This document shows, one piece after another, positions 1 through 64,000 of a stretch of 64,000 nucleotides of DNA. Every line of letters begins with the position of its first letter. Within the stretch, counting starts at the first letter, position 1. The stretch is from Kineococcus mangrovi (lineage in GTDB: Bacteria > Actinomycetota > Actinomycetes > Actinomycetales > Kineococcaceae), in assembly GCF_041320705.1 (NCBI RefSeq), contig NZ_JBGGTQ010000001.1:124001-188000 (forward strand), written 5' to 3'. The position numbers and the translations under genes are program-made. The notes beneath the pieces are model-generated. The model saw only the letters and a program-made list of their open reading frames with translations. It had not been told where the DNA came from and searched no databases.

Positions 1-1
1 G

Positions 2-640
2 ACGGGCGAGGGCTCCTACACCGTCCGGGCCGGTGACACGCTGTCCCACATCGCGCTGCGGACGGGGGTGAGCGTCAGCGACCTGGTGGCGCTCAACGCT
101 CTCGACGAGACCGGTTTCATCGTCGAGGGCCAGACGCTGCGCACGGGCGGGACGGCCCGGTCCGCCGAGCCCTCCCAGCCGGCCACCCAGGCCCCCACCG
201 TCTCCGACGCGGTGTCCGTCAACCGTGCCCGGATCCGGGCGAGCGAGCAGCCGGGCAAGGCGGAGATGCGCGAGATCATCCGCTCCACGGCCGTGCGCCT
301 GGGGGTGGACCCCTCCCTGGCCCTCGCGATCGGGATGCAGGAGTCCGGCTTCCAGATGAAGGTCGTCTCCCACGCCAACGCGATCGGCGCCATGCAGGTC
401 ATCCCGAGCTCCGGGGAGTGGGCCTCGGACCTGCTCGGGGAGCCGATCGACCTCTTCGACGCCCGCGACAACGCCAAGGCCGGGGTCGCGATCCTGCGCA
501 CCCTCGTGGCGAACAACCCGCCGGACGTGGCGATCGCGTCCTACTACCAGGGTCAGGCGTCCGTCCGGTCCCGCGGGATGTACGACGACACGCGCCGCTA
601 CGTGGCGAACGTCCAGACGCTGCAGGCGCGCTTCCGCTGA
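2..640 (+). CDS. LysM and lytic transglycosylase (SLT) domain protein, 5' end missing
   Basis: The reading frame is open from the left edge of the window, so the N-terminus lies outside it. The visible 212 residues begin with a LysM peptidoglycan-binding module (YTVRAGDTLSHIALRTG at residues 6-22, ending near VEGQTL), a short Ala/Pro/Thr linker, and a lysozyme-like transglycosylase domain. The probable catalytic glutamate is in the motif MQESGF, followed by GAMQVIPSSG and a conserved YYQGQ segment near the C-terminus. Proteins of this architecture cleave the glycan strand of peptidoglycan outside the membrane; LysM holds them on the wall. A signal peptide is expected upstream but cannot be seen. 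A GTG at 68 lies inside the LysM module and is not a credible start. Confidence 0.85.
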   Translation, partial: TGEGSYTVRAGDTLSHIALRTGVSVSDLVALNALDETGFIVEGQTLRTGGTARSAEPSQPATQAPTVSDAVSVNRARIRASEQPGKAEMREIIRSTAVRLGVDPSLALAIGMQESGFQMKVVSHANAIGAMQVIPSSGEWASDLLGEPIDLFDARDNAKAGVAILRTLVANNPPDVAIASYYQGQASVRSRGMYDDTRRYVANVQTLQARFR

Positions 641-671
641 GTCGTTCGCCGGATCGGGCGCGGAGTCGACC

Positions 672-677
672 TAGACT
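672..677 (+). promoter_or_regulatory. -10 element (TAGACT) for pknL, leaderless type
   Basis: TAGACT ends eight bases before the GTG at 686. There is no Shine-Dalgarno sequence between them, so transcription probably begins at or next to the start codon. Seen directly as sequence; promoter activity is inferred. Confidence 0.5.
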
Positions 678-685
678 CGCTGACC

Positions 686-2575
686 GTGGACGCGACCCTC
701 TCCGACCCGCTCGTCGGACGACGCCTGGACGGTCGGTACCACGTCCTGGGGCGCGTCGGGCGCGGGGGCATGGGGGTCGTCTACCGGGCCGAGGACGAGC
801 GGCTCGACCGCGCCGTCGCCCTGAAGGTGCTGCGCGCCGACCTCGCCCACGACCCGACCGCGCGCTCCCGGTTCGTGCGCGAGGCCAAGTCCGCCGCCCG
901 CCTGACGCACCCGGGCATCGTGGCCGTCCTGGACCAGGGCGTCGACCACGAGGGCGGCACGGAGACGGCCTACCTGGTCATGGAGCTCGTCGACGGCCGC
1001 ACGCTGCGCGACGTCGTCCTCGACAAGGGCGCCCTGACTCCCGGTGAGGCCCTGGGCGTGACGGCGGACGTCCTCGACGCGCTCGCCGAGGCGCACCGCA
1101 AGGGCGTCCTGCACCGCGACGTCAAGACGGCCAACGTCCTCGTCGCCGACGACGGGCGGGTCAAGGTCGCCGACTTCGGCCTGGCCCGGGCGGCCTCGAC
1201 GGGCGGGCAGAGCACCACCGTCGGCATGGGCGACCTCATGGGCACCGCCGAGTACCTGGCCCCCGAGCAGCTGGAGGCGGGCGAGCCGGACGCGCGCAGC
1301 GACGTCTACGGCGTCGGCGTCATGCTCTACGAGATGCTCACCGGCGCCCCGCCGTTCACCGGGGACAGCCCCTTCACGATCGCCTACAAGCACGTCCACG
1401 AGCCGGTCCCGCCGCCGTCGGCGAAGGCGCCGGGACTGCCGAAGGCGCTCGACGCGCTCGTGCTCGACGCCCTCGCCAAGGACCCCGACGAACGCCCCGC
1501 CGACGCCGGGGAGATGCTCGAGCAGCTGCGGGCCGTGCGGTCCTCGCTGACCCCCCAGCAGCTCGGCGCCCGTGCCCCCCGGCCCGCGGCACCGGCCGCG
1601 CCGGGCAGCACGACCCGCATCGGGACCGTCGCCACGGGCACGACGAGCACGACGGGCACGGCGGACGACGGGGCCGCCCCGGAGGGCCACCGGTCCCGCC
1701 GCGGCCTGCTGGTCGGGATCGTGCTGCTCGTCCTGGCCCTCGTCGCGGGCCTCTCCTGGTACTCCCTGGCCGGTCCCGGCGCCTACACGACGACGCCCGC
1801 CGTGGCCGGGAAGTCGCCGCAGGAGGCGCAGTCGATCCTGCAGGCGGCCGGGCTCGACGTGACCGAGGAGCAGGGGTTCAGCGACACCGTCCCCGCCGGG
1901 CTCGTCGCCGCCAGCGATCCCGGCGAGGGTGAGCGCGTCCGCAAGGACGGCACCGTGACGCTCGTCGTCAGCCGCGGGATCGAGCAGTTCCCCGTGCCGG
2001 ACGTCGTGCGGGCCCCCCGGTCCGCCGCCGAGGACCGGCTCCGCGAGACGGGGCTGGCCGTCGGCGCGATCAGCCAGGAGTTCAGCGAGGACGTGCCGGA
2101 AGGCGCCGTCATCCGCGCCGACCCCACCGTCGGGCAGGTCGTGGACCACGACACGCCCGTCGCTCTGGTCGTGTCCCGGGGCCGGGAGCCCATCGAGGTG
2201 CCGGACGTGGTCGACCAGCCGCAGGACGCGGCGACCACGGCGATCACCGACCGGGGCCTGGCCGTCGGGTCCGTCGACCAGCAGGTCAGCGAGACCGTGC
2301 CGAAGGGGCAGGTCATCTCCCAGACCCCCGCCGACGGCACCCTCTTCCGCGGCGACGCCGTCGAGCTCGTCGTGTCCTCCGGCCCGCCGCTCGTGCCGGT
2401 GCCCGAGGTCCAGGGCAAGAACGTCGACGCGGTGACCCAGCAGCTGCAGGGGTTGGGTTTCCAGGTGGCGCGCAACAACATCCTCGGCGGTGTCTTCGGC
2501 ACCGTGCGCAGCAGCGACCCCGCCGCCGGGCAGCGCGTCCCCAAGGGCTCGACCATCACCCTGACCGTGGTCTGA
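686..2575 (+). CDS. pknL: Transmembrane Ser/Thr protein kinase with four PASTA domains (PknL-like)
   Basis: A 629-residue receptor-type kinase. The cytoplasmic kinase domain covers about residues 10-275 with the glycine loop GRVGRGGMG, the VALK lysine, catalytic HRDVKTANVL near residue 143 and DFG near 163. A basic, Thr/Gly-rich linker leads to one membrane helix at about 340-360. Four PASTA repeats follow (about 370-629), each ending in a VVS-type strand. PASTA modules outside the cell bind muropeptides, so the kinase likely couples wall state to phosphorylation of cytoplasmic targets. The pairing with a convergent class II DAHP synthase gene is the arrangement of pknL and aroG in mycobacteria and corynebacteria; corynebacterial PknL also has PASTA repeats, which is why I use that symbol rather than pknB. 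Confidence 0.9.
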   Translation: MDATLSDPLVGRRLDGRYHVLGRVGRGGMGVVYRAEDERLDRAVALKVLRADLAHDPTARSRFVREAKSAARLTHPGIVAVLDQGVDHEGGTETAYLVMELVDGRTLRDVVLDKGALTPGEALGVTADVLDALAEAHRKGVLHRDVKTANVLVADDGRVKVADFGLARAASTGGQSTTVGMGDLMGTAEYLAPEQLEAGEPDARSDVYGVGVMLYEMLTGAPPFTGDSPFTIAYKHVHEPVPPPSAKAPGLPKALDALVLDALAKDPDERPADAGEMLEQLRAVRSSLTPQQLGARAPRPAAPAAPGSTTRIGTVATGTTSTTGTADDGAAPEGHRSRRGLLVGIVLLVLALVAGLSWYSLAGPGAYTTTPAVAGKSPQEAQSILQAAGLDVTEEQGFSDTVPAGLVAASDPGEGERVRKDGTVTLVVSRGIEQFPVPDVVRAPRSAAEDRLRETGLAVGAISQEFSEDVPEGAVIRADPTVGQVVDHDTPVALVVSRGREPIEVPDVVDQPQDAATTAITDRGLAVGSVDQQVSETVPKGQVISQTPADGTLFRGDAVELVVSSGPPLVPVPEVQGKNVDAVTQQLQGLGFQVARNNILGGVFGTVRSSDPAAGQRVPKGSTITLTVV

Positions 2576-2590
2576 CCCACCGGCGCACGA

Positions 2591-2620
2591 AGGGCCCGGG
2601 ACCGCGCGGTCCCGGGCCCT
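2591..2620. terminator. Bidirectional terminator between pknL and aroG
   Basis: A perfect 13-bp inverted repeat (AGGGCCCGGGACC, loop GCGC, then its complement) sits between two convergent genes. There is no T tract, as is usual for actinobacterial terminators. Its symmetry lets it serve both strands. Confidence 0.8.
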
Positions 2621-2636
2621 CCGTCGTCTCGGCCGG

Positions 2637-4046
2637 TCAGCGCTGCGAGAGCATCTCCGCCGCGAGGAACGCCAGCTCCAGGGACTGCTGGTGGTTCAGC
2701 CGCGGGTCGCACAGCGACTCGTAGCGGGTCGCCAGGGCCGCGTCGTCGATGTCGAACGCGCCACCGAGGCACTCGGTGACGTCGTCGCCCGTGAGCTCCA
2801 CGTGCAGGCCGCCAGGCACGGTGCCCAACGCGCGGTGCACCTCGAAGAACCCGCGCACCTCGTCCACGACGTCGTCGAACCGGCGCGTCTTGTACCCGCT
2901 GGTCGAGGTGATCGTGTTGCCGTGCATGGGGTCGCAGACCCACGTGACCTGCGCCCCGGCGCGGGTGACGCCCTCGACGAGCGCGGGCAGCGCCTCGCGG
3001 ATCGTCGAGGCCCCCATGCGCGTGATGAAGGTCAGCCGGCCCGGCTCGCGGTACGGGTCGACCTTCTCGACGAGCGCGAGAGCGTCCTCGACGGACGTCT
3101 TCGGGCCCAGCTTGATGCCGACGGGGTTGCGGATCCTCGCCGCGAAGTCCACGTGCGCGCCGTCGAGCTGACGGGTGCGCTCCCCGATCCACACCATGTG
3201 CGCGGAGACGTCGTAGGGACCGCCCTGGCGCACGTCGCTGCCGACGGGCTCGCTCAGCGGCGGTTCCTCGTCCAGGGTGCGGGTCAACGGCCGCTCGTAG
3301 TCGAGCAGCAGGGCCTCGTGGCTGGCGAAGAAGTCGACCGACTTGAGGGCGTCGAAGTCCGCACCGCAGGCGATCATGAACTTCATGGCCTTGTCGATGT
3401 CGCGCGCCAGCGCCTCGTACTCCTGGTTGGCCGCCGTCGCCGCGAAGCCGCGGTTCCACTCGTGGACCTTGCGCAGGTCCGCGTAGCCGCCGGTGGTGAA
3501 GGCGCGGATGAGGTTCAGCGTCGCCGAGGACGTGTGGTAGGCGCGCAGCAGCCGCTGCGGGTCCGGGATCCGCGCCTGCGGGGTGAAGGCGTAGTCGTTG
3601 ACGGCGTCCCCGCGGTAGGCCGGCAACGTGACCCCGTCGCGCGTCTCGTCGTTGCTGGAGCGCGGCTTGGAGAACTGCCCGGCCATCCGGCCGACCTTGA
3701 TCACCGGCAGGCTCGCGCCGTAGGTGAGGACGGCCGACATCTGCAGCATCGTCTTGAGCCGGCGGCGGATGCCGTCGGCCGTCGCACCGGCGAACGTCTC
3801 GGCGCAGTCCCCGCCCTGGAGCAGGAACGCCTCGCCGCGGGCCGCCTCGGCCAGCTGCGCGCGCAGCTGGTCGGCCTCCCCGGCGAACACGAGGGGCGGG
3901 TACGACGCGAGTTCCGCCTGCACCTCGGCCAGCGCGGCGGCGTCCGGCCACTGCGGCTGCTGGGCGGCGGGCAGGTCCGGCCAGCTGGTGCTGGACTGAC
4001 CCGGGATCGAGCTCGGGGCGGTCGTCGCGGTCGTGTGCGTGCTCAC
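2637..4046 (-). CDS. aroG: 3-deoxy-7-phosphoheptulonate synthase, class II
   Basis: A 469-residue class II (plant-type) DAHP synthase, which joins phosphoenolpyruvate and erythrose 4-phosphate in the first step of the shikimate pathway. Family marks include QQPQWPD near the N-terminus, the LLQGGDCAE segment with its metal-ligand cysteine, KVGRMAGQ, GIKLGPKTS and WVCDPMHGNT. Length fits the family (about 460 residues). The start is a GTG giving MSTHTTATT. The gene converges on pknL across a terminator and is followed upstream by the phosphofructokinase gene on the same strand, 43 bases away. Confidence 0.96.
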   Translation of the reverse strand: MSTHTTATTAPSSIPGQSSTSWPDLPAAQQPQWPDAAALAEVQAELASYPPLVFAGEADQLRAQLAEAARGEAFLLQGGDCAETFAGATADGIRRRLKTMLQMSAVLTYGASLPVIKVGRMAGQFSKPRSSNDETRDGVTLPAYRGDAVNDYAFTPQARIPDPQRLLRAYHTSSATLNLIRAFTTGGYADLRKVHEWNRGFAATAANQEYEALARDIDKAMKFMIACGADFDALKSVDFFASHEALLLDYERPLTRTLDEEPPLSEPVGSDVRQGGPYDVSAHMVWIGERTRQLDGAHVDFAARIRNPVGIKLGPKTSVEDALALVEKVDPYREPGRLTFITRMGASTIREALPALVEGVTRAGAQVTWVCDPMHGNTITSTSGYKTRRFDDVVDEVRGFFEVHRALGTVPGGLHVELTGDDVTECLGGAFDIDDAALATRYESLCDPRLNHQQSLELAFLAAEMLSQR

Positions 4047-4089
4047 GCGGGCCAGTGTCGCACCCCGGTGCCCCCGCGGGCGCCGGAGT

Positions 4090-5121
4090 TCACCAGCGCA
4101 GGCCCGCCGTCTCCGCGCGCCGGCTCTCGGGAACCGTTCGCAGGACGCCGGTCGCGTCGGCGAGCGGCACCTGCACCACGTCGACCCCGCGCAGCGAGGC
4201 CATGGTCCCCAGGTCCCCCGCGGCCAGGGCCTCGATCGCGGACAGCCCGAACCGCGTCGCGAGGACGCGGTCGGCGGCCGACGGCGTCCCGCCGCGCAGC
4301 AGGTGCCCCAGGACCGTGACGCGCGTGGACAGCCCCGGCACCCGTGCGGCGACCTCGTGCTCCAGGGCCTGGCCCGCGCCGCCGAGCTGGACGTGTCCGA
4401 AGGCGTCCCGCGGTGCGTTCCTGACGGCCTCGTCGCCGTGCACCCTGGCGCCCTCGCTGACGACGACGAGCGGCGCCTCGCCGCGGGCCAGCACCTCGCG
4501 CAGCGTCGCGCCCACGGCGTCGAGGTCGACGTCCTCCTCGGGCAGCAGCGTGACGTGGGCGCCCGCGGCCATCCCGGTGTGCAGCGCGATCCAGCCGGCG
4601 TGCCGGCCCATGACCTCCACGATCATCGCCCGGTGGTGGCTGGCGCCCGTCGTCCGCAGGCGGTCGCACGCGTCGACCGCGGTCTGGACGGCGGTGTCGA
4701 AGCCGAAGGTCGCGTCGGTGGCCGACAGGTCGTCGTCGATGGTCTTGGGCGCACCGACGACGGGGACCCCCGCCTCGTGCAGCGCCGTCGCGACGCCGAG
4801 GGTGTCCTCCCCGCCGATGGCCAGCAGCGCGTCGACGCCCAACGCCGCCAGCTGCTCCTGCACCCGGGCCACGCCCTGCTCGGCGCCGCCCTCGAACGGG
4901 TTGGTCCGCGACGAGCCCAGGACCGTCCCGCCCAGGCCCAGCAGCGGCCGGACGGCGGCCTCGTCCAGGGGGACCGTCTCGCCGTCCAGCACGCCCCGCC
5001 AGCCGTCGAGGAACCCGACGAACCCCATGCCGTGACGCTGCGTCCCCGCGATGACCGCCGCACGCACGACCGCGTTCAGACCGGGGCAGTCGCCGCCCCC
5101 GGTGAGGATCCCCACCCGCAT
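4090..5121 (-). CDS. pfkA: 6-phosphofructokinase with pyrophosphate-type active-site residues
   Basis: A 343-residue phosphofructokinase starting MRVGILTGGGDCPGLN. It phosphorylates fructose 6-phosphate in glycolysis. The phosphoryl-donor site reads GGED (Asp106) where ATP enzymes carry Gly at the equivalent of E. coli Gly104, and PKTIDDD (Lys126) where E. coli has Gly124. In this family Asp plus Lys at these two positions is the signature of pyrophosphate-dependent enzymes such as that of Amycolatopsis methanolica; if it holds, the reaction is reversible. The usual TIDND motif is TIDDD here, with both catalytic aspartates kept. I chose ATG at 5121, which has GGAG at a proper distance; an in-frame GTG at 5133 has purines abutting it. 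Confidence 0.92.
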   Translation of the reverse strand: MRVGILTGGGDCPGLNAVVRAAVIAGTQRHGMGFVGFLDGWRGVLDGETVPLDEAAVRPLLGLGGTVLGSSRTNPFEGGAEQGVARVQEQLAALGVDALLAIGGEDTLGVATALHEAGVPVVGAPKTIDDDLSATDATFGFDTAVQTAVDACDRLRTTGASHHRAMIVEVMGRHAGWIALHTGMAAGAHVTLLPEEDVDLDAVGATLREVLARGEAPLVVVSEGARVHGDEAVRNAPRDAFGHVQLGGAGQALEHEVAARVPGLSTRVTVLGHLLRGGTPSAADRVLATRFGLSAIEALAAGDLGTMASLRGVDVVQVPLADATGVLRTVPESRRAETAGLRW

Positions 5122-5204
5122 CCTGGACTCCACTCCCCGGCGTCCTCGCCGGCGTGCCGCACCCTCGGACGACCCTGGACGGGCAGCACTCTGCCACCGC
5201 GCGG

Positions 5205-6035
5205 TCAGCGCGGCGCGGCACCCCCGCCCGGCGCGTCGCCGCCCGGCCCCCCGGCGCGCGGCGCCTGCCCGGCCGGGGCCGCGCGCCCGCCCGGCCCGCC
5301 GGAGGACGGCGTCGCCGGTGCGGGGACGCCGGTCCCCCTCGACAGCTCGGCGCGCAGGCGGCTGCGCTCGGCGTAGACGTCGACGTACTCCTGGTGCGAC
5401 AGGGCCTGGACGGCCGCCATGACCTCGTCGGTGACCGAGCGCACGACGAGCTGGTCGTCCGCGCGGCCGGCGTAGCGGGAGAAGTCCAGCGGCTCACCGA
5501 TGACGACCCCGACGCGGCGCACCTTGGGCAGCACCCGGCCCGTCGGCAGCAGGTCCTCGGTGCCGACCATCGCGACCGGCAGCACGGGTGCCCCGGAGGC
5601 CAGGGCGATGCGGGCCACCCCCGTGCGCCCGCGGTAGAGGCGCCCGTCCGGTGAGCGCGTCCCCTCGGGGTAGATCCCGAACAGCTCGCCCCCGCGCAGG
5701 ACCGAGACCGCGCTGTCGATCGCGGCCGAGGACGCCCGTCCCCCCGACCGGTCCACGGGCAGCTGCCCGATGCCGTGCAGGAGACCGGCCGTCAGGCGGC
5801 CCTTGAGGCCCGTGCCCCGGAAGAGGTCGGCCTTGGCGATGAAGGTGACGCGGCGGCGCACCACCGTCGGCAGCAGCACGGTGTCGGCGGCCGACAGGTG
5901 GTTGCTCGCCAGGATCGCCGGACCGGAGGCCGGGACGTGCTCGAGACCGCGCACCCACGGCCGGAAGACGGCGGTGACCAGCGGTTCGGCGACGAGGAGC
6001 TTGATCGGCCAGTACAGGACCGGGAACCGGGGCAC
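5205..6035 (-). CDS. 1-acyl-sn-glycerol-3-phosphate acyltransferase family protein (PlsC-like)
   Basis: About 276 residues. The PlsC domain has the HX4D motif (NHLSAAD), FIAKADLF, GIYPEGTRS and PVAMVGTE blocks in the expected order. Such enzymes transfer an acyl chain to lysophosphatidic acid at the membrane. The last 35 residues are a Pro/Gly/Ala-rich tail of no known function. I start it at GTG 6035 (VPRFPVLYW) because a TAGCGT hexamer lies seven bases upstream; a longer frame upstream would run into the divergent neighbour. A related acyltransferase occupies the same place in mycobacteria next to envelope glycolipid genes. Confidence 0.87.
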   Translation of the reverse strand: MPRFPVLYWPIKLLVAEPLVTAVFRPWVRGLEHVPASGPAILASNHLSAADTVLLPTVVRRRVTFIAKADLFRGTGLKGRLTAGLLHGIGQLPVDRSGGRASSAAIDSAVSVLRGGELFGIYPEGTRSPDGRLYRGRTGVARIALASGAPVLPVAMVGTEDLLPTGRVLPKVRRVGVVIGEPLDFSRYAGRADDQLVVRSVTDEVMAAVQALSHQEYVDVYAERSRLRAELSRGTGVPAPATPSSGGPGGRAAPAGQAPRAGGPGGDAPGGGAAPR

Positions 6036-6042
6036 CTCCGGA

Positions 6043-6048
6043 ACGCTA
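6043..6048 (-). promoter_or_regulatory. -10 element (TAGCGT) for the plsC-like gene, leaderless type
   Basis: On the minus strand TAGCGT is followed by seven bases and the GTG at 6035. It decides the start chosen for this gene. Confidence 0.5.
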
Positions 6049-6113
6049 CCGGTGGGCACACCGGCGCCGCGGCGACCTCGACCGGTCCGGGCCCGGCGTG
6101 ACACGATGAACTC

Positions 6114-6767
6114 GTGGCCCGCACCCCGGACGACGGATCCGGCCCCCTCGACGTCGACGCGGCGTTCGCCGAGATCGTCGCGCACTGGGGGGACGACGTC
6201 ACGGCTCCGGAGCGGCCCGACGACACCCAGCGCCCCGACCCCCGCGACGACGTCGAAGACGGCGCCGCGCCGACGGACCCGGCCGCCGAGACGCCCGCGG
6301 ACGAGCAGACCGCGGACGAGCAGACCGCGCCGCCGGAGCCGGACGAGGACCGCACCCCCCGGCACCGCGCCGCGGAGGAGGCCGGCGAGGGCACGGAGGA
6401 CCGCGGCCGGCTCGTGCGGCCCGCGGCCCCGCTGCCGCCGCCCCCGCGCGAGGACGTCCCGCCCCCGGAGTGGTTCGCGACCCCCCGCCAGCGCGACGAC
6501 GAGCCGGCCGAGCTGCGCGCGTTGGGCGAGGAGCGCTTCGTCCCGGCCGAGCCCGCCCCGCTGCCGCGCGACGTCGTCGGCTGGGCCGCCTGGATCGCCG
6601 TCGTCGGCGCTCCCCTGTTCCTCCTCGTGGTCGCGCTGGGGTGGAAGGACGTGCCCCAGGTCATGACGGCGATCACCGCGGCCGTGTTCGTGGCCGGCTT
6701 CGCGACCCTCGTCATCCGGCTGCCCGGCAGCCGCGACGACGACGATGACGACGGTGCCGTCGTCTGA
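6114..6767 (+). CDS. Acidic two-helix membrane protein of unknown function
   Basis: A 217-residue protein I do not recognise. The first 140 residues are strongly acidic and Pro-rich and look disordered, with a short repeat ADEQTADEQTA. Two hydrophobic helices at about 150-170 and 178-197 end the membrane part, and the tail is a run of aspartates (DDDDDD). This layout suggests a cytoplasmic acidic arm on a small membrane anchor. It is divergent from the acyltransferase gene and starts at GTG 6114, six bases after CACGAT, a degenerate version of the -10 hexamer seen elsewhere. Confidence 0.65.
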   Translation: MARTPDDGSGPLDVDAAFAEIVAHWGDDVTAPERPDDTQRPDPRDDVEDGAAPTDPAAETPADEQTADEQTAPPEPDEDRTPRHRAAEEAGEGTEDRGRLVRPAAPLPPPPREDVPPPEWFATPRQRDDEPAELRALGEERFVPAEPAPLPRDVVGWAAWIAVVGAPLFLLVVALGWKDVPQVMTAITAAVFVAGFATLVIRLPGSRDDDDDDGAVV

Positions 6768-6785
6768 GACCCGGCGTCCGCCTCC

Positions 6786-7553
6786 TCAGCGGGGTCCGGC
6801 GGGCACGAGCAGGTCCGCGACGACGGGCAGGTGGTCGCTGGCTCCCGGGTGGTCGGCCGGGGTGCGCACCTGCAGGACCGACAGCTGACGGTCGGCCAGC
6901 AGCACGTCCAGCCGGCGGCGCGGGGCCCGGGCGGGGAACGTCGGCGCCGCGGCGCCGGCGGCCTGCGCGACGTCCACGAGCACGGTGGACAACCGCTGGT
7001 GGACCGGCCCACCGGGTTCCTCGTTGAGATCGCCCGCGAGGACCGTGGGCGCGTCGCGCCAGCCGGTGAGCGGGCCGTCGACGGCGGCGCCGGGCACGAG
7101 CCGGGACAGGTGGTCGAACCGTTCCCCCGCCTCGAGGCCGAGGTGGACGCTGCGCACCAGCACCGCCGCCGACCAGCCGCCGGCCAGCGGCACCCGCACG
7201 ACGGCCTCGGCCGTGCCGCGACGGCGGACCGGCCTCCACCCGCGACGGCACGGGGTCGGCAGGGCGCGGACCCCGGCGGCGCGGACGTCGACGCGCGTGG
7301 CCGTCAGCACGGCGGTGCCGGCACCTCCCGGCCCGGCGGCGGCGACCCACAGCCCCGTGTCGGCCGCCAGGACACCCAGGCGGTGCCGGGCCAGGACGTG
7401 GGTGGGCACCTCCTGCAGGCACACGACGTCGGGGGTGAGCCCGCGCAGGAGCTCGCGGACGGCGACGGTGTCGTCGAGCAGCTCCCGGACGTTGAAGGTG
7501 GCGACCCGCAGCCGGGCCGCGGCCCGTCCACCGGCCGACGGGGTGGCGCTCAC
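6786..7553 (-). CDS. Endonuclease/exonuclease/phosphatase family protein
   Basis: About 255 residues with the DNase I-like fold. Diagnostic segments are VATFNVREL, VVCLQEVPT (metal-binding Glu), AGDLNEEPG, RRLDVLLAD and the C-terminal SDHLPVVADL with the catalytic Asp-His pair. Members cleave phosphodiester or phosphate ester bonds; the substrate cannot be told. The start GTG overlaps the stop of the ROK kinase gene (GTGA), so the two are translationally coupled. Confidence 0.82.
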   Translation of the reverse strand: MSATPSAGGRAAARLRVATFNVRELLDDTVAVRELLRGLTPDVVCLQEVPTHVLARHRLGVLAADTGLWVAAAGPGGAGTAVLTATRVDVRAAGVRALPTPCRRGWRPVRRRGTAEAVVRVPLAGGWSAAVLVRSVHLGLEAGERFDHLSRLVPGAAVDGPLTGWRDAPTVLAGDLNEEPGGPVHQRLSTVLVDVAQAAGAAAPTFPARAPRRRLDVLLADRQLSVLQVRTPADHPGASDHLPVVADLLVPAGPR

Positions 7554-8632
7554 CCCCAGCCGCGCGAGAGGTCCGCGGCCCCCACCAGGCCGGCGGCCGG
7601 ACCCAGGCTCGCGCGCACGACGGTCAGCTCGGGCCGGAAGCCGCGCCCGGTGAGCGTGCGCCGGTAGGCCTCGCGGCACGGACCGAGCAGCAGCTCGTCG
7701 GCGTCGGAGACCCCGCCGCCGATGACGACGGTGCCCGGGTCGAGGGCGGCGGCCAGGTTGGCGACGCCGATCCCCAGCCAGCGGCCGACGTCCTCGAAGA
7801 GCTCGACGGCGGCCGGGTCCCCGGCACGGGCGGCGTCGGTGACCATCGGGCCGTTGATGGCCTCGGGGTTGCCGCCGGCGAGGTCGAGGAGGTGGTGGGC
7901 CACGGGCGAGTTCGACCGGGCCAGCTCGCGGGCCTCCCGGACGAGGGCGTTGCCGGAGGCGTACTGCTCCCAGCAACCGCGGTTGCCGCACTCGCAGCGG
8001 TGCCCCCCGGGGACGACGATCATGTGCCCGAACTCGCCGGCGATGCCGTAGCGCCCCCGCACGACGCGGCCCTGGGTGACGATCCCGCCGCCGATGCCGG
8101 TGCCCATCGTCACGCACACGAGCCGGGACTCCCCCCGGCCGGCGCCGAAGCGGTACTCGGCCCAGGCGGCGGCGTTGGCGTCGTTCTCCACGACGGTCCG
8201 CCGCCCCACGCGCCGGCCGAGCCGGGTGCGGACGCGGCGTTCGACGGCCTCGCGCAGCGGCTCGTTGCGCCAGGCCAGGTGCGGGGCGAAGAGGACGTTG
8301 GCGCGCTCGGCGTCGACGAAGCCGGCCGCACCGATGCCGACGGAGACGATGTCGTGGTGGGCGGCGAGCTCCTCGACGACCTCGGCGATGGTGTCCTCCA
8401 CGCCCTGCGGGCTCGTCGTGGGGGTCTCCCGGCGCAGCTGCGCGACGACGCGGCCCTCCCCGTCCACGACGCCCGCGGCGACCTTCGTCCCCCCGATGTC
8501 GACCCCGACGGCGGGACCGTCCCCGATGAAGACGCGGCGCGTCTGCTGCCGCAACCGCTGCTGCAGCGCCACCCGGCGGGGGTCGGGCGCGCGCCGGCGA
8601 CGCGGGGTGCGGGGTGCGCGGGGGGTGGCCAT
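7550..8632 (-). CDS. ROK family sugar kinase (glucokinase-like), copy 1
   Basis: A 360-residue ROK kinase with a 40-residue Arg-rich N-terminal extension. It has the ATP phosphate-binding DIGGTK motif, catalytic ENDANAAAWAEY, the second phosphate loop GTGIGGGI, and the ROK zinc site GHRCECGNRGCWEQ (His plus three Cys). Glucose is the commonest substrate for such actinobacterial enzymes. No helix-turn-helix is present, so it is a kinase rather than a ROK repressor. It lies 32 bases downstream of a second ROK gene and shares many sequence blocks with it, pointing to an old tandem duplication. Confidence 0.88.
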   Translation of the reverse strand: MATPRAPRTPRRRRAPDPRRVALQQRLRQQTRRVFIGDGPAVGVDIGGTKVAAGVVDGEGRVVAQLRRETPTTSPQGVEDTIAEVVEELAAHHDIVSVGIGAAGFVDAERANVLFAPHLAWRNEPLREAVERRVRTRLGRRVGRRTVVENDANAAAWAEYRFGAGRGESRLVCVTMGTGIGGGIVTQGRVVRGRYGIAGEFGHMIVVPGGHRCECGNRGCWEQYASGNALVREARELARSNSPVAHHLLDLAGGNPEAINGPMVTDAARAGDPAAVELFEDVGRWLGIGVANLAAALDPGTVVIGGGVSDADELLLGPCREAYRRTLTGRGFRPELTVVRASLGPAAGLVGAADLSRGWG

Positions 8633-8664
8633 GCGGTCTCCCGGGATCGTGGGGTGGCCGGAGC

Positions 8665-9660
8665 TCAGACGCGGGCGAGGTCGGCGGCGCCGATGATCCC
8701 GGCGTCGTTGCCCTTGGTCGCGGTGCGCAGCGGCGGCGGCTCCCGGTGGGTCCGGCCGGGCAGGTTCGCGGCCAGGCTGACCCGCGCCGGGCCGAGCAGC
8801 AGGTCACCGGCGCTCGAGACACCGCCGCCGATGACGACGACCTCCGGGTCCAGGACGGCGACGAAGCTCGCCACGGCCTCGCCGAGCCAGCGACCGACGT
8901 CGGCCAGCAGCCGCGCGCACCCGGGGTCGCCGGCCTGGGCGAGACGGGTGACGACGGGACCGGTCACGGCCTCGGGGTCACCCCCGACGGCCGCCAGCAG
9001 CGGCGCACCGCCCGGGTCCCCCGAGAGCAGCAGGTCGCGCGCGTCGCGCACGAGGGCGTTGCCCGCCACGTACTGCTCCCAGCAGCCGGAGTTCCCGCAG
9101 CCGCACGCGCGACCACCGGGGACGGCGCGGACGTGGCCCAGCTCGGCCGCGGCCCCGTTGGCCCCGCGCTGCAGGACACCGCCGGTGACGATGCCGCCGC
9201 CGAGCCCGGTCCCGAGGGTGAGCATGACGAGGTCGTCGACGGCGTTGCCGTGCTCGTCGAGACCGCCGCCGAAGCGGTACTCGGCCCAGGCGGCGGCGTT
9301 GGCGTCGTTCTCGACGACGACGGGCGCGTCGATCCGCGCCTCGAGGTGGTCGGCCAGCGGTTCGTCCCGCCAGGCCAGGTTCGGGGCGAAGACGACCTGC
9401 CGGCGCGCGGCGTCGACGAAACCCGCGGCCGCGACGCCGACCGGGCCGAAGACGTGGGTGGTGCGCAGCTCCGCGACGGCGTCGGCGACGGCGTCGGCGA
9501 TGGCCGAGGGGTGCGAGGCGGGGGTCTCCCGACGGGTCTGGACGAGGATCTCGCCGCGGTGGTCGACGACCCCGGCCGCGATCTTGGTGCCGCCGATGTC
9601 GACACCCACCGCGTGGGGCACGGCGTGGGGGACGGGGTTCTGGGCTGCCAGCTCGACCAT
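8665..9660 (-). CDS. ROK family sugar kinase (glucokinase-like), copy 2
   Basis: A 331-residue ROK kinase. It carries DIGGTKIAAGVV, catalytic ENDANAAAWAEYRFG, GTGLGGGIV and the zinc motif GRACGCGNSGCWEQ. In the zinc motif the residue two before the first Cys is Arg where copy 1 has His; the metal-binding His normally sits earlier, in ELGHV, which is present. It lacks the Arg-rich extension of copy 1. First gene of a three-gene minus-strand run (ROK, ROK, nuclease-fold). The substrate difference between the two copies cannot be read from sequence. Confidence 0.88.
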   Translation of the reverse strand: MVELAAQNPVPHAVPHAVGVDIGGTKIAAGVVDHRGEILVQTRRETPASHPSAIADAVADAVAELRTTHVFGPVGVAAAGFVDAARRQVVFAPNLAWRDEPLADHLEARIDAPVVVENDANAAAWAEYRFGGGLDEHGNAVDDLVMLTLGTGLGGGIVTGGVLQRGANGAAAELGHVRAVPGGRACGCGNSGCWEQYVAGNALVRDARDLLLSGDPGGAPLLAAVGGDPEAVTGPVVTRLAQAGDPGCARLLADVGRWLGEAVASFVAVLDPEVVVIGGGVSSAGDLLLGPARVSLAANLPGRTHREPPPLRTATKGNDAGIIGAADLARV

Positions 9661-9770
9661 GCCGGTGCGGTTCTCCCTGCGACGTCGGCCCCGCGGCGCA
9701 GGGCGGCCACGCGGACGCGGGCCCGCCAGAGGTTACCCGGTCGCTCGGGCCGCTCCCGCGCCCCCGGGCC

Positions 9771-10430
9771 TCAGCCCAGGACGGAGCCGAGCACCGCCGT
9801 CCCCGCGAGCAGCAGCGCCGTCAGACCGGCCGCGCCACCGGCGGCGACGAGGACCTTGGCCCGCCGGCTGCCGAGGCCGCGCAGGCCCGTCCCGCCCTGG
9901 CGGGACAGCGCACCGAGCATTCGCTCGACCTCGGCCTCGTCGAGGGCCGGGCGTCCGGGGGTGCCCGCGGGCGCGCCGAGGTCGAGGGCGAGCTGGCCGC
10001 CGTCGTCCTCCACGACGCGGGCGGGCCGGGACGGCGCGGGGCCGGGAGCCGGGGTGGCCGGGGTGGCTGAGGTGGCCGGGGTGGTGGGGGGCACCGGGGC
10101 GGGCAGCAGGGAGGTGTGGCACAGCGAGCACCACGACTCCTCCGGCCGGGTGCGCGCACCGCAGGACGGGCACCGCTGCGCGGCGACCGCGGCGCGGGCG
10201 GGCCCGGCCGGGGCGGGAGCGGGCGCCTGCCCGGGCGCGGGGACCGCGAGCCGGCTCACCGGCGGGCCGACCTCGAGACCGCCGAAGGCGGCCGACGTCG
10301 CCGTGGTGGGGCGGGGGCCCCGCCGCGGGACCCAGCCGAGGTCGCCGTCCTCGTCCGTGGCGGGGTGCAGCGCGCCGAGGAACGAGCTGGGCCGCGACGC
10401 GCGGGGGTCCTGGGTCACACCCGGCGGCAT
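9771..10430 (-). CDS. Zinc-ribbon protein with C-terminal membrane helix
   Basis: About 219 residues, not recognised as a named family. The middle holds a double CxxC zinc ribbon (CPSCG then CSLCH, 13 residues apart), flanked by Pro/Ala-rich linkers; an acidic segment DEAEVERMLGAL follows, and the protein ends in one hydrophobic helix (about 195-216) that would anchor it with the ribbon in the cytoplasm. Start is ATG 10430; a GGAGGGG tract lies about fifteen bases upstream, rather far for a ribosome site. Confidence 0.7.
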   Translation of the reverse strand: MPPGVTQDPRASRPSSFLGALHPATDEDGDLGWVPRRGPRPTTATSAAFGGLEVGPPVSRLAVPAPGQAPAPAPAGPARAAVAAQRCPSCGARTRPEESWCSLCHTSLLPAPVPPTTPATSATPATPAPGPAPSRPARVVEDDGGQLALDLGAPAGTPGRPALDEAEVERMLGALSRQGGTGLRGLGSRRAKVLVAAGGAAGLTALLLAGTAVLGSVLG

Positions 10431-10540
10431 CGGCAGCCGCGGCCCCCTCCTTGAGCCCCGCGGGAACCCCGGGCCCGGGTGCGCGTTGAGCCGGACGTGG
10501 GACCGCGCGGCGCACGCGGGGTGCGCGGCGGCTCCACGGG

Positions 10541-10546
10541 TAGGGT
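10541..10546 (+). promoter_or_regulatory. Possible -10 element (TAGGGT) for the acyl-CoA synthetase gene
   Basis: TAGGGT stands 116 bases before the GTG start in the 232-base divergent spacer. No convincing -35 hexamer accompanies it. The rest of the spacer shows no other clear signal. Confidence 0.25.
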
Positions 10547-10662
10547 CGCTGCCACCCGTCGGGCTCGGTCCCGCGGCACCACCACGACCGCACCACCCGA
10601 CCGCGCGACCACCGCACGACCACGTCCTCGCAGCGCGGCGAGGCCGACCTGGGAGGAACACC

Positions 10663-12462
10663 GTGCCGAGCAGCAGCGAGCCCCCGCTCGTCCCCCCGGC
10701 CACGACGGGGAACATGACGGACTGCGTCGCCCGGACGGCGCGCGAGGACCCGGGCCACGTCTCGGCGAGCCGCAAGCAGTCCGACGGCAGCTGGCGCGAC
10801 GTGACGGCCGCCGAGTTCCTGGGCGACGTCACGGCGGTGGCGAAGGGGCTGCTCGCCGCGGGGGTCGCCCCCGGGGACCGGGTCGGGATCATGGCCCGCA
10901 CGAGCTACGAGTGGACGCTCGTCGACGTCGCGGGCTGGTTCGCCGGAGCGGTCACCGTGCCCGTCTACGAGACGAGCTCGCCCGAGCAGGTCGAGTGGAT
11001 CCTGTCGGACTCCGGGGCCGTGGCGTGCTTCGCCGAGACGAGCGCCAACGCCGCCCGGATCGCCGCCGTCCGCGACCGGCTCCCGGGACTGCGGGACGTC
11101 TGGACGCTGGAGGCCGGCGGTCTGGACGAGCTGCGCGCCGCCGGCCGCGAGGTCCCCGACGCCGACGTGGACCGGGCCCGCGCGATCGCCGGACCGGGCG
11201 ACCCGCTGACGGTCATCTACACCTCCGGCACCACCGGCCGTCCCAAGGGCTGCGTCCTGACGCACGGCAACTTCCTCGACCTGGCGCGCAACGCCGAGGC
11301 CGCCATCCCCGAGGTGCTGCGCCACCCCGAGGCCGCGACGCTGCTGTTCATCCCCCTGGCCCACGTCTTCGCCCGCTTCATCCAGGCCCTGTGCCTCGTG
11401 TGCCGCATCCGCGTCGGGCACACCCCCGACGCCAAGGACCTGCTGCCCGACCTCGGGGGCTTCCGCCCGACCTTCATCCTCGCGGTGCCGCGCGTGTTCC
11501 AGAAGGTCTACGCCGGCGCCCAGCAGAAGGCCGCCGCCGGCGGGAAGCTGCGCTCCCGGATCTTCGAGCAGGCCGCCGCGACCGCCGACGCGTGGTCGCG
11601 CTCCTTGGACACCGGCGGTCCCTCGCCCGCGCTGCGGGTGCGGCACCTGGTCTTCGACCGCCTCGTCTACGCCAAGCTGCGCGCCCTCATGGGCGGCCGG
11701 GTCGAGTACGCGGTCTCCGGGGGCGCCCCCATGGGCGAGCACCTCGCCCACTTCTTCCGCGGCGCGGGCCTCGTCGTCCTGGAGGGCTACGGCCTCACCG
11801 AGACCACCGCCCCCCTGGCGGTGAACCGCCCCTCGCGGCTGCGGATCGGCACGGTCGGGCCGCCGCTGCCGGGCACCGACCTGCGCATCGCGCCCGACGG
11901 GGAGGTCGAGGCCCGCGGGATCGGGGTCTTCACCGAGTACCGCGGGCGGCCGGAGGAGACGCGCGACGCCTTCGACGACGGCTGGTTCCGCACCGGTGAC
12001 CTCGGCTCCCTCGACGAGGACGGCGCCCTGCGCATCACGGGCCGCAAGAAGGAGATCATCGTCACCGCCAACGGCAAGAACGTGGTCCCGGCGGCGCTGG
12101 AGGACCGCCTGCGGGCGCACCCGCTCATCTCGCAGGCCGTCGTCGTCGGCGACCAGCGGCACTACGTCGGCTGCCTGCTGACCCTGGACGAGGAGGCCCT
12201 GCCGCCCTGGGGCGCCAACCACGGCAAGGCGGGGCTGGACCTGTCGACGGCGCGCACCGACGCCGACGTCCTCGCCGTGCTGCAGGCCGCGGTCGACAAG
12301 GCCAACGAGTCGGTCAGCCGGGCGGAGTCGATCCGGAGGTTCCGGGTCCTGACCGAGGACTTCACCGTCGAGAACGGGTACCTCACACCGTCGCTGAAGG
12401 TGAAGCGGCACGAGGTCCTGCACGACCTCGCCGACGAGGTCGAGGCGCTCTACCGCTCGTGA
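10663..12462 (+). CDS. Long-chain fatty acyl-CoA synthetase (FadD15-like)
   Basis: A 599-residue AMP-forming ligase. It activates fatty acids through an acyl-adenylate to the CoA thioester. The P-loop-like A3 motif is YTSGTTGRPKGC, A5 is EGYGLTETT, A7 is WFRTGDLG and A8 GRKKEIIVTANGKNV; the final catalytic lysine lies in TPSLKVKR near the end. GTG 10663 is preceded by GGGAGGAACACC, a good ribosome site. The stop overlaps the next gene (GTGA). In mycobacteria fadD15 sits beside pimB, as here, so it may feed acyl-CoA to envelope lipid acylation. Confidence 0.93.
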   Translation: MPSSSEPPLVPPATTGNMTDCVARTAREDPGHVSASRKQSDGSWRDVTAAEFLGDVTAVAKGLLAAGVAPGDRVGIMARTSYEWTLVDVAGWFAGAVTVPVYETSSPEQVEWILSDSGAVACFAETSANAARIAAVRDRLPGLRDVWTLEAGGLDELRAAGREVPDADVDRARAIAGPGDPLTVIYTSGTTGRPKGCVLTHGNFLDLARNAEAAIPEVLRHPEAATLLFIPLAHVFARFIQALCLVCRIRVGHTPDAKDLLPDLGGFRPTFILAVPRVFQKVYAGAQQKAAAGGKLRSRIFEQAAATADAWSRSLDTGGPSPALRVRHLVFDRLVYAKLRALMGGRVEYAVSGGAPMGEHLAHFFRGAGLVVLEGYGLTETTAPLAVNRPSRLRIGTVGPPLPGTDLRIAPDGEVEARGIGVFTEYRGRPEETRDAFDDGWFRTGDLGSLDEDGALRITGRKKEIIVTANGKNVVPAALEDRLRAHPLISQAVVVGDQRHYVGCLLTLDEEALPPWGANHGKAGLDLSTARTDADVLAVLQAAVDKANESVSRAESIRRFRVLTEDFTVENGYLTPSLKVKRHEVLHDLADEVEALYRS

Positions 12463-13838
12463 GGTCGCGCGACACCGCCGCCCTCGCCGCCTGGACGGCG
12501 CTGCTGGCCCTGGCCACCCACAGCGTCGTGCGCTACCGGTGGTGGATCGTCGCCGGGTACGTCGTGGTCGCGGCCGTCGTCGTCGCGCTCGCGTGGACGG
12601 CCCGCGCCGACCCCGGCCACCCGGCGCCCCGCACGGGGGGCTGGGTGCCGTCGGCCGTCCTGGCGGTCGTGGGCCTGGTGCACCTGGCGGTGACGCCGTT
12701 CTCCTACCTCGACGCGCGGGCGCTCTCGGGCGTCCAGCTGATCCTGGGCGTGGCCTCGGTCGCGGCCGCGGGGCTGCTGCTGCCGGGCCGCGGCGCCTCC
12801 CGCGTCCTGGCGGCGGGGGTCGCGCTCGCCGGGGCGGTGGCGAGCGGGGCGCTCGTGGTCGTGGGTGACCCGGCGCCGCGCATCGACGTGTGGGTGATCC
12901 TGCAGCAGGCCGCCGACGCGACGGCGCGCGGGGAGTCGGTCTACGGCCGGCAGTGGGTGGGCTCGCCCGGCATCTCCGACGCCTTCGCCTACCTGCCGTG
13001 GACGGCGGTCCTGTCGGCCCCGGGGCGCTGGATCGCCGGGGACGTGCGCTGGGCGATGCTCGCGCTCGTCGTCGTCAGCGCTCTGGCCGTGGCCGCCGTG
13101 GGCCGGTGGCGCCGGGGAGCGGTCGCGGCCGCGGCGCTCCTGCTGCTCGCGCCGGGGTCGAGCACGCTCGTCGAGCAGGCGTGGACCGAGCCGACGGTGC
13201 TCGTCGGCCTGGCGCTGTGGGCGTGGCTGGTCCGCGCCGACCGGTGCTGGTGGTCGGTGGCACCGCTCGCCCTCGCCCTGGCCAGCAAGCAGCACGTCGT
13301 GGCCCTGCTGCCGCTGCTGGCCGTCTGGCCGCGGTTCGGCTGGCGGCGGGCGCTCGCGGCGACGGGCGGTGCGGGGCTGCTCATGGCCCCCTGGATCGTC
13401 GCCGACCTGCCGGTGTTCTGGCACGACACCGTGCGCACGATGCTGGGCCTGCCGCCCCTGCGCTTCGCCGACACCCTCTACACCCTCGTGCTCAACGAGA
13501 CGGGCGTGCGGCTGCCCCTGCCCGTCGTCGGGCTCGTCGTCCTCGCGGTGCTCGGCGCGGCCGTCGTGACCCTGCGGCGGCACCCGGTCGGCCTGGCGGG
13601 GCTGCTCACGTGGTGCGCCGCCGTGCTGTTCGCCGCGAACCTGGTCAACAAGCAGGCCTTCTACAACCAGTTCTGGCTGGTGGGGGCCCTGCTGCTGCTC
13701 GCGGTCGCCGCCTCGGCCGGTGAGGGCGCGGGGCGGGGCGTCAGCGGGACGGCCCGGCGGGGTCGGCCGGGACGTCGGCCCCGGCCAGCAGGGCCACCAG
13801 CCGCCGCGTCTGCTCCTCCCAGCTCCAGCGCCGGCTGA
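12459..13838 (+). CDS. GT-C type polyprenol-phosphate mannosyltransferase-like membrane protein (DUF2029/GT87)
   Basis: A 459-residue multispanning protein with about ten hydrophobic segments. An early loop aspartate (APRIDVWVILQQ) and the downstream ESVYGRQW and SDAFAYLPW segments are laid out like the GT87 family, which moves mannose from polyprenol-phosphate-mannose on the outer face of the membrane. It starts by GTGA overlap with the acyl-CoA synthetase. The last 98 bases overlap the 3' end of the convergent mannosyltransferase gene, and the corresponding 35-residue tail is Arg/Pro/Ala-rich and unlike the rest; it is probably an unconserved extension. Exact sugar and acceptor are unknown. 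Confidence 0.75.
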   Translation: MRSRDTAALAAWTALLALATHSVVRYRWWIVAGYVVVAAVVVALAWTARADPGHPAPRTGGWVPSAVLAVVGLVHLAVTPFSYLDARALSGVQLILGVASVAAAGLLLPGRGASRVLAAGVALAGAVASGALVVVGDPAPRIDVWVILQQAADATARGESVYGRQWVGSPGISDAFAYLPWTAVLSAPGRWIAGDVRWAMLALVVVSALAVAAVGRWRRGAVAAAALLLLAPGSSTLVEQAWTEPTVLVGLALWAWLVRADRCWWSVAPLALALASKQHVVALLPLLAVWPRFGWRRALAATGGAGLLMAPWIVADLPVFWHDTVRTMLGLPPLRFADTLYTLVLNETGVRLPLPVVGLVVLAVLGAAVVTLRRHPVGLAGLLTWCAAVLFAANLVNKQAFYNQFWLVGALLLLAVAASAGEGAGRGVSGTARRGRPGRRPRPAGPPAAASAPPSSSAG

Positions 13839-14922
13839 CCCACTCCCGGCCGGTGGCGCCGAAGGCCGCCGACCGGGCCGGGTCGGTGAGGAAGCCGGCG
13901 ACCTCGCGGGCCACGGCCGCCTCGTCCCGGCCGTCGACGACGACGCCGTTCGCCCCCGCCAGGACCGCGTCGGGCGCGCCCCCGGAGTCGCCCGCCACGA
14001 CGGGCAGCCCGCAGGCGGCCGCCTCCAGGTAGCAGATGCCCAGCGCCTCCGGTTCCAGGCCGCCCAGGCGCGTGCGCGTGGGCATGCAGAACACGTCCCC
14101 GGCGGCGTAGAGCGCCGGGGTCCGCTCCCAGGGGACCGCCCCGGTGAGGACGACGTGCTCGCGGACGCCCTCGCGGTCGGCCAGCCGCTCCACGGCGGAC
14201 CGGTGCGGGCCGTCCCCGACGAGGAGCAGGACCGCGTCCGGCACCCGCTCCCGCAGCGCGGGCAGGGCCCGCACGAGGACGTCCTGGCCCTTGCGGGCGA
14301 CGAGGCGGGAGACGCACACGACGACGGGCCGCTCGCCCAGGCCGTACCGGTCCCGGACCGCGCGGCGGGCGCCGGGGTCGGGGCGGAAGACCGCCGTGTC
14401 GACGCCCGGGGTGAGCCGGCGCATCCGCGACCGGGCGGCCGGGGTCAGGGGCCGTTGCACCCGCGAGCGGCACCAGTCCCCCAGGTAGGTGACGGTGTCG
14501 TTGCCCTCGCCGATCCGGCGCAGCGCGCTGCGCGAGCCCGGCAGGCTCGACCACCACACCTCGTGCCCGTGCGTCGTGGCCACCGTGCGCTCGACACCGG
14601 CCGCGCGCAGGGCGGGCGCCATGAGCCCCAGCGGTGCGGCCGCCCCGAACCACGCCCGGTCGGCGCCGTGCTCGCGGGCCGTCCGCTGGACGCGGCGCAC
14701 GATCCCGGGGGTGGGGACCAGGAACGGGGACGGGTCGCGCACGACGGTGATCCCCGCCTCGGCGAGCGCCGCGTCGGTCCCCACGTCCCCCCGCTGGCGG
14801 GCCGTGTGCACGACGACGGGCCCACCGCCGTGCTCCGGCAACCGCCGGACCACGGCGTGGACGAACGACTCGATGCCCCCGGTGCGCGGCGGGAAGTCGT
14901 TGGTGACGACGAGGGTGCTCAC
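13741..14922 (-). CDS. pimB: PimB-type GDP-mannose-dependent phosphatidylinositol monomannoside mannosyltransferase
   Basis: A 393-residue GT4 glycosyltransferase (GT-B fold) beginning VSTLVVTNDFPPRTGG, the GG-containing N-terminal motif typical of PimB'. The donor half has VSRLVARKGQD, VGDGPHR and the EX7E motif in EPEALGICYLEAAACG. PimB' adds the second mannose to phosphatidylinositol monomannoside at the inner membrane face. The neighbourhood (fadD15-like, GT-C transferase, acyltransferase) fits phosphatidylinositol mannoside synthesis. GTG 14922 overlaps the upstream stop codon (GTGA). The 3' end overlaps the convergent GT-C gene. Confidence 0.87.
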   Translation of the reverse strand: MSTLVVTNDFPPRTGGIESFVHAVVRRLPEHGGGPVVVHTARQRGDVGTDAALAEAGITVVRDPSPFLVPTPGIVRRVQRTAREHGADRAWFGAAAPLGLMAPALRAAGVERTVATTHGHEVWWSSLPGSRSALRRIGEGNDTVTYLGDWCRSRVQRPLTPAARSRMRRLTPGVDTAVFRPDPGARRAVRDRYGLGERPVVVCVSRLVARKGQDVLVRALPALRERVPDAVLLLVGDGPHRSAVERLADREGVREHVVLTGAVPWERTPALYAAGDVFCMPTRTRLGGLEPEALGICYLEAAACGLPVVAGDSGGAPDAVLAGANGVVVDGRDEAAVAREVAGFLTDPARSAAFGATGREWVSRRWSWEEQTRRLVALLAGADVPADPAGPSR

Positions 14923-16103
14923 GGCACCCACCCCACCAGGCCGGTCCGCACGTCGCGGCGCCAGGTGGCGACGACGTCGGCGAGCGGTCGCCCGAGCCGC
15001 GCGGCGCACGCCGCCCCCAGGGCCGTGCCCGTCCACACGTCCCGCACGAGCGCGGTGACGGCGGGGGTGCCGCTCACGCGCGCGGCCGAGGTCACGAGCG
15101 TCCACGCGGCGGCGTAGGCGACCTGGGCGCGGGCGGGGTCCGGTGCCGTGAAGTCGGCGTCGGCCGGGACCTGCGGTTCGCCGGGGTCGGCGAGCAGGGC
15201 GGCGGCCAGCGCCGTCGCCGGGACGTCGCGCCCCCGGCGGGCGACGTGGTCGGCGTAGCCCTCGGTGAGCCAGCGCGGCACGAGGGCCCCGGGCGGGCGC
15301 GGGGTGGCCCGGGTCGCGACGTGCACGAGCTCGTGGGTGAGGACGACCGCTCGCCCGAGCGGTGTGAGCGCGGCGAACCGCTCGGCGGGCAGGACGACGC
15401 GGACCCCGGCCGGACGGCCGTCGGCGAGGTCGGCGTCGAGCCCGACGGTGACGGCGTCGAGGTCACCGCCGGTCCCGGCGAGCCGGGTGAGGTCCTGCGC
15501 GCGGGGGACGACGACGACGGCCGTGCCCCGCGGCCGGTCGGCACCCCACGCCGCGTCGACGCGGGCGGTGGCGTCGGCGAGGTCGGCCGCGACCTCCCGG
15601 CCGACCGCCGACGGCCGGCCCACGTGCAGGACGACCCCGCCGTCGACGCGCTGGGCCGTGACCGGTGCGGACAGGTCCCAGGGTTGCGGCGTGCCGGTCG
15701 CCAGGTGCAGCGCTCCGTCCCACCGCACGCGCACCTCGGACGCGACCGCCCGCCCCTCCCCGGCGACCCGCACCCGCAGCAGTCCCCGGACCTCGCGGTC
15801 GCCGCCCGTCGCGGCGGCGGGCAGCTCGACGGCCCAGTCGTCGAGACCGGCGGCCAGGGCGGCGGCGTCGCGGACGCGCTGAGCCGCCCGGTCCCCCGGG
15901 GCCAGGACCGCCACCGCCCCGTCGAGGTCACCGGCGAGGAGGGCGCTGCGCCGGTCGGCCAGGGCCTGCGCGGCCGGAACCCGCACCGGCGTCCCGGGCC
16001 CGTCCGCGACCGGTGCCGCGGGGCCGCACGCCGCCAGCGCCGCGGGTGCGAGGACCGGGGCGAGGAGGAGGGAGCGCCGGGGGAAGGACGGACCGGCGGG
16101 CAC
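14919..16103 (-). CDS. Putative zinc metallopeptidase lipoprotein
   Basis: A 394-residue exported protein not assigned to a named family. The N-terminus has twin arginines, a hydrophobic stretch and a lipobox (LAAC, Cys26), so it is probably a lipoprotein. HELVH at about 257-261 is a zinc-binding HExxH helix and LTEGYADHVA 25 residues later supplies a likely third glutamate ligand, the layout of gluzincin peptidases. The N-terminal half looks like a substrate or scaffold domain related to NTF2-like modules, which is only an impression. Coupled to pimB by a GTGA overlap, so it may act on envelope components, but no substrate can be inferred. Confidence 0.65.
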   Translation of the reverse strand: MPAGPSFPRRSLLLAPVLAPAALAACGPAAPVADGPGTPVRVPAAQALADRRSALLAGDLDGAVAVLAPGDRAAQRVRDAAALAAGLDDWAVELPAAATGGDREVRGLLRVRVAGEGRAVASEVRVRWDGALHLATGTPQPWDLSAPVTAQRVDGGVVLHVGRPSAVGREVAADLADATARVDAAWGADRPRGTAVVVVPRAQDLTRLAGTGGDLDAVTVGLDADLADGRPAGVRVVLPAERFAALTPLGRAVVLTHELVHVATRATPRPPGALVPRWLTEGYADHVARRGRDVPATALAAALLADPGEPQVPADADFTAPDPARAQVAYAAAWTLVTSAARVSGTPAVTALVRDVWTGTALGAACAARLGRPLADVVATWRRDVRTGLVGWVP

Positions 16104-16110
16104 GGGGCCA

Positions 16111-16344
16111 TCATCCCGCCTGCCGCTCCCCCGAGCGCGCCGCCGGCAGGCCGACGACCCGCGCCACCGGGGTGGTCGTCCGCAGCCGCAGCGGCGGGAC
16201 GAGCCCGGAGGCCGCGAGCACCTCCACCGCACCGACCTCCTCCTCGTCCAGCACCCGCTGGTCGGGGGCGCCCAGCAGGACGGAGACGACGCACTCGGAG
16301 CAGGCCAGGGGACGGGCCGTGCAGCTGTCGCAGTCGATGAGCAC
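16111..16344 (-). CDS. Small protein with two CxxC pairs
   Basis: About 77 residues. VLIDCDSCTARPLACSECVV places two CxxC pairs ten residues apart near the N-terminus, which could bind one zinc or an Fe-S cluster; the rest is short and partly hydrophobic. Proteins of this kind are widespread in actinobacteria near the exonuclease gene, from memory. GTG 16344 has GGAGG five bases upstream and makes the protein start directly at the motif; a GTG at 16401 would add 19 residues and has its purine tract only three bases away. Gap to the lipoprotein gene is seven bases. Confidence 0.65.
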   Translation of the reverse strand: MLIDCDSCTARPLACSECVVSVLLGAPDQRVLDEEEVGAVEVLAASGLVPPLRLRTTTPVARVVGLPAARSGERQAG

Positions 16345-16420
16345 CGGGACCTCCAGCTCGTCAGGACCGGTCACCGCGACCGGTGCTGCGCACTGAAGCA
16401 CCGACCTCCGACACGAGGGG

Positions 16421-16436
16421 TCGAACAGGGGTTCGA
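16421..16436. promoter_or_regulatory. LexA-type SOS box
   Basis: TCGAAC-AGGG-GTTCGA is a perfect palindrome with four-base spacer and matches the actinobacterial LexA operator consensus (TCGAAC N4 GTTCGA). It lies 70 bases before the exonuclease start and 77 bases before the small CxxC gene, so it could control either or both. Confidence 0.7.
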
Positions 16437-16492
16437 GGACCCCCGGCCGCCGGCCCGCCGCGTGTCGGCGGCGTGGTGTCGGACCGCTCGCC

Positions 16493-16498
16493 TACCGT
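16493..16498 (+). promoter_or_regulatory. -10 element (TACCGT) for the exonuclease gene, leaderless type
   Basis: TACCGT ends seven bases before ATG 16506, with no ribosome site between. Confidence 0.5.
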
Positions 16499-16505
16499 CC
16501 GCCCC

Positions 16506-18293
16506 ATGCCCGGCGACACCCACGCCCCGACGAGCTTCCAGGCCAGCTTCGACGACCTCGGGCAGCCGCTGGCGGACGTCACGTTCGTCGTGCTGGACCT
16601 GGAGACGACGGGTGGGCCGCCCTCGGGCGGGGAGATCACCGAGATCGGCGCGGTGAAGGTCCGCGGCGGTCGGGTGCTGGGCGAGTTCCAGACGCTCGTG
16701 CGGCCCGCCTCCCCGATCCCGGCCTTCGTCCAGGTCCTCACCGGCATCACGAACCGCATGGTCGCGGGCTCCCCGACGACACCGGAGGCGCTGCCGAGCT
16801 TCCTGGAGTTCGCCGGCTTCGACCGAGGGGCCGTGCTCGTCGCGCACAACGCCCCCTACGACGTCGGCTTCCTCAAGGCCGCGTGCGCGCTGACGGACCG
16901 GCCGTGGCCGGCGCCGCGGGTGGTGGACACCGTCGTCCTGGCCCGCCAGCTCGTCGACCGGGACGAGGCGCCGAACCGCAAGCTGGGGACGCTGGCCCGC
17001 CTCTTCGGCACGACGACGACGCCGGACCACCGGGCGCTGCACGACGCGCGGGCGACGGTGGACGTCCTGCACGCGCTGCTGTCCCGGGTGGGCAACCGGG
17101 GGGTGCACTCCCTGGAGGACCTGGCGGCCTTCACCGCCACCGCGGTCAACCCGGCTCGACGGGCCAAGAAGCACCTGGCCGTGGGGCTGCCCTCGGCGCC
17201 GGGGGTCTACCAGTTCCGCGACGGTGCGGGCCGGGTGCTGTACGTGGGGACGTCGGTGGACGTGCACCGGCGGGTCCGGTCCTACTTCACGGCCTCGGAG
17301 ACCCGGCCGCGGATGACCGAGATGGTGCGGGCCGCGACGACGGTGGTGCCGGTGGTCTGCGAGACGCCCCTGGAGGCGCGGGTGCGCGAGCTGCGCCTCA
17401 TCGCCGAGCACTCCCCGCCGTACAACCGGCGCTCCAAGACCCCGGAGAAGGTCACCTGGGTCAAGCTGACCGCCGAGGCGTGGCCGCGGCTCTCCCTCGT
17501 CAAGCAGGTGCGCGACGACGCCGCCGACGGGGCGGAGTACCTCGGGCCCTTCCGGTCGGCCCGGACCGCCGAGCTCGCCGTCGCCGCGCTGCACGACGTC
17601 CACCCGCTGCGCCAGTGCACCCGGCGCATCCCCCGCGCGCCGAGGGCCGACGGGCCGGGGGCGTGCGTCCTGGCCGAGATCGGCCGGTGCGGGGCGCCCT
17701 GCCTGGGCACCGAGCGCGGCGGGCAGGACGCGCAGTCTTACGCCGAGGTCGTCGAGCAGGTGCGGCGGGCGCTGCGCGAGGACGCGGGCGCGACCCTGGA
17801 CCAGGCCCGCCGGCGGCTGCAGGCGCTGGCCGCGCAGCAGCGCTACGAGGAGGCCGCCGGTGCCAGGGACCGCCTCGAGGCCTTCCTGCAGGCCGCCGAC
17901 CGCGCGCAGCGCCGCGCTCCGGTGGCGGCGAACCCGGAGATCGTCGCCGCCCGGCGCAGCGCGCCGACACCCGGCTGGCCCACGGGCGGCTGGGAGGTCG
18001 TGCTCATCCGCCACGGCCGGTTCGCGGGCACCTGCCTGACCCCGCGCGGGGCCGACCCGGTGCCGCACATCGAGGCGCTGCGCGCCACGGGTGAGGTCGT
18101 CGCCCCGCCGGGCCCGGGGCGGGCGGGGCTGCTCGTGGAGGAGACCGACGCCCTCGTCAGCTGGCTCGAGCAGCCGGGGGTGCGGCTCGTCGCGCTGCAG
18201 GACCCGGACGCCTCGCCGTGGACGTGCCCGGTGCGCGGCGCGGGCTGGGCGCGCAGCCGGCTGGCGGCGACGGCGGTAACCTCACCCGCGTGA
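16506..18293 (+). CDS. DEDDh 3'-5' exonuclease fused to UvrC-like GIY-YIG nuclease
   Basis: A 595-residue two-nuclease protein. Residues about 20-190 are a DnaQ-like exonuclease with DLETTG (first acidic pair), ALPSFLEFA..LVAHNAPYDVGF and the DEDDh ending HRALHDARATVDV. Residues about 220-310 form a GIY-YIG domain (VYQFRDGAGRVLYVGTS, with Arg in the VHRRVRSYF helix and Asn in PPYNRR). After it come a UvrC-like Cys-containing block (EIGRCGAPCLG) and a short UVR-like helix pair, but the RNase H-like 5' endonuclease half and helix-hairpin-helix of true UvrC are absent. Such fusions occur across actinobacteria (Rv2191 type) and are thought to act in DNA repair. An SOS box lies upstream. Confidence 0.9.
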   Translation: MPGDTHAPTSFQASFDDLGQPLADVTFVVLDLETTGGPPSGGEITEIGAVKVRGGRVLGEFQTLVRPASPIPAFVQVLTGITNRMVAGSPTTPEALPSFLEFAGFDRGAVLVAHNAPYDVGFLKAACALTDRPWPAPRVVDTVVLARQLVDRDEAPNRKLGTLARLFGTTTTPDHRALHDARATVDVLHALLSRVGNRGVHSLEDLAAFTATAVNPARRAKKHLAVGLPSAPGVYQFRDGAGRVLYVGTSVDVHRRVRSYFTASETRPRMTEMVRAATTVVPVVCETPLEARVRELRLIAEHSPPYNRRSKTPEKVTWVKLTAEAWPRLSLVKQVRDDAADGAEYLGPFRSARTAELAVAALHDVHPLRQCTRRIPRAPRADGPGACVLAEIGRCGAPCLGTERGGQDAQSYAEVVEQVRRALREDAGATLDQARRRLQALAAQQRYEEAAGARDRLEAFLQAADRAQRRAPVAANPEIVAARRSAPTPGWPTGGWEVVLIRHGRFAGTCLTPRGADPVPHIEALRATGEVVAPPGPGRAGLLVEETDALVSWLEQPGVRLVALQDPDASPWTCPVRGAGWARSRLAATAVTSPA

Positions 18294-18568
18294 TCACCGC
18301 CATCGTCAACGTGGCCTGCGACGGCCGGCGCATCCCCGAGGTCGCCCAGGCCCTCGCCGAGCTCGACGGCGTCAGCGAGGTGTACTCCGTGACCGGTGAC
18401 GTCGACCTCGTCGTCATGGTGCGGGTGCGCGAGCACGAGCACCTGGCCGACGTCATCGCCGGCGGCGTCAGCCGCGTCGAGGGCGTCGTGTCGACCACGA
18501 CGAACATCGCCTTCCGCGCCTACTCCCGGCACGACCTGGAATCGGCGTTCGCGCTCGGCGTGGACTGA
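18290..18568 (+). CDS. Stand-alone Lrp/AsnC ligand-binding (RAM) domain protein
   Basis: A 92-residue protein matching only the effector domain of Lrp/AsnC regulators (ITAIVNVACDGRRIPEVAQ, EVYSVTGDVDLVVMVRV, STTTNIAFRAYS). It lacks the helix-turn-helix, so it cannot bind DNA alone; family members assemble into rings that bind amino acids. It begins by GTGA overlap with the exonuclease gene and faces trpD, the same neighbour as in other actinobacteria. A role in amino-acid sensing is possible but not shown. Confidence 0.85.
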   Translation: MITAIVNVACDGRRIPEVAQALAELDGVSEVYSVTGDVDLVVMVRVREHEHLADVIAGGVSRVEGVVSTTTNIAFRAYSRHDLESAFALGVD

Positions 18569-18652
18569 GCCCTCCCCGCGGTCTGCCGGCGGGTCCGCGT
18601 CCTCGGGCCGTGCACGCGCTGTGGACCGGTGCCCCGACCGCGGCACGGGGCC

Positions 18653-19708
18653 TCACGCGGACGCGCGCACCCACCGGTCGAGCACGTCGGCGGCCGCACC
18701 GGAGTCCAACGAGGCGGACGCCTGCCGCACGCCCTCGGCCAGGTGGGCGGTGAGGCCCTCGGCCAGCCCGCTGCCGTCGGCCCGCACCCCGGCGGCGACG
18801 AGGGCGGCCGCGGCGTTGAGGACGACGGCGTCGCGGACCGGACCGCGGGTCCCGGCGAGCAGGTCCCGGGCGACCCCGGCGTTGTGCGCGGCGTCGGCCC
18901 CCCGCAGGTCCGCCAGCGTCGTGGGCGCCAGCCCGAGCTGGGCGACGGGGTCCAGGCCCACCTCCGTGACGTGCCCGTCGTCGACGACCCAGACGCGGGC
19001 GGGGCCCGTGCTCGTCAGCTCGTCGAGGCCGTCCTCGCCGCGGAAGACGAGGGCCTGGGTGCGGCGGGCGGCCAGGACGTCCGCCACGAGCGGGGCGATC
19101 CGCCGGTCCGCGACGCCCACGGCCGTGGCTCCGGCGCGGGCCGGGTTCGTCAGGGGCCCCAGGACGTTGAAGGCCGTGGGGACGCCGAGGCCGGCGCGGG
19201 CGCCGGCGGCGTACCGCATGGCCGGGTGGAAGACCTGGGCGAAGCAGAACGTGATGCCGACCTCGACGGCCAGCTCCCCCACCCGCCGCGGCGGCAGGTC
19301 CAGCCGCACGCCGAGCGCCTCCAGGACGTCGGCGGACCCGGAGGCCGACGTCGCGGCGCGGTTGCCGTGCTTGACCACCCGGTGCCCGGCCCCGGCCAGG
19401 ACGAGGGAACCCATCGTCGAGATGTTCACCGTGTGCGCGCGGTCACCACCGGTCCCGACGAGGTCGACGACCGGTCCGGGCACGGACAGCGGCACGGCGT
19501 GCGACAGCATCGCGTCGGCCAGGCCCGTGAGCTCCTGGCTCGTCTCCCCCTTGGCCCGCAGCGCCACGAGGAAGCCCGCGAGCTGGACGTCGCCGGCGTC
19601 ACCGCGCATCACCTGGTCCATGGCCCAGCCGGCCTGCTCCGCCGTCAGGTCGCAACCGGCGAGCAGCTCGGTCAGCAGCCCGGCCCACGTGGGTGCGGCG
19701 GTGGTCAT
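18653..19708 (-). CDS. trpD: Anthranilate phosphoribosyltransferase
   Basis: A 351-residue enzyme of tryptophan synthesis that joins anthranilate to phosphoribosyl pyrophosphate. Marks are [18 protein letters not shown] (PRPP loop), [23 protein letters not shown] (anthranilate and PRPP contacts), and [11 protein letters not shown]. Length is normal. ATG 19708 is preceded by GAGGACGCC. It stands apart from other trp genes, as in mycobacteria where it also lies between the exonuclease gene and ctaE. Confidence 0.96.
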
Positions 19709-19905
19709 GGCGTCCTCGGCTCCCGCGGGTCGTGTGCGCGCCCCGGCGTGCCCGGAGCGCTCCGCACCCTACTGAGGGGGCCGTGCCCCGGGTCGGCGGC
19801 CCCGCCGCGCGGGCTCCCGGCAGATCGAGACCGTTCTGTGATCCGGGACTGAGGCTCCCCTGACCGCCGGGGTCCTCGCCCGCACGGACGAGCGGTCGCG
19901 GGCAC

Positions 19906-19925
19906 CCTGCGCACGACCTGCGCAC
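19906..19925. promoter_or_regulatory. Direct repeat, operator candidate upstream of ctaE-qcrCAB
   Basis: Two copies of CCTGCGCAC start exactly 11 bases apart, one helical turn, so both face the same side of the DNA. This is the usual spacing for a dimeric regulator binding head to tail. No regulator is identified. Confidence 0.35.
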
Positions 19926-19967
19926 ACCGCGTGCCGAACCTCCCCCACCCGGCGGAGCGGTGGTCTA

Positions 19968-19980
19968 CGACACGTTGTCG
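19968..19980. promoter_or_regulatory. Short inverted repeat upstream of ctaE
   Basis: CGACA-CGT-TGTCG lies 35 bases before the ctaE start. It could be an operator or overlap the promoter; no known consensus was matched. Confidence 0.3.
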
Positions 19981-20014
19981 GTCCCCGGGCAGCGAACCGC
20001 GCCGGGGGTGGGGC

Positions 20015-20674
20015 ATGATTGGCGCCGTGGCGAGTGCACAGGCTGTCCAGAGCAGTACCCCGAGTCCTGCACACGGGTCGGTGAACCGACCCAACATGGT
20101 GTCGGTCGGCGTGATCGTGTGGCTGTCCAGCGAGCTCATGTTCTTCGCCGGGCTCTTCGCCATGTACTTCACGATCCGCTCCGTGGCGCCGGCGCTGTGG
20201 GAGTCCGGGCCGGAGCTGCTCAACGTCCCGTTCTCGAGCGTCAACACGACGATCCTCGTGATCTCGTCGTTCTGGTGCCAGTTCGGCGTCTTCGCCGCGG
20301 AACGCTTCCAGCCCCGCCGCACCGGTGGCCTCCTGCAGTTCTCCAAGTGGGGCATGCAGGAGTGGTTCATCCTCACCTACGTCTTCGGCGGGCTCTTCGT
20401 CGCCGGCCAGGTCTTCGAGTACGCCGAGCTGGCGCACGAGGGCCTGACGATCGCCACGAACGCCTACGGCTCGGTCTTCATCCTCGCCACCGGCTTCCAC
20501 GGCATCCACGTCTTCGGCGGGCTCGTCGCCTTCCTCATGGTGATCGGCCGCTCCTACGCCTCCAAGCGCTTCGGCCACCAGGAGGCGACGAGCGCGATCG
20601 TCGTCTCGTACTACTGGCACTTCGTCGACGTCGTCTGGATCGGCCTCTTCACGGTCATCTACGTCCTCAAGTGA
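20015..20674 (+). CDS. ctaE: Cytochrome c oxidase subunit III
   Basis: About 219 residues with five hydrophobic helices. The conserved block [20 protein letters not shown] and the [13 protein letters not shown] and [12 protein letters not shown] segments identify aa3 oxidase subunit III. It belongs to the terminal oxidase that reduces oxygen in the plasma membrane. It is first in the ctaE-qcrC-qcrA-qcrB operon, the standard actinobacterial arrangement that builds a bcc-aa3 supercomplex. Start is uncertain: ATG 20015 follows a G-rich tract, while GTG 20027 would give VASAQAVQ and a 215-residue protein. Confidence 0.95.
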
Positions 20675-20744
20675 CGAGCAGGACCCCGACGACGTTCCCC
20701 CCGCGCAGTTCCGATCGCCCCCGTAGGAAGCGAGCACCAGCACC

Positions 20745-21584
20745 GTGACCAGGACCCTCACCGCACTCAGCGCCCGGCGGCGCCACCCCATGGCCGTCGT
20801 CGTGCTGATCGCGTTGGCGCTGCTCCTCGTCGGGGGTCTGTACGCGGCCCTGTCGCCCCGCCAGGCCCAGGCGACGACCGCGACGGCCTCGGCCGACGAC
20901 ATCGAGGAGGGCAAGCGGCTCTTCCTCGCCAACTGCTCCACCTGCCACGGCATCGACGCCCAGGGCGGCGGGGTGAACGACGGCCGCAACCCCGGCCCGT
21001 CCCTCATCGGCGTGGGGGCGGCCTCGGTCGACTTCCAGGTCGGCACCGGCCGGATGCCGCTGGCCCAGTCGGGCCCGCAGGCCCCCGAGGTCGACAAGAT
21101 CCGCTTCTCCCAGGAGCAGATCGACCAGATGGCGGCCTACATCGCCTCGCTCGCCCCGGGCCCGGCCATCCCGACCGAGGAGCAGCTCGGCACGAGCGGC
21201 GTCTCCGACGAGGAGGTCGCCCGCGGCGCGGCGATCTTCCGCACCAACTGCGCGATGTGCCACAACTCGCAGGGCAAGGGCGGAGCGCTCACCGGCGGCA
21301 AGTACGCCCCGGACCTGACGGGCACCTCGGCCAAGCACATCTACGAGGCCATGCAGACCGGCCCCCAGTCGATGCCGGTCTTCAACGACAACAACATCAG
21401 CCCCGAGGACAAGACGGCGATCATCGCCTGGCTGACCGACCGCGGCGGGCAGGACACCCGTCCCGACCCGGGCGGGCTGACCCTGGGTTCGCTCGGACCG
21501 GTGTCCGAGGGGCTGGTGGCCTGGATCGCGGGCATCGGCGCCCTCATCGGCGTCTCGGTGTGGCTGGGGATGAAGTCCTCCTGA
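20745..21584 (+). CDS. qcrC: Diheme cytochrome c subunit of the bc complex
   Basis: 279 residues. An N-terminal membrane helix (about 16-36) leads to two c-type haem domains with CSTCH at 64-68 and CAMCH at 169-173, and a second helix near the C-terminus. The two haems carry electrons from the Rieske protein straight to CuA of the oxidase, which is why no soluble cytochrome c is needed. GTG start at 20745, with GGAAG 18 bases upstream. 70 bases after ctaE. Confidence 0.96.
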   Translation: MTRTLTALSARRRHPMAVVVLIALALLLVGGLYAALSPRQAQATTATASADDIEEGKRLFLANCSTCHGIDAQGGGVNDGRNPGPSLIGVGAASVDFQVGTGRMPLAQSGPQAPEVDKIRFSQEQIDQMAAYIASLAPGPAIPTEEQLGTSGVSDEEVARGAAIFRTNCAMCHNSQGKGGALTGGKYAPDLTGTSAKHIYEAMQTGPQSMPVFNDNNISPEDKTAIIAWLTDRGGQDTRPDPGGLTLGSLGPVSEGLVAWIAGIGALIGVSVWLGMKSS

Positions 21585-21648
21585 TGAGCACCCCGACGCT
21601 GACGAGCACCTCAGTGAGCAACGTGTTGGAACCGGACGGGCAGGGAGC

Positions 21649-22680
21649 ATGAGCGACATCGAACGCGCCGACGAGGCGCACGGGCAGCCGGGGAACACCC
21701 TGGCCAAGCCCGGGGGCGGCGTCCCCGACCGCTTCGAGAACCCCGGGCTGCCCCCGCACCGCCACCGCATGGGGGACACCGACCCGAAGGCGGCCAAGCG
21801 CGCCGAGCGGCAGGTCGCCTTCTTCCTGCTGCTGTCCATCCTGGGTTCGATCGGGATCGTCGTCGCGATCATCGGGATCAAGTACGACGGCAGCTTCGAG
21901 CGCGTGAGCTGGTCGACGAAGGCCATCGGCCTGTCGATGTTCCTCTCGCTCTTCGCCCTCGGCGTCGGCGCCGTGCACTGGGCCAAGACCCTCATGCCGG
22001 ACGACGAGCGCATCGACATGCGCCACCGCCAGCGCGGCACGACGGCCGAGCGCGAGGAGGCCGTGGCCATCCTCAAGGAGGGCGTCGGCGAGGCCGGCCT
22101 GGGCCGGCGGCCGCTGATCCGCAACACCCTCGTCGGTGCGCTGGTGCTCTTCCCGATCCCCGCGGTCTTCTTCCTGCGCGACACCGGCCCCCTGCCCGGG
22201 GACGACCTGTCGACCACCATGTGGGCGGAAGGCACCCACCTGGTCAAGGACCCCGAGGGCGGACGGATCCGCGCCGCGGACGTCACGCTGGGCTCGGTGG
22301 TCCACGTCCTGCCCGAAGGCATCGAGGACCTCGAACACCCCCTGGACGAGAAGGCCAAGTCCGCCGTGCTGATCATGCGGCTGGAGCAGGACCTCCTGAG
22401 CGCGAAGCAGAACGAGTGGGGTGTCGACGGGACCGTCGCCTACTCCAAGATCTGCACCCACATGGGCTGCCCCGTGGCCCTGTACGAGCAGCAGACCCAC
22501 CACCTGCTGTGCCCCTGCCACCAGTCGACGTTCGACCTGACGCAGGACTGCAAGGTGATCTTCGGCCCCGCCAAGCGGCCCCTCCCCCAGCTCCCGATCG
22601 CTGTGGACGACGAGGGTTACCTGGTGGCGACGAGCGGCTTCCACGAAGCCGTGGGCCCGAGCTTCTGGGAGCGCGGATGA
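21649..22680 (+). CDS. qcrA: Rieske iron-sulfur subunit of the bc complex
   Basis: 343 residues. Three hydrophobic helices (about 61-84, 98-118 and 160-180) precede the Rieske domain, as in other actinobacteria, where ordinary Rieske proteins have one. The 2Fe-2S ligands are CTHMGC and CPCHQSTFD. It passes electrons from menaquinol to QcrC. A long charged cytoplasmic N-terminus is present. Its stop overlaps the qcrB start (ATGA). Confidence 0.96.
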   Translation: MSDIERADEAHGQPGNTLAKPGGGVPDRFENPGLPPHRHRMGDTDPKAAKRAERQVAFFLLLSILGSIGIVVAIIGIKYDGSFERVSWSTKAIGLSMFLSLFALGVGAVHWAKTLMPDDERIDMRHRQRGTTAEREEAVAILKEGVGEAGLGRRPLIRNTLVGALVLFPIPAVFFLRDTGPLPGDDLSTTMWAEGTHLVKDPEGGRIRAADVTLGSVVHVLPEGIEDLEHPLDEKAKSAVLIMRLEQDLLSAKQNEWGVDGTVAYSKICTHMGCPVALYEQQTHHLLCPCHQSTFDLTQDCKVIFGPAKRPLPQLPIAVDDEGYLVATSGFHEAVGPSFWERG

Positions 22681-24350
22681 GCACCATCGACAAGGCAGCG
22701 GGTGGCGTCGCCAACTTCGCCGACGACACCGTCGGCGCGAGCAAGGTCGTCAACGGGTTCGCCCGCAAGATCTTCCCCGACCACTGGTCGTTCATGCTGG
22801 GCGAGATCACGCTGTACAGCTTCGTGATCCTGCTCCTCACGGGCACGTTCCTCACGCTGTGGTACGAACCCAGCGCGGCCGAGACGACGTACACCGGGAA
22901 CTACATCCCGCTCTACGGCCAGCACGTCTCCGAGGCGTACCAGTCGGCGCTGCGGATCTCCTTCGACATCCGCGGTGGTCTGCTCATGCGGCAGATCCAC
23001 CACTGGGCCGCCCTGGTCTTCGTGGCCGCCACGGTCGTCCACATGGCCCGCGTCTTCTTCACCGGCGCGTTCCGCAAGCCCCGCGAGGTCAACTGGGTCA
23101 TCGGCTCGATCCTGGCCATCCTGGCCGTCTTCGAGGGCTTCACCGGGTACTCGCTGCCCGACGACCTCCTCTCCGGCACCGGGATCCGCATCGCGCAGGC
23201 GATCATCCTGGCCGTCCCGGTCGTGGGCAGCTACATCAGCTTCTTCCTCTTCGGCGGCGAGTTCCCCGGGGTGGACTTCATCCCGCGGTTCTTCACGATC
23301 CACATCCTGCTGCTGCCGGCGGTCATCCTGGCCCTCATCGCCGTGCACCTCATGCTGGTCGTCGTGCACAAGCACACCCAGTACCCCGGCCCCGGCCGGA
23401 CCGAGGACAACGTCGTGGGGTTCCCGCTGTTCCCCGTCTACATGGCCAAGGCCGGCGGGTTCTTCTTCATCGTCTTCGGCGTCATCGCGGCGCTCGGGGC
23501 ACTGGTGCAGATCAACGCCATCTGGGCCTACGGCGCGTACGACCCCTCGCCCGTCACCGCCGGCTCGCAGCCGGACTGGTACATGGGCTGGCTCGACGGT
23601 GCGGTCCGCCTCATGCCGGGGTGGTTCGAGTTCACGCTGTGGGGCTTCACGTTCTCGATGAACATCTTCATCCCCACCACCGTCGTCATCCTGCTGACGA
23701 TGGGCGTGATGGTGCTCTACCCGTGGATCGAGCAGGCCGCGACGGGTGACCGCCGCGAGCACCACCTGCTGGACCGCCCGCGCAACCAGCCGACCCGCAC
23801 GGGTCTCGGCGTCATGGCGCTGACGTTCTACATCCTGCTGTGGATCTCCGGCGGCAACGACATCATCGCCCACATGATGAGCCTGTCGATCAACGACATC
23901 ACGCGGTCGCTGCGCGTCCTCGTGTTCGCGCTGCCGGCGCTGGCGTTCGTCGTCACCAAGCGCATCTGCCTGGGGCTGCAGCGCAAGGACCGCGAGAAGG
24001 CGCTGCACGGCCGCGAGACCGGGCGCATCGTGCGGCTGCCGCACGGTGAGTTCATCGAGGTCCACGCCCCCCTGACGGACCTCGAGCGCTGGACCCTCGT
24101 CCAGCACGACTCGCTGCGCCCGATGGAGATCGAGGACCGTGTGGACGCCGGGAACCCGGACACGCTGTTCGGCAAGGTCCAGCGCCGGCTCTCGAAGTTC
24201 TACTTCGAGGACCGCGTCGAGCCGGTCACCCCGACCGAACTGGCCGCCGCCCACCACGACCACCACGGTGAGCTGGAGCAGGCGCACGCCGACGAGCTCG
24301 ACCGGGCCGACCACCCGGCCATCGGGACGTCGCAGACGACCCACAGCTGA
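22677..24350 (+). CDS. qcrB: Cytochrome b subunit of the bc complex
   Basis: 557 residues, about nine transmembrane helices. Haem-ligand histidine pairs are visible in IHHWAALVFVAATVVHMARVF and in TIHILLLPAVILALIAVHLM. The quinol-site motif PEWY reads PDWY (QPDWYMGWLDG), as is usual in actinobacteria. The C-terminal 120 residues are a charged cytoplasmic tail rich in His and acidic residues. ATGA overlap with qcrA implies coupled translation. A strong terminator follows 10 bases after the stop. Confidence 0.97.
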   Translation: MSTIDKAAGGVANFADDTVGASKVVNGFARKIFPDHWSFMLGEITLYSFVILLLTGTFLTLWYEPSAAETTYTGNYIPLYGQHVSEAYQSALRISFDIRGGLLMRQIHHWAALVFVAATVVHMARVFFTGAFRKPREVNWVIGSILAILAVFEGFTGYSLPDDLLSGTGIRIAQAIILAVPVVGSYISFFLFGGEFPGVDFIPRFFTIHILLLPAVILALIAVHLMLVVVHKHTQYPGPGRTEDNVVGFPLFPVYMAKAGGFFFIVFGVIAALGALVQINAIWAYGAYDPSPVTAGSQPDWYMGWLDGAVRLMPGWFEFTLWGFTFSMNIFIPTTVVILLTMGVMVLYPWIEQAATGDRREHHLLDRPRNQPTRTGLGVMALTFYILLWISGGNDIIAHMMSLSINDITRSLRVLVFALPALAFVVTKRICLGLQRKDREKALHGRETGRIVRLPHGEFIEVHAPLTDLERWTLVQHDSLRPMEIEDRVDAGNPDTLFGKVQRRLSKFYFEDRVEPVTPTELAAAHHDHHGELEQAHADELDRADHPAIGTSQTTHS

Positions 24351-24360
24351 TCCGCCACCA

Positions 24361-24393
24361 GAAGGGCCCCGAGCCACCGGCTCGGGGCCCTTC
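24361..24393 (+). terminator. Terminator of the ctaE-qcrCAB operon
   Basis: A perfect 15-bp stem (GAAGGGCCCCGAGCC and its complement) with the three-base loop ACC, starting ten bases after the qcrB stop. The 3' arm ends TTCTGCG, without a long T run. Confidence 0.85.
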
Positions 24394-24447
24394 TGCGTGA
24401 GCGGACCGGCCGATCCGCACCCGACCACCCCCGTCCCGACGAGCAGT

Positions 24448-24453
24448 TAGGCT
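24448..24453 (+). promoter_or_regulatory. -10 element (TAGGCT) for the SDR gene, leaderless type
   Basis: TAGGCT ends eight bases before GTG 24462, with no ribosome site between them. Confidence 0.5.
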
Positions 24454-24461
24454 CCTGCCCC

Positions 24462-25223
24462 GTGACCAACCCCCTCGCCCCCGGCAGCCTCTCCGGCCAG
24501 CGCGTCCTCATCACCGGATCCTCCCGCGGCATCGGCGCCCAGACCGCGACGTACCTCGCCGAGGCCGGCGCCTCGGTCGTCGTCAACTACCGGAACAAGG
24601 CCGCCCGCGCCGACAAGCTCGTCGCCACCCTCACGGCCGGTGGGGCCGAGGCGAGGGCCGTCGCCGCCGACCTGACGGAACCGTCGTCGGTGCAGGCGAT
24701 GTTCGACCGCGTGCGGACCGAGCTCGGTGGGCTGGACGTCCTCGTCCTCAACGCCTCCGGCGGCATGGAGCAGGGTGTCGCCGAGGACTACGCGATGCAG
24801 CTCAACCGCGACGCCCAGGTCAACGCGCTGGAGACGGCGCTCCCCCTGCTGGCACCCGGTTCGCGCGTCGTCTTCGTGACGAGCCACCAGGCGCACTTCA
24901 TCGAGACGGTCCAGACGATGCCGGAGTACGAGCCGGTCGCGCGCAGCAAGCGCGCCGGCGAGGACGCGCTGCGGGCCCTCATCCCCACGGTCGAGGCCGC
25001 GGGAGTCGAGTTCGTCGTCGTGTCCGGGGACATGATCGAGGGCACCATCACCGCCACCCTGCTCGAGCGGTCCAACCCCGGCGCCCTCGCCACCCGCAAG
25101 GAGGCGGCCGGCAAGCTCTACGACGTGGCGGGGTTCGCCGCCGAGGTCGCGCTGGCGGCGGTCGAGCCGGTCCCGGCCGACCACACCCGCTACGTCGGGG
25201 ACATCTCCTCCTTCGTGAGCTGA
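24462..25223 (+). CDS. Short-chain dehydrogenase/reductase with atypical active site
   Basis: 253 residues. The Rossmann dinucleotide motif is TGSSRGIG with the NYR segment typical of NADPH preference, and the NAS variant (LNASGG) replaces NAG. The catalytic Ser is plausible in VTSHQAH, but the usual YxxxK is missing: the tyrosine and lysine in PEYEPVARSKRAGE are separated by six residues. Members with this active site are known in actinobacteria under the general SDR label. The substrate is unknown. Monocistronic between two stem-loops. Confidence 0.85.
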   Translation: MTNPLAPGSLSGQRVLITGSSRGIGAQTATYLAEAGASVVVNYRNKAARADKLVATLTAGGAEARAVAADLTEPSSVQAMFDRVRTELGGLDVLVLNASGGMEQGVAEDYAMQLNRDAQVNALETALPLLAPGSRVVFVTSHQAHFIETVQTMPEYEPVARSKRAGEDALRALIPTVEAAGVEFVVVSGDMIEGTITATLLERSNPGALATRKEAAGKLYDVAGFAAEVALAAVEPVPADHTRYVGDISSFVS

Positions 25224-25232
25224 CCCCGGACA

Positions 25233-25261
25233 CCGGGGCACCGCGCGCCGGGGTGCCCCGG
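25233..25261. terminator. Bidirectional terminator between SDR and UPF0104 genes
   Basis: A perfect 10-bp inverted repeat (CCGGGGCACC and complement) with a nine-base loop separates two convergent genes. Confidence 0.7.
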
Positions 25262-25287
25262 CCCGTCGGACGGCCCTCGAACGGCTC

Positions 25288-26217
25288 TCAGACGGCGTGG
25301 CGGCGCCGCAGCCACAGCAGCGCCACCCACGCCGGCGGCACCCGCACCCAGAACGTGAGGGCCCGGTGCAGCAGAGCCGCGGACAGGGCCGCCTCCGCCC
25401 CCAGCCCGCAGGCGACGAGACCCGCGGTGAGGGCGGCCTCGGAGGCCCCGATGCCGCCGGGCACCGGGACGGCCGCCGTGACCGCGGAACTGCCCACGAC
25501 GACGAGGACCAGGAGCAGGAGCGGCGCTTCGCCCCCGACGGCCCGGGCGGAGCACGCCAACGTCGCCGCGAACCCCAGCGGGACGGTCAGGTGGCCGAGC
25601 AGCGCCACCGCCACCCGCCCGGGGTGGGTCAGCACCCGACGCAGCGCCGGCCACTCCGCGCGCACCGGCTCGACCACCCGTCGCACCGACCACCGCCGCA
25701 GCCGCGGGTGCCACCGCACGACCAGCACCGTCACGGTCAGGGCGGCGGCTCCCACCCCCAGGACCGGCCACGGGACGCTCAGAGCCGACGCGGCGGACCG
25801 CCCGGCGCTCAGCAGCGCGGTGAGCACCAGCACGCCGGTCACGACGAAGGACGTCGACTGGACGACGCCGATGGTGGTGACCGCCACTGCGAGCGGCAAC
25901 CCTCGGCGCTGCAGGTAGCGGACCGTGAGGGCCACCCCGCCCGAGCTCGAGGGCGTGACGAGGTTGACGAAGGAGGTGGCCAACCACACCACCACCGTGC
26001 GGGGCACGGGGATCGGCACGGGTGACAGTGCGGTCATCGACGCGACGTTCCCGGCGATCGGCAGCAGGGAGCAGACGGCGGCGGCGAGCACCCAGACCGG
26101 GTCCGCCGACCGCAACCGCTCCCCGAGGTCGGCGGCCTCCAGCCGTCGGGTGAGCACGACGACGGCGACCGCCGTGGCGACGACGAGGACGACCCGCCAC
26201 GCGCGGCGGGCCGTCAC
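25288..26217 (-). CDS. UPF0104 / lysylphosphatidylglycerol synthase-like membrane protein
   Basis: 309 residues with about eight hydrophobic helices. TPSSSGGVALTVRYL and PVPGGIGASEAAL are the two family motifs of the flippase-like (YbhN/AglD) domain found in MprF and in stand-alone proteins. The lysyltransferase half of MprF is absent, so a lipid-translocating or accessory role is the most one can say. GTG 26217 lies eight bases after the stop of the L,D-transpeptidase gene, so the two are probably co-transcribed. Confidence 0.82.
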   Translation of the reverse strand: MTARRAWRVVLVVATAVAVVVLTRRLEAADLGERLRSADPVWVLAAAVCSLLPIAGNVASMTALSPVPIPVPRTVVVWLATSFVNLVTPSSSGGVALTVRYLQRRGLPLAVAVTTIGVVQSTSFVVTGVLVLTALLSAGRSAASALSVPWPVLGVGAAALTVTVLVVRWHPRLRRWSVRRVVEPVRAEWPALRRVLTHPGRVAVALLGHLTVPLGFAATLACSARAVGGEAPLLLLVLVVVGSSAVTAAVPVPGGIGASEAALTAGLVACGLGAEAALSAALLHRALTFWVRVPPAWVALLWLRRRHAV

Positions 26218-26225
26218 CCGCCCCG

Positions 26226-27455
26226 TCAGGCGCGGAGGGCCGAACCCTGCTGCCACTGCGGGTAGGCCTCGTTCCAGACCGTGAAGCCGTTGCCCGGCTC
26301 GATGCCCCGGTCGCTGCCCGTGTAGACGACGACGTCCCCCACCTTGGACTGGTCGAACATCCACTTCGCGTTCTCGGTGCTCATGCCGGTGCAGCCGTGG
26401 CTGACGTTGGCGCGTCCCTGCGACGACACCGACCAGGGTGCCGCGTGGAGGAACTCGCCGGAGTTCGTCACGCGCATCGCGTACTCGACGTTGACGTTGT
26501 AGTAGTTCGGGTCGTCCTGCCCGATGCCCGTGGTCTCGGAGTCCATCTGCCGTGAGGCCTCCAGGCTCATGATGACCTTCGTCCCGCTGCGGGTCACGAA
26601 CTTCCCCCCGTGGCCGGGCTGACCGAGCGTGACGGGGATGGTCTTGAGGACCTCACCGTCGCGGGTCACCGTGAGGGTGTGGGCGGCGATGTCGACGGTG
26701 CTGACCATGGCCGACCCGATGGTGAAGTCGATGTCGCGGGTCTTCCCCCACACCCCCGGGGCCACCTCGATGGACCCCAGGTCGACGTCCAGGTGGACCG
26801 CCGAGCGGGCGGGCCAGTACTGCTCGGGCCGGTACTCGACCTTGGTGTCGGACTGCCAGCTCCACGACCCCGGGACGGGTGTCGGCGTCACGGTGACGTG
26901 GAGGTTCTCCTCGACGAGACGGCGCCGGTCGTCGGCGACGGGTGAGTCGAAGGTGACGATGATCGGCATCCCCACGCCCACCTCCTTGCCGGACAGCGGG
27001 GCGACGGCCGGGAAGGCCGTCTCCGCCGGCGTCAGCGTGGTGAGGGTGCTGTCGTGGGCGACGGCGTCCCCCGGCGCCCCCTGCGCCACGGCGTGGACGG
27101 CGTAGGCGGAGCCGACGGCGAGGGGCCCCTGCGAGGTCCACGTCGTCCCGGCCGCGTCGAGGGCACCGGCCAGGGGCGCACCGTCGGGACCGGTCACGGT
27201 GACGTCCGTGAGCGTGCCGTGGGCGACCGAGACGGTGACGGGAGCGTCCGGGCGGACGTCGACGGCCGCGTCCGCGGGGGTCACGGTGAAGCTCGGCGGC
27301 GTCGCCGTCGGTGATGCCGACCGCGTCGCCGTCGGCCCTGCGGCCGCGCCGGTGTCGGACTGGCAGGCCGCGGCCGTCGGGACCGCGGCGGCCGCCAGCA
27401 GCGCACCGACGAGCGTGCGTCGACGCACGGACGTGGACTGACCAGGACTCTTCAT
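26226..27455 (-). CDS. L,D-transpeptidase (YkuD) with Ig-like domains, exported
   Basis: 409 residues. The N-terminus has a basic stretch, a hydrophobic helix and a possible lipobox (TAAAC, weak because -3 is Ala). Two Ig-like beta domains (about 55-150 and 155-265) precede the YkuD domain. The catalytic motif is SHGCTGM with Cys nucleophile, the upstream HAAPWSV holds the usual His. The enzyme makes 3-3 crosslinks in peptidoglycan, the role of LdtMt2-type proteins in mycobacteria. ATG 27455 is chosen because it is followed at once by the signal sequence. Confidence 0.92.
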   Translation of the reverse strand: MKSPGQSTSVRRRTLVGALLAAAAVPTAAACQSDTGAAAGPTATRSASPTATPPSFTVTPADAAVDVRPDAPVTVSVAHGTLTDVTVTGPDGAPLAGALDAAGTTWTSQGPLAVGSAYAVHAVAQGAPGDAVAHDSTLTTLTPAETAFPAVAPLSGKEVGVGMPIIVTFDSPVADDRRRLVEENLHVTVTPTPVPGSWSWQSDTKVEYRPEQYWPARSAVHLDVDLGSIEVAPGVWGKTRDIDFTIGSAMVSTVDIAAHTLTVTRDGEVLKTIPVTLGQPGHGGKFVTRSGTKVIMSLEASRQMDSETTGIGQDDPNYYNVNVEYAMRVTNSGEFLHAAPWSVSSQGRANVSHGCTGMSTENAKWMFDQSKVGDVVVYTGSDRGIEPGNGFTVWNEAYPQWQQGSALRA

Positions 27456-27579
27456 GACAGACGTGTTCTCCCCCGGGCTCGACGGCCCTCTCGTGCTTCC
27501 CCCACCGACCATGCTCGCACCTCGGCGGCCGCTCTCACGGGATGGGACGCCGCGCGCCCCCCGTCACGTTGCACGCACC

Positions 27580-27599
27580 GTGTCACAGATCCGTGACAC
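27580..27599. promoter_or_regulatory. Inverted repeat upstream of the L,D-transpeptidase gene
   Basis: GTGTCAC-AGATCC-GTGACAC, a perfect 7-bp dyad, lies 125 bases before the transpeptidase start. It may be an operator for a dimeric regulator. The half-sites GTCAC and GTGAC six bases apart resemble the spacing of MtrA-type sites but the match is loose. Confidence 0.4.
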
Positions 27600-27614
27600 G
27601 ACCCGGAACGCGCG

Positions 27615-27646
27615 AGGGCCCCGCACCGACGACGGTGCGGGGCCCT
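27615..27646 (-). terminator. Terminator of the ctaC-ctaD-ctaF operon
   Basis: A perfect 13-bp stem (AGGGCCCCGCACC and complement) with loop GACGAC, 14 bases past the ctaF stop on the minus strand. Confidence 0.85.
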
Positions 27647-27659
27647 GCGGACGACGAGC

Positions 27660-28061
27660 TCAGTGGGCGTGCTCGCCCTTGTAGTACTCGAACACCCAGC
27701 CGACGATCATCGGCACGGTGATCACGACGCCGATGAGCCACAGCCACCAGCCGACGGCCACCCCGAAGAAGGTGATCGCGCCGCCGAGGGCGAGGTAGAG
27801 CGGCCACCACGAGTGCGGGGAGAAGAAGCCCTGCTCCCCGGCGCCCTCGGAGATGTCGGCCCGGGGGTTGTCCTCGGGGCGGTCGTCGATGCGGCGCGCG
27901 GTGATCGTGAGGTAGGTGCCGACGAGGAGGGCCAGACCGCCGGTGAGCAGGAGGGCGATGAAGCCCACCCACTCGTCCCAGCGGGTGAGCATCCCGTAGA
28001 CGAAGGCGACGGGGAGGAAGAACAGGATCCCGCCGGAGAACAGCCAGGTTTCAGGCTTCAT
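27660..28061 (-). CDS. ctaF: Cytochrome c oxidase subunit IV (actinobacterial type)
   Basis: 133 residues with four hydrophobic helices, starting MKPETWLFSGGILFFLPVAF, and the segment SPHSWWPLYLALGGAI characteristic of the actinobacterial small subunit. It stabilises the aa3 oxidase. Three bases separate it from ctaD. Confidence 0.94.
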   Translation of the reverse strand: MKPETWLFSGGILFFLPVAFVYGMLTRWDEWVGFIALLLTGGLALLVGTYLTITARRIDDRPEDNPRADISEGAGEQGFFSPHSWWPLYLALGGAITFFGVAVGWWLWLIGVVITVPMIVGWVFEYYKGEHAH

Positions 28062-28064
28062 CGG

Positions 28065-29831
28065 TCAGCGCCCTCCGTGGACGTCTTCGCGGCCACGACG
28101 GTCGGAGCCGCCGTACACCGCATCGAGCAGGTTCCCGCCACCGTCGTGGTCGTCGTGCGCGGCGACCTCGGGGTGGTGCAGGTCGAACGCCGGACGCTCG
28201 GAGCGGATGCGCGGCAGCGACGTGAAGTTGTGCCGCGGCGGGGGGCAGGAGGTCGCCCACTCGAGGGAGGCGCCGTAGCCCCACGGGTCGTCCACGGTGA
28301 CCTTCTCGCCGAAGCGGGCGGTCCGGTAGACGTTCCAGAGGAAGGGCAGGAAGGACAGGCCCAGGACGAACGACCCGATCGTGGAGATCTGGTTCATCGT
28401 CTCGAAGCCCTCCCCCACGAGGTAGTCGGCGTAGCGGCGCGGCATCCCGGCCGCCCCCAGCCAGTGCTGGATGAGGAACGTGGTGTGGAAGCCGACGAAC
28501 AGCAGCCAGAAGTGCAGCTTGCCCCAGCCCTCGTGCAGCATCTTGCCGGTCAGCTTGGGCCACCAGAAGTAGAAGCCCGCGAACATCGCGAACACGACCG
28601 TGCCGAAGACGACGTAGTGGAAGTGCGCCACCACGAAGTAGGAGTCGGACAGCTGGAAGTCCAGCGGCGGGGCGGACAGGATCACGCCGGTCAGACCGCC
28701 GAAGAGGAACGTCACGAGGAAGCCGACCGCCCACAGCATCGGAGTGTCGAAGGTCAGCGACCCGCGCCACATCGTCCCGATCCAGTTGAAGAACTTCACG
28801 CCCGTGGGGACGGCGATGAGCATCGTCATGAAGGCGAAGAAGGGCAGCAGGACCTTGCCCGTGACGTACATGTGGTGGGCCCACACGGTCACCGAGAGGC
28901 CGGCGATGGAGATCGTCGCGAAGACGAGGCCCTTGTAGCCGAAGACCGGTTTGCGGCTGAAGACCGGGAAGATCTCGGTCACGATGCCGAAGAACGGCAG
29001 CGCGATGATGTAGACCTCCGGGTGGCCGAAGAACCAGAACAGGTGCTGCCACAGGATCGGCCCGCCGTTGGCGGCCTCGAAGACGTGGGCGCCCATGATG
29101 CGGTCCGCCGCCAGGGCCAGCAGCGCGGCCGCCAGCACCGGGAACGCCATGAGGATCAGGACGCTCGTGATGAGCGTGTTCCAGGTGAAGATCGGCATCC
29201 GGAACATCGTCATGCCGGGAGCGCGCATGCAGATGATCGTGGTGATGAAGTTGACCGCACCGAGGATGGTGCCGAACCCGGCGAACGCCAGGCCCATGAC
29301 CCACAGGTTGCCGCCCAGCCCCGGGGAGTGGACGACGTCGCTCAGCGGTGCGTAGGCGAACCAGCCGAAGCTCGCCGCCCCGCCGGGGGTGACGAAGCCC
29401 GCGGCGGCGATGAGGCCGCCGAAGAGGAACAGCCAGTAGGCGAACATGTTCAGCCGCGGGAACGCCACGTCGGGCGCACCGATCTGCAGCGGCATGATCG
29501 CGTTCGCGAAGGCCGAGAAGAGCGGGGTCGCGAACAGCAGCAGCATCACCGTGCCGTGCATGGTGAACGCCTGGTTGTACTCGTTCTTGGTGGCGAACAC
29601 CTGCATGCCGGGCTCGAAGAGCTCGGCGCGGATGAGCAGCGCCATGATCCCGCCGAGCAGGAACCAGATGAACGAGGTGATGAAGTACAGGTTGCCGATG
29701 ACCTTGTGGTCGGTGCTGGACAACCAGTTGGCGATGACGCGACCGCGGGAGCGCGGGACGACCGCACCCAGCGGCTGGCGCGAGGTGACGCGCGCCGCCG
29801 CGCCGGGCAGGTCGAGGCTCTCAGCAGCCAT
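28065..29831 (-). CDS. ctaD: Cytochrome c oxidase subunit I
   Basis: 588 residues, twelve helices. Haem-copper residues are visible: the low-spin ligand in [12 protein letters not shown], the CuB region [14 protein letters not shown] with the His-Tyr crosslink pair, the AHHMY dihistidine, and FVVAHFHYV with the two haem-ligand histidines. It reduces oxygen to water and pumps protons. The C-terminal 40 residues are His/Asp-rich ([10 protein letters not shown]). ATG 29831 overlaps the ctaC stop. In mycobacteria ctaD is elsewhere; here it is between ctaC and ctaF. Confidence 0.98.
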
Positions 29832-30784
29832 CAGTTCTCCCCCTCGTTCGAGTGGACGGAGTCGGCCTGGACGCCGGCGAGCTCCTCGGCCCCGGCCAGG
29901 GTGGTCGGCAGGGACCCGGTCTGGCCGGCCGCTGCCAGGTCGTCGAGGTGCTGCTGGTACTCCTCGGCCGAGACGACGCGGACGTTGAAGAGCATCTCGG
30001 AGTGGTACTCACCGCACAGCTCGGCGCACTTGCCCTTGAACTCCCCCTCCTTGGTGGGGGTGACCTGGAACTGGTTCGGGCTGCCCGGGATCATGTCCAT
30101 CTTCATGAGGAAGGCGGGGACCCAGAACGAGTGGATGACGTCGCGCGAGTACAGGTCGAACTGGACCGTCTCGTTGACCGGCAGGTACAGCGTCGGTAGG
30201 TCCTCCTCCACGCCGTCGCGACCGGTGAGGTCGGCCTGCCGGCCGGTGTCGTAGACGCCCGGCTGCGCGGACTGGCCGTTGCCCTCGAGGTAGTTGAAGT
30301 CCCAGGACCACTTCTTGCCGACCACCTGGATCGTGACCTCCGGGGTCTCCGAGGTGTCGAGGATGGCCTGCTGGTCGCGGGCGACGTAGTAGAAGAGGAC
30401 GCCGACCATCATGACCGGGACGATCGTGTAGAGGATCTCGATCGGCATGTTGTACCGGACCTGGGGCGGCAGCTCCGGGTCGTTCTTGCGCCGCCGGTAG
30501 GCCACGACGCACCAGATCGTCAGACCCCAGACGAGGACGCCGACGACGAGGGCGGCGATCCAGGACCCGTCCCACAGCTGGGAGATACGGGGGGTCATGT
30601 CGGTGGCCCCGATGCTGGCGTCGGGGAGGAAGAAGTTGCTCGCCGAAGCGTTCGGCCAGTCCCCCGCGCAACCGGTCAGCAGCAGCGCCGCACCCCCGGT
30701 GAGCGCACCGGCGACCAGCGCCTTGGGGGGACGGCGACGACGCGTCGCGCCCGAGTCTCGCGTACCCAACGTCGACCTCTCCAC
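29831..30784 (-). CDS. ctaC: Cytochrome c oxidase subunit II
   Basis: 317 residues. A lipoprotein signal ends LLLTGCAGD, followed by two membrane helices (about 74-96 and 115-137) and the CuA cupredoxin domain. CuA ligands are in [12 protein letters not shown] and [13 protein letters not shown]. It accepts electrons from QcrC. GTG 30784 starts the protein. No recognised -35; a TAGTCT on the minus strand at 30862-30857, overlapping the end of aat, is a weak -10 candidate. The gene heads ctaC-ctaD-ctaF. Confidence 0.97.
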
Positions 30785-30859
30785 GTGCGAGCAGTGAACG
30801 GGGACGTTTCGTGCCCCTGACGCGTTGGTCCTGAGCAGAGTCGTCCCTCGGAGGAGAGA

Positions 30860-31693
30860 CTACCCCCCGTCGTAGTCGTTCGGCCGATCGGGGCGCGCCG
30901 GGACCGCCGGGCGCAGGGGCCGGGGCACGGGGCGGGCCAGGGCCGTCCGCAGGGCGGCCAGGTACGCGGGTCGCGGCACCTCCCGCACCCCCAGGGTGGC
31001 CAGGTGGTCGGTGCGCCACTGGACGTCCACGAGCCGGCCGTCCACGCCGTCCGACGTCATGACCTCCGCCAGCGCCACCACCGCGGCCTTGGAGGCGTCG
31101 GTGACGCGGTGGAACTTGGACTCGGCCGCGAACAGCCCGCCCAGGCTCAGGCCGTACAGACCGCCGACGAGCTCCCCGCCCCGCCAGACCTCGACCGAGT
31201 GGGCCCAGCCCAGCCGGTGCAGGCGCCCGTAGGCGCGGGCGACCTCCTCGGTGATCCACGCCCCCGGCCGCGCCGGGTCCGCGCACCCGGCGACGACGTC
31301 GTCGAAGGCCGTGTCCAGCCGGACCTCGAAGGTGCGCAGGGACCGCCGCAGGGAGCGGGAGACGTGGACGCGCTCGGGGGCGAGGACACCGCGGGGGTCC
31401 GGGGACCACCAGCCCAGGGGCCCGCGGCCACCGCCGCCCAGGCCCATCGGGAACAGGCCGCGGCGGTAGGCCTCCAGCACGGTCGCCGGCCGCAGGTCGC
31501 CACCGGCCGCGACGAGGTCCTCGCCCGCCTCCGCCGCGACGTCGCCGAAGGCGAAGCGGGACCCGCCCACCTCGAAGCGCTCCCGGCCGACCGGCTCGCG
31601 GGGCGGGGGCGCGGCCCAGACGCGAGCGGCCCCCGTCCCCGGGGTGGGGGCGGGGGCCGGCCGGCCGGTCGCGGGATCAGCTGAAGGAGTCAC
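30860..31693 (-). CDS. aat: Leucyl/phenylalanyl-tRNA-protein transferase
   Basis: 277 residues. AYRRGLFPMG, WWSPDPRGVL, WITEEVARAYGRLH, GGLYGLSLGGLFAAESKF and VDVQWRTDHLATLG are the conserved blocks. The enzyme adds Leu or Phe to N-terminal Lys or Arg and so marks proteins for ClpS/ClpAP. The N-terminal 45 residues are Pro/Ala-rich. GTG 31693 overlaps the upstream erpA gene by 17 bases; a start within the low-complexity region is possible. Confidence 0.94.
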   Translation of the reverse strand: MTPSADPATGRPAPAPTPGTGAARVWAAPPPREPVGRERFEVGGSRFAFGDVAAEAGEDLVAAGGDLRPATVLEAYRRGLFPMGLGGGGRGPLGWWSPDPRGVLAPERVHVSRSLRRSLRTFEVRLDTAFDDVVAGCADPARPGAWITEEVARAYGRLHRLGWAHSVEVWRGGELVGGLYGLSLGGLFAAESKFHRVTDASKAAVVALAEVMTSDGVDGRLVDVQWRTDHLATLGVREVPRPAYLAALRTALARPVPRPLRPAVPARPDRPNDYDGG

Positions 31694-32054
31694 CGCAGGC
31701 GCAGCTGCTCCCGGCGTTGGGGTTGTCGATGGTGAACCCCTGCTTCTCGATGGTGTCGGCGAAGTCGATCGTCGCGCCGTCGAGGTAGGGACCGCTCATC
31801 TTGTCCACCACGACCTCGACCCCGTCGAAGTCGCGCACGGCGTCCCCGTCGAGGTTCCGCTCGTCGAAGTAGAGCTGGTAGATGAGGCCGGAGCAGCCGC
31901 CGGGCTGCACGGCGATGCGCAGCCGCAGGTCGTCGCGGCCCTCCTGCTCGAGCAGGGTGCGCACCTTGGTCGCGGCCACGTCGGTCAGCAGGACCCCGTG
32001 GGTCGCCACCGCGTCGGCGGTCGTCGTCGCGGTGGTGTCGCTGGTGGTGGTCAT
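31677..32054 (-). CDS. erpA: Iron-sulfur cluster insertion protein, HesB/IscA family
   Basis: 125 residues of A-type Fe-S carrier. The three conserved cysteines are in QPGGCSGLIYQL and SSCACGDSF. It passes clusters to apoproteins such as the Rieske subunit or LipA, both encoded in this window. I start at ATG 32054 (nine bases after GGAG); ATG 32060 is only three bases from it. The Thr-rich first 20 residues are not conserved in the family. Confidence 0.93.
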   Translation of the reverse strand: MTTTSDTTATTTADAVATHGVLLTDVAATKVRTLLEQEGRDDLRLRIAVQPGGCSGLIYQLYFDERNLDGDAVRDFDGVEVVVDKMSGPYLDGATIDFADTIEKQGFTIDNPNAGSSCACGDSFS

Positions 32055-32161
32055 GAGCATCGTCTCCGGTAGCGCTCGCGGCGGGCTGTCGGTGGTGGCA
32101 ACCGCCGGGGCGGTCGCCGTGTTCCCGACCACCCCGTTCCCGACGGTCGGACCCGACCAGG

Positions 32162-33613
32162 CTACGCCCGCCGGGCGCTCAACCCGTCGAGCAGCAGGAC
32201 CTCGCCGAGGCAGACCTTCGCGAAGTCCCCCAGGTGCAGGGACTCGTCGGCGCCGTGGGCGCGCGAGTCCGGGTCCTCCACGCCCGTCACGAGGATCGCG
32301 GCCTGCGGGTAGACCGCCGACAGGTCGGCGATGAAGGGGATCGACCCGCCCATGCCCATCTCGACGGCGGGGACGCCGAAGGCGGCCGCGAACGCCTCCC
32401 GGGCGACCGCGTGCGCCGGCACGGAGGTGTCGGCGGAGAACGCCTGGCCCTCCTCGCCGTCCTCGACGCGCACGCGCGCGCCGAACGGGGCGTTGGCCAG
32501 CAGGTGCCGGCGCAGCGCCGTCGCGGCCACCGAGGGGTCCTGGCCCGGGGCGATCCGCATGCTGACCTTGGCGCGGGCCGAGGGGACGAGGGTGTTGCTC
32601 GCCCGGTCCACGGGCGTGGCGTCCAGCCCGATGACGGCGATGGCCGGCTTGGTCCACAGGCGGTCGGCCACCGTGCCCGTCCCCGCGAGCCGGACCTCCG
32701 GCAGCACCCCGGCGTCGGCGCGGAAGGTGGCCTCGTCGAGGTCGACGACGGGCGCGGCGGAGGCGTGCAGGCCGTCGACGGCGACGTCCCCGTTCTCGTC
32801 GTGCAGGGTCGCCAGCAGCCGCGCCAGGCACGTGAGCGCGTCCAGCACCGGGCCGCCGTTGACCCCCGAGTGCACGGCGTGGGAGAGGACGTCCACGGTC
32901 ACGTCGCAGTCGACCAGGCCGCGCAGCGTCGTCGTGATCGCCGGGACGCCCACCCGCCAGTTGCCCGAGTCCGCCACGACGATGACGTCGGCCGCCAGGG
33001 CCTGCCGGTGCTGGTCGAGGAAGGCGGCGAAGGTCGGGGAGCCGATCTCCTCCTCGCCCTCGACGAAGACCGTCACCCCGACGCCCTCGTCCGGCCCCCA
33101 CGTCGGCAGCAGCGTCCGCAGCGCGTGCACGTGGGCCATGACCCCGGCCTTGTCGTCCGCGGCACCGCGGCCGTAGAGGCGGCCGCCGCGCTCGACCGGC
33201 TCGAACGGCGGGCTGGACCAGTCGGCGTCCCGGCCGGGCGGCTGCACGTCGTGGTGGGCGTAGAGCAGGACGGTCGGCGCCCCGGCCGGGGCGGGGCGGT
33301 GGGCGATGACCGCGGGGTGGGACTCGAGGTCGCCCCCACCCGGACCGGCCCCGGCGGCGCGCGCCGTGACGACGTCCACCCGCGGCACCCCGGCTCCGCG
33401 CAGGAGCTCGGCGACGGCGGCGGCGCTGGTGTGCACGTGGGCGGCGTCGAAGGCGCGGGCGGACACGCTCGGCACGCGGACCAGCGCCTCCAGGTCCGCC
33501 CGGGTCGCGGCGTCCTGGGCGGCCGAGGCGGCGCGCAGGCGGCCCGTCCGGTCGGCGGGGACGGGGGCGGACGCGGCGGTGGACTGGCCGGCGGGGGCCG
33601 TGGGATCGCTCAC
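32162..33613 (-). CDS. M20 family dipeptidase/metallopeptidase
   Basis: 483 residues. Zinc ligands and catalytic residues of the M20 clan are present: YAHHDVQP, GRGAADDKAG, EGEEEIGSP, and the late GADESLHL. The lid domain contains SHAVHSGVNGG. Family members hydrolyse dipeptides or acylated amino acids in the cytoplasm; this subgroup is usually called dipeptidase. GTG 33613 is chosen because TAGCGT lies seven bases upstream; an ATG at 33631 would add six residues and overlap that element. Confidence 0.9.
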   Translation of the reverse strand: MSDPTAPAGQSTAASAPVPADRTGRLRAASAAQDAATRADLEALVRVPSVSARAFDAAHVHTSAAAVAELLRGAGVPRVDVVTARAAGAGPGGGDLESHPAVIAHRPAPAGAPTVLLYAHHDVQPPGRDADWSSPPFEPVERGGRLYGRGAADDKAGVMAHVHALRTLLPTWGPDEGVGVTVFVEGEEEIGSPTFAAFLDQHRQALAADVIVVADSGNWRVGVPAITTTLRGLVDCDVTVDVLSHAVHSGVNGGPVLDALTCLARLLATLHDENGDVAVDGLHASAAPVVDLDEATFRADAGVLPEVRLAGTGTVADRLWTKPAIAVIGLDATPVDRASNTLVPSARAKVSMRIAPGQDPSVAATALRRHLLANAPFGARVRVEDGEEGQAFSADTSVPAHAVAREAFAAAFGVPAVEMGMGGSIPFIADLSAVYPQAAILVTGVEDPDSRAHGADESLHLGDFAKVCLGEVLLLDGLSARRA

Positions 33614-33620
33614 CCCGGCG

Positions 33621-33626
33621 ACGCTA
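33621..33626 (-). promoter_or_regulatory. -10 element (TAGCGT) for the M20 peptidase gene, leaderless type
   Basis: Minus-strand TAGCGT, seven bases before GTG 33613. With the element at 33658 it forms a compact divergent promoter pair. Confidence 0.5.
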
Positions 33627-33657
33627 CACATCCGGGTCCGGGCCGTTCCCGGTGACG

Positions 33658-33663
33658 TACCCT
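33658..33663 (+). promoter_or_regulatory. -10 element (TACCCT) for the DUF3043 gene, leaderless type
   Basis: TACCCT, six bases before GTG 33670. Confidence 0.5.
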
Positions 33664-33669
33664 TCACCT

Positions 33670-34263
33670 GTGTTCGGACGCTCGAAGGACAAGACGGCCC
33701 CCGCGGTGGAGCATCGTCCCGCCGTCGAGCTGACGAAGGTCGGCGGCAAGGGCCGCCCGACCCCCAGGCGCAGCGAGGCGCAGGCCCGCAACCAGCGCCC
33801 GCTCGTGCCGACCGACCGCAAGGCGGCCCAGAAGGCGAGCCGCGAGGTCCAGCGCGAGCAGCGCGCCAAGATGCAGGCCGCCCTGCTGACCGGCGACGAG
33901 CGCTACCTGCCGGTCCGCGACCGCGGCCCGCAGAAGCGCTTCGTCCGCGACGTCGTCGACGCCCGCCGCAACGTGGGCGAGTACTTCCTCATCATCGCGG
34001 GGATCTCGCTGGTCCTGTCGATGGTCGCCACCCCGCTGGGGTCCACGACGCTCGTGCTCGGCACCACCCTGCTGATCTACGCGATGCTCGCGATCGTCGT
34101 CGTCGACAGCGTCCTGCTGGGCCGCAGGGTCAAGCGCGCCGTCGCCGCGAAGTTCGACGAGCCCGAGCGCGGCCTGGTCTCCTACGGGGTGACCCGCGCC
34201 CTGCAGATCCGTCGCATGCGCCGCCCGGTCCCGATGGTGGCCCGCGGCGCCCACCCCGCCTGA
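33670..34263 (+). CDS. DUF3043 membrane protein
   Basis: 197 residues. A very basic N-terminal half (VGGKGRPTPRRSEAQARNQ, then KAAQKASREVQREQRAK) is followed by RNVGEYFLIIAG and two membrane helices (about 105-125 and 130-150) and a basic end. This is the actinobacterial DUF3043 pattern; its function is unknown. Start GTG 33670 fits the promoter spacing. The mycobacterial homologue also lies in the ctaC-cobT interval. Confidence 0.8.
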   Translation: MFGRSKDKTAPAVEHRPAVELTKVGGKGRPTPRRSEAQARNQRPLVPTDRKAAQKASREVQREQRAKMQAALLTGDERYLPVRDRGPQKRFVRDVVDARRNVGEYFLIIAGISLVLSMVATPLGSTTLVLGTTLLIYAMLAIVVVDSVLLGRRVKRAVAAKFDEPERGLVSYGVTRALQIRRMRRPVPMVARGAHPA

Positions 34264-34272
34264 GCCCGTGCC

Positions 34273-35184
34273 GTGAGCCCCGCACCCACGACCCACTCGC
34301 GCGCCGTCCGCTGGACGACGACGATCGCCGTCGCCGTCGCCGTCCTCATCATCGTCACCGGCGGCATCGTCCGCGTCACCGGTTCCGGGCTCGGCTGCCC
34401 GACGTGGCCGCGCTGCACCGACGACTCCTTCACCTCCGCGACGGCCGCCACCGGTCTGCACGGCGCGATCGAGTTCGGCAACCGGCTGCTGACCACGGTC
34501 ATCTGCGTCGCGGTCGGCGCCGTGATCATCGCCTGCCTGCTGCAGCGGCCGCGCCACCGCGCGCTGCTGTTCTCCGCCTGGGGCCAGTTCGTCGGCGTCC
34601 TGCTCAACGCGGTCGTCGGCGGCATCACCGTCCTGACGGGCCTGAACCCCTACGTGGTGGCCGGGCACTTCCTCGCCGCCATCGCGCTGCTCGTCTCGAC
34701 CACGGTCAGCTACGACATCGCCCACCGCGCCCTCGTCCCGGCCCCCGCCGGGAGCACCCGCCGGCTCGCGCGCTGGCTCGTCGTCGTCACCGGGGTCGTG
34801 GTCGTCGTCGGGACGGTGGTCACCGGTGCGGGTCCGCACCCCGGGGACAGCGCCGAGATCCACCGGATCCCCCTGCACTGGGCGACGGTGACCGTCGTCC
34901 ACGGGGTCTTCGCCGTGGCCGCCCTCGTCCTCGCCGCCGCGGTCGTCGTGGTGGCCCGGCGCGCCGGCGACGACCTCGTCCGCCGCCGCGCCACGGTCCT
35001 GCTCGTGCTGTTCGTCGCGCAGGCCGCGCTCGGCACCTACCAGAGCCTCGACGGCCTGCCCGGTCTGGCCGTCGTCCTGCACCTGCTCGGAGCGGCCCTG
35101 ACCGCGGCCGGGGCGACGCGGGTGCTGCTCGCCGCCCGGTCCACGACCGTCGACCGCCGTGCCCCGGAGGCGTTGGCCGTCTGA
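34273..35184 (+). CDS. ctaA: Haem A synthase, COX15/CtaA family
   Basis: 303 residues, eight hydrophobic helices in two four-helix repeats. GGIVRVTGSGLGCPTWPRC has the family Cys pair; haem-ligand histidines are in GLHGAIEFGNR, VAGHF, TVVHGVFA and VLHLLGA. It oxidises haem O to haem A for the aa3 oxidase coded in this window. GTG start nine bases after the DUF3043 stop, so probably co-transcribed. Confidence 0.93.
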   Translation: MSPAPTTHSRAVRWTTTIAVAVAVLIIVTGGIVRVTGSGLGCPTWPRCTDDSFTSATAATGLHGAIEFGNRLLTTVICVAVGAVIIACLLQRPRHRALLFSAWGQFVGVLLNAVVGGITVLTGLNPYVVAGHFLAAIALLVSTTVSYDIAHRALVPAPAGSTRRLARWLVVVTGVVVVVGTVVTGAGPHPGDSAEIHRIPLHWATVTVVHGVFAVAALVLAAAVVVVARRAGDDLVRRRATVLLVLFVAQAALGTYQSLDGLPGLAVVLHLLGAALTAAGATRVLLAARSTTVDRRAPEALAV

Positions 35185-35223
35185 ACGCGGCCCCCGACCC
35201 TCGCCCCCCGCGTGCCGTGGGAC

Positions 35224-35229
35224 TAGGTT
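35224..35229 (+). promoter_or_regulatory. -10 element (TAGGTT) for the aldo/keto reductase gene, leaderless type
   Basis: TAGGTT, seven bases before ATG 35237, no ribosome site between. Confidence 0.5.
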
Positions 35230-35236
35230 CGCGGCC

Positions 35237-36247
35237 ATGGAGTTCCGACACCTCGGTCGCAGTGGTCTGAAAGTCTCCGAGATCACCTACGGCAACTGGC
35301 TCACCCACGGTTCGCAGGTCGAGAACGAGGCGGCGGTCGCGTGCGTGCACGCCGCCCTCGACGCGGGCATCTCGACGTTCGACACCGCCGACGTCTACGC
35401 CAACACGGCCGCCGAGACGGTCCTCGGCACGGCGCTGAAGGGTCAGCGCCGCGAGAGCCTGGAGATCCTCACCAAGGTCTACTTCCCCACCGGCCCCAAG
35501 GGGCACAACGACTCCGGTCTGTCGCGCAAGCACGTCCTGGAGTCGATCGACGGCTCGCTGCGCCGGCTCGGCACCGACCACGTCGACGTCTACCAGGCCC
35601 ACCGCTGGGACGTCTCGACGCCGGTCGAGGAGACGATGCAGGCGTTCGCGGACGTCGTGCGCGCGGGCAAGGCGCTCTACGTCGGCGTCAGCGAGTGGAC
35701 CGCCGACCAGCTGCGGCAGGGCCACGAGCTGGCCGACGAGCTGGGGTTCCAGCTCATCTCCAACCAGCCGCAGTACTCCGCGCTCTACCGAGTCATCGAG
35801 CCGGAGGTCGTGCCGACCTCTCGCGAGCTCGGCGTCTCGCAGGTCGTCTTCTCCCCCGTCGCCCAGGGCGTGCTGACCGGCAAGTACACCCCGGGCGGTG
35901 CGCCGCCGGAGGGCAGCCGCGCCACCGACGAGAAGGGCGGCAAGCAGATGATCAGCCGCTGGATGCGCGACGACGTGCTGTCGCGGGTCCAGGAGCTGAA
36001 GTCCGTCGCGCGGGAGCTGGAGCTGTCGATGGCCCAGCTCGCCGTGGCGTGGGTGCTGCAGAACGACAACGTCGCGTCGGCGATCATCGGCGCCTCCCGT
36101 CCCGAGCAGGTGCACGAGAACGTCAAGGCGTCCGGGGTGCGGATCCCCGAGGAGCTGCTGCAGCGCATCGACGCCGTCCTCGGCGACGTCGTGGAGCGCG
36201 ACCCGGCCCGCACCGCCGCGACCTCCCCCACCGAACGTCCCTCCTGA
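35237..36247 (+). CDS. Aldo/keto reductase (voltage-gated K+ channel beta-subunit-like)
   Basis: 336 residues forming a TIM barrel. The catalytic tetrad is readable: Asp in FDTADVYAN with its Tyr, Lys in LTKVYFP, His in YQAHRWD. The NADPH site includes SPVAQGVLTGKY and IIGASRPEQ. It reduces carbonyls to alcohols; the natural substrate is unknown. Start ATG 35237 rather than a GTG 26 codons upstream, which would run into ctaA. Confidence 0.92.
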   Translation: MEFRHLGRSGLKVSEITYGNWLTHGSQVENEAAVACVHAALDAGISTFDTADVYANTAAETVLGTALKGQRRESLEILTKVYFPTGPKGHNDSGLSRKHVLESIDGSLRRLGTDHVDVYQAHRWDVSTPVEETMQAFADVVRAGKALYVGVSEWTADQLRQGHELADELGFQLISNQPQYSALYRVIEPEVVPTSRELGVSQVVFSPVAQGVLTGKYTPGGAPPEGSRATDEKGGKQMISRWMRDDVLSRVQELKSVARELELSMAQLAVAWVLQNDNVASAIIGASRPEQVHENVKASGVRIPEELLQRIDAVLGDVVERDPARTAATSPTERPS

Positions 36248-36336
36248 CGCGTCGCCCGGTCCCCCGGGGGTGGGCTCCTGCACGCCGCCGACTCAGCCGG
36301 TGAGCCGGCTGCGTCGGCGGTCCGCACCCCGGGGGG

Positions 36337-36546
36337 TCAGTCGGCGGGGCGCAGCGAGAGCGGTCCGTACACCTTCGCGCCGTCGGCCCACAGGTGGGCG
36401 TTCTCGACACCCTGCGCGCGCAGCCCGCGCCACGTCTCCCCGATCCACACCTCGGCGTCGGCCTGCGTCGGGAAGACCGCGCTCTCCTGCGCGACGGCCC
36501 GGCCCTCGGCGTCCTCGTAGGTCCACGTCCACTGCGTCGCTCTCAC
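36337..36546 (-). CDS. Small conserved actinobacterial protein
   Basis: 69 residues. WTWTYEDAEGRAV, FPTQADAEVWIGETWRGL and KVYGPLSL are familiar from a ubiquitous small protein family of actinobacteria with no known function. It has no signal peptide or membrane segment. GTG 36546 follows TAGCGT by six bases. Confidence 0.75.
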   Translation of the reverse strand: MRATQWTWTYEDAEGRAVAQESAVFPTQADAEVWIGETWRGLRAQGVENAHLWADGAKVYGPLSLRPAD

Positions 36547-36552
36547 GGGTCG

Positions 36553-36558
36553 ACGCTA
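36553..36558 (-). promoter_or_regulatory. -10 element (TAGCGT) for the small conserved gene, leaderless type
   Basis: Minus-strand TAGCGT, six bases before GTG 36546. Confidence 0.5.
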
Positions 36559-36571
36559 CCCGGCCTCCCGG

Positions 36572-38143
36572 CTACCCGGCGCGGTGCTTGGCCACCGAGG
36601 CGTCGTGCGCGCCGTGGTGCCCGCGGGGGTGCTCCTCGTCGCCGTGCTCCCGGCGCAGGAGGTCCACGACGGCGACCACGAGGGCGAGCAGGACGAGGGC
36701 GATCGAGACCCGCAGCCCGTCGGAGAGCGCCTGCCCGAACACGTCCTGCACCTGCGGCGGTGTGCCCTGACCGGCGCCGGCCTGCTCCGCCCGGCCACCG
36801 AGCCCGGCGCCGACGACGGTGGAGAAGAAGATCGAGGTCGTGGCGGCCACGCCGACGGCCGACCCGACGCGCTGCCCCGTCTGCAGCACCCCGCCGGCCA
36901 CCCCCGCCACGCGCGGCGGGACGTCGGCCAGGGCGAGGGTCTGGTTCGGGGAGATGACGAGGCCGGAACCGGCCCCCGCGACGGCCAGGCACGCCGCCAG
37001 CGCGACGGCCCCCGACGTCCCCTGCACGGCGGCGGCGGCGAGGTCGGCCGCCAGCAGACCGGCCGCGACGACGACGAGACCGAGGACGACGACCTTGCGG
37101 CCGCGGGCGGCGACCTGGCGACCACCGATCTGGGCGAACAGCGCCGACAGCACGGCGAAGGGCGTCTGCACGAGCCCGGCCTGCCAGGGGGCCAGACCGA
37201 GCCCGGACTGCAGGTACAACGTCACGACGAGGAAGATGCCGGTGAACCCGGCGAAGTAGGCGATGCCGACGAGGGCGCCGTTGCGGTAGGACCGGGTCCG
37301 CACCAGCTCACCGTCCACGACGGGTCCACGACCGCGCCGACCCTGCCGGCGCTCCCAGGCGACGAAGGCGGCGAGCAGCACCGCGGCCGGCAGCAGGAAC
37401 CACCAGCGCGCCGCGGAGTCCCCCTGCCCGGTGGTCAGGACGAACGGGAGCATGCCCAGGACGGTGGCCGCGGCCAGCAGCAACAGCCCGGGGACGTCCA
37501 GGTGCAGCGTGCCCCGCGCACGGTCCGGGTCCCTGCCGGGCAACCACCTCCACGCCAGCGGGATGAGGACGAGCCCGATGGGGACGTTGACGAGGAACAC
37601 CCCGCGCCAGCCCTCCTGCTCGCCGAAGACCGCCAGGATGGCGCCTCCCAGGAGGGGACCGACGGCGGTCGACAAGCCGACGGTCGTGCCGAAGGCCCCG
37701 AAGGCCCGAGCCCGCTCGGCGCCGCTGAACAGCTGCTGGATGAGCGCGAGGACCTGCGGGTTCACCAGGCCGGCGCTGATGCCCTGCGCGAGCCGGACGA
37801 CGGCCAGTGCGGTGGCCGACTGCACGGCCCCGGCGGCTGCGCTGGTGAGCACGAAACCCGACAGCCCGAGCACGAACATGAGCCGGCGCGAGGAGAGGTC
37901 GCCGATGCGTCCGGACGGGACGAGGACGAGCCCGAACGCCAGGGCGTACCCGGCGACGATCCACTGCACCTGCGAGGAGCCCGCCCCGAGGGAGGACTCG
38001 ATGGAGGGCAGGGCGACGTTGACGATGGAGACGTCGAGCAACGTCATGAACCCCACCACCAGGCACACCGCGAGGGCGCGCCAGCGGTTGGGGTCGGGCG
38101 CCTCGGAGTCGTCGGTGGCGGGGCGCCGGGCCGTGTCGGTCAC
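36572..38143 (-). CDS. MFS drug-efflux type transporter, 14 helices (DHA2 family)
   Basis: 523 residues with fourteen hydrophobic segments. LLDVSIVNVALPSIE is the DHA2 motif D1, GRIGDLSSRRL is motif A, and GPLLGGAI is motif C of antiporters. It probably exports toxic organic compounds with proton exchange. GTG 38143 has GAGGAG four bases upstream. The tail is charged and His-rich. No TetR or MarR regulator adjoins it. Confidence 0.88.
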   Translation of the reverse strand: MTDTARRPATDDSEAPDPNRWRALAVCLVVGFMTLLDVSIVNVALPSIESSLGAGSSQVQWIVAGYALAFGLVLVPSGRIGDLSSRRLMFVLGLSGFVLTSAAAGAVQSATALAVVRLAQGISAGLVNPQVLALIQQLFSGAERARAFGAFGTTVGLSTAVGPLLGGAILAVFGEQEGWRGVFLVNVPIGLVLIPLAWRWLPGRDPDRARGTLHLDVPGLLLLAAATVLGMLPFVLTTGQGDSAARWWFLLPAAVLLAAFVAWERRQGRRGRGPVVDGELVRTRSYRNGALVGIAYFAGFTGIFLVVTLYLQSGLGLAPWQAGLVQTPFAVLSALFAQIGGRQVAARGRKVVVLGLVVVAAGLLAADLAAAAVQGTSGAVALAACLAVAGAGSGLVISPNQTLALADVPPRVAGVAGGVLQTGQRVGSAVGVAATTSIFFSTVVGAGLGGRAEQAGAGQGTPPQVQDVFGQALSDGLRVSIALVLLALVVAVVDLLRREHGDEEHPRGHHGAHDASVAKHRAG

Positions 38144-38218
38144 GGGTCTCCTCGGTCGGGGTTTCGCTGGGGCAACCGTCGAAGCGTCACCCGCGCGGAA
38201 CGACCGCACAACTCGGGA

Positions 38219-39310
38219 CTAGCGGTCGCTCTCGCGCCGCGTCCGGCTCGCCGCGAGCTGCTCGAGGACGCGGCGCGCCCAGCCCGGGCCCTCGTAGACG
38301 AACGCCGTGTACGCCTGGACGAGGGAGGCCCCGGCGTCGAGGCGTTCGGCGACGTCGTCGGCCGTCTCGAGCCCCCCGACCCCGACGAGGACGAGCGAGC
38401 CGCGGGTCCGCGCGGCGAGCCGGCGCAGCACCTCCAGCGACCGCGCCTTGAGCGGCGCCCCGGACAGCCCGCCGCCCCCGGCCGCCTCGACGACCTCGGG
38501 CGGGGTCCGCAGCCCCGCGCGAGCGGTCGTCGTGTTCGTGGCGACGATGCCGTCCAGGCCCAGTTCCAGGGCCAGGTCGGCGACGGCGTCGACGTCCGCG
38601 TCGGACAGGTCCGGGGCGATCTTGACCAGGAGCGGGACGTGCCGGTGGGCCGCGCCGTCGGCGGCCTCGCGCACGGCGGCGAGGACCGGGCGCAGCTTCT
38701 CGACGGCCTGCAGGTCGCGCAGTCCGGGGGTGTTCGGGGAGGAGACGTTGACGACGAGGTAGTCCGCGTAGGGCGCGAGGAGGCGGGCGGAGGTGGCGTA
38801 GTCGGCGGCGGCGCCGGTCTCCCCCACGACCTTGCTCTTGCCGATGTTCACCCCGACGACGACGGGGTGCGCGGGCGGGACGGCGCGGTACTGCCGCAGC
38901 CGCTTCGCGACGACCTCGGCGCCGTCGTTGTTGAACCCCATGCGGTTGACGACGGCGCGGTCGGCGACGAGCCGGTGCAGCCGGGGCTTGGGGTTCCCCG
39001 GCTGCGGCAGCGCCGTGACGGTGCCGACCTCGACGCAGGAGAACCCGAAGTTCCCCAGCGAGGTCAGCCCCGTGGCGTTCTTGTCGAACCCGGCCGCGAG
39101 CCCCAGCGGGGTCGGGAAGTCCAGGCCGAGGACCCGCACCCGCAGCCGGTCGTCGTCGGCGGCGAAGCTGCGGCGCAGCACGTCCGAGGCGACCGGGACG
39201 CGACTGGCGAGCCGCATCCCGGCGAAGGCCCAGCGGTGGGCGACCTCGGCGTCGACGCGGGTGAGCACGTGCCGGTAGAGGGTCTTGTACACGCGTCCGC
39301 TCGCCGCCAC
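38219..39310 (-). CDS. pyrD: Dihydroorotate dehydrogenase (quinone), class 2
   Basis: 363 residues. The N-terminal helix pair for membrane association precedes a FMN TIM barrel; [35 protein letters not shown] (catalytic Ser) and [12 protein letters not shown] are class 2 marks. It oxidises dihydroorotate and reduces menaquinone in pyrimidine synthesis, linking it to the respiratory chain. GTG 39310 follows TAGGGT by six bases. Confidence 0.95.
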
Positions 39311-39316
39311 GCCAGC

Positions 39317-39322
39317 ACCCTA
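39317..39322 (-). promoter_or_regulatory. -10 element (TAGGGT) for pyrD, leaderless type
   Basis: Minus-strand TAGGGT, six bases before GTG 39310. It lies in the 19-base space after the MFS gene. Confidence 0.5.
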
Positions 39323-39329
39323 ACGGGGG

Positions 39330-40634
39330 TCACTCCAGGGACGAGGTGCGGGTCTCGCGCAGCAGGGCCAGTGAGACGAGGCTCACGACGGCCGTCCCGG
39401 CGAGGTAGTACCCCACCCAGCTGACGTCGTGCGCCGCGGCCAGCCGGACGGCGGTGTAGGGCGCCAGCGAGGCCCCGAGGATCGACCCGGAGTTGAACGC
39501 CAGCGAGGCGCCCGTGTACCGCACGGTCGTCGGGAAGAGCTCGGGCAGGTAGGCCCCGATGGGCCCGAAGACGAGGCCCATGAAGAACAGCCCGGCGCAC
39601 AGCCACACCATGACGAGCCCGGTCCGCCCCGAACCCAGCAGCGGCCCGGTGAGCAGGCCGACGACGGCCCCGCCGACCATCGCGGTCGCCAGCACCGGCC
39701 GGCGCCCGAAGCGGTCCGACAGCCAGCCCGACAGCGGCGTCGCGGCGGCCATGAAGAGGACGGCGACGCACAGCATGAGCAGGAACTGCTGGCGCGAGTA
39801 GTCCAGCGCGGTGGTGCCGTAGCTCAGCGACCACGTGGTCGTGAGGTAGAAGAGCGTGTAGGTCAGCATGACCGAGAACGCCCCGAGGACGACGACCTTG
39901 CCGCTGCGGCGGAACGTCTCGGCCACCGGGACACGCACGCGGCGCTCCTCGGCGAGGGCCTTGGCGAACACCGGGGTCTCGGCCAGGCTCAGCCGGATCC
40001 ACAACCCGAGGACCACGAGCAGGGAGCTCAGCAGGAACGGCACCCGCCACCCCCACGACTGGAAGGTCGCGTCGTCCATCTGCGTCGCGAGCAGGATGAA
40101 CAGGGTGTTGGCCAGGACGAAGCCGAACGGCGCACCGAGCTGAGGGAACATCCCGTACAGGGCGCGCCGGTTCGGCGGGGCGTTCTCCGTCGCGAGCAGC
40201 GCCGCGCCGCCCCACTCCCCGCCGAGGCCGAAACCCTGCCCGAAGCGCAGGACGCACAGCAGCGCCGGGGCGAGGTTGCCCGCGGAGGCGTGCGTGGGCA
40301 GCACCCCGATGAGGACGGTCGAGATGCCCATGACGAGCAGGGCGGCCACGAGGGTCGTCTTGCGGCCCACGCGGTCCCCGAAGTGCCCGAAGAACACCGA
40401 CCCGACGGGCCGGGCGACGAACGCGATGGCGAAGGTCGCCAGCGACGCCAGCGTCGCCGCGGTGTCGTTGTCGGAGGGGAAGAACAGCGCGGGGAACACC
40501 AGCACGGCGGCGGTCGCGTAGACGTAGAAGTCGTAGAACTCGATCGTCGTGCCGATGAGGCTGGCGGCGGCGACCTTGCCGACGGGGTTGGTGGGCGGCG
40601 CGAGGGGTGCGGTCGTGCGGGTCTGACCGGACAT
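39330..40634 (-). CDS. MFS transporter of the metabolite:H+ symporter (MHS) family
   Basis: 434 residues with twelve helices. IGTTIEFYDFYVYATAA at the first helix, GHFGDRVGRKTTL (motif A) and GGEWGGAALLATENAP mark the proline/betaine/shikimate-type MHS subfamily. It imports an organic acid or zwitterion with protons; the substrate is not predictable. ATG 40634 is six bases from AAGG; ATG 40652 has no ribosome site. Confidence 0.88.
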   Translation of the reverse strand: MSGQTRTTAPLAPPTNPVGKVAAASLIGTTIEFYDFYVYATAAVLVFPALFFPSDNDTAATLASLATFAIAFVARPVGSVFFGHFGDRVGRKTTLVAALLVMGISTVLIGVLPTHASAGNLAPALLCVLRFGQGFGLGGEWGGAALLATENAPPNRRALYGMFPQLGAPFGFVLANTLFILLATQMDDATFQSWGWRVPFLLSSLLVVLGLWIRLSLAETPVFAKALAEERRVRVPVAETFRRSGKVVVLGAFSVMLTYTLFYLTTTWSLSYGTTALDYSRQQFLLMLCVAVLFMAAATPLSGWLSDRFGRRPVLATAMVGGAVVGLLTGPLLGSGRTGLVMVWLCAGLFFMGLVFGPIGAYLPELFPTTVRYTGASLAFNSGSILGASLAPYTAVRLAAAHDVSWVGYYLAGTAVVSLVSLALLRETRTSSLE

Positions 40635-40747
40635 GGGGAACCTTCGGGGCATCGCGGGACGGGACGGGCCCCCAGGGGTCCTCCTGGCCGGGCGGTCGAC
40701 ACCCGGTGCGCACCGGGGTCGCCGTCGTCGCTCCCGGGTGTTCCGGC

Positions 40748-40776
40748 AGCTTACGCCGCACCTGCGGAGGGTCCAA
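40748..40776 (-). promoter_or_regulatory. Sigma-70 type promoter for the MHS transporter gene
   Basis: On the minus strand TTGGAC (40776-40771) and TAAGCT (40753-40748) are separated by exactly 17 bases. Transcription would give a leader of about 105 bases. This is the best two-box promoter in the window. Confidence 0.6.
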
Positions 40777-40883
40777 CTCGCGGGACGCGCGTCTCACTCC
40801 GCGAGACGGTCGGGCTCGCCGGTGCGGGCGGGCGCACGGACCGCGTCGAGGACCCGCGTGGCGATCCGCACCCCGACCGGGGT

Positions 40884-41252
40884 TCAGGTGCGGCAGAGGT
40901 CGGACCGGACGAGGAACCGGACCCCGTCGGGCGCCTCGAGGGAGAACCCCGCCCCCCGGCCGGGCACGAGGTCGATGGTCAGTTCCGTGTGCGCCCACAC
41001 CCGGTGCTGCTCCTTCGACATCCACACCCCCACCGTGAACCCCTCGGTGCGTCCGTCCTCGCCGTCGACCGGTGGGACCTCGACGTCGCCGAGGAACTCG
41101 TCCGCGTCCGAGAGGACGAAGTCGCCGTCCGCGAAGCACATGGGGGAACTGCCGTCGCAGCACCCCCCGGACTGGTGGAACATGAGGTCCCCGTGGCGGG
41201 CCCGGAGGCTGCGGAGCTCGGCCGCGGCCTCCGGGGTCAGACCGACGGCCAC
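40884..41252 (-). CDS. DUF779 protein of the aldehyde dehydrogenase operon
   Basis: 122 residues with FHQSGGCCDGSSPMC, a Cys-rich motif that may bind metal, and WAHTELTIDLVPGRGAGFSLE. DUF779 genes lie beside acetaldehyde-type dehydrogenase genes in many bacteria; function unknown. One base separates it from the dehydrogenase stop. Confidence 0.88.
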   Translation of the reverse strand: MAVGLTPEAAAELRSLRARHGDLMFHQSGGCCDGSSPMCFADGDFVLSDADEFLGDVEVPPVDGEDGRTEGFTVGVWMSKEQHRVWAHTELTIDLVPGRGAGFSLEAPDGVRFLVRSDLCRT

Positions 41253-41253
41253 C

Positions 41254-42777
41254 TCAGAAGAAGCCGAGCTTGGACGTCGAGTAGCTGACGAGCAGGTTCT
41301 TCGTCTGCTGGTAGTGGTCGAGCATCATGGCGTGGTTCTCGCGGCCGATGCCCGAGCTCTTGTAGCCACCGAACGCCGCGTGCGCGGGGTAGGAGTGGTA
41401 GTTGTTCGTCCACACCCGCCCGGCCTGGATGCCGCGGCCCATCCGGTAGGCGAGGTGGATGTCCCGCGACCACACCCCGGCCCCGAGGCCGTAGAGCGTG
41501 TCGTTGGCGATCTTCAGCGCGTCGTCCGGGTGGTCGAACCGGGTGACCGAGACGACGGGCCCGAAGATCTCCTCCTGGAAGATCCGCATCGAGTTGTCGC
41601 CCTCGAACACGGTGGGGTTCACGTAGTACCCGCCGGACAGCTCCCCGCCGAGGTCGGCGCGCTCCCCGCCCGTCAGCAGCTTCGCGCCCTCCTTCTTCCC
41701 GATGTCGATGTAGGACAGGATCTTCTCGAGCTGGTCGTTGCTCGCCTGCGCCCCGATCATCGTCTCGGTGTCCAGGGGGTTCCCCTGCTTGACGGCCTTC
41801 GTCCGGTCGAGGGCGTCGCCCAGGAACGTGTCGTAGACGCCGCTCTGGATGAGGGCCCGGGACGGGCACGTGCACACCTCGCCCTGGTTGAGGGCGAACA
41901 TCGTGAACCCCTCGAGGGCCTTGTCGTAGAAGTCGTCACGGGCGGCGGCGACGTCGTCGAAGAACACGTTGGGGCTCTTGCCCCCGAGCTCCAGCGTCAC
42001 CGGGATGAGGTTCTGGCTGGCGTACTGCATGATCAGCCGGCCGGTCGTCGTCTCACCGGTGAAGGCGATCTTGCGGATGCGCGGGTTGGCGGCCAGGGGT
42101 TTGCCGGCCTCGGCACCGAACCCGTTGACGACGTTGACGACCCCCGGGGGCAGCAGGTCCCCGATGAGGTCCATCAGCAGCATGATCGAGGCGGGTGTCT
42201 GCTCGGCCGGCTTGAGGACGACGGCGTTGCCGGCCGCGAGCGCCGGGGCGAGCTTCCAGATCGCCATGAGCAGCGGGAAGTTCCACGGGATGATCTGCCC
42301 GACGACGCCGAGGGGTTCGTGGAAGTGGTAGGCGACGGTGTCGTCGTCGATCTGGGAGATCCCGCCCTCCTGGGCGCGGACGACCCCGGCGAAGTAGCGC
42401 AGGTGGTCCACGACGAGGGGCAGGTCGGCCGCGAGGCACTCGCGGACGGGTTTGCCGTTGTCCCAGGTCTCGGCGACGGCGAGCTTCTCGAGGTTGGCCT
42501 CGACGCGGTCGGCGATGCGGTTCAGGACGAGGGCGCGCTCGGCGACGGACGTGCGGCCCCAGGCCGGGGCCGCGGCGTGCGCGGCGTCCAGGGCGCGTTC
42601 GACGTCGGCGGCCGTGCCGCGGGCGACCTCGGTGAAGGTCTGCCCCGTGACGGGGCTGGGGTTCTCGAAGTACTGCCCCTCGGCGGGCGGTACGCGTTCA
42701 CCGCCGATCCAGTGGTCGTACCGGTCGGCGTACTCGACGACGCTCCCGGCGCGTCCGGGTGCCTCGTAGACCGTCAT
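41254..42777 (-). CDS. NAD-dependent aldehyde dehydrogenase (ExaC/AldB-like)
   Basis: 507 residues. [18 protein letters not shown], the general base in LELGGKSPN and the Cys nucleophile in [11 protein letters not shown] are present; the tandem CTC is typical of the ExaC/AcoD-type acetaldehyde enzymes. It oxidises aldehydes to acids. GGAGG is six bases before the ATG. It forms an operon with DUF779 and faces away from its probable regulator's stop codon; an operator-like repeat lies upstream. Confidence 0.94.
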
Positions 42778-42800
42778 GGCAGACCTCCGCGGTGAGGGGA

Positions 42801-42820
42801 CGGCGACTGCTCCGTCGCCG
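42801..42820. terminator. Stem-loop between the regulator and aldehyde dehydrogenase genes
   Basis: CGGCGAC-TGCTCC-GTCGCCG, a 7-bp perfect stem, 66 bases past the regulator stop and 24 bases before the dehydrogenase ATG. It may end regulator transcription or act as an operator. Confidence 0.4.
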
Positions 42821-42844
42821 TGGCCCCACCCTGCACCCGCCCGC

Positions 42845-42862
42845 GTTGCACCACCGTTGCAC
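42845..42862. promoter_or_regulatory. Operator candidate upstream of the aldehyde dehydrogenase operon
   Basis: GTTGCAC occurs twice, with starts 11 bases apart (GTTGCAC-CACC-GTTGCAC). It lies 68 bases before the dehydrogenase start and is a likely site for the adjacent GAF/winged-helix regulator. Confidence 0.5.
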
Positions 42863-42885
42863 GCCCGTCGCGCGAGGCCCCGCGC

Positions 42886-44160
42886 TCAGCCCCGCAACCG
42901 CTCCCAGCGGGCGACCGCCTCGGCGCGGCCGGGGTCCCCCGGGCCGAGCCGGGCCACCAGGTCCCGGGCGACGACGACGTCCCGGCGCCCGGCCCCGGTG
43001 CGGGAGAACTCCAGCAGGGCCAGGTCGTCGTCCCCCTCCAGGACGGCCGTGCGCAGCTCCAGGAGCAGCTCCTCGCGCAGGTCGCGCACCCCGGGGGCGT
43101 CGGAACCGGGCAGCAGGTCCCCGGTCCAGCCTCCGACGGCCTCCCGCAGCCGGCCCTCGCGCAGGGCCGCCCGCACGTCGAGGGCGTCGCAGCGCAGGTC
43201 GCCGAGAAGCCGGTAGGGCGCCGGGGACAGGTCCAGCCCGCCGCGGGTGCGCTCGCGCAGGACGGCCCGCAGGCGGTGCACCTCGGCCCGCACCGAGACC
43301 GGGGCCAGGTCGCGCTCGTCGAGCTCGGCCGCGAGCTGGGCGGCGGACAGCCCCGGCCCCGGGGCGAGCGCCAGGAGGAGCAGCACCTCGCTGTGCCGCC
43401 ACGACAGCGGCCGCGCGTGCCCACCGGCTGCGAGCGCCGGCACCGGCCCGAGCACGGTGAGGCGGGGCGCGGCGGGCGCGAGGGCAGCGGTGGCGGTGCG
43501 GGCACCGGGGGCGAGGCGGTGGCGCAGGGCCACGACCCGCAGCTCGGCCTCCACGGCCCCGACGGCGGCGCGGACGAACTCCAGCGCCCGCTCCCGGCCG
43601 AGGTCGTCCCCGCCGGTGAGGTCCAGGACGCCGAGGACCTGCCCGGTCGAGGGGTCGCGGACGGGGGCGGCCGAGCAGCTCCAGCCGGACACGGCGGTCG
43701 CGTAGTGCTCCCCCCGGCGCACGCGGACCGGCCGGCCCAGCGCCAGGGCGGTGCCGGGGGCGTTCGTGCCGGCGACGTCCTCGCTCCACCGGGCCCCCTC
43801 GGTGAAGGCCATCCGCTCGGCCGAGCGGCGCAGACCGGGATCGCCCTCCACCCACAGCAGCGTCCCGTCGGCGTCGCTGACGGCCATGAGCACGGGCACG
43901 CCCAGGGGCTCGGCCAGCAGCAGCCGCCGCGCCGTCGGCAGGACCGCGGCCAGGGGGTGCGCCTCGCGCCGTGCCCGCAGGTCCGAGGGGTCGGTGAGGA
44001 CCGGGGGTGCGACCCGGTCGGGGTCGAGGCCGGTGCGGCGGGCGCGCCACCAGGAGGAGGAGACGAGGTCGCGAGCCCCCGGCAGGGGCGTGCCCGCGGC
44101 GGCGCTCGCGCTCTGGGCCAGCCAGTCCTCGCGCGCCCCGGACAGCTCCCCCGACGTCAT
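42886..44160 (-). CDS. GAF-domain transcriptional regulator with SARP-like C-terminus
   Basis: 424 residues. The first 240 resemble the sensory half of AcoR-type activators (SSWWRARRTGLDPD, WSEDVAGTNAPGTALALGRPV, GVLDLTGG). The usual AAA+ and Fis parts are missing; instead LSWRHSEVLLLLALAPG to VSVRAEVHRLRAVLRE looks like a winged helix and the remainder like a bacterial transcriptional activation domain. It probably controls the aldehyde dehydrogenase operon. GGGAGG is six bases before ATG 44160. Confidence 0.82.
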   Translation of the reverse strand: MTSGELSGAREDWLAQSASAAAGTPLPGARDLVSSSWWRARRTGLDPDRVAPPVLTDPSDLRARREAHPLAAVLPTARRLLLAEPLGVPVLMAVSDADGTLLWVEGDPGLRRSAERMAFTEGARWSEDVAGTNAPGTALALGRPVRVRRGEHYATAVSGWSCSAAPVRDPSTGQVLGVLDLTGGDDLGRERALEFVRAAVGAVEAELRVVALRHRLAPGARTATAALAPAAPRLTVLGPVPALAAGGHARPLSWRHSEVLLLLALAPGPGLSAAQLAAELDERDLAPVSVRAEVHRLRAVLRERTRGGLDLSPAPYRLLGDLRCDALDVRAALREGRLREAVGGWTGDLLPGSDAPGVRDLREELLLELRTAVLEGDDDLALLEFSRTGAGRRDVVVARDLVARLGPGDPGRAEAVARWERLRG

Positions 44161-44371
44161 CCCCGACCTCCCGCCGGGACCGTCCTCGGTCCGGGCCCGA
44201 CCACGGTAGGCGGGTGCGTGCGCACCCCACAAGAGCGCCGTGACGCGACCACCGGACGACGACCCGCCGGACGGGTGGGCGGGCCCTGACGGGGGTGGGC
44301 GGGTGGGAGCATGCCGGGGCACCACCGGTGCTGTCCCGCCCCGACCACCGCCCCGACCACGAGGAGTCCCG

Positions 44372-45556
44372 ATGACCGACGGCCCGCGGCCGTTGAACCT
44401 GCGCGAGATCGCGGAGGGCCTGCGGTCCCCGCACACCTCCGAGGCGCGCCCGCGCCGGGTGGCGCCGCTGCTGCCGGCCTCCCGCGCGGACGAGCTGGCC
44501 CGCTGGCTGGCCGGGACGCAGGACCGGGACGTGGCCGTGCCGCTGGACCGCGTCCGCCTCGTGGTGTTCGCCGGCGACCACGGCGTGGCCGCGCGCGGCA
44601 TCTCGCGCCTGGAGCCGGGCTGGACCGCCTCGGCCGTGCGGGACCTCGTCGCCGGGCGCGGGCCGGTCGCCGCCCTCGCCGCGCAGGTCGGCGCCCGGGT
44701 CGAGGTGCACGCCGTGGGGGTGGACTGGGGCGCGCGGGGGCCCGTCGACGTCCCGGCGTCCGTGCTGGCCGGGGCGCTGCACCCCTCGGGCGACATCGCC
44801 CGCGAGGACGCCCTCACCGAGGCCGAGGTCGAGGACGCGGTGCGCGCGGGGGCCGCGGTGGCCGACGCCGCGGTCGACGCCGGGGTCGACCTGCTGGTGC
44901 TGGGCGACCTGGGCGTGGGCGCCACGGCCGTCGCCTCGACGGTGGTGGCGGTGTGCCTGCGCAAGGGCGCCGTCGACGTCGTGGGGCGCGGCAGCGGGAT
45001 CGACGACGACGCCTGGATGCGCAAGACCGCGGCGGTGCGCGACGCCGTCCGCCGCGGCCGCAAGCTGGCCACGCGCCCGACCGCCGTCCTGCAGGCCGTG
45101 GGCAGCGCCGACGTCGCCGCGGCCGTCGGGTTCCTCCTGCGCTCGGCCGCGCGGCGCACCCCGGTGCTGCTCGACGGCAGCCTCGGCACCGCCGCGGCCC
45201 TGCTGGCCTCGCGCGGGGTCCCGGGGGCGGAGAAGTGGTGGCGGCTCGGGGCGGCCACGGCCGAGCCGGCGCAGGCGCTGGCCTCCGAGCGGCTCAAGCT
45301 GCCTCCCGTGCTCGAGCTCGGGGCCGGCCGCGGCGGCGGGGCCGGCGCGCTGGCCGCGGTGGGGGTGCTGCGGGCGGCGCAGGCGCTGGCGGCGGCCGAC
45401 GAGGCCGAGCTGCCGCCGCTCCCCGAAGCCGAGCCCGAGCCTCAGCCCGAAGCCGAGCCCGAAGCCGAGGCCGAAGCCGAGGCCGAGGCCGAGGCCGAGG
45501 CCGAGCCTCAGCCCGAGGCCGGTCCCGGCGAGGAGAGCACCCGCCCGAACGTGTGA
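44372..45556 (+). CDS. CobT-like phosphoribosyltransferase homologue with altered active site and acidic repeat tail
   Basis: 394 residues. The fold of nicotinate-nucleotide:dimethylbenzimidazole phosphoribosyltransferase is clear from FAGDHGVAARGIS, the glycine-rich LGDLGVGATAVAS and PVLLDGSLGTAAALLA. In canonical CobT the second segment reads GxMGIGNTT and the late loop LGEGxGA carries the catalytic Glu; here they read LGVGATA and GRGGGAGA, so that Glu is Gly. After it comes a 35-residue run of Glu-Ala/Pro repeats (residues about 350-385). GAGGAG lies five bases before ATG 44372. No other cobalamin genes adjoin it. It may have lost or changed the B12 function. Confidence 0.8.
   Translation: MTDGPRPLNLREIAEGLRSPHTSEARPRRVAPLLPASRADELARWLAGTQDRDVAVPLDRVRLVVFAGDHGVAARGISRLEPGWTASAVRDLVAGRGPVAALAAQVGARVEVHAVGVDWGARGPVDVPASVLAGALHPSGDIAREDALTEAEVEDAVRAGAAVADAAVDAGVDLLVLGDLGVGATAVASTVVAVCLRKGAVDVVGRGSGIDDDAWMRKTAAVRDAVRRGRKLATRPTAVLQAVGSADVAAAVGFLLRSAARRTPVLLDGSLGTAAALLASRGVPGAEKWWRLGAATAEPAQALASERLKLPPVLELGAGRGGGAGALAAVGVLRAAQALAAADEAELPPLPEAEPEPQPEAEPEAEAEAEAEAEAEAEPQPEAGPGEESTRPNV
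45421..45528 (+). repeat. GAGGCC/GAAGCC hexamer tandem repeat in the CobT-like gene
   Basis: Short tandem repeats of GAGGCC and GAAGCC, with CCCGAG variants, encode alternating Glu-Ala and Glu-Pro. The array is in frame and probably expands and contracts by slippage in units of two codons. The antisense GNAT gene ends inside it. Confidence 0.8.
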
Positions 45557-46203
45557 CCGGTGGGCGAGCGGTCGAGCTCGGTGAACCCGGTGCGGCGGTA
45601 GAACGCCACCGCACCGGGGTTGGCGGCCGAGACCCCGAGGTGCACCCCGGGCGAGCCCGCGGCGGCCAGCTGCGCGCAGAGCCTCTCGACGAGCAACCGG
45701 CCCACCCCGCGCCCCTGCAGCCGGGGCAGCAGGTCGACGTGCAGGTGGGAGGGGAAGGGCGAGGGCCGCCGCGCCCACAGCGGGTCCGGCCGCACGCCCT
45801 CGTGGACCGTCCGCAGCAGCGGCTCGTCGTAGGTGCCGACGTACCCGTCCTCCGGACGCGGGTAGCGCCGGCGCAGCGGGGGCCACCAGTGCTCCTCGCG
45901 CCAGGCCTCGAAGCGCGCGGTGTCGAGGCAGCCCAGGAGGTAGCCGGCGGGCCCCTGCACGTCGAGGACGAGCGTGCCGAAGGAGACCCCTTCGACGCGG
46001 TAGGCGTGCGCGTACGGGGTCGCGTAGACGTCGCCGAGCAGGCCCGGGAAGGCCGTGCGCCCGCTCGCGTCGCCACCGCTGTCCCCCGTCAGCCGGCACA
46101 GGTCCGACAGCACCGGGGCGTCCGCGGGCACGACGGACCGCCACCGGACCCCCGGCCGGACCTCCTGCTCGGTCCCGGCCCCCTCGTCCCCGACTGCGCG
46201 CAC
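45508..46203 (-). CDS. GNAT family N-acetyltransferase
   Basis: 231 residues. The acetyl-CoA loop is LQGRGVGRLL, with HVDLLP upstream and NPGAVAFYRRTGF downstream, the layout of GNAT enzymes. The N-terminal half (WWPPLRRRYPRPEDGYVGTYDEP) resembles the acetyltransferases sometimes fused to glycosidases. Substrate unknown. It overlaps the end of the convergent CobT-like gene by 49 bases. Confidence 0.85.
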   Translation of the reverse strand: MRAVGDEGAGTEQEVRPGVRWRSVVPADAPVLSDLCRLTGDSGGDASGRTAFPGLLGDVYATPYAHAYRVEGVSFGTLVLDVQGPAGYLLGCLDTARFEAWREEHWWPPLRRRYPRPEDGYVGTYDEPLLRTVHEGVRPDPLWARRPSPFPSHLHVDLLPRLQGRGVGRLLVERLCAQLAAAGSPGVHLGVSAANPGAVAFYRRTGFTELDRSPTGHTFGRVLSSPGPASG

Positions 46204-46213
46204 GCGGTCACGT

Positions 46214-46219
46214 TAAGGT
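46214..46219 (+). promoter_or_regulatory. -10 element (TAAGGT) for pepA, leaderless type
   Basis: TAAGGT, six bases before GTG 46226. Confidence 0.5.
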
Positions 46220-46225
46220 GCCCGG

Positions 46226-47728
46226 GTGCCGCGTCTCCTCCTCAGCAGCAAGTCCGTCAAGAGCGTGTCGGTGGACGCCCTGGTGCTCGGGCTGACCCCC
46301 GCCGCCGCGGGCGCGAAGTCCGCCGCCCCCGTCCTGCTGGGGGGTGAGGACCTGCCCCGCGCGACCCGCTCGGCGCTCGTCGACGCCGCCGGGGCCCTGG
46401 GGGCGACGGGCGCCGCCGGTCAGGTCCACCTCGTGCCGGGTGTCGCGGGGCTGGGCACCAGGCTCGTCGCCCTGGCCGGGACGGGGGCCGACCCCGACGC
46501 CGAGGCGCTGCGCCGCGCCGCCGGTGCGGCCGTGCGCGCCCTCGCCGGGCACCGCCGCGTCGCCCTCGCCCTCCCCGTGCCGGACGCCGTCACCGCCGCG
46601 GCCCTCGCCGAGGGCGCGGCCCTGGGCGCGTACGCCTTCACCCGCTACCGCGCCGCGACGCGCGAGCCGGTCGCCGAGGTGACGCTCCTGGTCGACAAGC
46701 CCCGCGACAAGGCGCTGCGCGCCGCCGTCGACCGCGCCGGCGTGGTCGCCACCGCCGTCCACACGGCCCGGGACCTGATCAACACCGCCCCCGCCGACCT
46801 CGCGCCCGAGGACCTGGCGCAGGCCGCCGCGCAGGCGGCGGCCGGCACGTCGCTCGCCGTGCGCGTCCTGGACGAGGAGGCGCTCGCGGCCGGCGGGTAC
46901 GGCGGCATCCTCGGCGTCGGCCAGGGCTCCGCCCGCCCGCCCCGCCTGGTGGTGCTGGAGCACGCCCCGGCGCGGGCGAAGGGGCACCTCGCCTTCGTCG
47001 GCAAGGGCATCACGTTCGACTCCGGCGGTCTGTCCATCAAGCCGGCGGCCGGCATGGAGACGATGAAGAGCGACATGTCGGGGGCCGCCGCCGTGCTCGC
47101 CGCCGTCCGCGCCGTCGCCGAGCTCGACCTGCCGGTGAAGGTGACCGGCTGGCTGGCCGTGGCCGAGAACATGCCCTCGGGCACGGCGATCCGCCCCTCC
47201 GACGTCCTGACGATGTTCGGTGGGACGACCGTCGAGGTGCTCAACACCGACGCCGAGGGTCGCCTCGTGCTGGGAGACGCCCTGGTCGCGGCCTCGGACG
47301 AGCAGCCCGACGCGATCGTCGACGTCGCCACCCTCACGGGGGCGCAGGTGGTCGCGCTGGGGAACCGGGTCTCGGGCGTCATGGGCAACGACGAGACCTT
47401 CCGGGCGGCCGTGCTCGCGGCGGCCGGACGTGCCGGGGAGTCGTTCTGGCCGATGCCGCTGCCCGAGGAGCTGCGCGCCACGCTCGACTCGCCCGTCGCC
47501 GACCTGGCGAACATCGGTGACCGGGCGGGCGGGATGCTCGTCGCCGCGGTGTTCCTGCGCGAGTTCGTGGGCACGGGCCCGGCCGGTGCACCGATCCCGT
47601 GGGCGCACCTGGACATCGCCGGTCCCGCGTTCGCCACGGGTGAGCCGTGGGGCTACACGCACCGCGGCGGCACCGGCGTGGCGGTGCGCACCCTGGTCGC
47701 GCTCGCGGAGGACCACGCCCGCCGCTGA
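46226..47728 (+). CDS. pepA: Leucyl aminopeptidase, M17 family
   Basis: 500 residues. The M17 catalytic half has VGKGITFDSGGLSIKP, MKSDMSGAAAV and NTDAEGRLVLGDAL, containing the two-metal ligands and catalytic Lys and Arg. It releases N-terminal residues from cytoplasmic peptides. In mycobacteria pepB occupies the same spot before the lipoyl E2 gene. Confidence 0.95.
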   Translation: MPRLLLSSKSVKSVSVDALVLGLTPAAAGAKSAAPVLLGGEDLPRATRSALVDAAGALGATGAAGQVHLVPGVAGLGTRLVALAGTGADPDAEALRRAAGAAVRALAGHRRVALALPVPDAVTAAALAEGAALGAYAFTRYRAATREPVAEVTLLVDKPRDKALRAAVDRAGVVATAVHTARDLINTAPADLAPEDLAQAAAQAAAGTSLAVRVLDEEALAAGGYGGILGVGQGSARPPRLVVLEHAPARAKGHLAFVGKGITFDSGGLSIKPAAGMETMKSDMSGAAAVLAAVRAVAELDLPVKVTGWLAVAENMPSGTAIRPSDVLTMFGGTTVEVLNTDAEGRLVLGDALVAASDEQPDAIVDVATLTGAQVVALGNRVSGVMGNDETFRAAVLAAAGRAGESFWPMPLPEELRATLDSPVADLANIGDRAGGMLVAAVFLREFVGTGPAGAPIPWAHLDIAGPAFATGEPWGYTHRGGTGVAVRTLVALAEDHARR

Positions 47729-47747
47729 CCGGTGGAGGTCGGGGGGT

Positions 47748-47761
47748 CCCCCGAAAGGGGG
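47748..47761 (+). terminator. Possible pepA terminator hairpin
   Basis: CCCCC-GAAA-GGGGG, with a stable GNRA-type tetraloop, 19 bases past the pepA stop. Confidence 0.4.
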
Positions 47762-47929
47762 GCGCCCGTTGACCGGGAACGGACCGGGGGGATCCGGACC
47801 GGTCATCGGCTGGGATCGTTTCCGGACCCCGAAGCATTGTGCCGCAAGGGATTCACCACACCTTCCTGGGGCCGCGACGGCTCGACTGCTCCAGACGGGT
47901 GATCCTCGCCCCTCGGGCTCCGCACACGA

Positions 47930-47951
47930 TGAGCAACTACCTATATGCTCA
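47930..47951 (+). promoter_or_regulatory. AT-rich promoter candidate within a dyad
   Basis: TGAGCA (47930-47935) and TGCTCA (47946-47951) flank a ten-base AT-rich core. TATGCT at 47944-47949 could be a -10 hexamer; no -35 is visible. Confidence 0.35.
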
Positions 47952-48010
47952 CCGTGACGGCCTAGTTCGGGGGCGTCACATCCGACCGGTCCGGTTCTCT
48001 CAACCAGACT

Positions 48011-48033
48011 CCCCGGTGTGCACCGGGGCACAC
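48011..48033 (+). promoter_or_regulatory. Two overlapping dyads in the leader of the RKES gene
   Basis: CCCCGGTG-TG-CACCGGGG (48011-48028) and GTGTGC-ACCGGG-GCACAC (48016-48033) cannot form at once. They end six bases before the GGAGG ribosome site, so they could be alternative leader hairpins or a protein-binding site. Confidence 0.4.
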
Positions 48034-48047
48034 GTCACGGAGGCACC

Positions 48048-48428
48048 ATGTCCACCCGTCAGACCACCTCTGCCGCCCGCGGTCCCCTGCAGCGCCTCGC
48101 CCGCACGGCAGCCCTCTCCCTCACCGCGGCCGCCGTCATCGCCGGCGGCGGGCTCGGTGCGGCGGCCTCGGCCTCCGCCGCCCCCTCCGCCACCCTGACG
48201 GTGACGAAGACGGCCCCCGGCCTCAAGGGCTCCTACGACACCCAGCGCAAGGAGAGCTCCACCGACCGCAAGGAGAGCTCCACGGACCGCAAGGAGTCGA
48301 CGGTCACCCGCAAGGAGAGCTCCACCGACCGCAAGGAGTCGACGGTCACCCGCAAGGAGTCGGTCGTGACCCGCAAGGAGAGCACGGTCGAGCGCAAGGA
48401 GTCCTGGACCGCCGAGAAGGAGCGCTGA
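48048..48428 (+). CDS. Secreted protein of eight RKES heptapeptide repeats
   Basis: 126 residues, not recognised. A clear signal peptide (basic start, hydrophobic 20-40, ASASAAPSA cleavage region near residue 45) is followed by a 20-residue spacer and eight contiguous heptads starting at Arg67, each R-K-E-S-x-x-x, where the last three positions are STD, TVT, VVT, TVE or WTA; the protein ends EKER. Repeats are dense in both Lys/Arg and Glu, with hydroxyl residues between, and have no Cys, Gly or Pro. They may form a charged single helix or an extended wall-associated polymer. GGAGG four bases before ATG 48048 is a strong ribosome site. A 13-bp stem-loop follows. Confidence 0.75.
   Translation: MSTRQTTSAARGPLQRLARTAALSLTAAAVIAGGGLGAAASASAAPSATLTVTKTAPGLKGSYDTQRKESSTDRKESSTDRKESTVTRKESSTDRKESTVTRKESVVTRKESTVERKESWTAEKER
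48246..48413 (+). repeat. Eight 21-bp tandem repeats encoding RKES heptads
   Basis: Eight in-frame 21-base units, each starting CGCAAGGAG. Units alternate between an AGCTCCACCGAC ending and a TCGACGGTCACC ending, so copies were probably duplicated in pairs. There are no spacers, so this is not a CRISPR array. Confidence 0.9.
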
Positions 48429-48470
48429 GCGAGCCGGACCCGAGCTCGGCACCCCCCGACACGAGCTGGT

Positions 48471-48509
48471 CGGACGGCACCTCCCCCCTGCCGGGAGAGG
48501 TGCCGTCCG
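48471..48509 (+). terminator. Terminator of the RKES gene
   Basis: A perfect 13-bp stem (CGGACGGCACCTC and complement) with a 13-base loop, 42 bases past the stop. Confidence 0.7.
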
Positions 48510-48645
48510 CGCGTTCGGGGTCAGGTCCCACGCCCACCCCGTCGCGGCGGACGCACCGCGGCGCCCCCCTCGCGCTCCGCCGGAGGCGTGGTGAGAGGAT
48601 CGCGACGGAGCAGTCACCAGCACAAGCCGACCTCAGGAGCATTTC

Positions 48646-50025
48646 GTGGCAGGTGCCGCCGGGCAGGAGTACGACGTCGTCATCCTCGGGGGAGGCAGTG
48701 GGGGCTACGCCGCCGCCCTGCGCGCCGCCGAGCTCGGGCTCTCCGTGGCCCTCGTGGAGAAGGACCTGCTGGGAGGGACCTGCCTGCACCGCGGCTGCAT
48801 CCCCACCAAGGCCCTCCTGCACGCGGCCGAGGTCGCGGACACCGCTCGCGAGTCCGAGACGTTCGGCGTGCGCGCCAGCCTCGACTCCATCGACATGGCG
48901 GGCGTCAACAAGTACAAGGACGGGATCGTCTCCCGCCTCCACAAGGGCCTCCAGGGTCTGGTGAAGTCCCGCAAGGTCGAGCTCGTGGCCGGCACCGGCG
49001 AGCTGGTCGCCAAGAACACCGTCGAGGTCGACGGCACCCGTTACGTCGGCAAGCACGTCGTCCTGGCCTCCGGGTCGTACTCCCGCAGCCTGCCGGGCCT
49101 CGAGATCGGCGGCCGGGTCATGACGAGCGAGCAGGCGCTCGCCCTCGACACCGTGCCCGAGCGCGTCGTGGTCCTCGGCGGCGGCGTCATCGGCGTGGAG
49201 TTCGCCAGCGTGTGGCGCTCCTTCGGCGCCGAAGTCACCATCGTCGAGGCCCTGCCCCACCTCGTGCCCCTGGAGGACGAGGCCGCGAGCAAGGCGCTCG
49301 AACGGGCCTTCCGCAAGCGCGGCATCGCGTTCTCGCTGGGCGTCCGCTTCGCCGGTGTCGAGCAGTCCGACAGCGGTGTCGTCGTGAAGCTCGAGGACGG
49401 CAAGACCTTCGAGGCCGACCTCATGCTCGTCGCCGTCGGCCGCGGCCCGAACACCGCCGGCCTCGGCTACGAGGAGCAGGGCATCACGATGGACCGCGGG
49501 TTCGTCCTCACCGACGAACGGCTGCGGACCAACGTCGAGGGCGTCTACGCCGTCGGCGACATCGTCCCCGGCCTGCAGCTGGCGCACCGCGGCTTCGCCC
49601 AGGGCATCTTCGTCGCCGAGGACATCGCCGGGCTCGACCCGCAGCCGATCGACGAGCTGGGCATCCCCAAGGTCACCTACTGCGAACCGGAGGTGGCCTC
49701 GGTCGGCCTCACCGAGGCCAAGGCGCGGGAGAAGTACGGCGACGTCGACGTCCTGGAGTACAACCTCGGCGGCAACGGCAAGAGCCAGATCCTCGGCACC
49801 ACGGGTTTCGTGAAGCTGGTGCGCCAGAAGGACGGTCCGGTCGTCGGCGTCCACATGGTGGGGTCGCGCATGAGCGAGCAGGTCGGCGAGGCCCAGCTCA
49901 TCGTCAACTGGGAGGCCTACCCGCAGGACGTGGCGAACCTCGTCCACACGCACCCGACGCAGAACGAGGCCGTCGGCGAGGCCTTCCTCGCGCTGGCCGG
50001 CAAGCCCCTGCACTCGCACGCGTAG
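48646..50025 (+). CDS. lpdA: Dihydrolipoyl dehydrogenase (E3)
   Basis: 459 residues. FAD motif [10 protein letters not shown], redox-active disulfide [16 protein letters not shown] motif [11 protein letters not shown] and C-terminal HTHPTQNEA with the His-Glu pair. It reoxidises dihydrolipoyl groups on E2 of 2-oxo acid dehydrogenases. AGGAG lies five to nine bases before GTG 48646. The E2 gene follows after 68 bases. Confidence 0.97.
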
Positions 50026-50093
50026 CCGACCGACCCCCTGAACCCGCGGCGTCCCCCAGGCGCCGGAGACCGTCCGTGAGGAGAACCGAACAG

Positions 50094-51947
50094 ATGTCGA
50101 ACTCGGTGCAGATGCCCGCTCTCGGTGAGAGCGTGACCGAGGGCACCGTCACGCGGTGGCTGAAGCAGGTCGGCGACACCGTCGCCGTGGACGAACCGCT
50201 GCTGGAGGTGTCCACCGACAAGGTCGACACCGAGATCCCCTCCCCCGTCGCCGGCACGCTGCTGGAGATCCTCGTCCCCGAGGACGAGACCGCCGAGGTG
50301 GGTGCCGACCTCGCCCGCATCGGTGAGGAGTCCGAGCAGGGCGGCGGTTCCGACGACGCGGCCCCGGCCCCCCAGCAGGAGGAGGAGCCGACCCCGCCCT
50401 CGACGCAGGACGCGCAGTCCGCGCCGGAGTCGGCGCAGGAGCCCGACCCCGAGCAGCCGCCCGCCGCGGCGACCGCACCGAGCTCGGGCGGGTCCGGGTC
50501 CGGTCAGGCCGTGCAGATGCCGGCGCTGGGCGAGTCCGTCACCGAGGGCACCGTCACGCGCTGGCTCAAGGCCGTCGGCGACAGCGTCGAGGTCGACGAG
50601 CCGCTGCTGGAGGTGTCCACCGACAAGGTCGACACCGAGATCCCCTCCCCCGTCGCCGGCACGCTGCTGGAGATCCTCGTGGGCGAGGACGAGACCGCCG
50701 ACGTGGGTGCCGACCTGGCCCGCGTCGGTGACGCCTCGGCGCAGAGCGCGCCCGCCCCCCAGGACAGCCCCGCCCAGGACGCTCCCGCGCAGGACACCTC
50801 GGCCCAGGAGGGGACGCTGGCCGACGAGGTCCAGGAGCGCGCCTCCGCCGAGCAGCAGGCCGAGTCCTCCACCCAGCCGTCGTCCGGGTCCTCCGCCGAG
50901 CCCGCCGCAGCGCCGTCCCAGCCCTCGCAGCCCGCGCAGCAGTCCCCGTCGACCCCCGCCCCGCAGGCCTCGGCCGCGGCGGAGTCGACCGGCGGCAGCA
51001 CCTACGTCACGCCGCTCGTGCGCAAGCTCGCCAAGGACCTCGGGGTCGACCTGTCCTCCCTGAAGGGGACCGGTGTCGGTGGCCGCATCCGCAAGCAGGA
51101 CGTGCAGGAGGCCGCCGACCAGGCGGCCGAGGCCGCCAAGGCCTCGCAGCAGCAGGCCCCGGCACCCGCGCAGGAGCCGGCCGCGTCGTCCGGGTCCACC
51201 GCGAAGGCCCCGGCCGCGGAGGTCTCGCCCAAGCGCGGGACCACCGAGAAGATGTCGCGCCTGCGCAAGGTCATCGCCCAGCGCATGAAGGAGTCGCTGC
51301 AGAACTCCGCGCAGCTGACGACCGTCATCGAGGTCGACGTCACGAAGGTGGCGCGGCTGCGGGCACGGGCGAAGGACGGCTTCGCCGCGACCGAGGGCGC
51401 GAAGCTCACGTTCCTGCCGTTCTTCGTCAAGGCCGCGGTCGAGGCGCTCAAGCAGCACCCCTCGCTCAACGCCAGCATCGACGGCGAGAACATCGTCTAC
51501 CACGGCAGCGAGAACATCTCGATGGCCGTGGACACCCCCAAGGGCCTCATCACCCCCGTCATCAAGGACGCGGGCGACCTGAACCTCGGTGGGCTGGCGC
51601 GCAAGATCTCGGACCTGGCCGCCCGCACGCGGGCCAGCAAGATCACCCCGGACGACCTGTCCGGCGGCACGTTCACCATCACCAACACCGGCAGCATCGG
51701 GGCCCTGTTCGACACCCCGATCCTCAACGCCCCGCAGGTCGCCATCCTCGGCACCGGCGCGATCGTCAAGCGTCCCGTCGTCCTCACCGACGCCGACGGC
51801 CAGGACACGATCGCGGTGCGCTCGATGATGTACCTCGCCCTGTCCTACGACCACCAGATCGTCGACGGGGCCGACGCGGCGCGCTTCCTGCAGACCGTCA
51901 AGAAGCGCATCGAGGCCGGCGAGTTCGAGGGTGAGCTCGGGCTCTGA
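50094..51947 (+). CDS. sucB: Dihydrolipoyllysine acyltransferase (E2) with two lipoyl domains
   Basis: 617 residues. Two lipoyl domains (about 1-78 and 138-215), each with the lipoylated lysine in STDKVDTEI; Ala/Pro/Gln linkers; a subunit-binding domain ([20 protein letters not shown] to GRIRKQDV); and the acyltransferase core with catalytic SYDHQIVDG. This is the actinobacterial E2 (DlaT/SucB type) that serves pyruvate and perhaps 2-oxoglutarate dehydrogenase. The lipoyl domains are served by LipB and LipA encoded 5 and 8 kb downstream. ATG 50094 follows GAGGAG by ten bases. Confidence 0.95.
50196..50275 (+). repeat. 80-bp direct repeat in sucB, copy 1
   Basis: This stretch encoding the core of lipoyl domain 1 is identical base for base to 50601-50680, 405 bases on. 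It covers the lipoyl-lysine codon. Confidence 0.9.
50601..50680 (+). repeat. 80-bp direct repeat in sucB, copy 2
   Basis: Identical to 50196-50275, including silent positions, although the flanking parts of the two lipoyl domains differ. Recent duplication or gene conversion would explain it. Confidence 0.9.
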
Positions 51948-51972
51948 CCCGCTCGTCCTGACCCGCCCACCG

Positions 51973-52005
51973 ACAGCCCCGTCCCCGCAGCAGGGGCGGG
52001 GCTGT
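51973..52005 (+). terminator. Terminator of lpdA-sucB
   Basis: Stem ACAGCCCCG plus CCCC with one bulged T, loop GCAGCA, and complementary arm, 26 bases after the sucB stop. Confidence 0.7.
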
Positions 52006-52040
52006 CCCCGTTCCCGTCCCCACCACCTTGGAGTGTTCAC

Positions 52041-52931
52041 GTGCGCATCGTCGTCAGCGGGGCCAGCGGTCTCATCGGTCAACACCTGGTGGCGCACCTG
52101 CGGGGGGCGGGCCACGAGGTCCTGACCCTCGTGCGCCGGCCGGCGCGCGAACCGCAGGAGGTGACGTGGGACCCGTCCCGCGGGGAGCTCGACCCCCGCG
52201 CGCTGGGCCGCGTCGACGGGGCCGTGAACCTCTCGGGGGCCGGTGTCGGGGACGAGCGCTGGACCGACGACTACAAGCGGACGATCCTGTCCTCGCGCCT
52301 GGACTCGACCTCCACGCTGGTCGGCGCCCTGCTCCGGCTCGACGAGGCGCCGCAGGTGCTCGTCAACGCCTCGGCGATCGGTGCGTACGGCGACGGCGGC
52401 TCGGCTGTGCTCACCGAGGACTCCCCGCGCGGGGAGGACTTCCTCGCCGACGTCGTGGCGCAGTGGGAGGGCGCCACGGAACCGGCCTCGGCGGCGGGGG
52501 TCCGGGTCGCGCTGGCCCGGACCGGGTTGCTCGCCAACCCCGTCGGCGGCGCCTTCGGCCAGCTCCTGACGCTCTTCCGGCTGGGGCTCGGCGGTCCGCT
52601 CGGCAACGGCCGGCAGTGGTGGAGCCCCATCACGATGCCGGACGAGCTCGCGGCGTTCGAGTTCCTCCTCACCCAGCCGGTCTCGGGCCCGGCCAACCTC
52701 ACCTGCCCCGAACCGGCGACGAACACGGCCCTGACGACGGCGCTCGGGGCGGCGCTGCACCGCCCCTCGCTCGTGCCCGCCCCGGCGTTCGCGCTCAGGC
52801 TCGCCCTCGGCGAGTTCGCCGGGCAGGTCCTGGCCAGCCAGCGGGTCGTGCCGTCGGTCCTGCTGGAGCACGGTTTCACGTTCCGCCACCCCGACGTCAC
52901 CGCCGTCACCGGCTGGCTCGCCCGGGCCTGA
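52041..52931 (+). CDS. TIGR01777 family epimerase-like protein
   Basis: 296 residues of extended SDR type. GASGLIGQHLVAHL is the NAD(P) motif, ASAIGAYGD and the WSPITMPDEL segment are family marks, and the DUF1731-like C-terminus VLASQRVVPSVLLEHGF is present. Its function is not established; the plant relative acts in cell division. It occupies the same place, between E2 and lipB, in mycobacteria. GTG 52041 with GGAG eight bases upstream. Confidence 0.88.
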   Translation: MRIVVSGASGLIGQHLVAHLRGAGHEVLTLVRRPAREPQEVTWDPSRGELDPRALGRVDGAVNLSGAGVGDERWTDDYKRTILSSRLDSTSTLVGALLRLDEAPQVLVNASAIGAYGDGGSAVLTEDSPRGEDFLADVVAQWEGATEPASAAGVRVALARTGLLANPVGGAFGQLLTLFRLGLGGPLGNGRQWWSPITMPDELAAFEFLLTQPVSGPANLTCPEPATNTALTTALGAALHRPSLVPAPAFALRLALGEFAGQVLASQRVVPSVLLEHGFTFRHPDVTAVTGWLARA

Positions 52932-52943
52932 CCCGGCGGCGGG

Positions 52944-54704
52944 TCACCCGACGGCGCTGACCCGCCACTCCCCCTCGACGCGCTCGAGGGTCAGGCGGGA
53001 CGTGCGCGGGTCCCCGGCCGGGACGGTCGTGCGCGCTCCCGTGGAGGAGACGACGACGTGCTCGGCGGTCGTGACGTCGGCCTCCAGGACCCACCGGTCC
53101 GGGGTCCGCGCCGTCTCGCGGACCTGCCGGACGTCGAAGGCCAGCGCCTCGAAGGTCGTGCCGCTCGCGGTCAGGTCGGTGAGGACGGCCTCGTCGGCCG
53201 CCCGCGCCGCGGACCCGGGGACGTCGACGGCCTCCAGCGCCCCGGCCTCCCCCGAGGACAGGGCGACAGCGCGCCGGTCGGCGAGCGCCGTCACCACCGC
53301 GAGGGGATCGTCCCCCCGCAGCACCTCGTCCTCGCCCAGCCCCTCGCGCCCCACCGGCGCCCCCGGCTCGGACGGTGCCGCGGGGTCGGTGACCAGTGCC
53401 GGGGCCTGCGCCGAGCCGGCCGGTGGCGCGGCGGTGCCGGCCGGTGCGGCGGTGGTGGCCGGCGTCCGGGTCGTGGGGTCGTGCAGCGCCAGGACCAGGG
53501 CGGCGCCGGCGACCACGGGCAGCGCGCCGGCGACCAGCAGCGACCGCCGGCTCCGGACCCCGCGGACCCGGGTGGCGCCCCGTCCGGGCGCCGCACGGCG
53601 CCGCGCAGGTGCCGGGCCCCCACCCGGTGCCGCCGGGGAGCCCGGACCGGCCTGCCGCCGGCGACCGGTGCCGCCGTCCTCGGGGTCCTGCGCCGCACCG
53701 GCGACGTCCCCGGCCAACCGGTGGGTGACGCCCGGCGGCGGCGGCGGGGGGCCCTGCGGTGCGCGCGCCGCCGTCCCGGGGACGCCGAGACCGCGCACGG
53801 GTCGCGGCCGCGCGGCCGCGGTGACGACGGTGGCGAGCTCACCCGGAGTCGGTCGACGGGACGGCTTGCGGTGCAACCCCTCCCGCAGGGCCGACAGGAC
53901 GGCGGCACCACCGGCCGGCAGCCCCGCCACGGCGCGCCGGTGCGCCTGCCGCGCCCCCAGGGCCCCGGCGGCCGGGGGCACCTCACCGGTCAGGGCCCAC
54001 CACGCCAGCGCGGCCAGGCCGTAGACGTCGGAGGCCGCACCGACCCCCTCACCGGCCAGGGCTGCCGGATCGGCGAAACCGGGCGTGCCCAGGACGCTGC
54101 CGTGCCGGCGGCCCAGCGCGCGGGACACGCCGAGGTCGGCCAGCAGCGGTTCCCCGCGCGCGTCGAGCAGCACGTTGCCGGGGGCCACGTCACCGTGGAC
54201 GACCCCGGCGGCGTGCAGGTCCTCCAGGGCCGGTCCGAGGACGTGCAGCAGCCCGCTGACCTCCCCCGCCGACAACCGCCGCCGCTGGGCCAGGACACCC
54301 GCGAGCGAGCCGCCCGCCGCGAGGTCCAGCACGAGCACCGGCCGCCCCTGCCCGTCGGTCGAGATGTCGTGCACCGCGACGACCCGCGGGTGCCGAACGC
54401 GGCGCAGGAGGGACAGCTCGGCGAGCAGGCCGGCCTCACCACCGCCCCCGTCCCCCGCCTCCCCCGCCGGCGTGGAGACCACCTTCAGCGCACGTTCGAC
54501 CCCGTCGGTCCCGGTCCCGGCCCACACGACGCTGGACCCGCCGGCCCCCAGGAGCCGGCCGACGGCGTACCCGTCGACCACGGGCGGTCGGCGGCGCGGG
54601 TCGTCGCCGAGCGCGGACAACGCCTCCCGGCGCCACTGCCGCCCCGGCCCGGACGCGGGCGTGCGCGGCCCGAGGGGCCCGGTGAGGGGTTCGGAGAGGG
54701 TCAC
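52944..54704 (-). CDS. Second membrane Ser/Thr kinase-like protein, variant HGD motif
   Basis: 586 residues. Kinase domain at about 40-290 with LLGAGGSSVVW, the ALK lysine, HGDVAPGN (HRD Arg replaced by Gly, catalytic Asp and Asn kept) and ADLG in place of DFG (Asp kept). These changes suggest reduced or differently regulated, not absent, activity. A long Pro/Gly/Arg linker, a membrane helix at about 407-428, and an outer part of about 150 residues ending FEALAFDVRQV..RWVLEADVTT follow; the outer part lacks PASTA repeats and looks like a small alpha-beta (NTF2-like) fold. GTG 54704 is six bases after CACCCT. Confidence 0.82.
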   Translation of the reverse strand: MTLSEPLTGPLGPRTPASGPGRQWRREALSALGDDPRRRPPVVDGYAVGRLLGAGGSSVVWAGTGTDGVERALKVVSTPAGEAGDGGGGEAGLLAELSLLRRVRHPRVVAVHDISTDGQGRPVLVLDLAAGGSLAGVLAQRRRLSAGEVSGLLHVLGPALEDLHAAGVVHGDVAPGNVLLDARGEPLLADLGVSRALGRRHGSVLGTPGFADPAALAGEGVGAASDVYGLAALAWWALTGEVPPAAGALGARQAHRRAVAGLPAGGAAVLSALREGLHRKPSRRPTPGELATVVTAAARPRPVRGLGVPGTAARAPQGPPPPPPGVTHRLAGDVAGAAQDPEDGGTGRRRQAGPGSPAAPGGGPAPARRRAAPGRGATRVRGVRSRRSLLVAGALPVVAGAALVLALHDPTTRTPATTAAPAGTAAPPAGSAQAPALVTDPAAPSEPGAPVGREGLGEDEVLRGDDPLAVVTALADRRAVALSSGEAGALEAVDVPGSAARAADEAVLTDLTASGTTFEALAFDVRQVRETARTPDRWVLEADVTTAEHVVVSSTGARTTVPAGDPRTSRLTLERVEGEWRVSAVG

Positions 54705-54759
54705 CCGGACAGGGTGGCGCACGCGCGGGGACTGCCGCGCTGGTTGTCCACAGGGTCGA

Positions 54760-54765
54760 TACGCT
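54760..54765 (+). promoter_or_regulatory. -10 element (TACGCT) for the FAD oxidoreductase gene, leaderless type
   Basis: TACGCT, seven bases before GTG 54773. Confidence 0.5.
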
Positions 54766-54772
54766 CTGGTTC

Positions 54773-56101
54773 GTGACCGCTGGCACCTCCCTCGAGACCA
54801 CCCACCCGCCCACCCCCGTGCGCACGTCCGCGGAGGTGGTCGTCGTGGGCGCGGGCCTGGCCGGCCTCGTCTGCGCGCGGCACCTGCACGCGGCCGGCGT
54901 CGACGTCCTGGTCGTGGAGGCGGCCGAGACGGTCGGGGGCCGCGTGCGGTCGGAGACGATCGGGAGCTTCCGCGTCGACCGCGGCTTCCAGCTGCTCAAC
55001 CCGGCGTACCCGGAGGTCGGCAAGGTCCTCGACCTCGACGCCCTGGACCTGCAGCCGTTCGACGCGGGCGTGGCCGTGCACCGCGGCGGCCGGGTCGCCA
55101 CCCTGCGCGACCCGCGCCGGCACCCCACGGCCGTCCTGCAGGCGCTGCGCTTCCCGCTCGGGTCGGCCCGGGAGAAGGCGGCCGTCGCCCGCTGGCTGCT
55201 GGCGGTGACCTCCGCGGGTGACCTCAAGGACCCGGACTCGGGCTGGTCGGACGGGCTGGACGCCGCCGAGGTCCACGGGGAGCTGCGCTGGGCGGTGCTC
55301 GAGCCGTTCCTGGCCGGGGTGCTCGGCGAGGTCGACGGGACCACCTCGCGCCGGTTCGTCGACCTGCTCGTGCGCACCTTCCTGCGCGGGACGCCGGGGC
55401 TGCCGGCGGCCGGCATGCAGGCCGTGCCCGACCAGCTCGCCGCCGGGCTGCCCGCGGGGTCGGTCGCCACGGGGGTCACGGTGCGGCACATCGGGTTGGC
55501 CCCCCGCTCCCTCGTCGTCGAGACGGCGGGCGGCGGCATCAACTGCGACGCCATCGTCGTGGCGACGGACGCCCACAGCGCCGGTCACCTCGTGCCCGCG
55601 CTGGACGTGCCGGGCAGCCGCGCGCTGTCGACGTTCTGGTTCGGTGCCCCGTCCTCGCCGGCGCCGCAGTCGCGGGCCAAGCTGCTGCACCTCGACGGCG
55701 ACCGCCGCGGGCCGGTCGTCAACACCGCGGTCGTCTCCGCCGTCGCCCCGGGCTACCTGCAGCCGGGGTCGGAGCACCGCGCGCTCGTCAGCGCCCAGGT
55801 CCTGGGCGCCGACACCGGCTCCGACATGGAGCAGCGCGTGCGCGAGCAGCTGGCCCGCGTGTACGGCGCGCACACCGCCGAGTGGACGCGGGTCGCCGCG
55901 CACTCCATCCCGCACGCCCTGCCCGTCGTGGCGCCGCCGTTCGAGGGGTCGCGACCGGTCGACGTCGGTGACGGCGTGTTCGTGGCCGGCGACCACCGCG
56001 AGAACGCCTCGCTGCAGGGGGCGCTGGTCTCCGGACGGCGCGCGGCCGACGCCGTGCTGACGAAGACGTTCGCGCGCAGCAGGTCCGCCCGTGCCGGCTG
56101 A
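54773..56101 (+). CDS. FAD-dependent oxidoreductase (amine oxidase/phytoene desaturase-like)
   Basis: 442 residues. N-terminal FAD motif VVVGAGLAGLVCARHL with the VVEAAETVGGRVRS continuation, and C-terminal VFVAGDHRENASLQGALVSG that closes the FAD site. The middle has no cofactor motif that would fix a substrate. It lies 11 bases into the next gene and divergent from the kinase; no carotenoid genes are near. Confidence 0.85.
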   Translation: MTAGTSLETTHPPTPVRTSAEVVVVGAGLAGLVCARHLHAAGVDVLVVEAAETVGGRVRSETIGSFRVDRGFQLLNPAYPEVGKVLDLDALDLQPFDAGVAVHRGGRVATLRDPRRHPTAVLQALRFPLGSAREKAAVARWLLAVTSAGDLKDPDSGWSDGLDAAEVHGELRWAVLEPFLAGVLGEVDGTTSRRFVDLLVRTFLRGTPGLPAAGMQAVPDQLAAGLPAGSVATGVTVRHIGLAPRSLVVETAGGGINCDAIVVATDAHSAGHLVPALDVPGSRALSTFWFGAPSSPAPQSRAKLLHLDGDRRGPVVNTAVVSAVAPGYLQPGSEHRALVSAQVLGADTGSDMEQRVREQLARVYGAHTAEWTRVAAHSIPHALPVVAPPFEGSRPVDVGDGVFVAGDHRENASLQGALVSGRRAADAVLTKTFARSRSARAG

Positions 56102-56825
56102 ACGCCCGACGATCGTCGCCACGTCCGGCGGCTGGACCCGGCGGGAGCTCGGCGGGGTCGACTGGGCGGGCACGGCGCACCTGGCCGTGCAGCTGGCCCG
56201 GGTCCCGGCCGGGCGGGCGCCGCGGCTGACCTACCTCGGCACGGCCGGGGGCGACCAGCGCACGTGGGCCGCGGAGGTCCACGCGGCGGGCAGCCGGGCG
56301 GGGTTCCGGACCACCGTCCTGGACCTGTTCCCCCTGCCCAGCGTCGCCGACCCCGCGGCGCAGCTCCTCGCCTCCGACGTCGTCTGGGTCGGCGGTGGCT
56401 CGGTCGTGAACCTGCTGGCCGTGTGGCGGGTGCACGGCCTCGACGAGGCGTTCCGGGCGGCCTGGGAGGCCGGTGTCGTGCTCGGCGGCGTCAGCGCCGG
56501 CTCGATCTGCTGGTTCCGGGGCGGGACGACGGACTCCTTCGGGCCGGACCTGCGACCGGTGACGGACGGGCTGGGCCTGCTGCCGTACGGCAACGGCGTC
56601 CACCACGACTCCGAGGCCGCCCGCCGGCCGTTCGTCCACCACCTCGTCGGCCGCGGCGTGCTCGGGGAGACGCACTGCACCGACGACGGCGTCGGCCTCG
56701 TCTACGCGGGCACCGACCTCGTCGAGGCCGTCACCGAGGTGGCCGGCAAGGGTGCGTACGTCGTGCGCCGCGACGGGGACGGGGTCACCGAGACCCGGCT
56801 CGAGCCGCGCCTGCTCCCCCGCTAG
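56091..56825 (+). CDS. Peptidase S51 (dipeptidase E/cyanophycinase-like) family protein
   Basis: 244 residues. GGVSAGSICW contains the family Ser nucleophile; VWVGGGSVVNLLA and the late GNGVHHDSE, with the likely His, complete the pattern of Asp-specific dipeptidase E relatives. It starts inside the end of the FAD oxidoreductase gene (11 bases of overlap), so translation is coupled. Confidence 0.88.
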   Translation: MPAERPTIVATSGGWTRRELGGVDWAGTAHLAVQLARVPAGRAPRLTYLGTAGGDQRTWAAEVHAAGSRAGFRTTVLDLFPLPSVADPAAQLLASDVVWVGGGSVVNLLAVWRVHGLDEAFRAAWEAGVVLGGVSAGSICWFRGGTTDSFGPDLRPVTDGLGLLPYGNGVHHDSEAARRPFVHHLVGRGVLGETHCTDDGVGLVYAGTDLVEAVTEVAGKGAYVVRRDGDGVTETRLEPRLLPR

Positions 56826-56946
56826 GTCCCCCGTCCGGCACGGACCGCGCAGGTCCCCCGGGGGCGGCACGCGAGCAGGAGGCCCTCCCGGGGACGCACC
56901 GCACCCGTCGGGTCCACGGGCTCGCCCGGGGGTCGTGCGCGCGACG

Positions 56947-56952
56947 TAGGCT
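56947..56952 (+). promoter_or_regulatory. -10 element (TAGGCT) for lipB, leaderless type
   Basis: TAGGCT, six bases before GTG 56959. Confidence 0.55.
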
Positions 56953-56958
56953 GCCGGG

Positions 56959-57675
56959 GTGACGCAGGCTCCCGCGCACCCGCACCGCCCGAGCGGTCCC
57001 GCAGGTCCCGCGCCCGGCGGCGGGGAGCTGCACGTCGAGCGGTACGGGCTCGGGCAGCGCCGGGTGCCGTACGCCGAGGCGTGGGAGGCCCAGCGCCGGC
57101 TGCACGCCGCGGTCGTCGCCGGTGAGGCGCCGGACACGGTGCTGCTCCTGGAGCACGAACCCGTCTACACGGCCGGGCGGCGCACGAACTCCTGGGAGCG
57201 TCCCGACGACGGGACCCCGGTCGTCGACGTCGACCGCGGGGGGCGGATCACCTGGCACGGACCGGGTCAGCTCGTGGGGTACCCCGTCGTCCGGCTGCGC
57301 GGTCCCCTCGACGTCGTCGGCTACGTCCGCCGGCTCGAGGAGCTGCTCATCGCGGTCGCGGCCCGGTTCGGGGTGCAGGGGTACCGGGTGCAGGACCGCA
57401 CGGGCGTGTGGGCGGCCGACACCCCGCTCGCGCCGGGCTGGCGGGCCGAGAACAAGCTGGCCGCGATCGGCGTCCGCGTCGCCCGGGGCGTGACCACGCA
57501 CGGGTTCGCGCTGAACTGCGACACCGACCTGCTGGGCTTCTCCCGCATCGTGCCGTGCGGGTTGCCCGACGCGGGCGCGACGTCGCTGAGCGCCCGCGCG
57601 GGGCGCCGGGTGGACGTCCTCGCGGCCGCCGACGTCGTCACCGAGCTGCTGCCGGCGGCCGACCTGCCCGGCTGA
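56959..57675 (+). CDS. lipB: Octanoyl-ACP:protein N-octanoyltransferase
   Basis: 238 residues. Conserved blocks [38 protein letters not shown] (catalytic Lys) and [14 protein letters not shown] (acyl-Cys). It moves octanoyl from acyl carrier protein to the lysine of lipoyl domains, the substrate for LipA. The same -10 hexamer and spacing stand before lipA 3 kb away. Overlaps the end of the convergent LLM gene by 38 bases. Confidence 0.96.
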
Positions 57676-58636
57676 CCGGCCCCCCGGGGGCAGGAGCTCC
57701 GGCGCGGACGCGTGGGCGGGGTCGCCCCCGGCGCGCGGCGACGAGCTCCAGGTGGTCCAGGTCGGACAGGTCCATGACCTGCAGGTACAGCCGCTCCACG
57801 CCGGCCTGCGCGTACCGGCCGATGGTCTCGACGACCTCGGGGACCGTCCCGGCGATGCCGTTCTCCCGCACCTCCGCCGGTTCCCGGCCGATGGCCCGCG
57901 CGCGCCGGGTGAACTCGGCCTCGTCGCGCCCGCAGACGAGCAGCAGCGCCGCCGAGAACGTCATCGTGCCCGGGTCCCGGCCGATCGCCGAGCACGCGGC
58001 CCGGACCCTCTCGAACCGCTGCGCGGTCTCGTCCGCCGAGGAGAAGGGGACGTTGAACTCGTGCGCGTACCGCGCCGCGATCGCCGCCCCCCGACGCTTC
58101 GCCGACCCGCCGACGACCACCGGCACCGGGTCCTGCGCGGGTTTGGGCAGCGCCGGGGAGTCGCTGAGCGCGTAGTGCCGCCCCTGGTGCGAGAACGTCT
58201 CGCCGGGCGGTGTGCCCCACAGGCCGGTGATCACGGCGAGCTGCTCCTCGAACCGGTCGAACCGCTCGGCCAGCGACGGGAAGGGGATGCCGTAGGCGCG
58301 GTGCTCCTCCTCGTACCAGCCCGAGCCCAGACCGAGTTCGACGCGGCCGCCGGACATCTCGTCGACCTGGGCGACCTGGATCGCGAGCACCCCGGGGGGA
58401 CGGAAGGTGGCGGAGGAGACGAGCGTGCCCAGGCGGATGGTGCTCGTGTCGCGGGCCAGCCCGGCCAGCGTCGTCCAGGCGTCGGTCGGGCCGGGCAGCC
58501 CGTCGCCGCCCATCGTCAGGTAGTGGTCGGACCGGAAGAAGGCGGAGAAACCCGTCTCCTCGGCGGTGACGGCGACCCGGCGCAGGGTCTCGTAGGAAGC
58601 CCCCTGCTGGGGCTCGGTGAAGATGCGGAGGTCCAC
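57638..58636 (-). CDS. LLM-class F420-dependent oxidoreductase
   Basis: 332 residues of bacterial luciferase-like TIM barrel. [55 protein letters not shown] and [10 protein letters not shown] are typical of the actinobacterial TIGR03560 type that uses coenzyme F420. It reduces or oxidises an unknown small substrate. The 30-residue tail is Pro/Arg/Ala-rich and overlaps lipB. GTG 58636 follows CAGGAT by six bases. Confidence 0.87.
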
Positions 58637-58686
58637 ACCGCCATCCTGTCCCCCCGGGCCGGTCCGGCCTCTGGCAGGGTCGGGGC

Positions 58687-60141
58687 ATGACCACGGCGCC
58701 CAGCTCCCCCGCCCCGCACCGCGTCTCGGGCGGGAACCCGCAGTCGCTGCTGCCGAGCACCCACCGCCGCCTCGACCACCTGCTCGCCGCCGAGCAGGTC
58801 GCGTCCCGGTTGCCCTCGGTCGCGGCCGGGCTCGTGCGCGACGGGGCGCTCGTGTGGAGCGGTGGGGCGGGGACGACGGGGCTGGACGGCGGGGCGGGCG
58901 GGGCGGGCCGGCCGGGCCCGGACACGCAGTACCGCATCGGGTCGATCACCAAGACGTTCGTGGCGGCCGCCGTCCTGCGCGCGGTCGAGGACGAGCTGGT
59001 CGGCCTCGAGGACCCCGTGCGGGCGCACCTGCCCGAGCTGGCCGACGGGGTGGGGCGCGTCACGGTCGGTCAGCTGCTGGGCCAGGCCGGCGGGGTGCAG
59101 GCCGAGACGGACGGGCCGTGGTGGGAGCGCACGAGCGGCGGGGACTGGGACGCCCTGGTGCCGCTGCTCGGCGAGAGCGCCGTGCGGCACCGCCCCGGGA
59201 CGCGCTTCCACTACTCCAACGTCGGCTTCGGCGTGCTCGGCGAGCTGGTGGGCCGCGTGCGGCGGTCGACGTGGCGCGACGTCCTGCGCGCCCAGTTCCT
59301 CGAACCGCTGGGCATGGACCGCACGACGATGCGCCCCGTCTCCCCCGCCGCCCGCGGCCTGGCGGTGCACCCGTGGGCCGACGTCGTGCTGCCCGAGCCG
59401 GAGCACGACGCGGGCGCGATGGCCCCGGCGGGTCAGGTCTGGTCGACGGTCCTGGACCTGGCGCGCTGGGCCGGGGTCATCGGCGGGCGCTCGCAGGTGC
59501 TGCGCCGCAGCACGGTGGAGGAGATGTGGCGACCGCAGAGCGTCGACGACGCGCGGGCCGCGGGGTGGGCGGCCGGTTACGGCCTGGGTCTGCAGCTGTG
59601 GAACGTCGCCGGCCGCCGCTACGCGGGGCACTCGGGGTCCATGCCCGGGTTCGTCGCGATGCTGCGGGTCGACGTCGAGACGGGCGACGCCGTCGTGGCC
59701 CTGACGAACTCCACGACCGGGTTCGGCGACCTGGCCGGGCGGCTGCTGCAGACCCTCGCCGAGGCCGAACCGCACGCCCCGCAGGCGTGGGTGCCGCGCG
59801 ACGTGCCCGCCGACGTCCTCGCGCTCGTGGGGCCCTGGTACTGGGGTCCGGCGCCGCTGACGCTGCGCGCCGCGCGGGTCGGTGCCCAGGACGGCCTGGA
59901 GCTGGCCGGCCTCGGCGGGCGCGGGCGCGGCTCCCGGTTCGTCCGCGCCGAGGGCGTGCCGGGCGCCTGGCGGGGGCTGGACGAGTACTACGCCGGGGAG
60001 CTCCTGCGCCCGGTCCCGGCGGCCGACGGGTCGGTCTCGCACCTGGACCTGGCGAGCTTCCGGCTGACCCGCACCCCCTACGACCCGACTGCCGACGTGC
60101 CCGGCGGGGTCGACGCGGCCGGCTGGACGGCGACCCCGTGA
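58687..60141 (+). CDS. Serine hydrolase of the beta-lactamase/DD-peptidase family
   Basis: 484 residues. SITK (Ser nucleophile and Lys) in YRIGSITKTFV, the YSN motif in FHYSNVGFG, and HSGS in YAGHSGSMPG correspond to the three motifs of class C-like serine hydrolases. There is no signal peptide, so it is probably cytoplasmic and an esterase or peptidase rather than a resistance enzyme. A C-terminal 130-residue domain (from VPADVLALVGPWYWGP) is a DUF3471-like beta domain. ATG 58687 follows CAGGGT by six bases. Confidence 0.86.
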   Translation: MTTAPSSPAPHRVSGGNPQSLLPSTHRRLDHLLAAEQVASRLPSVAAGLVRDGALVWSGGAGTTGLDGGAGGAGRPGPDTQYRIGSITKTFVAAAVLRAVEDELVGLEDPVRAHLPELADGVGRVTVGQLLGQAGGVQAETDGPWWERTSGGDWDALVPLLGESAVRHRPGTRFHYSNVGFGVLGELVGRVRRSTWRDVLRAQFLEPLGMDRTTMRPVSPAARGLAVHPWADVVLPEPEHDAGAMAPAGQVWSTVLDLARWAGVIGGRSQVLRRSTVEEMWRPQSVDDARAAGWAAGYGLGLQLWNVAGRRYAGHSGSMPGFVAMLRVDVETGDAVVALTNSTTGFGDLAGRLLQTLAEAEPHAPQAWVPRDVPADVLALVGPWYWGPAPLTLRAARVGAQDGLELAGLGGRGRGSRFVRAEGVPGAWRGLDEYYAGELLRPVPAADGSVSHLDLASFRLTRTPYDPTADVPGGVDAAGWTATP

Positions 60142-60198
60142 CGTGCCCCCGCGGGGAGGTGGCGACCGCCCCGTCCCCCCCGCCCGCGGACCGCGACG

Positions 60199-60204
60199 TA
60201 GGCT
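60199..60204 (+). promoter_or_regulatory. -10 element (TAGGCT) for lipA, leaderless type
   Basis: TAGGCT, six bases before GTG 60211, the same layout as at lipB. Confidence 0.55.
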
Positions 60205-60210
60205 GGCCCG

Positions 60211-61227
60211 GTGACGATCGCACCGGAAGGACGCCGGATGCTGCGCCTCGAGGCGCGCAACGCCGAGACGCCGATCGAGCGGAAGCCGTCGTGGATCCGC
60301 ACGACGGCCCGCACCGGTCCGGAGTACAAGGACCTCAAGGGGCTGGTGAGGTCCGGTGGCCTGCACACGGTGTGCGAGGAGGCCGGCTGCCCCAACATCT
60401 ACGAGTGCTGGGAGGACCGGGAGGCCACCTTCCTCATCGGTGGCTCCGAGTGCACCCGGCGCTGCGACTTCTGCCAGATCGACACGGGCAAGCCGTCCCC
60501 GCTGGACCGCGACGAGCCCCGCCGGGTCGCCGAGAGCATCCGCACGATGGGCCTGCGCTACGCCACGATCACCGGCGTCGCCCGCGACGACCTGGCCGAC
60601 GGCGGGGCGTGGCTGTACGCCGAGACGATCCGGCAGACCCACGCGCTGAACTCCGACGGGGAGTTCCACACGGGGGTGGAGATCCTCGTCCCGGACTTCA
60701 ACGCCCGCCCCGAGCTCCTGCAGCAGGTCTTCGACGCGGCGCCGGAGGTGTTCGCGCACAACGTCGAGACCGTCCCGCGCATCTTCAAGAGCATCCGCCC
60801 GGCGTTCCGCTACCAGCGCTCCCTCGACGTCATCACCGCCGGCCGCGAGGCGGGTCTGGTGACGAAGTCGAACCTCATCCTCGGCATGGGCGAGACCGAC
60901 GAGGAGGTCCTGGCCGCGCTGCAGGACCTGCACGACGCCGGCTGCGACATCATCACGATCACCCAGTACCTGCGCCCGACGCCGCGGCACCACCCGGTCG
61001 AGCGCTGGGTGAAGCCGGAGGCGTTCGTGGAGTTCTCCCGCGCGGCCGAGGAGATGGGGTTCAGCGGGGTCATGGCCGGTCCGCTCGTGCGGTCCTCCTA
61101 CCGCGCGGGACGGCTGTGGGCCGGGGCGATGCGCAAGCGCGGGGTTGCGATCCCCGAGCAGCTCGCACACCTGGACCGGGAGATCCCCGCCGCCCAGGAG
61201 GCCTCCAGCCTGCTCGCCCGGGGCTGA
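60211..61227 (+). CDS. lipA: Lipoyl synthase
   Basis: 338 residues. Auxiliary cluster motif [12 protein letters not shown] and radical SAM motif CTRRCDFC are both present, as is the C-terminal RSSYRAG with its cluster-ligand Ser. It inserts two sulfurs into octanoyl groups to make lipoyl groups for SucB. Confidence 0.97.
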
Positions 61228-61260
61228 CGGGAGGCCGGCCCGGGGTCCGTCGCGGGCACG

Positions 61261-61266
61261 TATCCT
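61261..61266 (+). promoter_or_regulatory. -10 element (TATCCT) for the DUF4191 gene, leaderless type
   Basis: TATCCT, seven bases before ATG 61274. Confidence 0.5.
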
Positions 61267-61273
61267 TGCCGCC

Positions 61274-62005
61274 ATGGCACGACGAGGATCCAGCGACGGC
61301 GGTGCGGCCGCACCCGGGCCGAAGAAGAAGCGGTGGGCGCGGACCCGTCAGCTGAAGCAGGTCTACGACATGACCGTCCGGGTCGACCCGCCGACCCGGT
61401 GGTGGTTGCTGCTGGCCTTCGCGGGGCCGATCGTGCTCGGCCTGCTCGTCGGGCTGCTGGCCGGGCACCCGATCTACTTCACGATCCTCGGTCTGCTGCT
61501 GGGCGTGCTGGCCGCCACGTTCGTGCTCGGCCGCCGCGCCGAGCGCGCGGCGTACGTGAACCTCGAGGGCCAGAAGGGCGCGGCCGGGGCGGCGCTGTCG
61601 TCCATCCGCCGCGGCTGGACGATCGAGCAGGAGCCGGTGGCCGCCGAGGCCCGCACGCAGGACATGGTCTTCCGGGCCCTGGGCCGCGGTGGCGTCGTCC
61701 TCGTCGGCGACGGCCCGCCCTCGCGCGTGCGCAAGCTGCTCGAGGCCGAGCGCCGCAAGGTCGCCCGCGTCGTGCCGAACGTCCCCGTCCACCTCTTCAC
61801 CGTCGGTGACGGCGGCGCGGAGGGCGAGGTCCCGCTGCGCAAGCTGGCCTCGCGCGTGCAGCGCCTCAAGCCCCAGCTGACCAAGCAGGAGGTCGCCGCC
61901 GTGCAGAAGCGCCTCAAGGCCCTCGGCGGCATCCGCCCGCCGGTCCCCCAGGGCATCGACCCCCTGCGCGCCCGGCCCGACCGCCGCGCGATGCGCGGGC
62001 GCTGA
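61274..62005 (+). CDS. DUF4191 membrane protein
   Basis: 243 residues. A basic N-terminus (PKKKRWARTRQLKQVYDM), two membrane helices (about 46-66 and 71-90), then a soluble cytoplasmic part with GQKGAAGAALSSIRRGW, VFRALGRGGVVLVG and LTKQEVAAVQKRLKAL. This is the actinobacterial DUF4191 family, always found next to lipA; its role is unknown. Confidence 0.85.
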   Translation: MARRGSSDGGAAAPGPKKKRWARTRQLKQVYDMTVRVDPPTRWWLLLAFAGPIVLGLLVGLLAGHPIYFTILGLLLGVLAATFVLGRRAERAAYVNLEGQKGAAGAALSSIRRGWTIEQEPVAAEARTQDMVFRALGRGGVVLVGDGPPSRVRKLLEAERRKVARVVPNVPVHLFTVGDGGAEGEVPLRKLASRVQRLKPQLTKQEVAAVQKRLKALGGIRPPVPQGIDPLRARPDRRAMRGR

Positions 62006-62025
62006 CGGCGCACCGCAGGACGACG

Positions 62026-62060
62026 AGGGCCCGGTCCCGCCACCCGGCGGGCCGGGCCCT
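62026..62060 (+). terminator. Terminator after the DUF4191 gene
   Basis: A 15-bp stem (AGGGCCCGG then CCCGCC, one bulged T) with the loop ACCC, 21 bases past the stop. It lies before the convergent RDD gene and could serve both. Confidence 0.8.
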
Positions 62061-62169
62061 TCCTCGCGTCCCCGGGTCCCCCGGCGCCCCGCACCGGCTC
62101 GACTCGCCACGGGTTCGGGCACGAGGTCACCCCGCGCCGTCGACCGGGCCGCGCGGGCCGGGACGGGCG

Positions 62170-62610
62170 TCAGCGCCGGACGACGACCACGCCGGTCACC
62201 TTGTCGTGCAGGCCCCGCCGGTCGGCGTCGAACACGACGGCGGGGATCACGAGCGTCAGCAGCAGCGCCCGCAGCGCCCCCATCGCCGGGCCCACGGGCC
62301 GGCCGTCGAGGCGCCGCACCGCGATCCCGGTGACGGCGTGCCCGATGCTCATCCCGATCGTGGACACGAGCAGCAGGTGCATGACGAAGAAGACGAGCAG
62401 CGGCCCGAGGTCGCGACCGAGCCCGTCCAGGACGGTGCGGGCGACGAGGGTCGCGACGATCCAGTCCACGACGAGGCCGAGGACGCGCCGACCCCAGCCG
62501 GCGACCGAGCCAGAGCCGGTGGCGGGCAGCCCGAGCCGCACCCCCGGTGGCTGGACGGGCGGGTCCGCCGGGTCCGGGTCGGGACTCCTGCGCGTCGTCC
62601 GGTCGGCCAC
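62170..62610 (-). CDS. RDD family membrane protein
   Basis: 146 residues with three hydrophobic helices. GWGRRVLGLVVDWIVA starts the RDD domain and ADRRGLHDKVTGVVVVRR ends it. Function unknown; the gene adjoins glnA in actinobacteria generally. I start at the second of two adjacent GTG codons (62610) because this puts TAGGCT six bases upstream, as elsewhere in this window. Confidence 0.85.
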   Translation of the reverse strand: MADRTTRRSPDPDPADPPVQPPGVRLGLPATGSGSVAGWGRRVLGLVVDWIVATLVARTVLDGLGRDLGPLLVFFVMHLLLVSTIGMSIGHAVTGIAVRRLDGRPVGPAMGALRALLLTLVIPAVVFDADRRGLHDKVTGVVVVRR

Positions 62611-62616
62611 CACGCC

Positions 62617-62622
62617 AGCCTA
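62617..62622 (-). promoter_or_regulatory. -10 element (TAGGCT) for the RDD gene, leaderless type
   Basis: Minus-strand TAGGCT, six bases before GTG 62610 and three before GTG 62613. Confidence 0.5.
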
Positions 62623-62688
62623 CGGGGCGCGTCGCAGGGCAGCCGGAGCCGGCTCCCCGGGGGCCCTGTCGTCGACTTCCGGACGTCG

Positions 62689-62726
62689 GTAAGGTTGCGG
62701 AAACGCCGACGTAACAGGTGCGAAAC
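62689..62726 (+). promoter_or_regulatory. GlnR-type operator of glnA
   Basis: Four boxes with exact six-base spacers: GTAAG, GAAAC, GTAAC, GAAAC. This is the actinobacterial GlnR site pattern (GTNAC-N6-GAAAC repeated), with one mismatch in the first box. Confidence 0.8.
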
Positions 62727-62736
62727 ATCGCGCCTC

Positions 62737-62742
62737 TACGGT
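62737..62742 (+). promoter_or_regulatory. -10 element (TACGGT) of glnA
   Basis: TACGGT starts ten bases after the GlnR site, so the GlnR boxes cover the -35 region, as expected for activation. The leader would be about 47 bases. Confidence 0.5.
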
Positions 62743-62795
62743 CGGCGCGTCCGCGGCGGCTCGACACCCGGGCCGGTTCCGTTCCTGGAGGTTGG

Positions 62796-64000
<1,205 letters not shown>

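Follow-up and report, generated by a model that had tools for sequence, protein, structure and literature searches.

A gene for a small secreted repeat protein lies between pepA and lpdA in Kineococcus mangrovi and, judged by sequence comparison, appears to be restricted to its lineage and under purifying selection. The core that is invariant across the genus is (R/K)-K-E. We argue for purifying selection on a lineage-restricted protein because this motif is unchanged while the spacers between its copies vary, and because a hairpin follows the stop codon in 11 of 11 genomes. The gene is found in a 64,000-nucleotide stretch of contig NZ_JBGGTQ010000001.1 (positions 124,001 to 188,000), here called the window, and its features are collected in Table 1; the K. 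mangrovi genome is denoted G000 and the encoded protein P0001.

Table 1. Features of the repeat-protein gene and its surroundings, in window positions.
Feature	Position	Strand	Basis
Leucyl aminopeptidase (pepA), upstream neighbour	46226..47728	+	NF002073
-10-like TATGCT in a genus-conserved block, candidate promoter	47944..47949	+	Conservation; promoter role putative
GTGACG-N14-CGTCAC inverted repeat, possible 5′-terminal mRNA hairpin	47954..47979	+	Sequence, shuffles
CCCCGGTG-TG-CACCGGGG inverted repeat before ribosome site	48011..48028	+	Weak: p 0.04-0.72 vs shuffles, 11 genomes
GGAGG ribosome-binding site	48039..48043	+	Ends 4 nt before ATG; GGAGG in 11/11 genomes
CDS, secreted RKES-repeat protein, 126 aa	48048..48428	+	Translation, homologues, NG86 omega 0.25 vs G006
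Signal peptide, residues 1-44	48048..48179	+	Sequence; cleavage after ASASA predicted from AxA pattern
Linker, Ser/Thr-rich, residues 45-66 (22 residues)	48180..48245	+	Translation
RKESxxx heptads x8, residues 67-122	48246..48413	+	Translation, tandem-repeat detection, unit spacing
C-terminal EKER	48414..48425	+	End E-x-x-R common to 11/11 members (10 genus + G011)
Hairpin, probable terminator, no T-run, G+C-rich	48472..48508	+	Sequence, folding vs shuffles
Dihydrolipoyl dehydrogenase (lpdA), downstream neighbour	48646..50025	+	TIGR01350
2-oxoglutarate dehydrogenase E2 (sucB), after lpdA	50094..51947	+	TIGR02927

A signal peptide followed by eight heptads

As read from the translation, P0001 begins with a Sec-type signal peptide comprising a basic n-region, a hydrophobic core and an ASASA/A cleavage-like site, in which Ala 42 and Ala 44 are invariant (alignment A1). 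The mature part has about 82 aa, and that of its relatives 50-138 aa, with cleavage set by rule at the last AxA, which is clearly too late in three genomes (G005, G002 and G009). The array runs RKESSTD RKESSTD RKESTVT RKESSTD RKESTVT RKESVVT RKESTVE RKESWTA, then EKER and the stop codon, and reaches a score of up to 196 in Tandem Repeats Finder. All eight RKES tetrads are spaced by exactly 7 residues, so that a sequence-only reading of this DNA, which had proposed eight exact RKESxxx heptads behind a signal peptide, holds in that respect. Its view that the 21-bp units alternate in pairs fits in part only, the actual order being A A B A B B′ B″ C with five kinds among eight units, and the Ser/Thr that it counted at four of seven positions number two or three per unit.

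Neither an LPXTG-like motif nor a C-terminal membrane segment, as expected for sortase anchoring, was seen in P0001, which simply ends in EKER. The gene is single copy in its own genome (five other matches reach only E 0.44 or worse) and has 95% G+C at third codon positions. We infer high expression, as well as the location, ligand and function of the protein.

Another repeat, of Glu/Ala/Pro type (PEAEPEAEAEAE), is seen at window positions 45423-45521, where it ends an ORF (44240-45556, +) that overlaps an acetyltransferase-like ORF on the opposite strand (45508-46203).

The repeat unit across the genus

Six Kineococcus species carry RKES heptads, 8-16 in each, and K. siccus (G002) has 13 heptads of the KKEAAPL type, with Pro in 10 of the 13. 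Spacing is a constant 7 in seven genus members including our own and varies in the three others, namely G009 (13 units; 7, 7, then 8), Kineococcus sp. TRM81007 (G010; seven units; 6, then 7) and G004 (six units; 8 and 5 alternating). Since congeners show spacings of 5, 6 and 8, (R/K)-K-E is the defining unit and not the RKES heptad, as had been supposed. Units are alike within a species and differ between species; in G007 and G008 those of one array are nearly identical. In an lpdA tree drawn with a midpoint root, the fork among G011 (a genome of another genus, see below), the pair G004 plus G010 (89/95) and the other eight genus members (99/99) was left open, and within the eight K. siccus plus G009 (100/100) are sister to the six RKES species (89/93).

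Position 4 of the unit is Ala in 11/13 cases in K. siccus, 3/7 in G010 and 2/6 in G004, which speaks against a repeat that exists for the sake of Ser/Thr modification, a possibility raised by the sequence-only reading. Phosphorylation is not supported either, because PASTA/receptor-type kinases act inside the cell and the protein is exported. Two such kinases had been placed in the window; one kinase-like ORF (641-2575, +) was recovered, by a single motif scan that could miss a second one whose motif differs.

Selection on the motif

Over 1,554 within-array comparisons in 10 arrays, which are not independent of one another, the R/K, K and E codons showed 144 synonymous and no amino-acid changes; the units were located via the (R/K)-K-E motif itself, which could hide lost units, and the spacings of 5-8 leave no gap inside any array. 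Similarly, Ser-4 in the six RKES species gave 140 synonymous and no amino-acid differences (326 comparisons), both AGC and TCN codons being used in G000 and G006, and the spacer positions of these species gave 390 amino-acid and 225 synonymous differences (978 comparisons). Between G000 and G006, NG86 estimates of omega are 0.25 for the whole gene, 0.11 for signal plus linker and 0.48 for the array. Six other pairs gave 0.27-0.78 for the whole gene and 0.10-1.03 for the arrays, some of which are thus near 1, with uncertain alignment of units.

Distribution in and beyond Kineococcus

Homologues were found in nine of 10 other genus genomes (10/11 with our own), all nine between pepA and lpdA as in K. 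mangrovi (in G005 pepA lies at the locus edge and was recognised by eye). This conservation bears out the earlier proposal of a real gene; signal peptides are present in the sister-species homologues and no frameshift case was found. The genus genome without a homologue, G003, is a 700-contig assembly in which searches for lpdA (E limits 1e-150 and 1e-120) also came up empty, and the missing homologue therefore says little.

No sequence homologue was found outside the genus in the samples searched, and the gene appears from these searches to be lineage-restricted. Run against 297 genomes of the order at E up to 1e-4, a sequence profile matched 18, 10 of them from the genus (own included); the eight others (E 4.7e-7 to 7.6e-5) show, on reading, signal peptides, other repeats or low complexity. 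With a limit of E 1e-8, 396 phylum genomes yielded only our own protein and one other, the latter (E 1e-13) with EESTPAA repeats. A DNA pattern for three KE-containing heptads returned 33 stretches from 84,980 named genomes, a collection that may omit near relatives of the window; two are Kineococcus and no small secreted homologue was seen by eye among the remaining 31. A related-locus search confirmed none of 596 stretches, and plasmids and phages gave no match at E up to 0.01 (BLAST, low-complexity filter on). Outside the family, 26 loci were inspected: in 16 of them pepA and lpdA could both be identified, with no such ORF in sight (gaps of <250 bases not being translated), and the other 10 were not judgeable, six lacking pepA in reach and four having an lpdA missed by the motif.

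Other repeats were seen along the way. Upstream of lpdA, L049 (G012) and L047 (G026) encode further proteins that look secreted, their repeats being acidic (STDDAE) or rich in Lys; the two share an NHGxYVSxxAR...SEAAR region, and by eye a reverse-strand acetyltransferase-like frame seems to lie between them and lpdA. In Myxococcales, L114 carries near 2277 (minus strand) KKEAPPA heptads that directly follow what looks like a signal peptide and seem to have converged on the repeat of K. siccus. Tandem REATPGQ/E heptads occur in another family of the order (L078:1501-1764, G205), at a contig end and with no signal peptide in view.

A counterpart in a sister genus

G011 was the only genome of another genus of the family among those drawn. 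In the same pepA-lpdA place it has a signal-peptide ORF of 83 aa (L046:1027-1278) with six EWPR units, EWPRA(M/T), whose mature protein has pI 5.3, net charge -1 and six Trp. Given that place, strand, architecture, E-x-x-R end and the hairpin after the stop are the same, we read this ORF as a probable orthologue. Beyond the signal peptide and the E-x-x-R end no similarity was seen and the genus profile misses G011; the proteins of K. siccus and G009 end in TEWLR. When 347 genomes of the order were searched with the EWPR protein, G011 and nine others came up (E 2.7e-7 to 5.0e-4), with no signal-peptide EWPR protein in those nine.

Expression signals

The ribosome site and the terminator of the sequence-only reading are both recovered, the latter as a probable one: the 110 nt 3′ of the stop fold better than shuffles in all 11 genomes at p of at most 0.015 (p 0.010 in our own). 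Upstream, the core TATGCTCNNNGTGACG of the TATGCT block has one exact occurrence in its own genome and three more places with one mismatch. The GTGACG-CGTCAC hairpin beat shuffles (p<0.05) in five of the six RKES-heptad species, the exception being G007 (p 0.08), and in none of four other congeners; the corresponding stretch of G011 does so as well (p 0.03). CGTCAC occurs twice (within 47954-47979 and at 48033-48038), and either copy could pair with the one 5′ GTGACG; the second adjoins the ribosome site. In the RKES clade the two copies may form a switch. Two further candidates were rejected: the inverted repeat just ahead of the ribosome site folds no better than shuffles in 10 of 11 genomes, and a leader peptide GTG-ACG-xCC-TAG shows no conservation by eye. 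Rfam over positions 45000-51000 gave only two chance-level matches.

Composition and predicted conformation

The 10 mature proteins of the genus have pI 9.7-10.7, a net charge of +4 to +16 and no Cys, and plot as disordered by charge and hydropathy. By GRAVY (-0.65 to -1.78), the mature proteins are strongly hydrophilic. AlphaFold, run on P0001 alone as a single sequence, predicted an array without structure or helix (mean pLDDT 55). For the TRM81007 relative (the L110 protein), also run as a single sequence, it predicted a 54-residue helix at residues 53-106, with block pLDDT mostly >90. This difference may arise from spacing: a hexad places Glu four residues before the following Arg (i,i+4), and a heptad does not. 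Because the predicted conformations of members differ, the fold is not evidently conserved. For the charged helix suggested by the sequence-only reading, the two predictions point in opposite directions.

Family searches and known systems

The kind of protein is known, and the family was not found described in the searches made; the libraries searched (Pfam, NCBIfam, PHROGs, PDB) agree with the sequence-only reading, which knew no family that has this repeat. P0001 has no match above the curated cut-off in Pfam or NCBIfam, its best PHROGs match (no cut-off applied) is at E 5e-4 over the charged stretch, and no PDB chain matches at E up to 1. The Pfam matches of the nine relatives are given as E-values, without cut-off status: with E up to 0.1 the RNase Y N-terminal helix model (RNase_Y_N) picks up five of the 10 members (lowest E 3.2e-9), and bZIP picks up one, at 3e-6. 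By titles and abstract starts, the literature searched held no account of this protein, and the matches listed for the repeat strings included chance occurrences in unrelated public-health papers.

The EESTPAA-repeat protein of another actinobacterium (L145) also has a signal-peptide-like start followed by 7-residue repeats, but there the repeats precede further sequence, whereas here they make up most of the mature protein. Hydrophilins and LEA-like proteins are likewise hydrophilic, repetitive and probably disordered; hydrophilins are, however, defined by more than 6% Gly, and Gly is at 0-2.4% in our 11 mature proteins (cleavage by rule), which by sequence are exported and match no LEA Pfam model.

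HBHA serves as a working analogy, not a relative, and no homology is claimed. In HBHA a coiled-coil N-terminal domain precedes the repeats; no such domain lies before the Kineococcus array, which is preceded only by the signal peptide and a short linker, and no HBHA family match was found. Unlike here, the HBHA repeats sit at the tail end of a larger, multidomain protein, and their unit is without Glu, whereas all Kineococcus units contain it. What is shared is a run of short basic repeats (KKAAPA and KKAAAKK in the HBHA C-terminal tail, cf. KKEAAPL of K. siccus) with possible polyanion binding, the HBHA repeats being reported to bind polyanionic heparin (PMC3293801).

A possible binder of extracellular polyanions

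Multivalent binding through weak contacts is suggested by a motif that is strictly kept and many times repeated on a chain whose spacing is free. We tentatively propose, at somewhat less than an even chance, that the protein is a multivalent basic/polyampholyte chain that binds anionic polymers of the wall or of the thick Kineococcus matrix. The repetitive, hydrophilic mature chain, always basic in the genus, would then show (R/K)-K-E as a short binding motif many times over, so that weak contacts add up. Unit number would set avidity and change by unequal recombination, with the motif kept by selection. Wall polymers, or the polysaccharide of the matrix that holds clusters together, would be the likeliest ligands because of the basic charge, the export, the lack of an anchor and the thick matrix found in Kineococcus clusters, and binding may help to keep wall or matrix together. 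Growth as clusters joined via a thick extracellular matrix is described for K. radiotolerans (PMC2587704; PMC2928746). The strongest objection to a polyanion binder is the net-neutral EWPR form of G011: if it is orthologous, its net charge of -1 and pI of 5.3 mean that cationic binding is not a general principle. Also against it are the absence of a wall anchor or binding domain in the protein, the predicted conformation that differs between members and the array omegas near 1 in some species pairs; the Glu kept in every Kineococcus unit is not needed by a pure polycation.

The coiled-coil, hydrophilin and phosphorylation readings are weaker than the multivalent polyanion binder. An exported, disordered desiccation protectant of LEA/hydrophilin kind would suit a hydrophilic, repeat-built protein, and K. 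radiotolerans is reported to resist desiccation (PMC2587704), but we hold it unlikely in view of the low Gly content and missing LEA match given above and of an invariant motif that exceeds the needs of a generic protectant. The predicted helix of the TRM81007 relative and the RNase_Y_N and bZIP matches point instead to a cell-surface rod, either a charged helix or a coiled coil; with unit lengths of 5-8 in the genus, Pro in most K. siccus units and no structure predicted for the P0001 array, such a rod seems rather unlikely. A multi-copy precursor, from which an outside trypsin-like protease would cut at Arg/Lys and free short signals or antimicrobials (e.g., KESxxxR), draws on the export signal (sequence, alignment), the basic residues in every unit, the Arg that ends 11/11 members, the likeness of units within but not between species and a gene with its own terminator-like hairpin. 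We regard it as quite unlikely, since the five kinds of unit here mean that no one peptide is repeated (though G007 and G008 come near to it), what stays invariant is the presumed cut site and not the product, and the immediate neighbours pepA and lpdA include no receptor or dedicated protease.

As a longer shot, one may speculate that the pepA-lpdA slot houses a rapidly evolving gene for an exported repeat protein whose unit is replaced as a whole from one lineage to another (EWPRA[M/T] vs (R/K)KE(S/A)), in the manner of recognition or signalling systems, and whose chain would be cut outside into short Arg-ended peptides acting as species-specific signals between cluster cells. A near-neutral minisatellite in a dispensable secreted ORF would account for the fast drift of repeat number and spacers, the other repeat in the sister genus and the array omegas near 1; it is very improbable given the zero amino-acid change at R/K-K-E, the low omega between G000 and G006 (lowest in signal plus linker), the conserved promoter block and hairpin after the stop, and the presence of the gene in nearly all genus genomes.

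Significance

The repeat protein described here adds an exported short-repeat family, not found described in the searches made, to a radiation- and desiccation-resistant genus that lives in matrix-bound clusters. Related species form a natural series that differs in motif, unit length and copy number, and what a repeat must keep to work therefore becomes directly testable.
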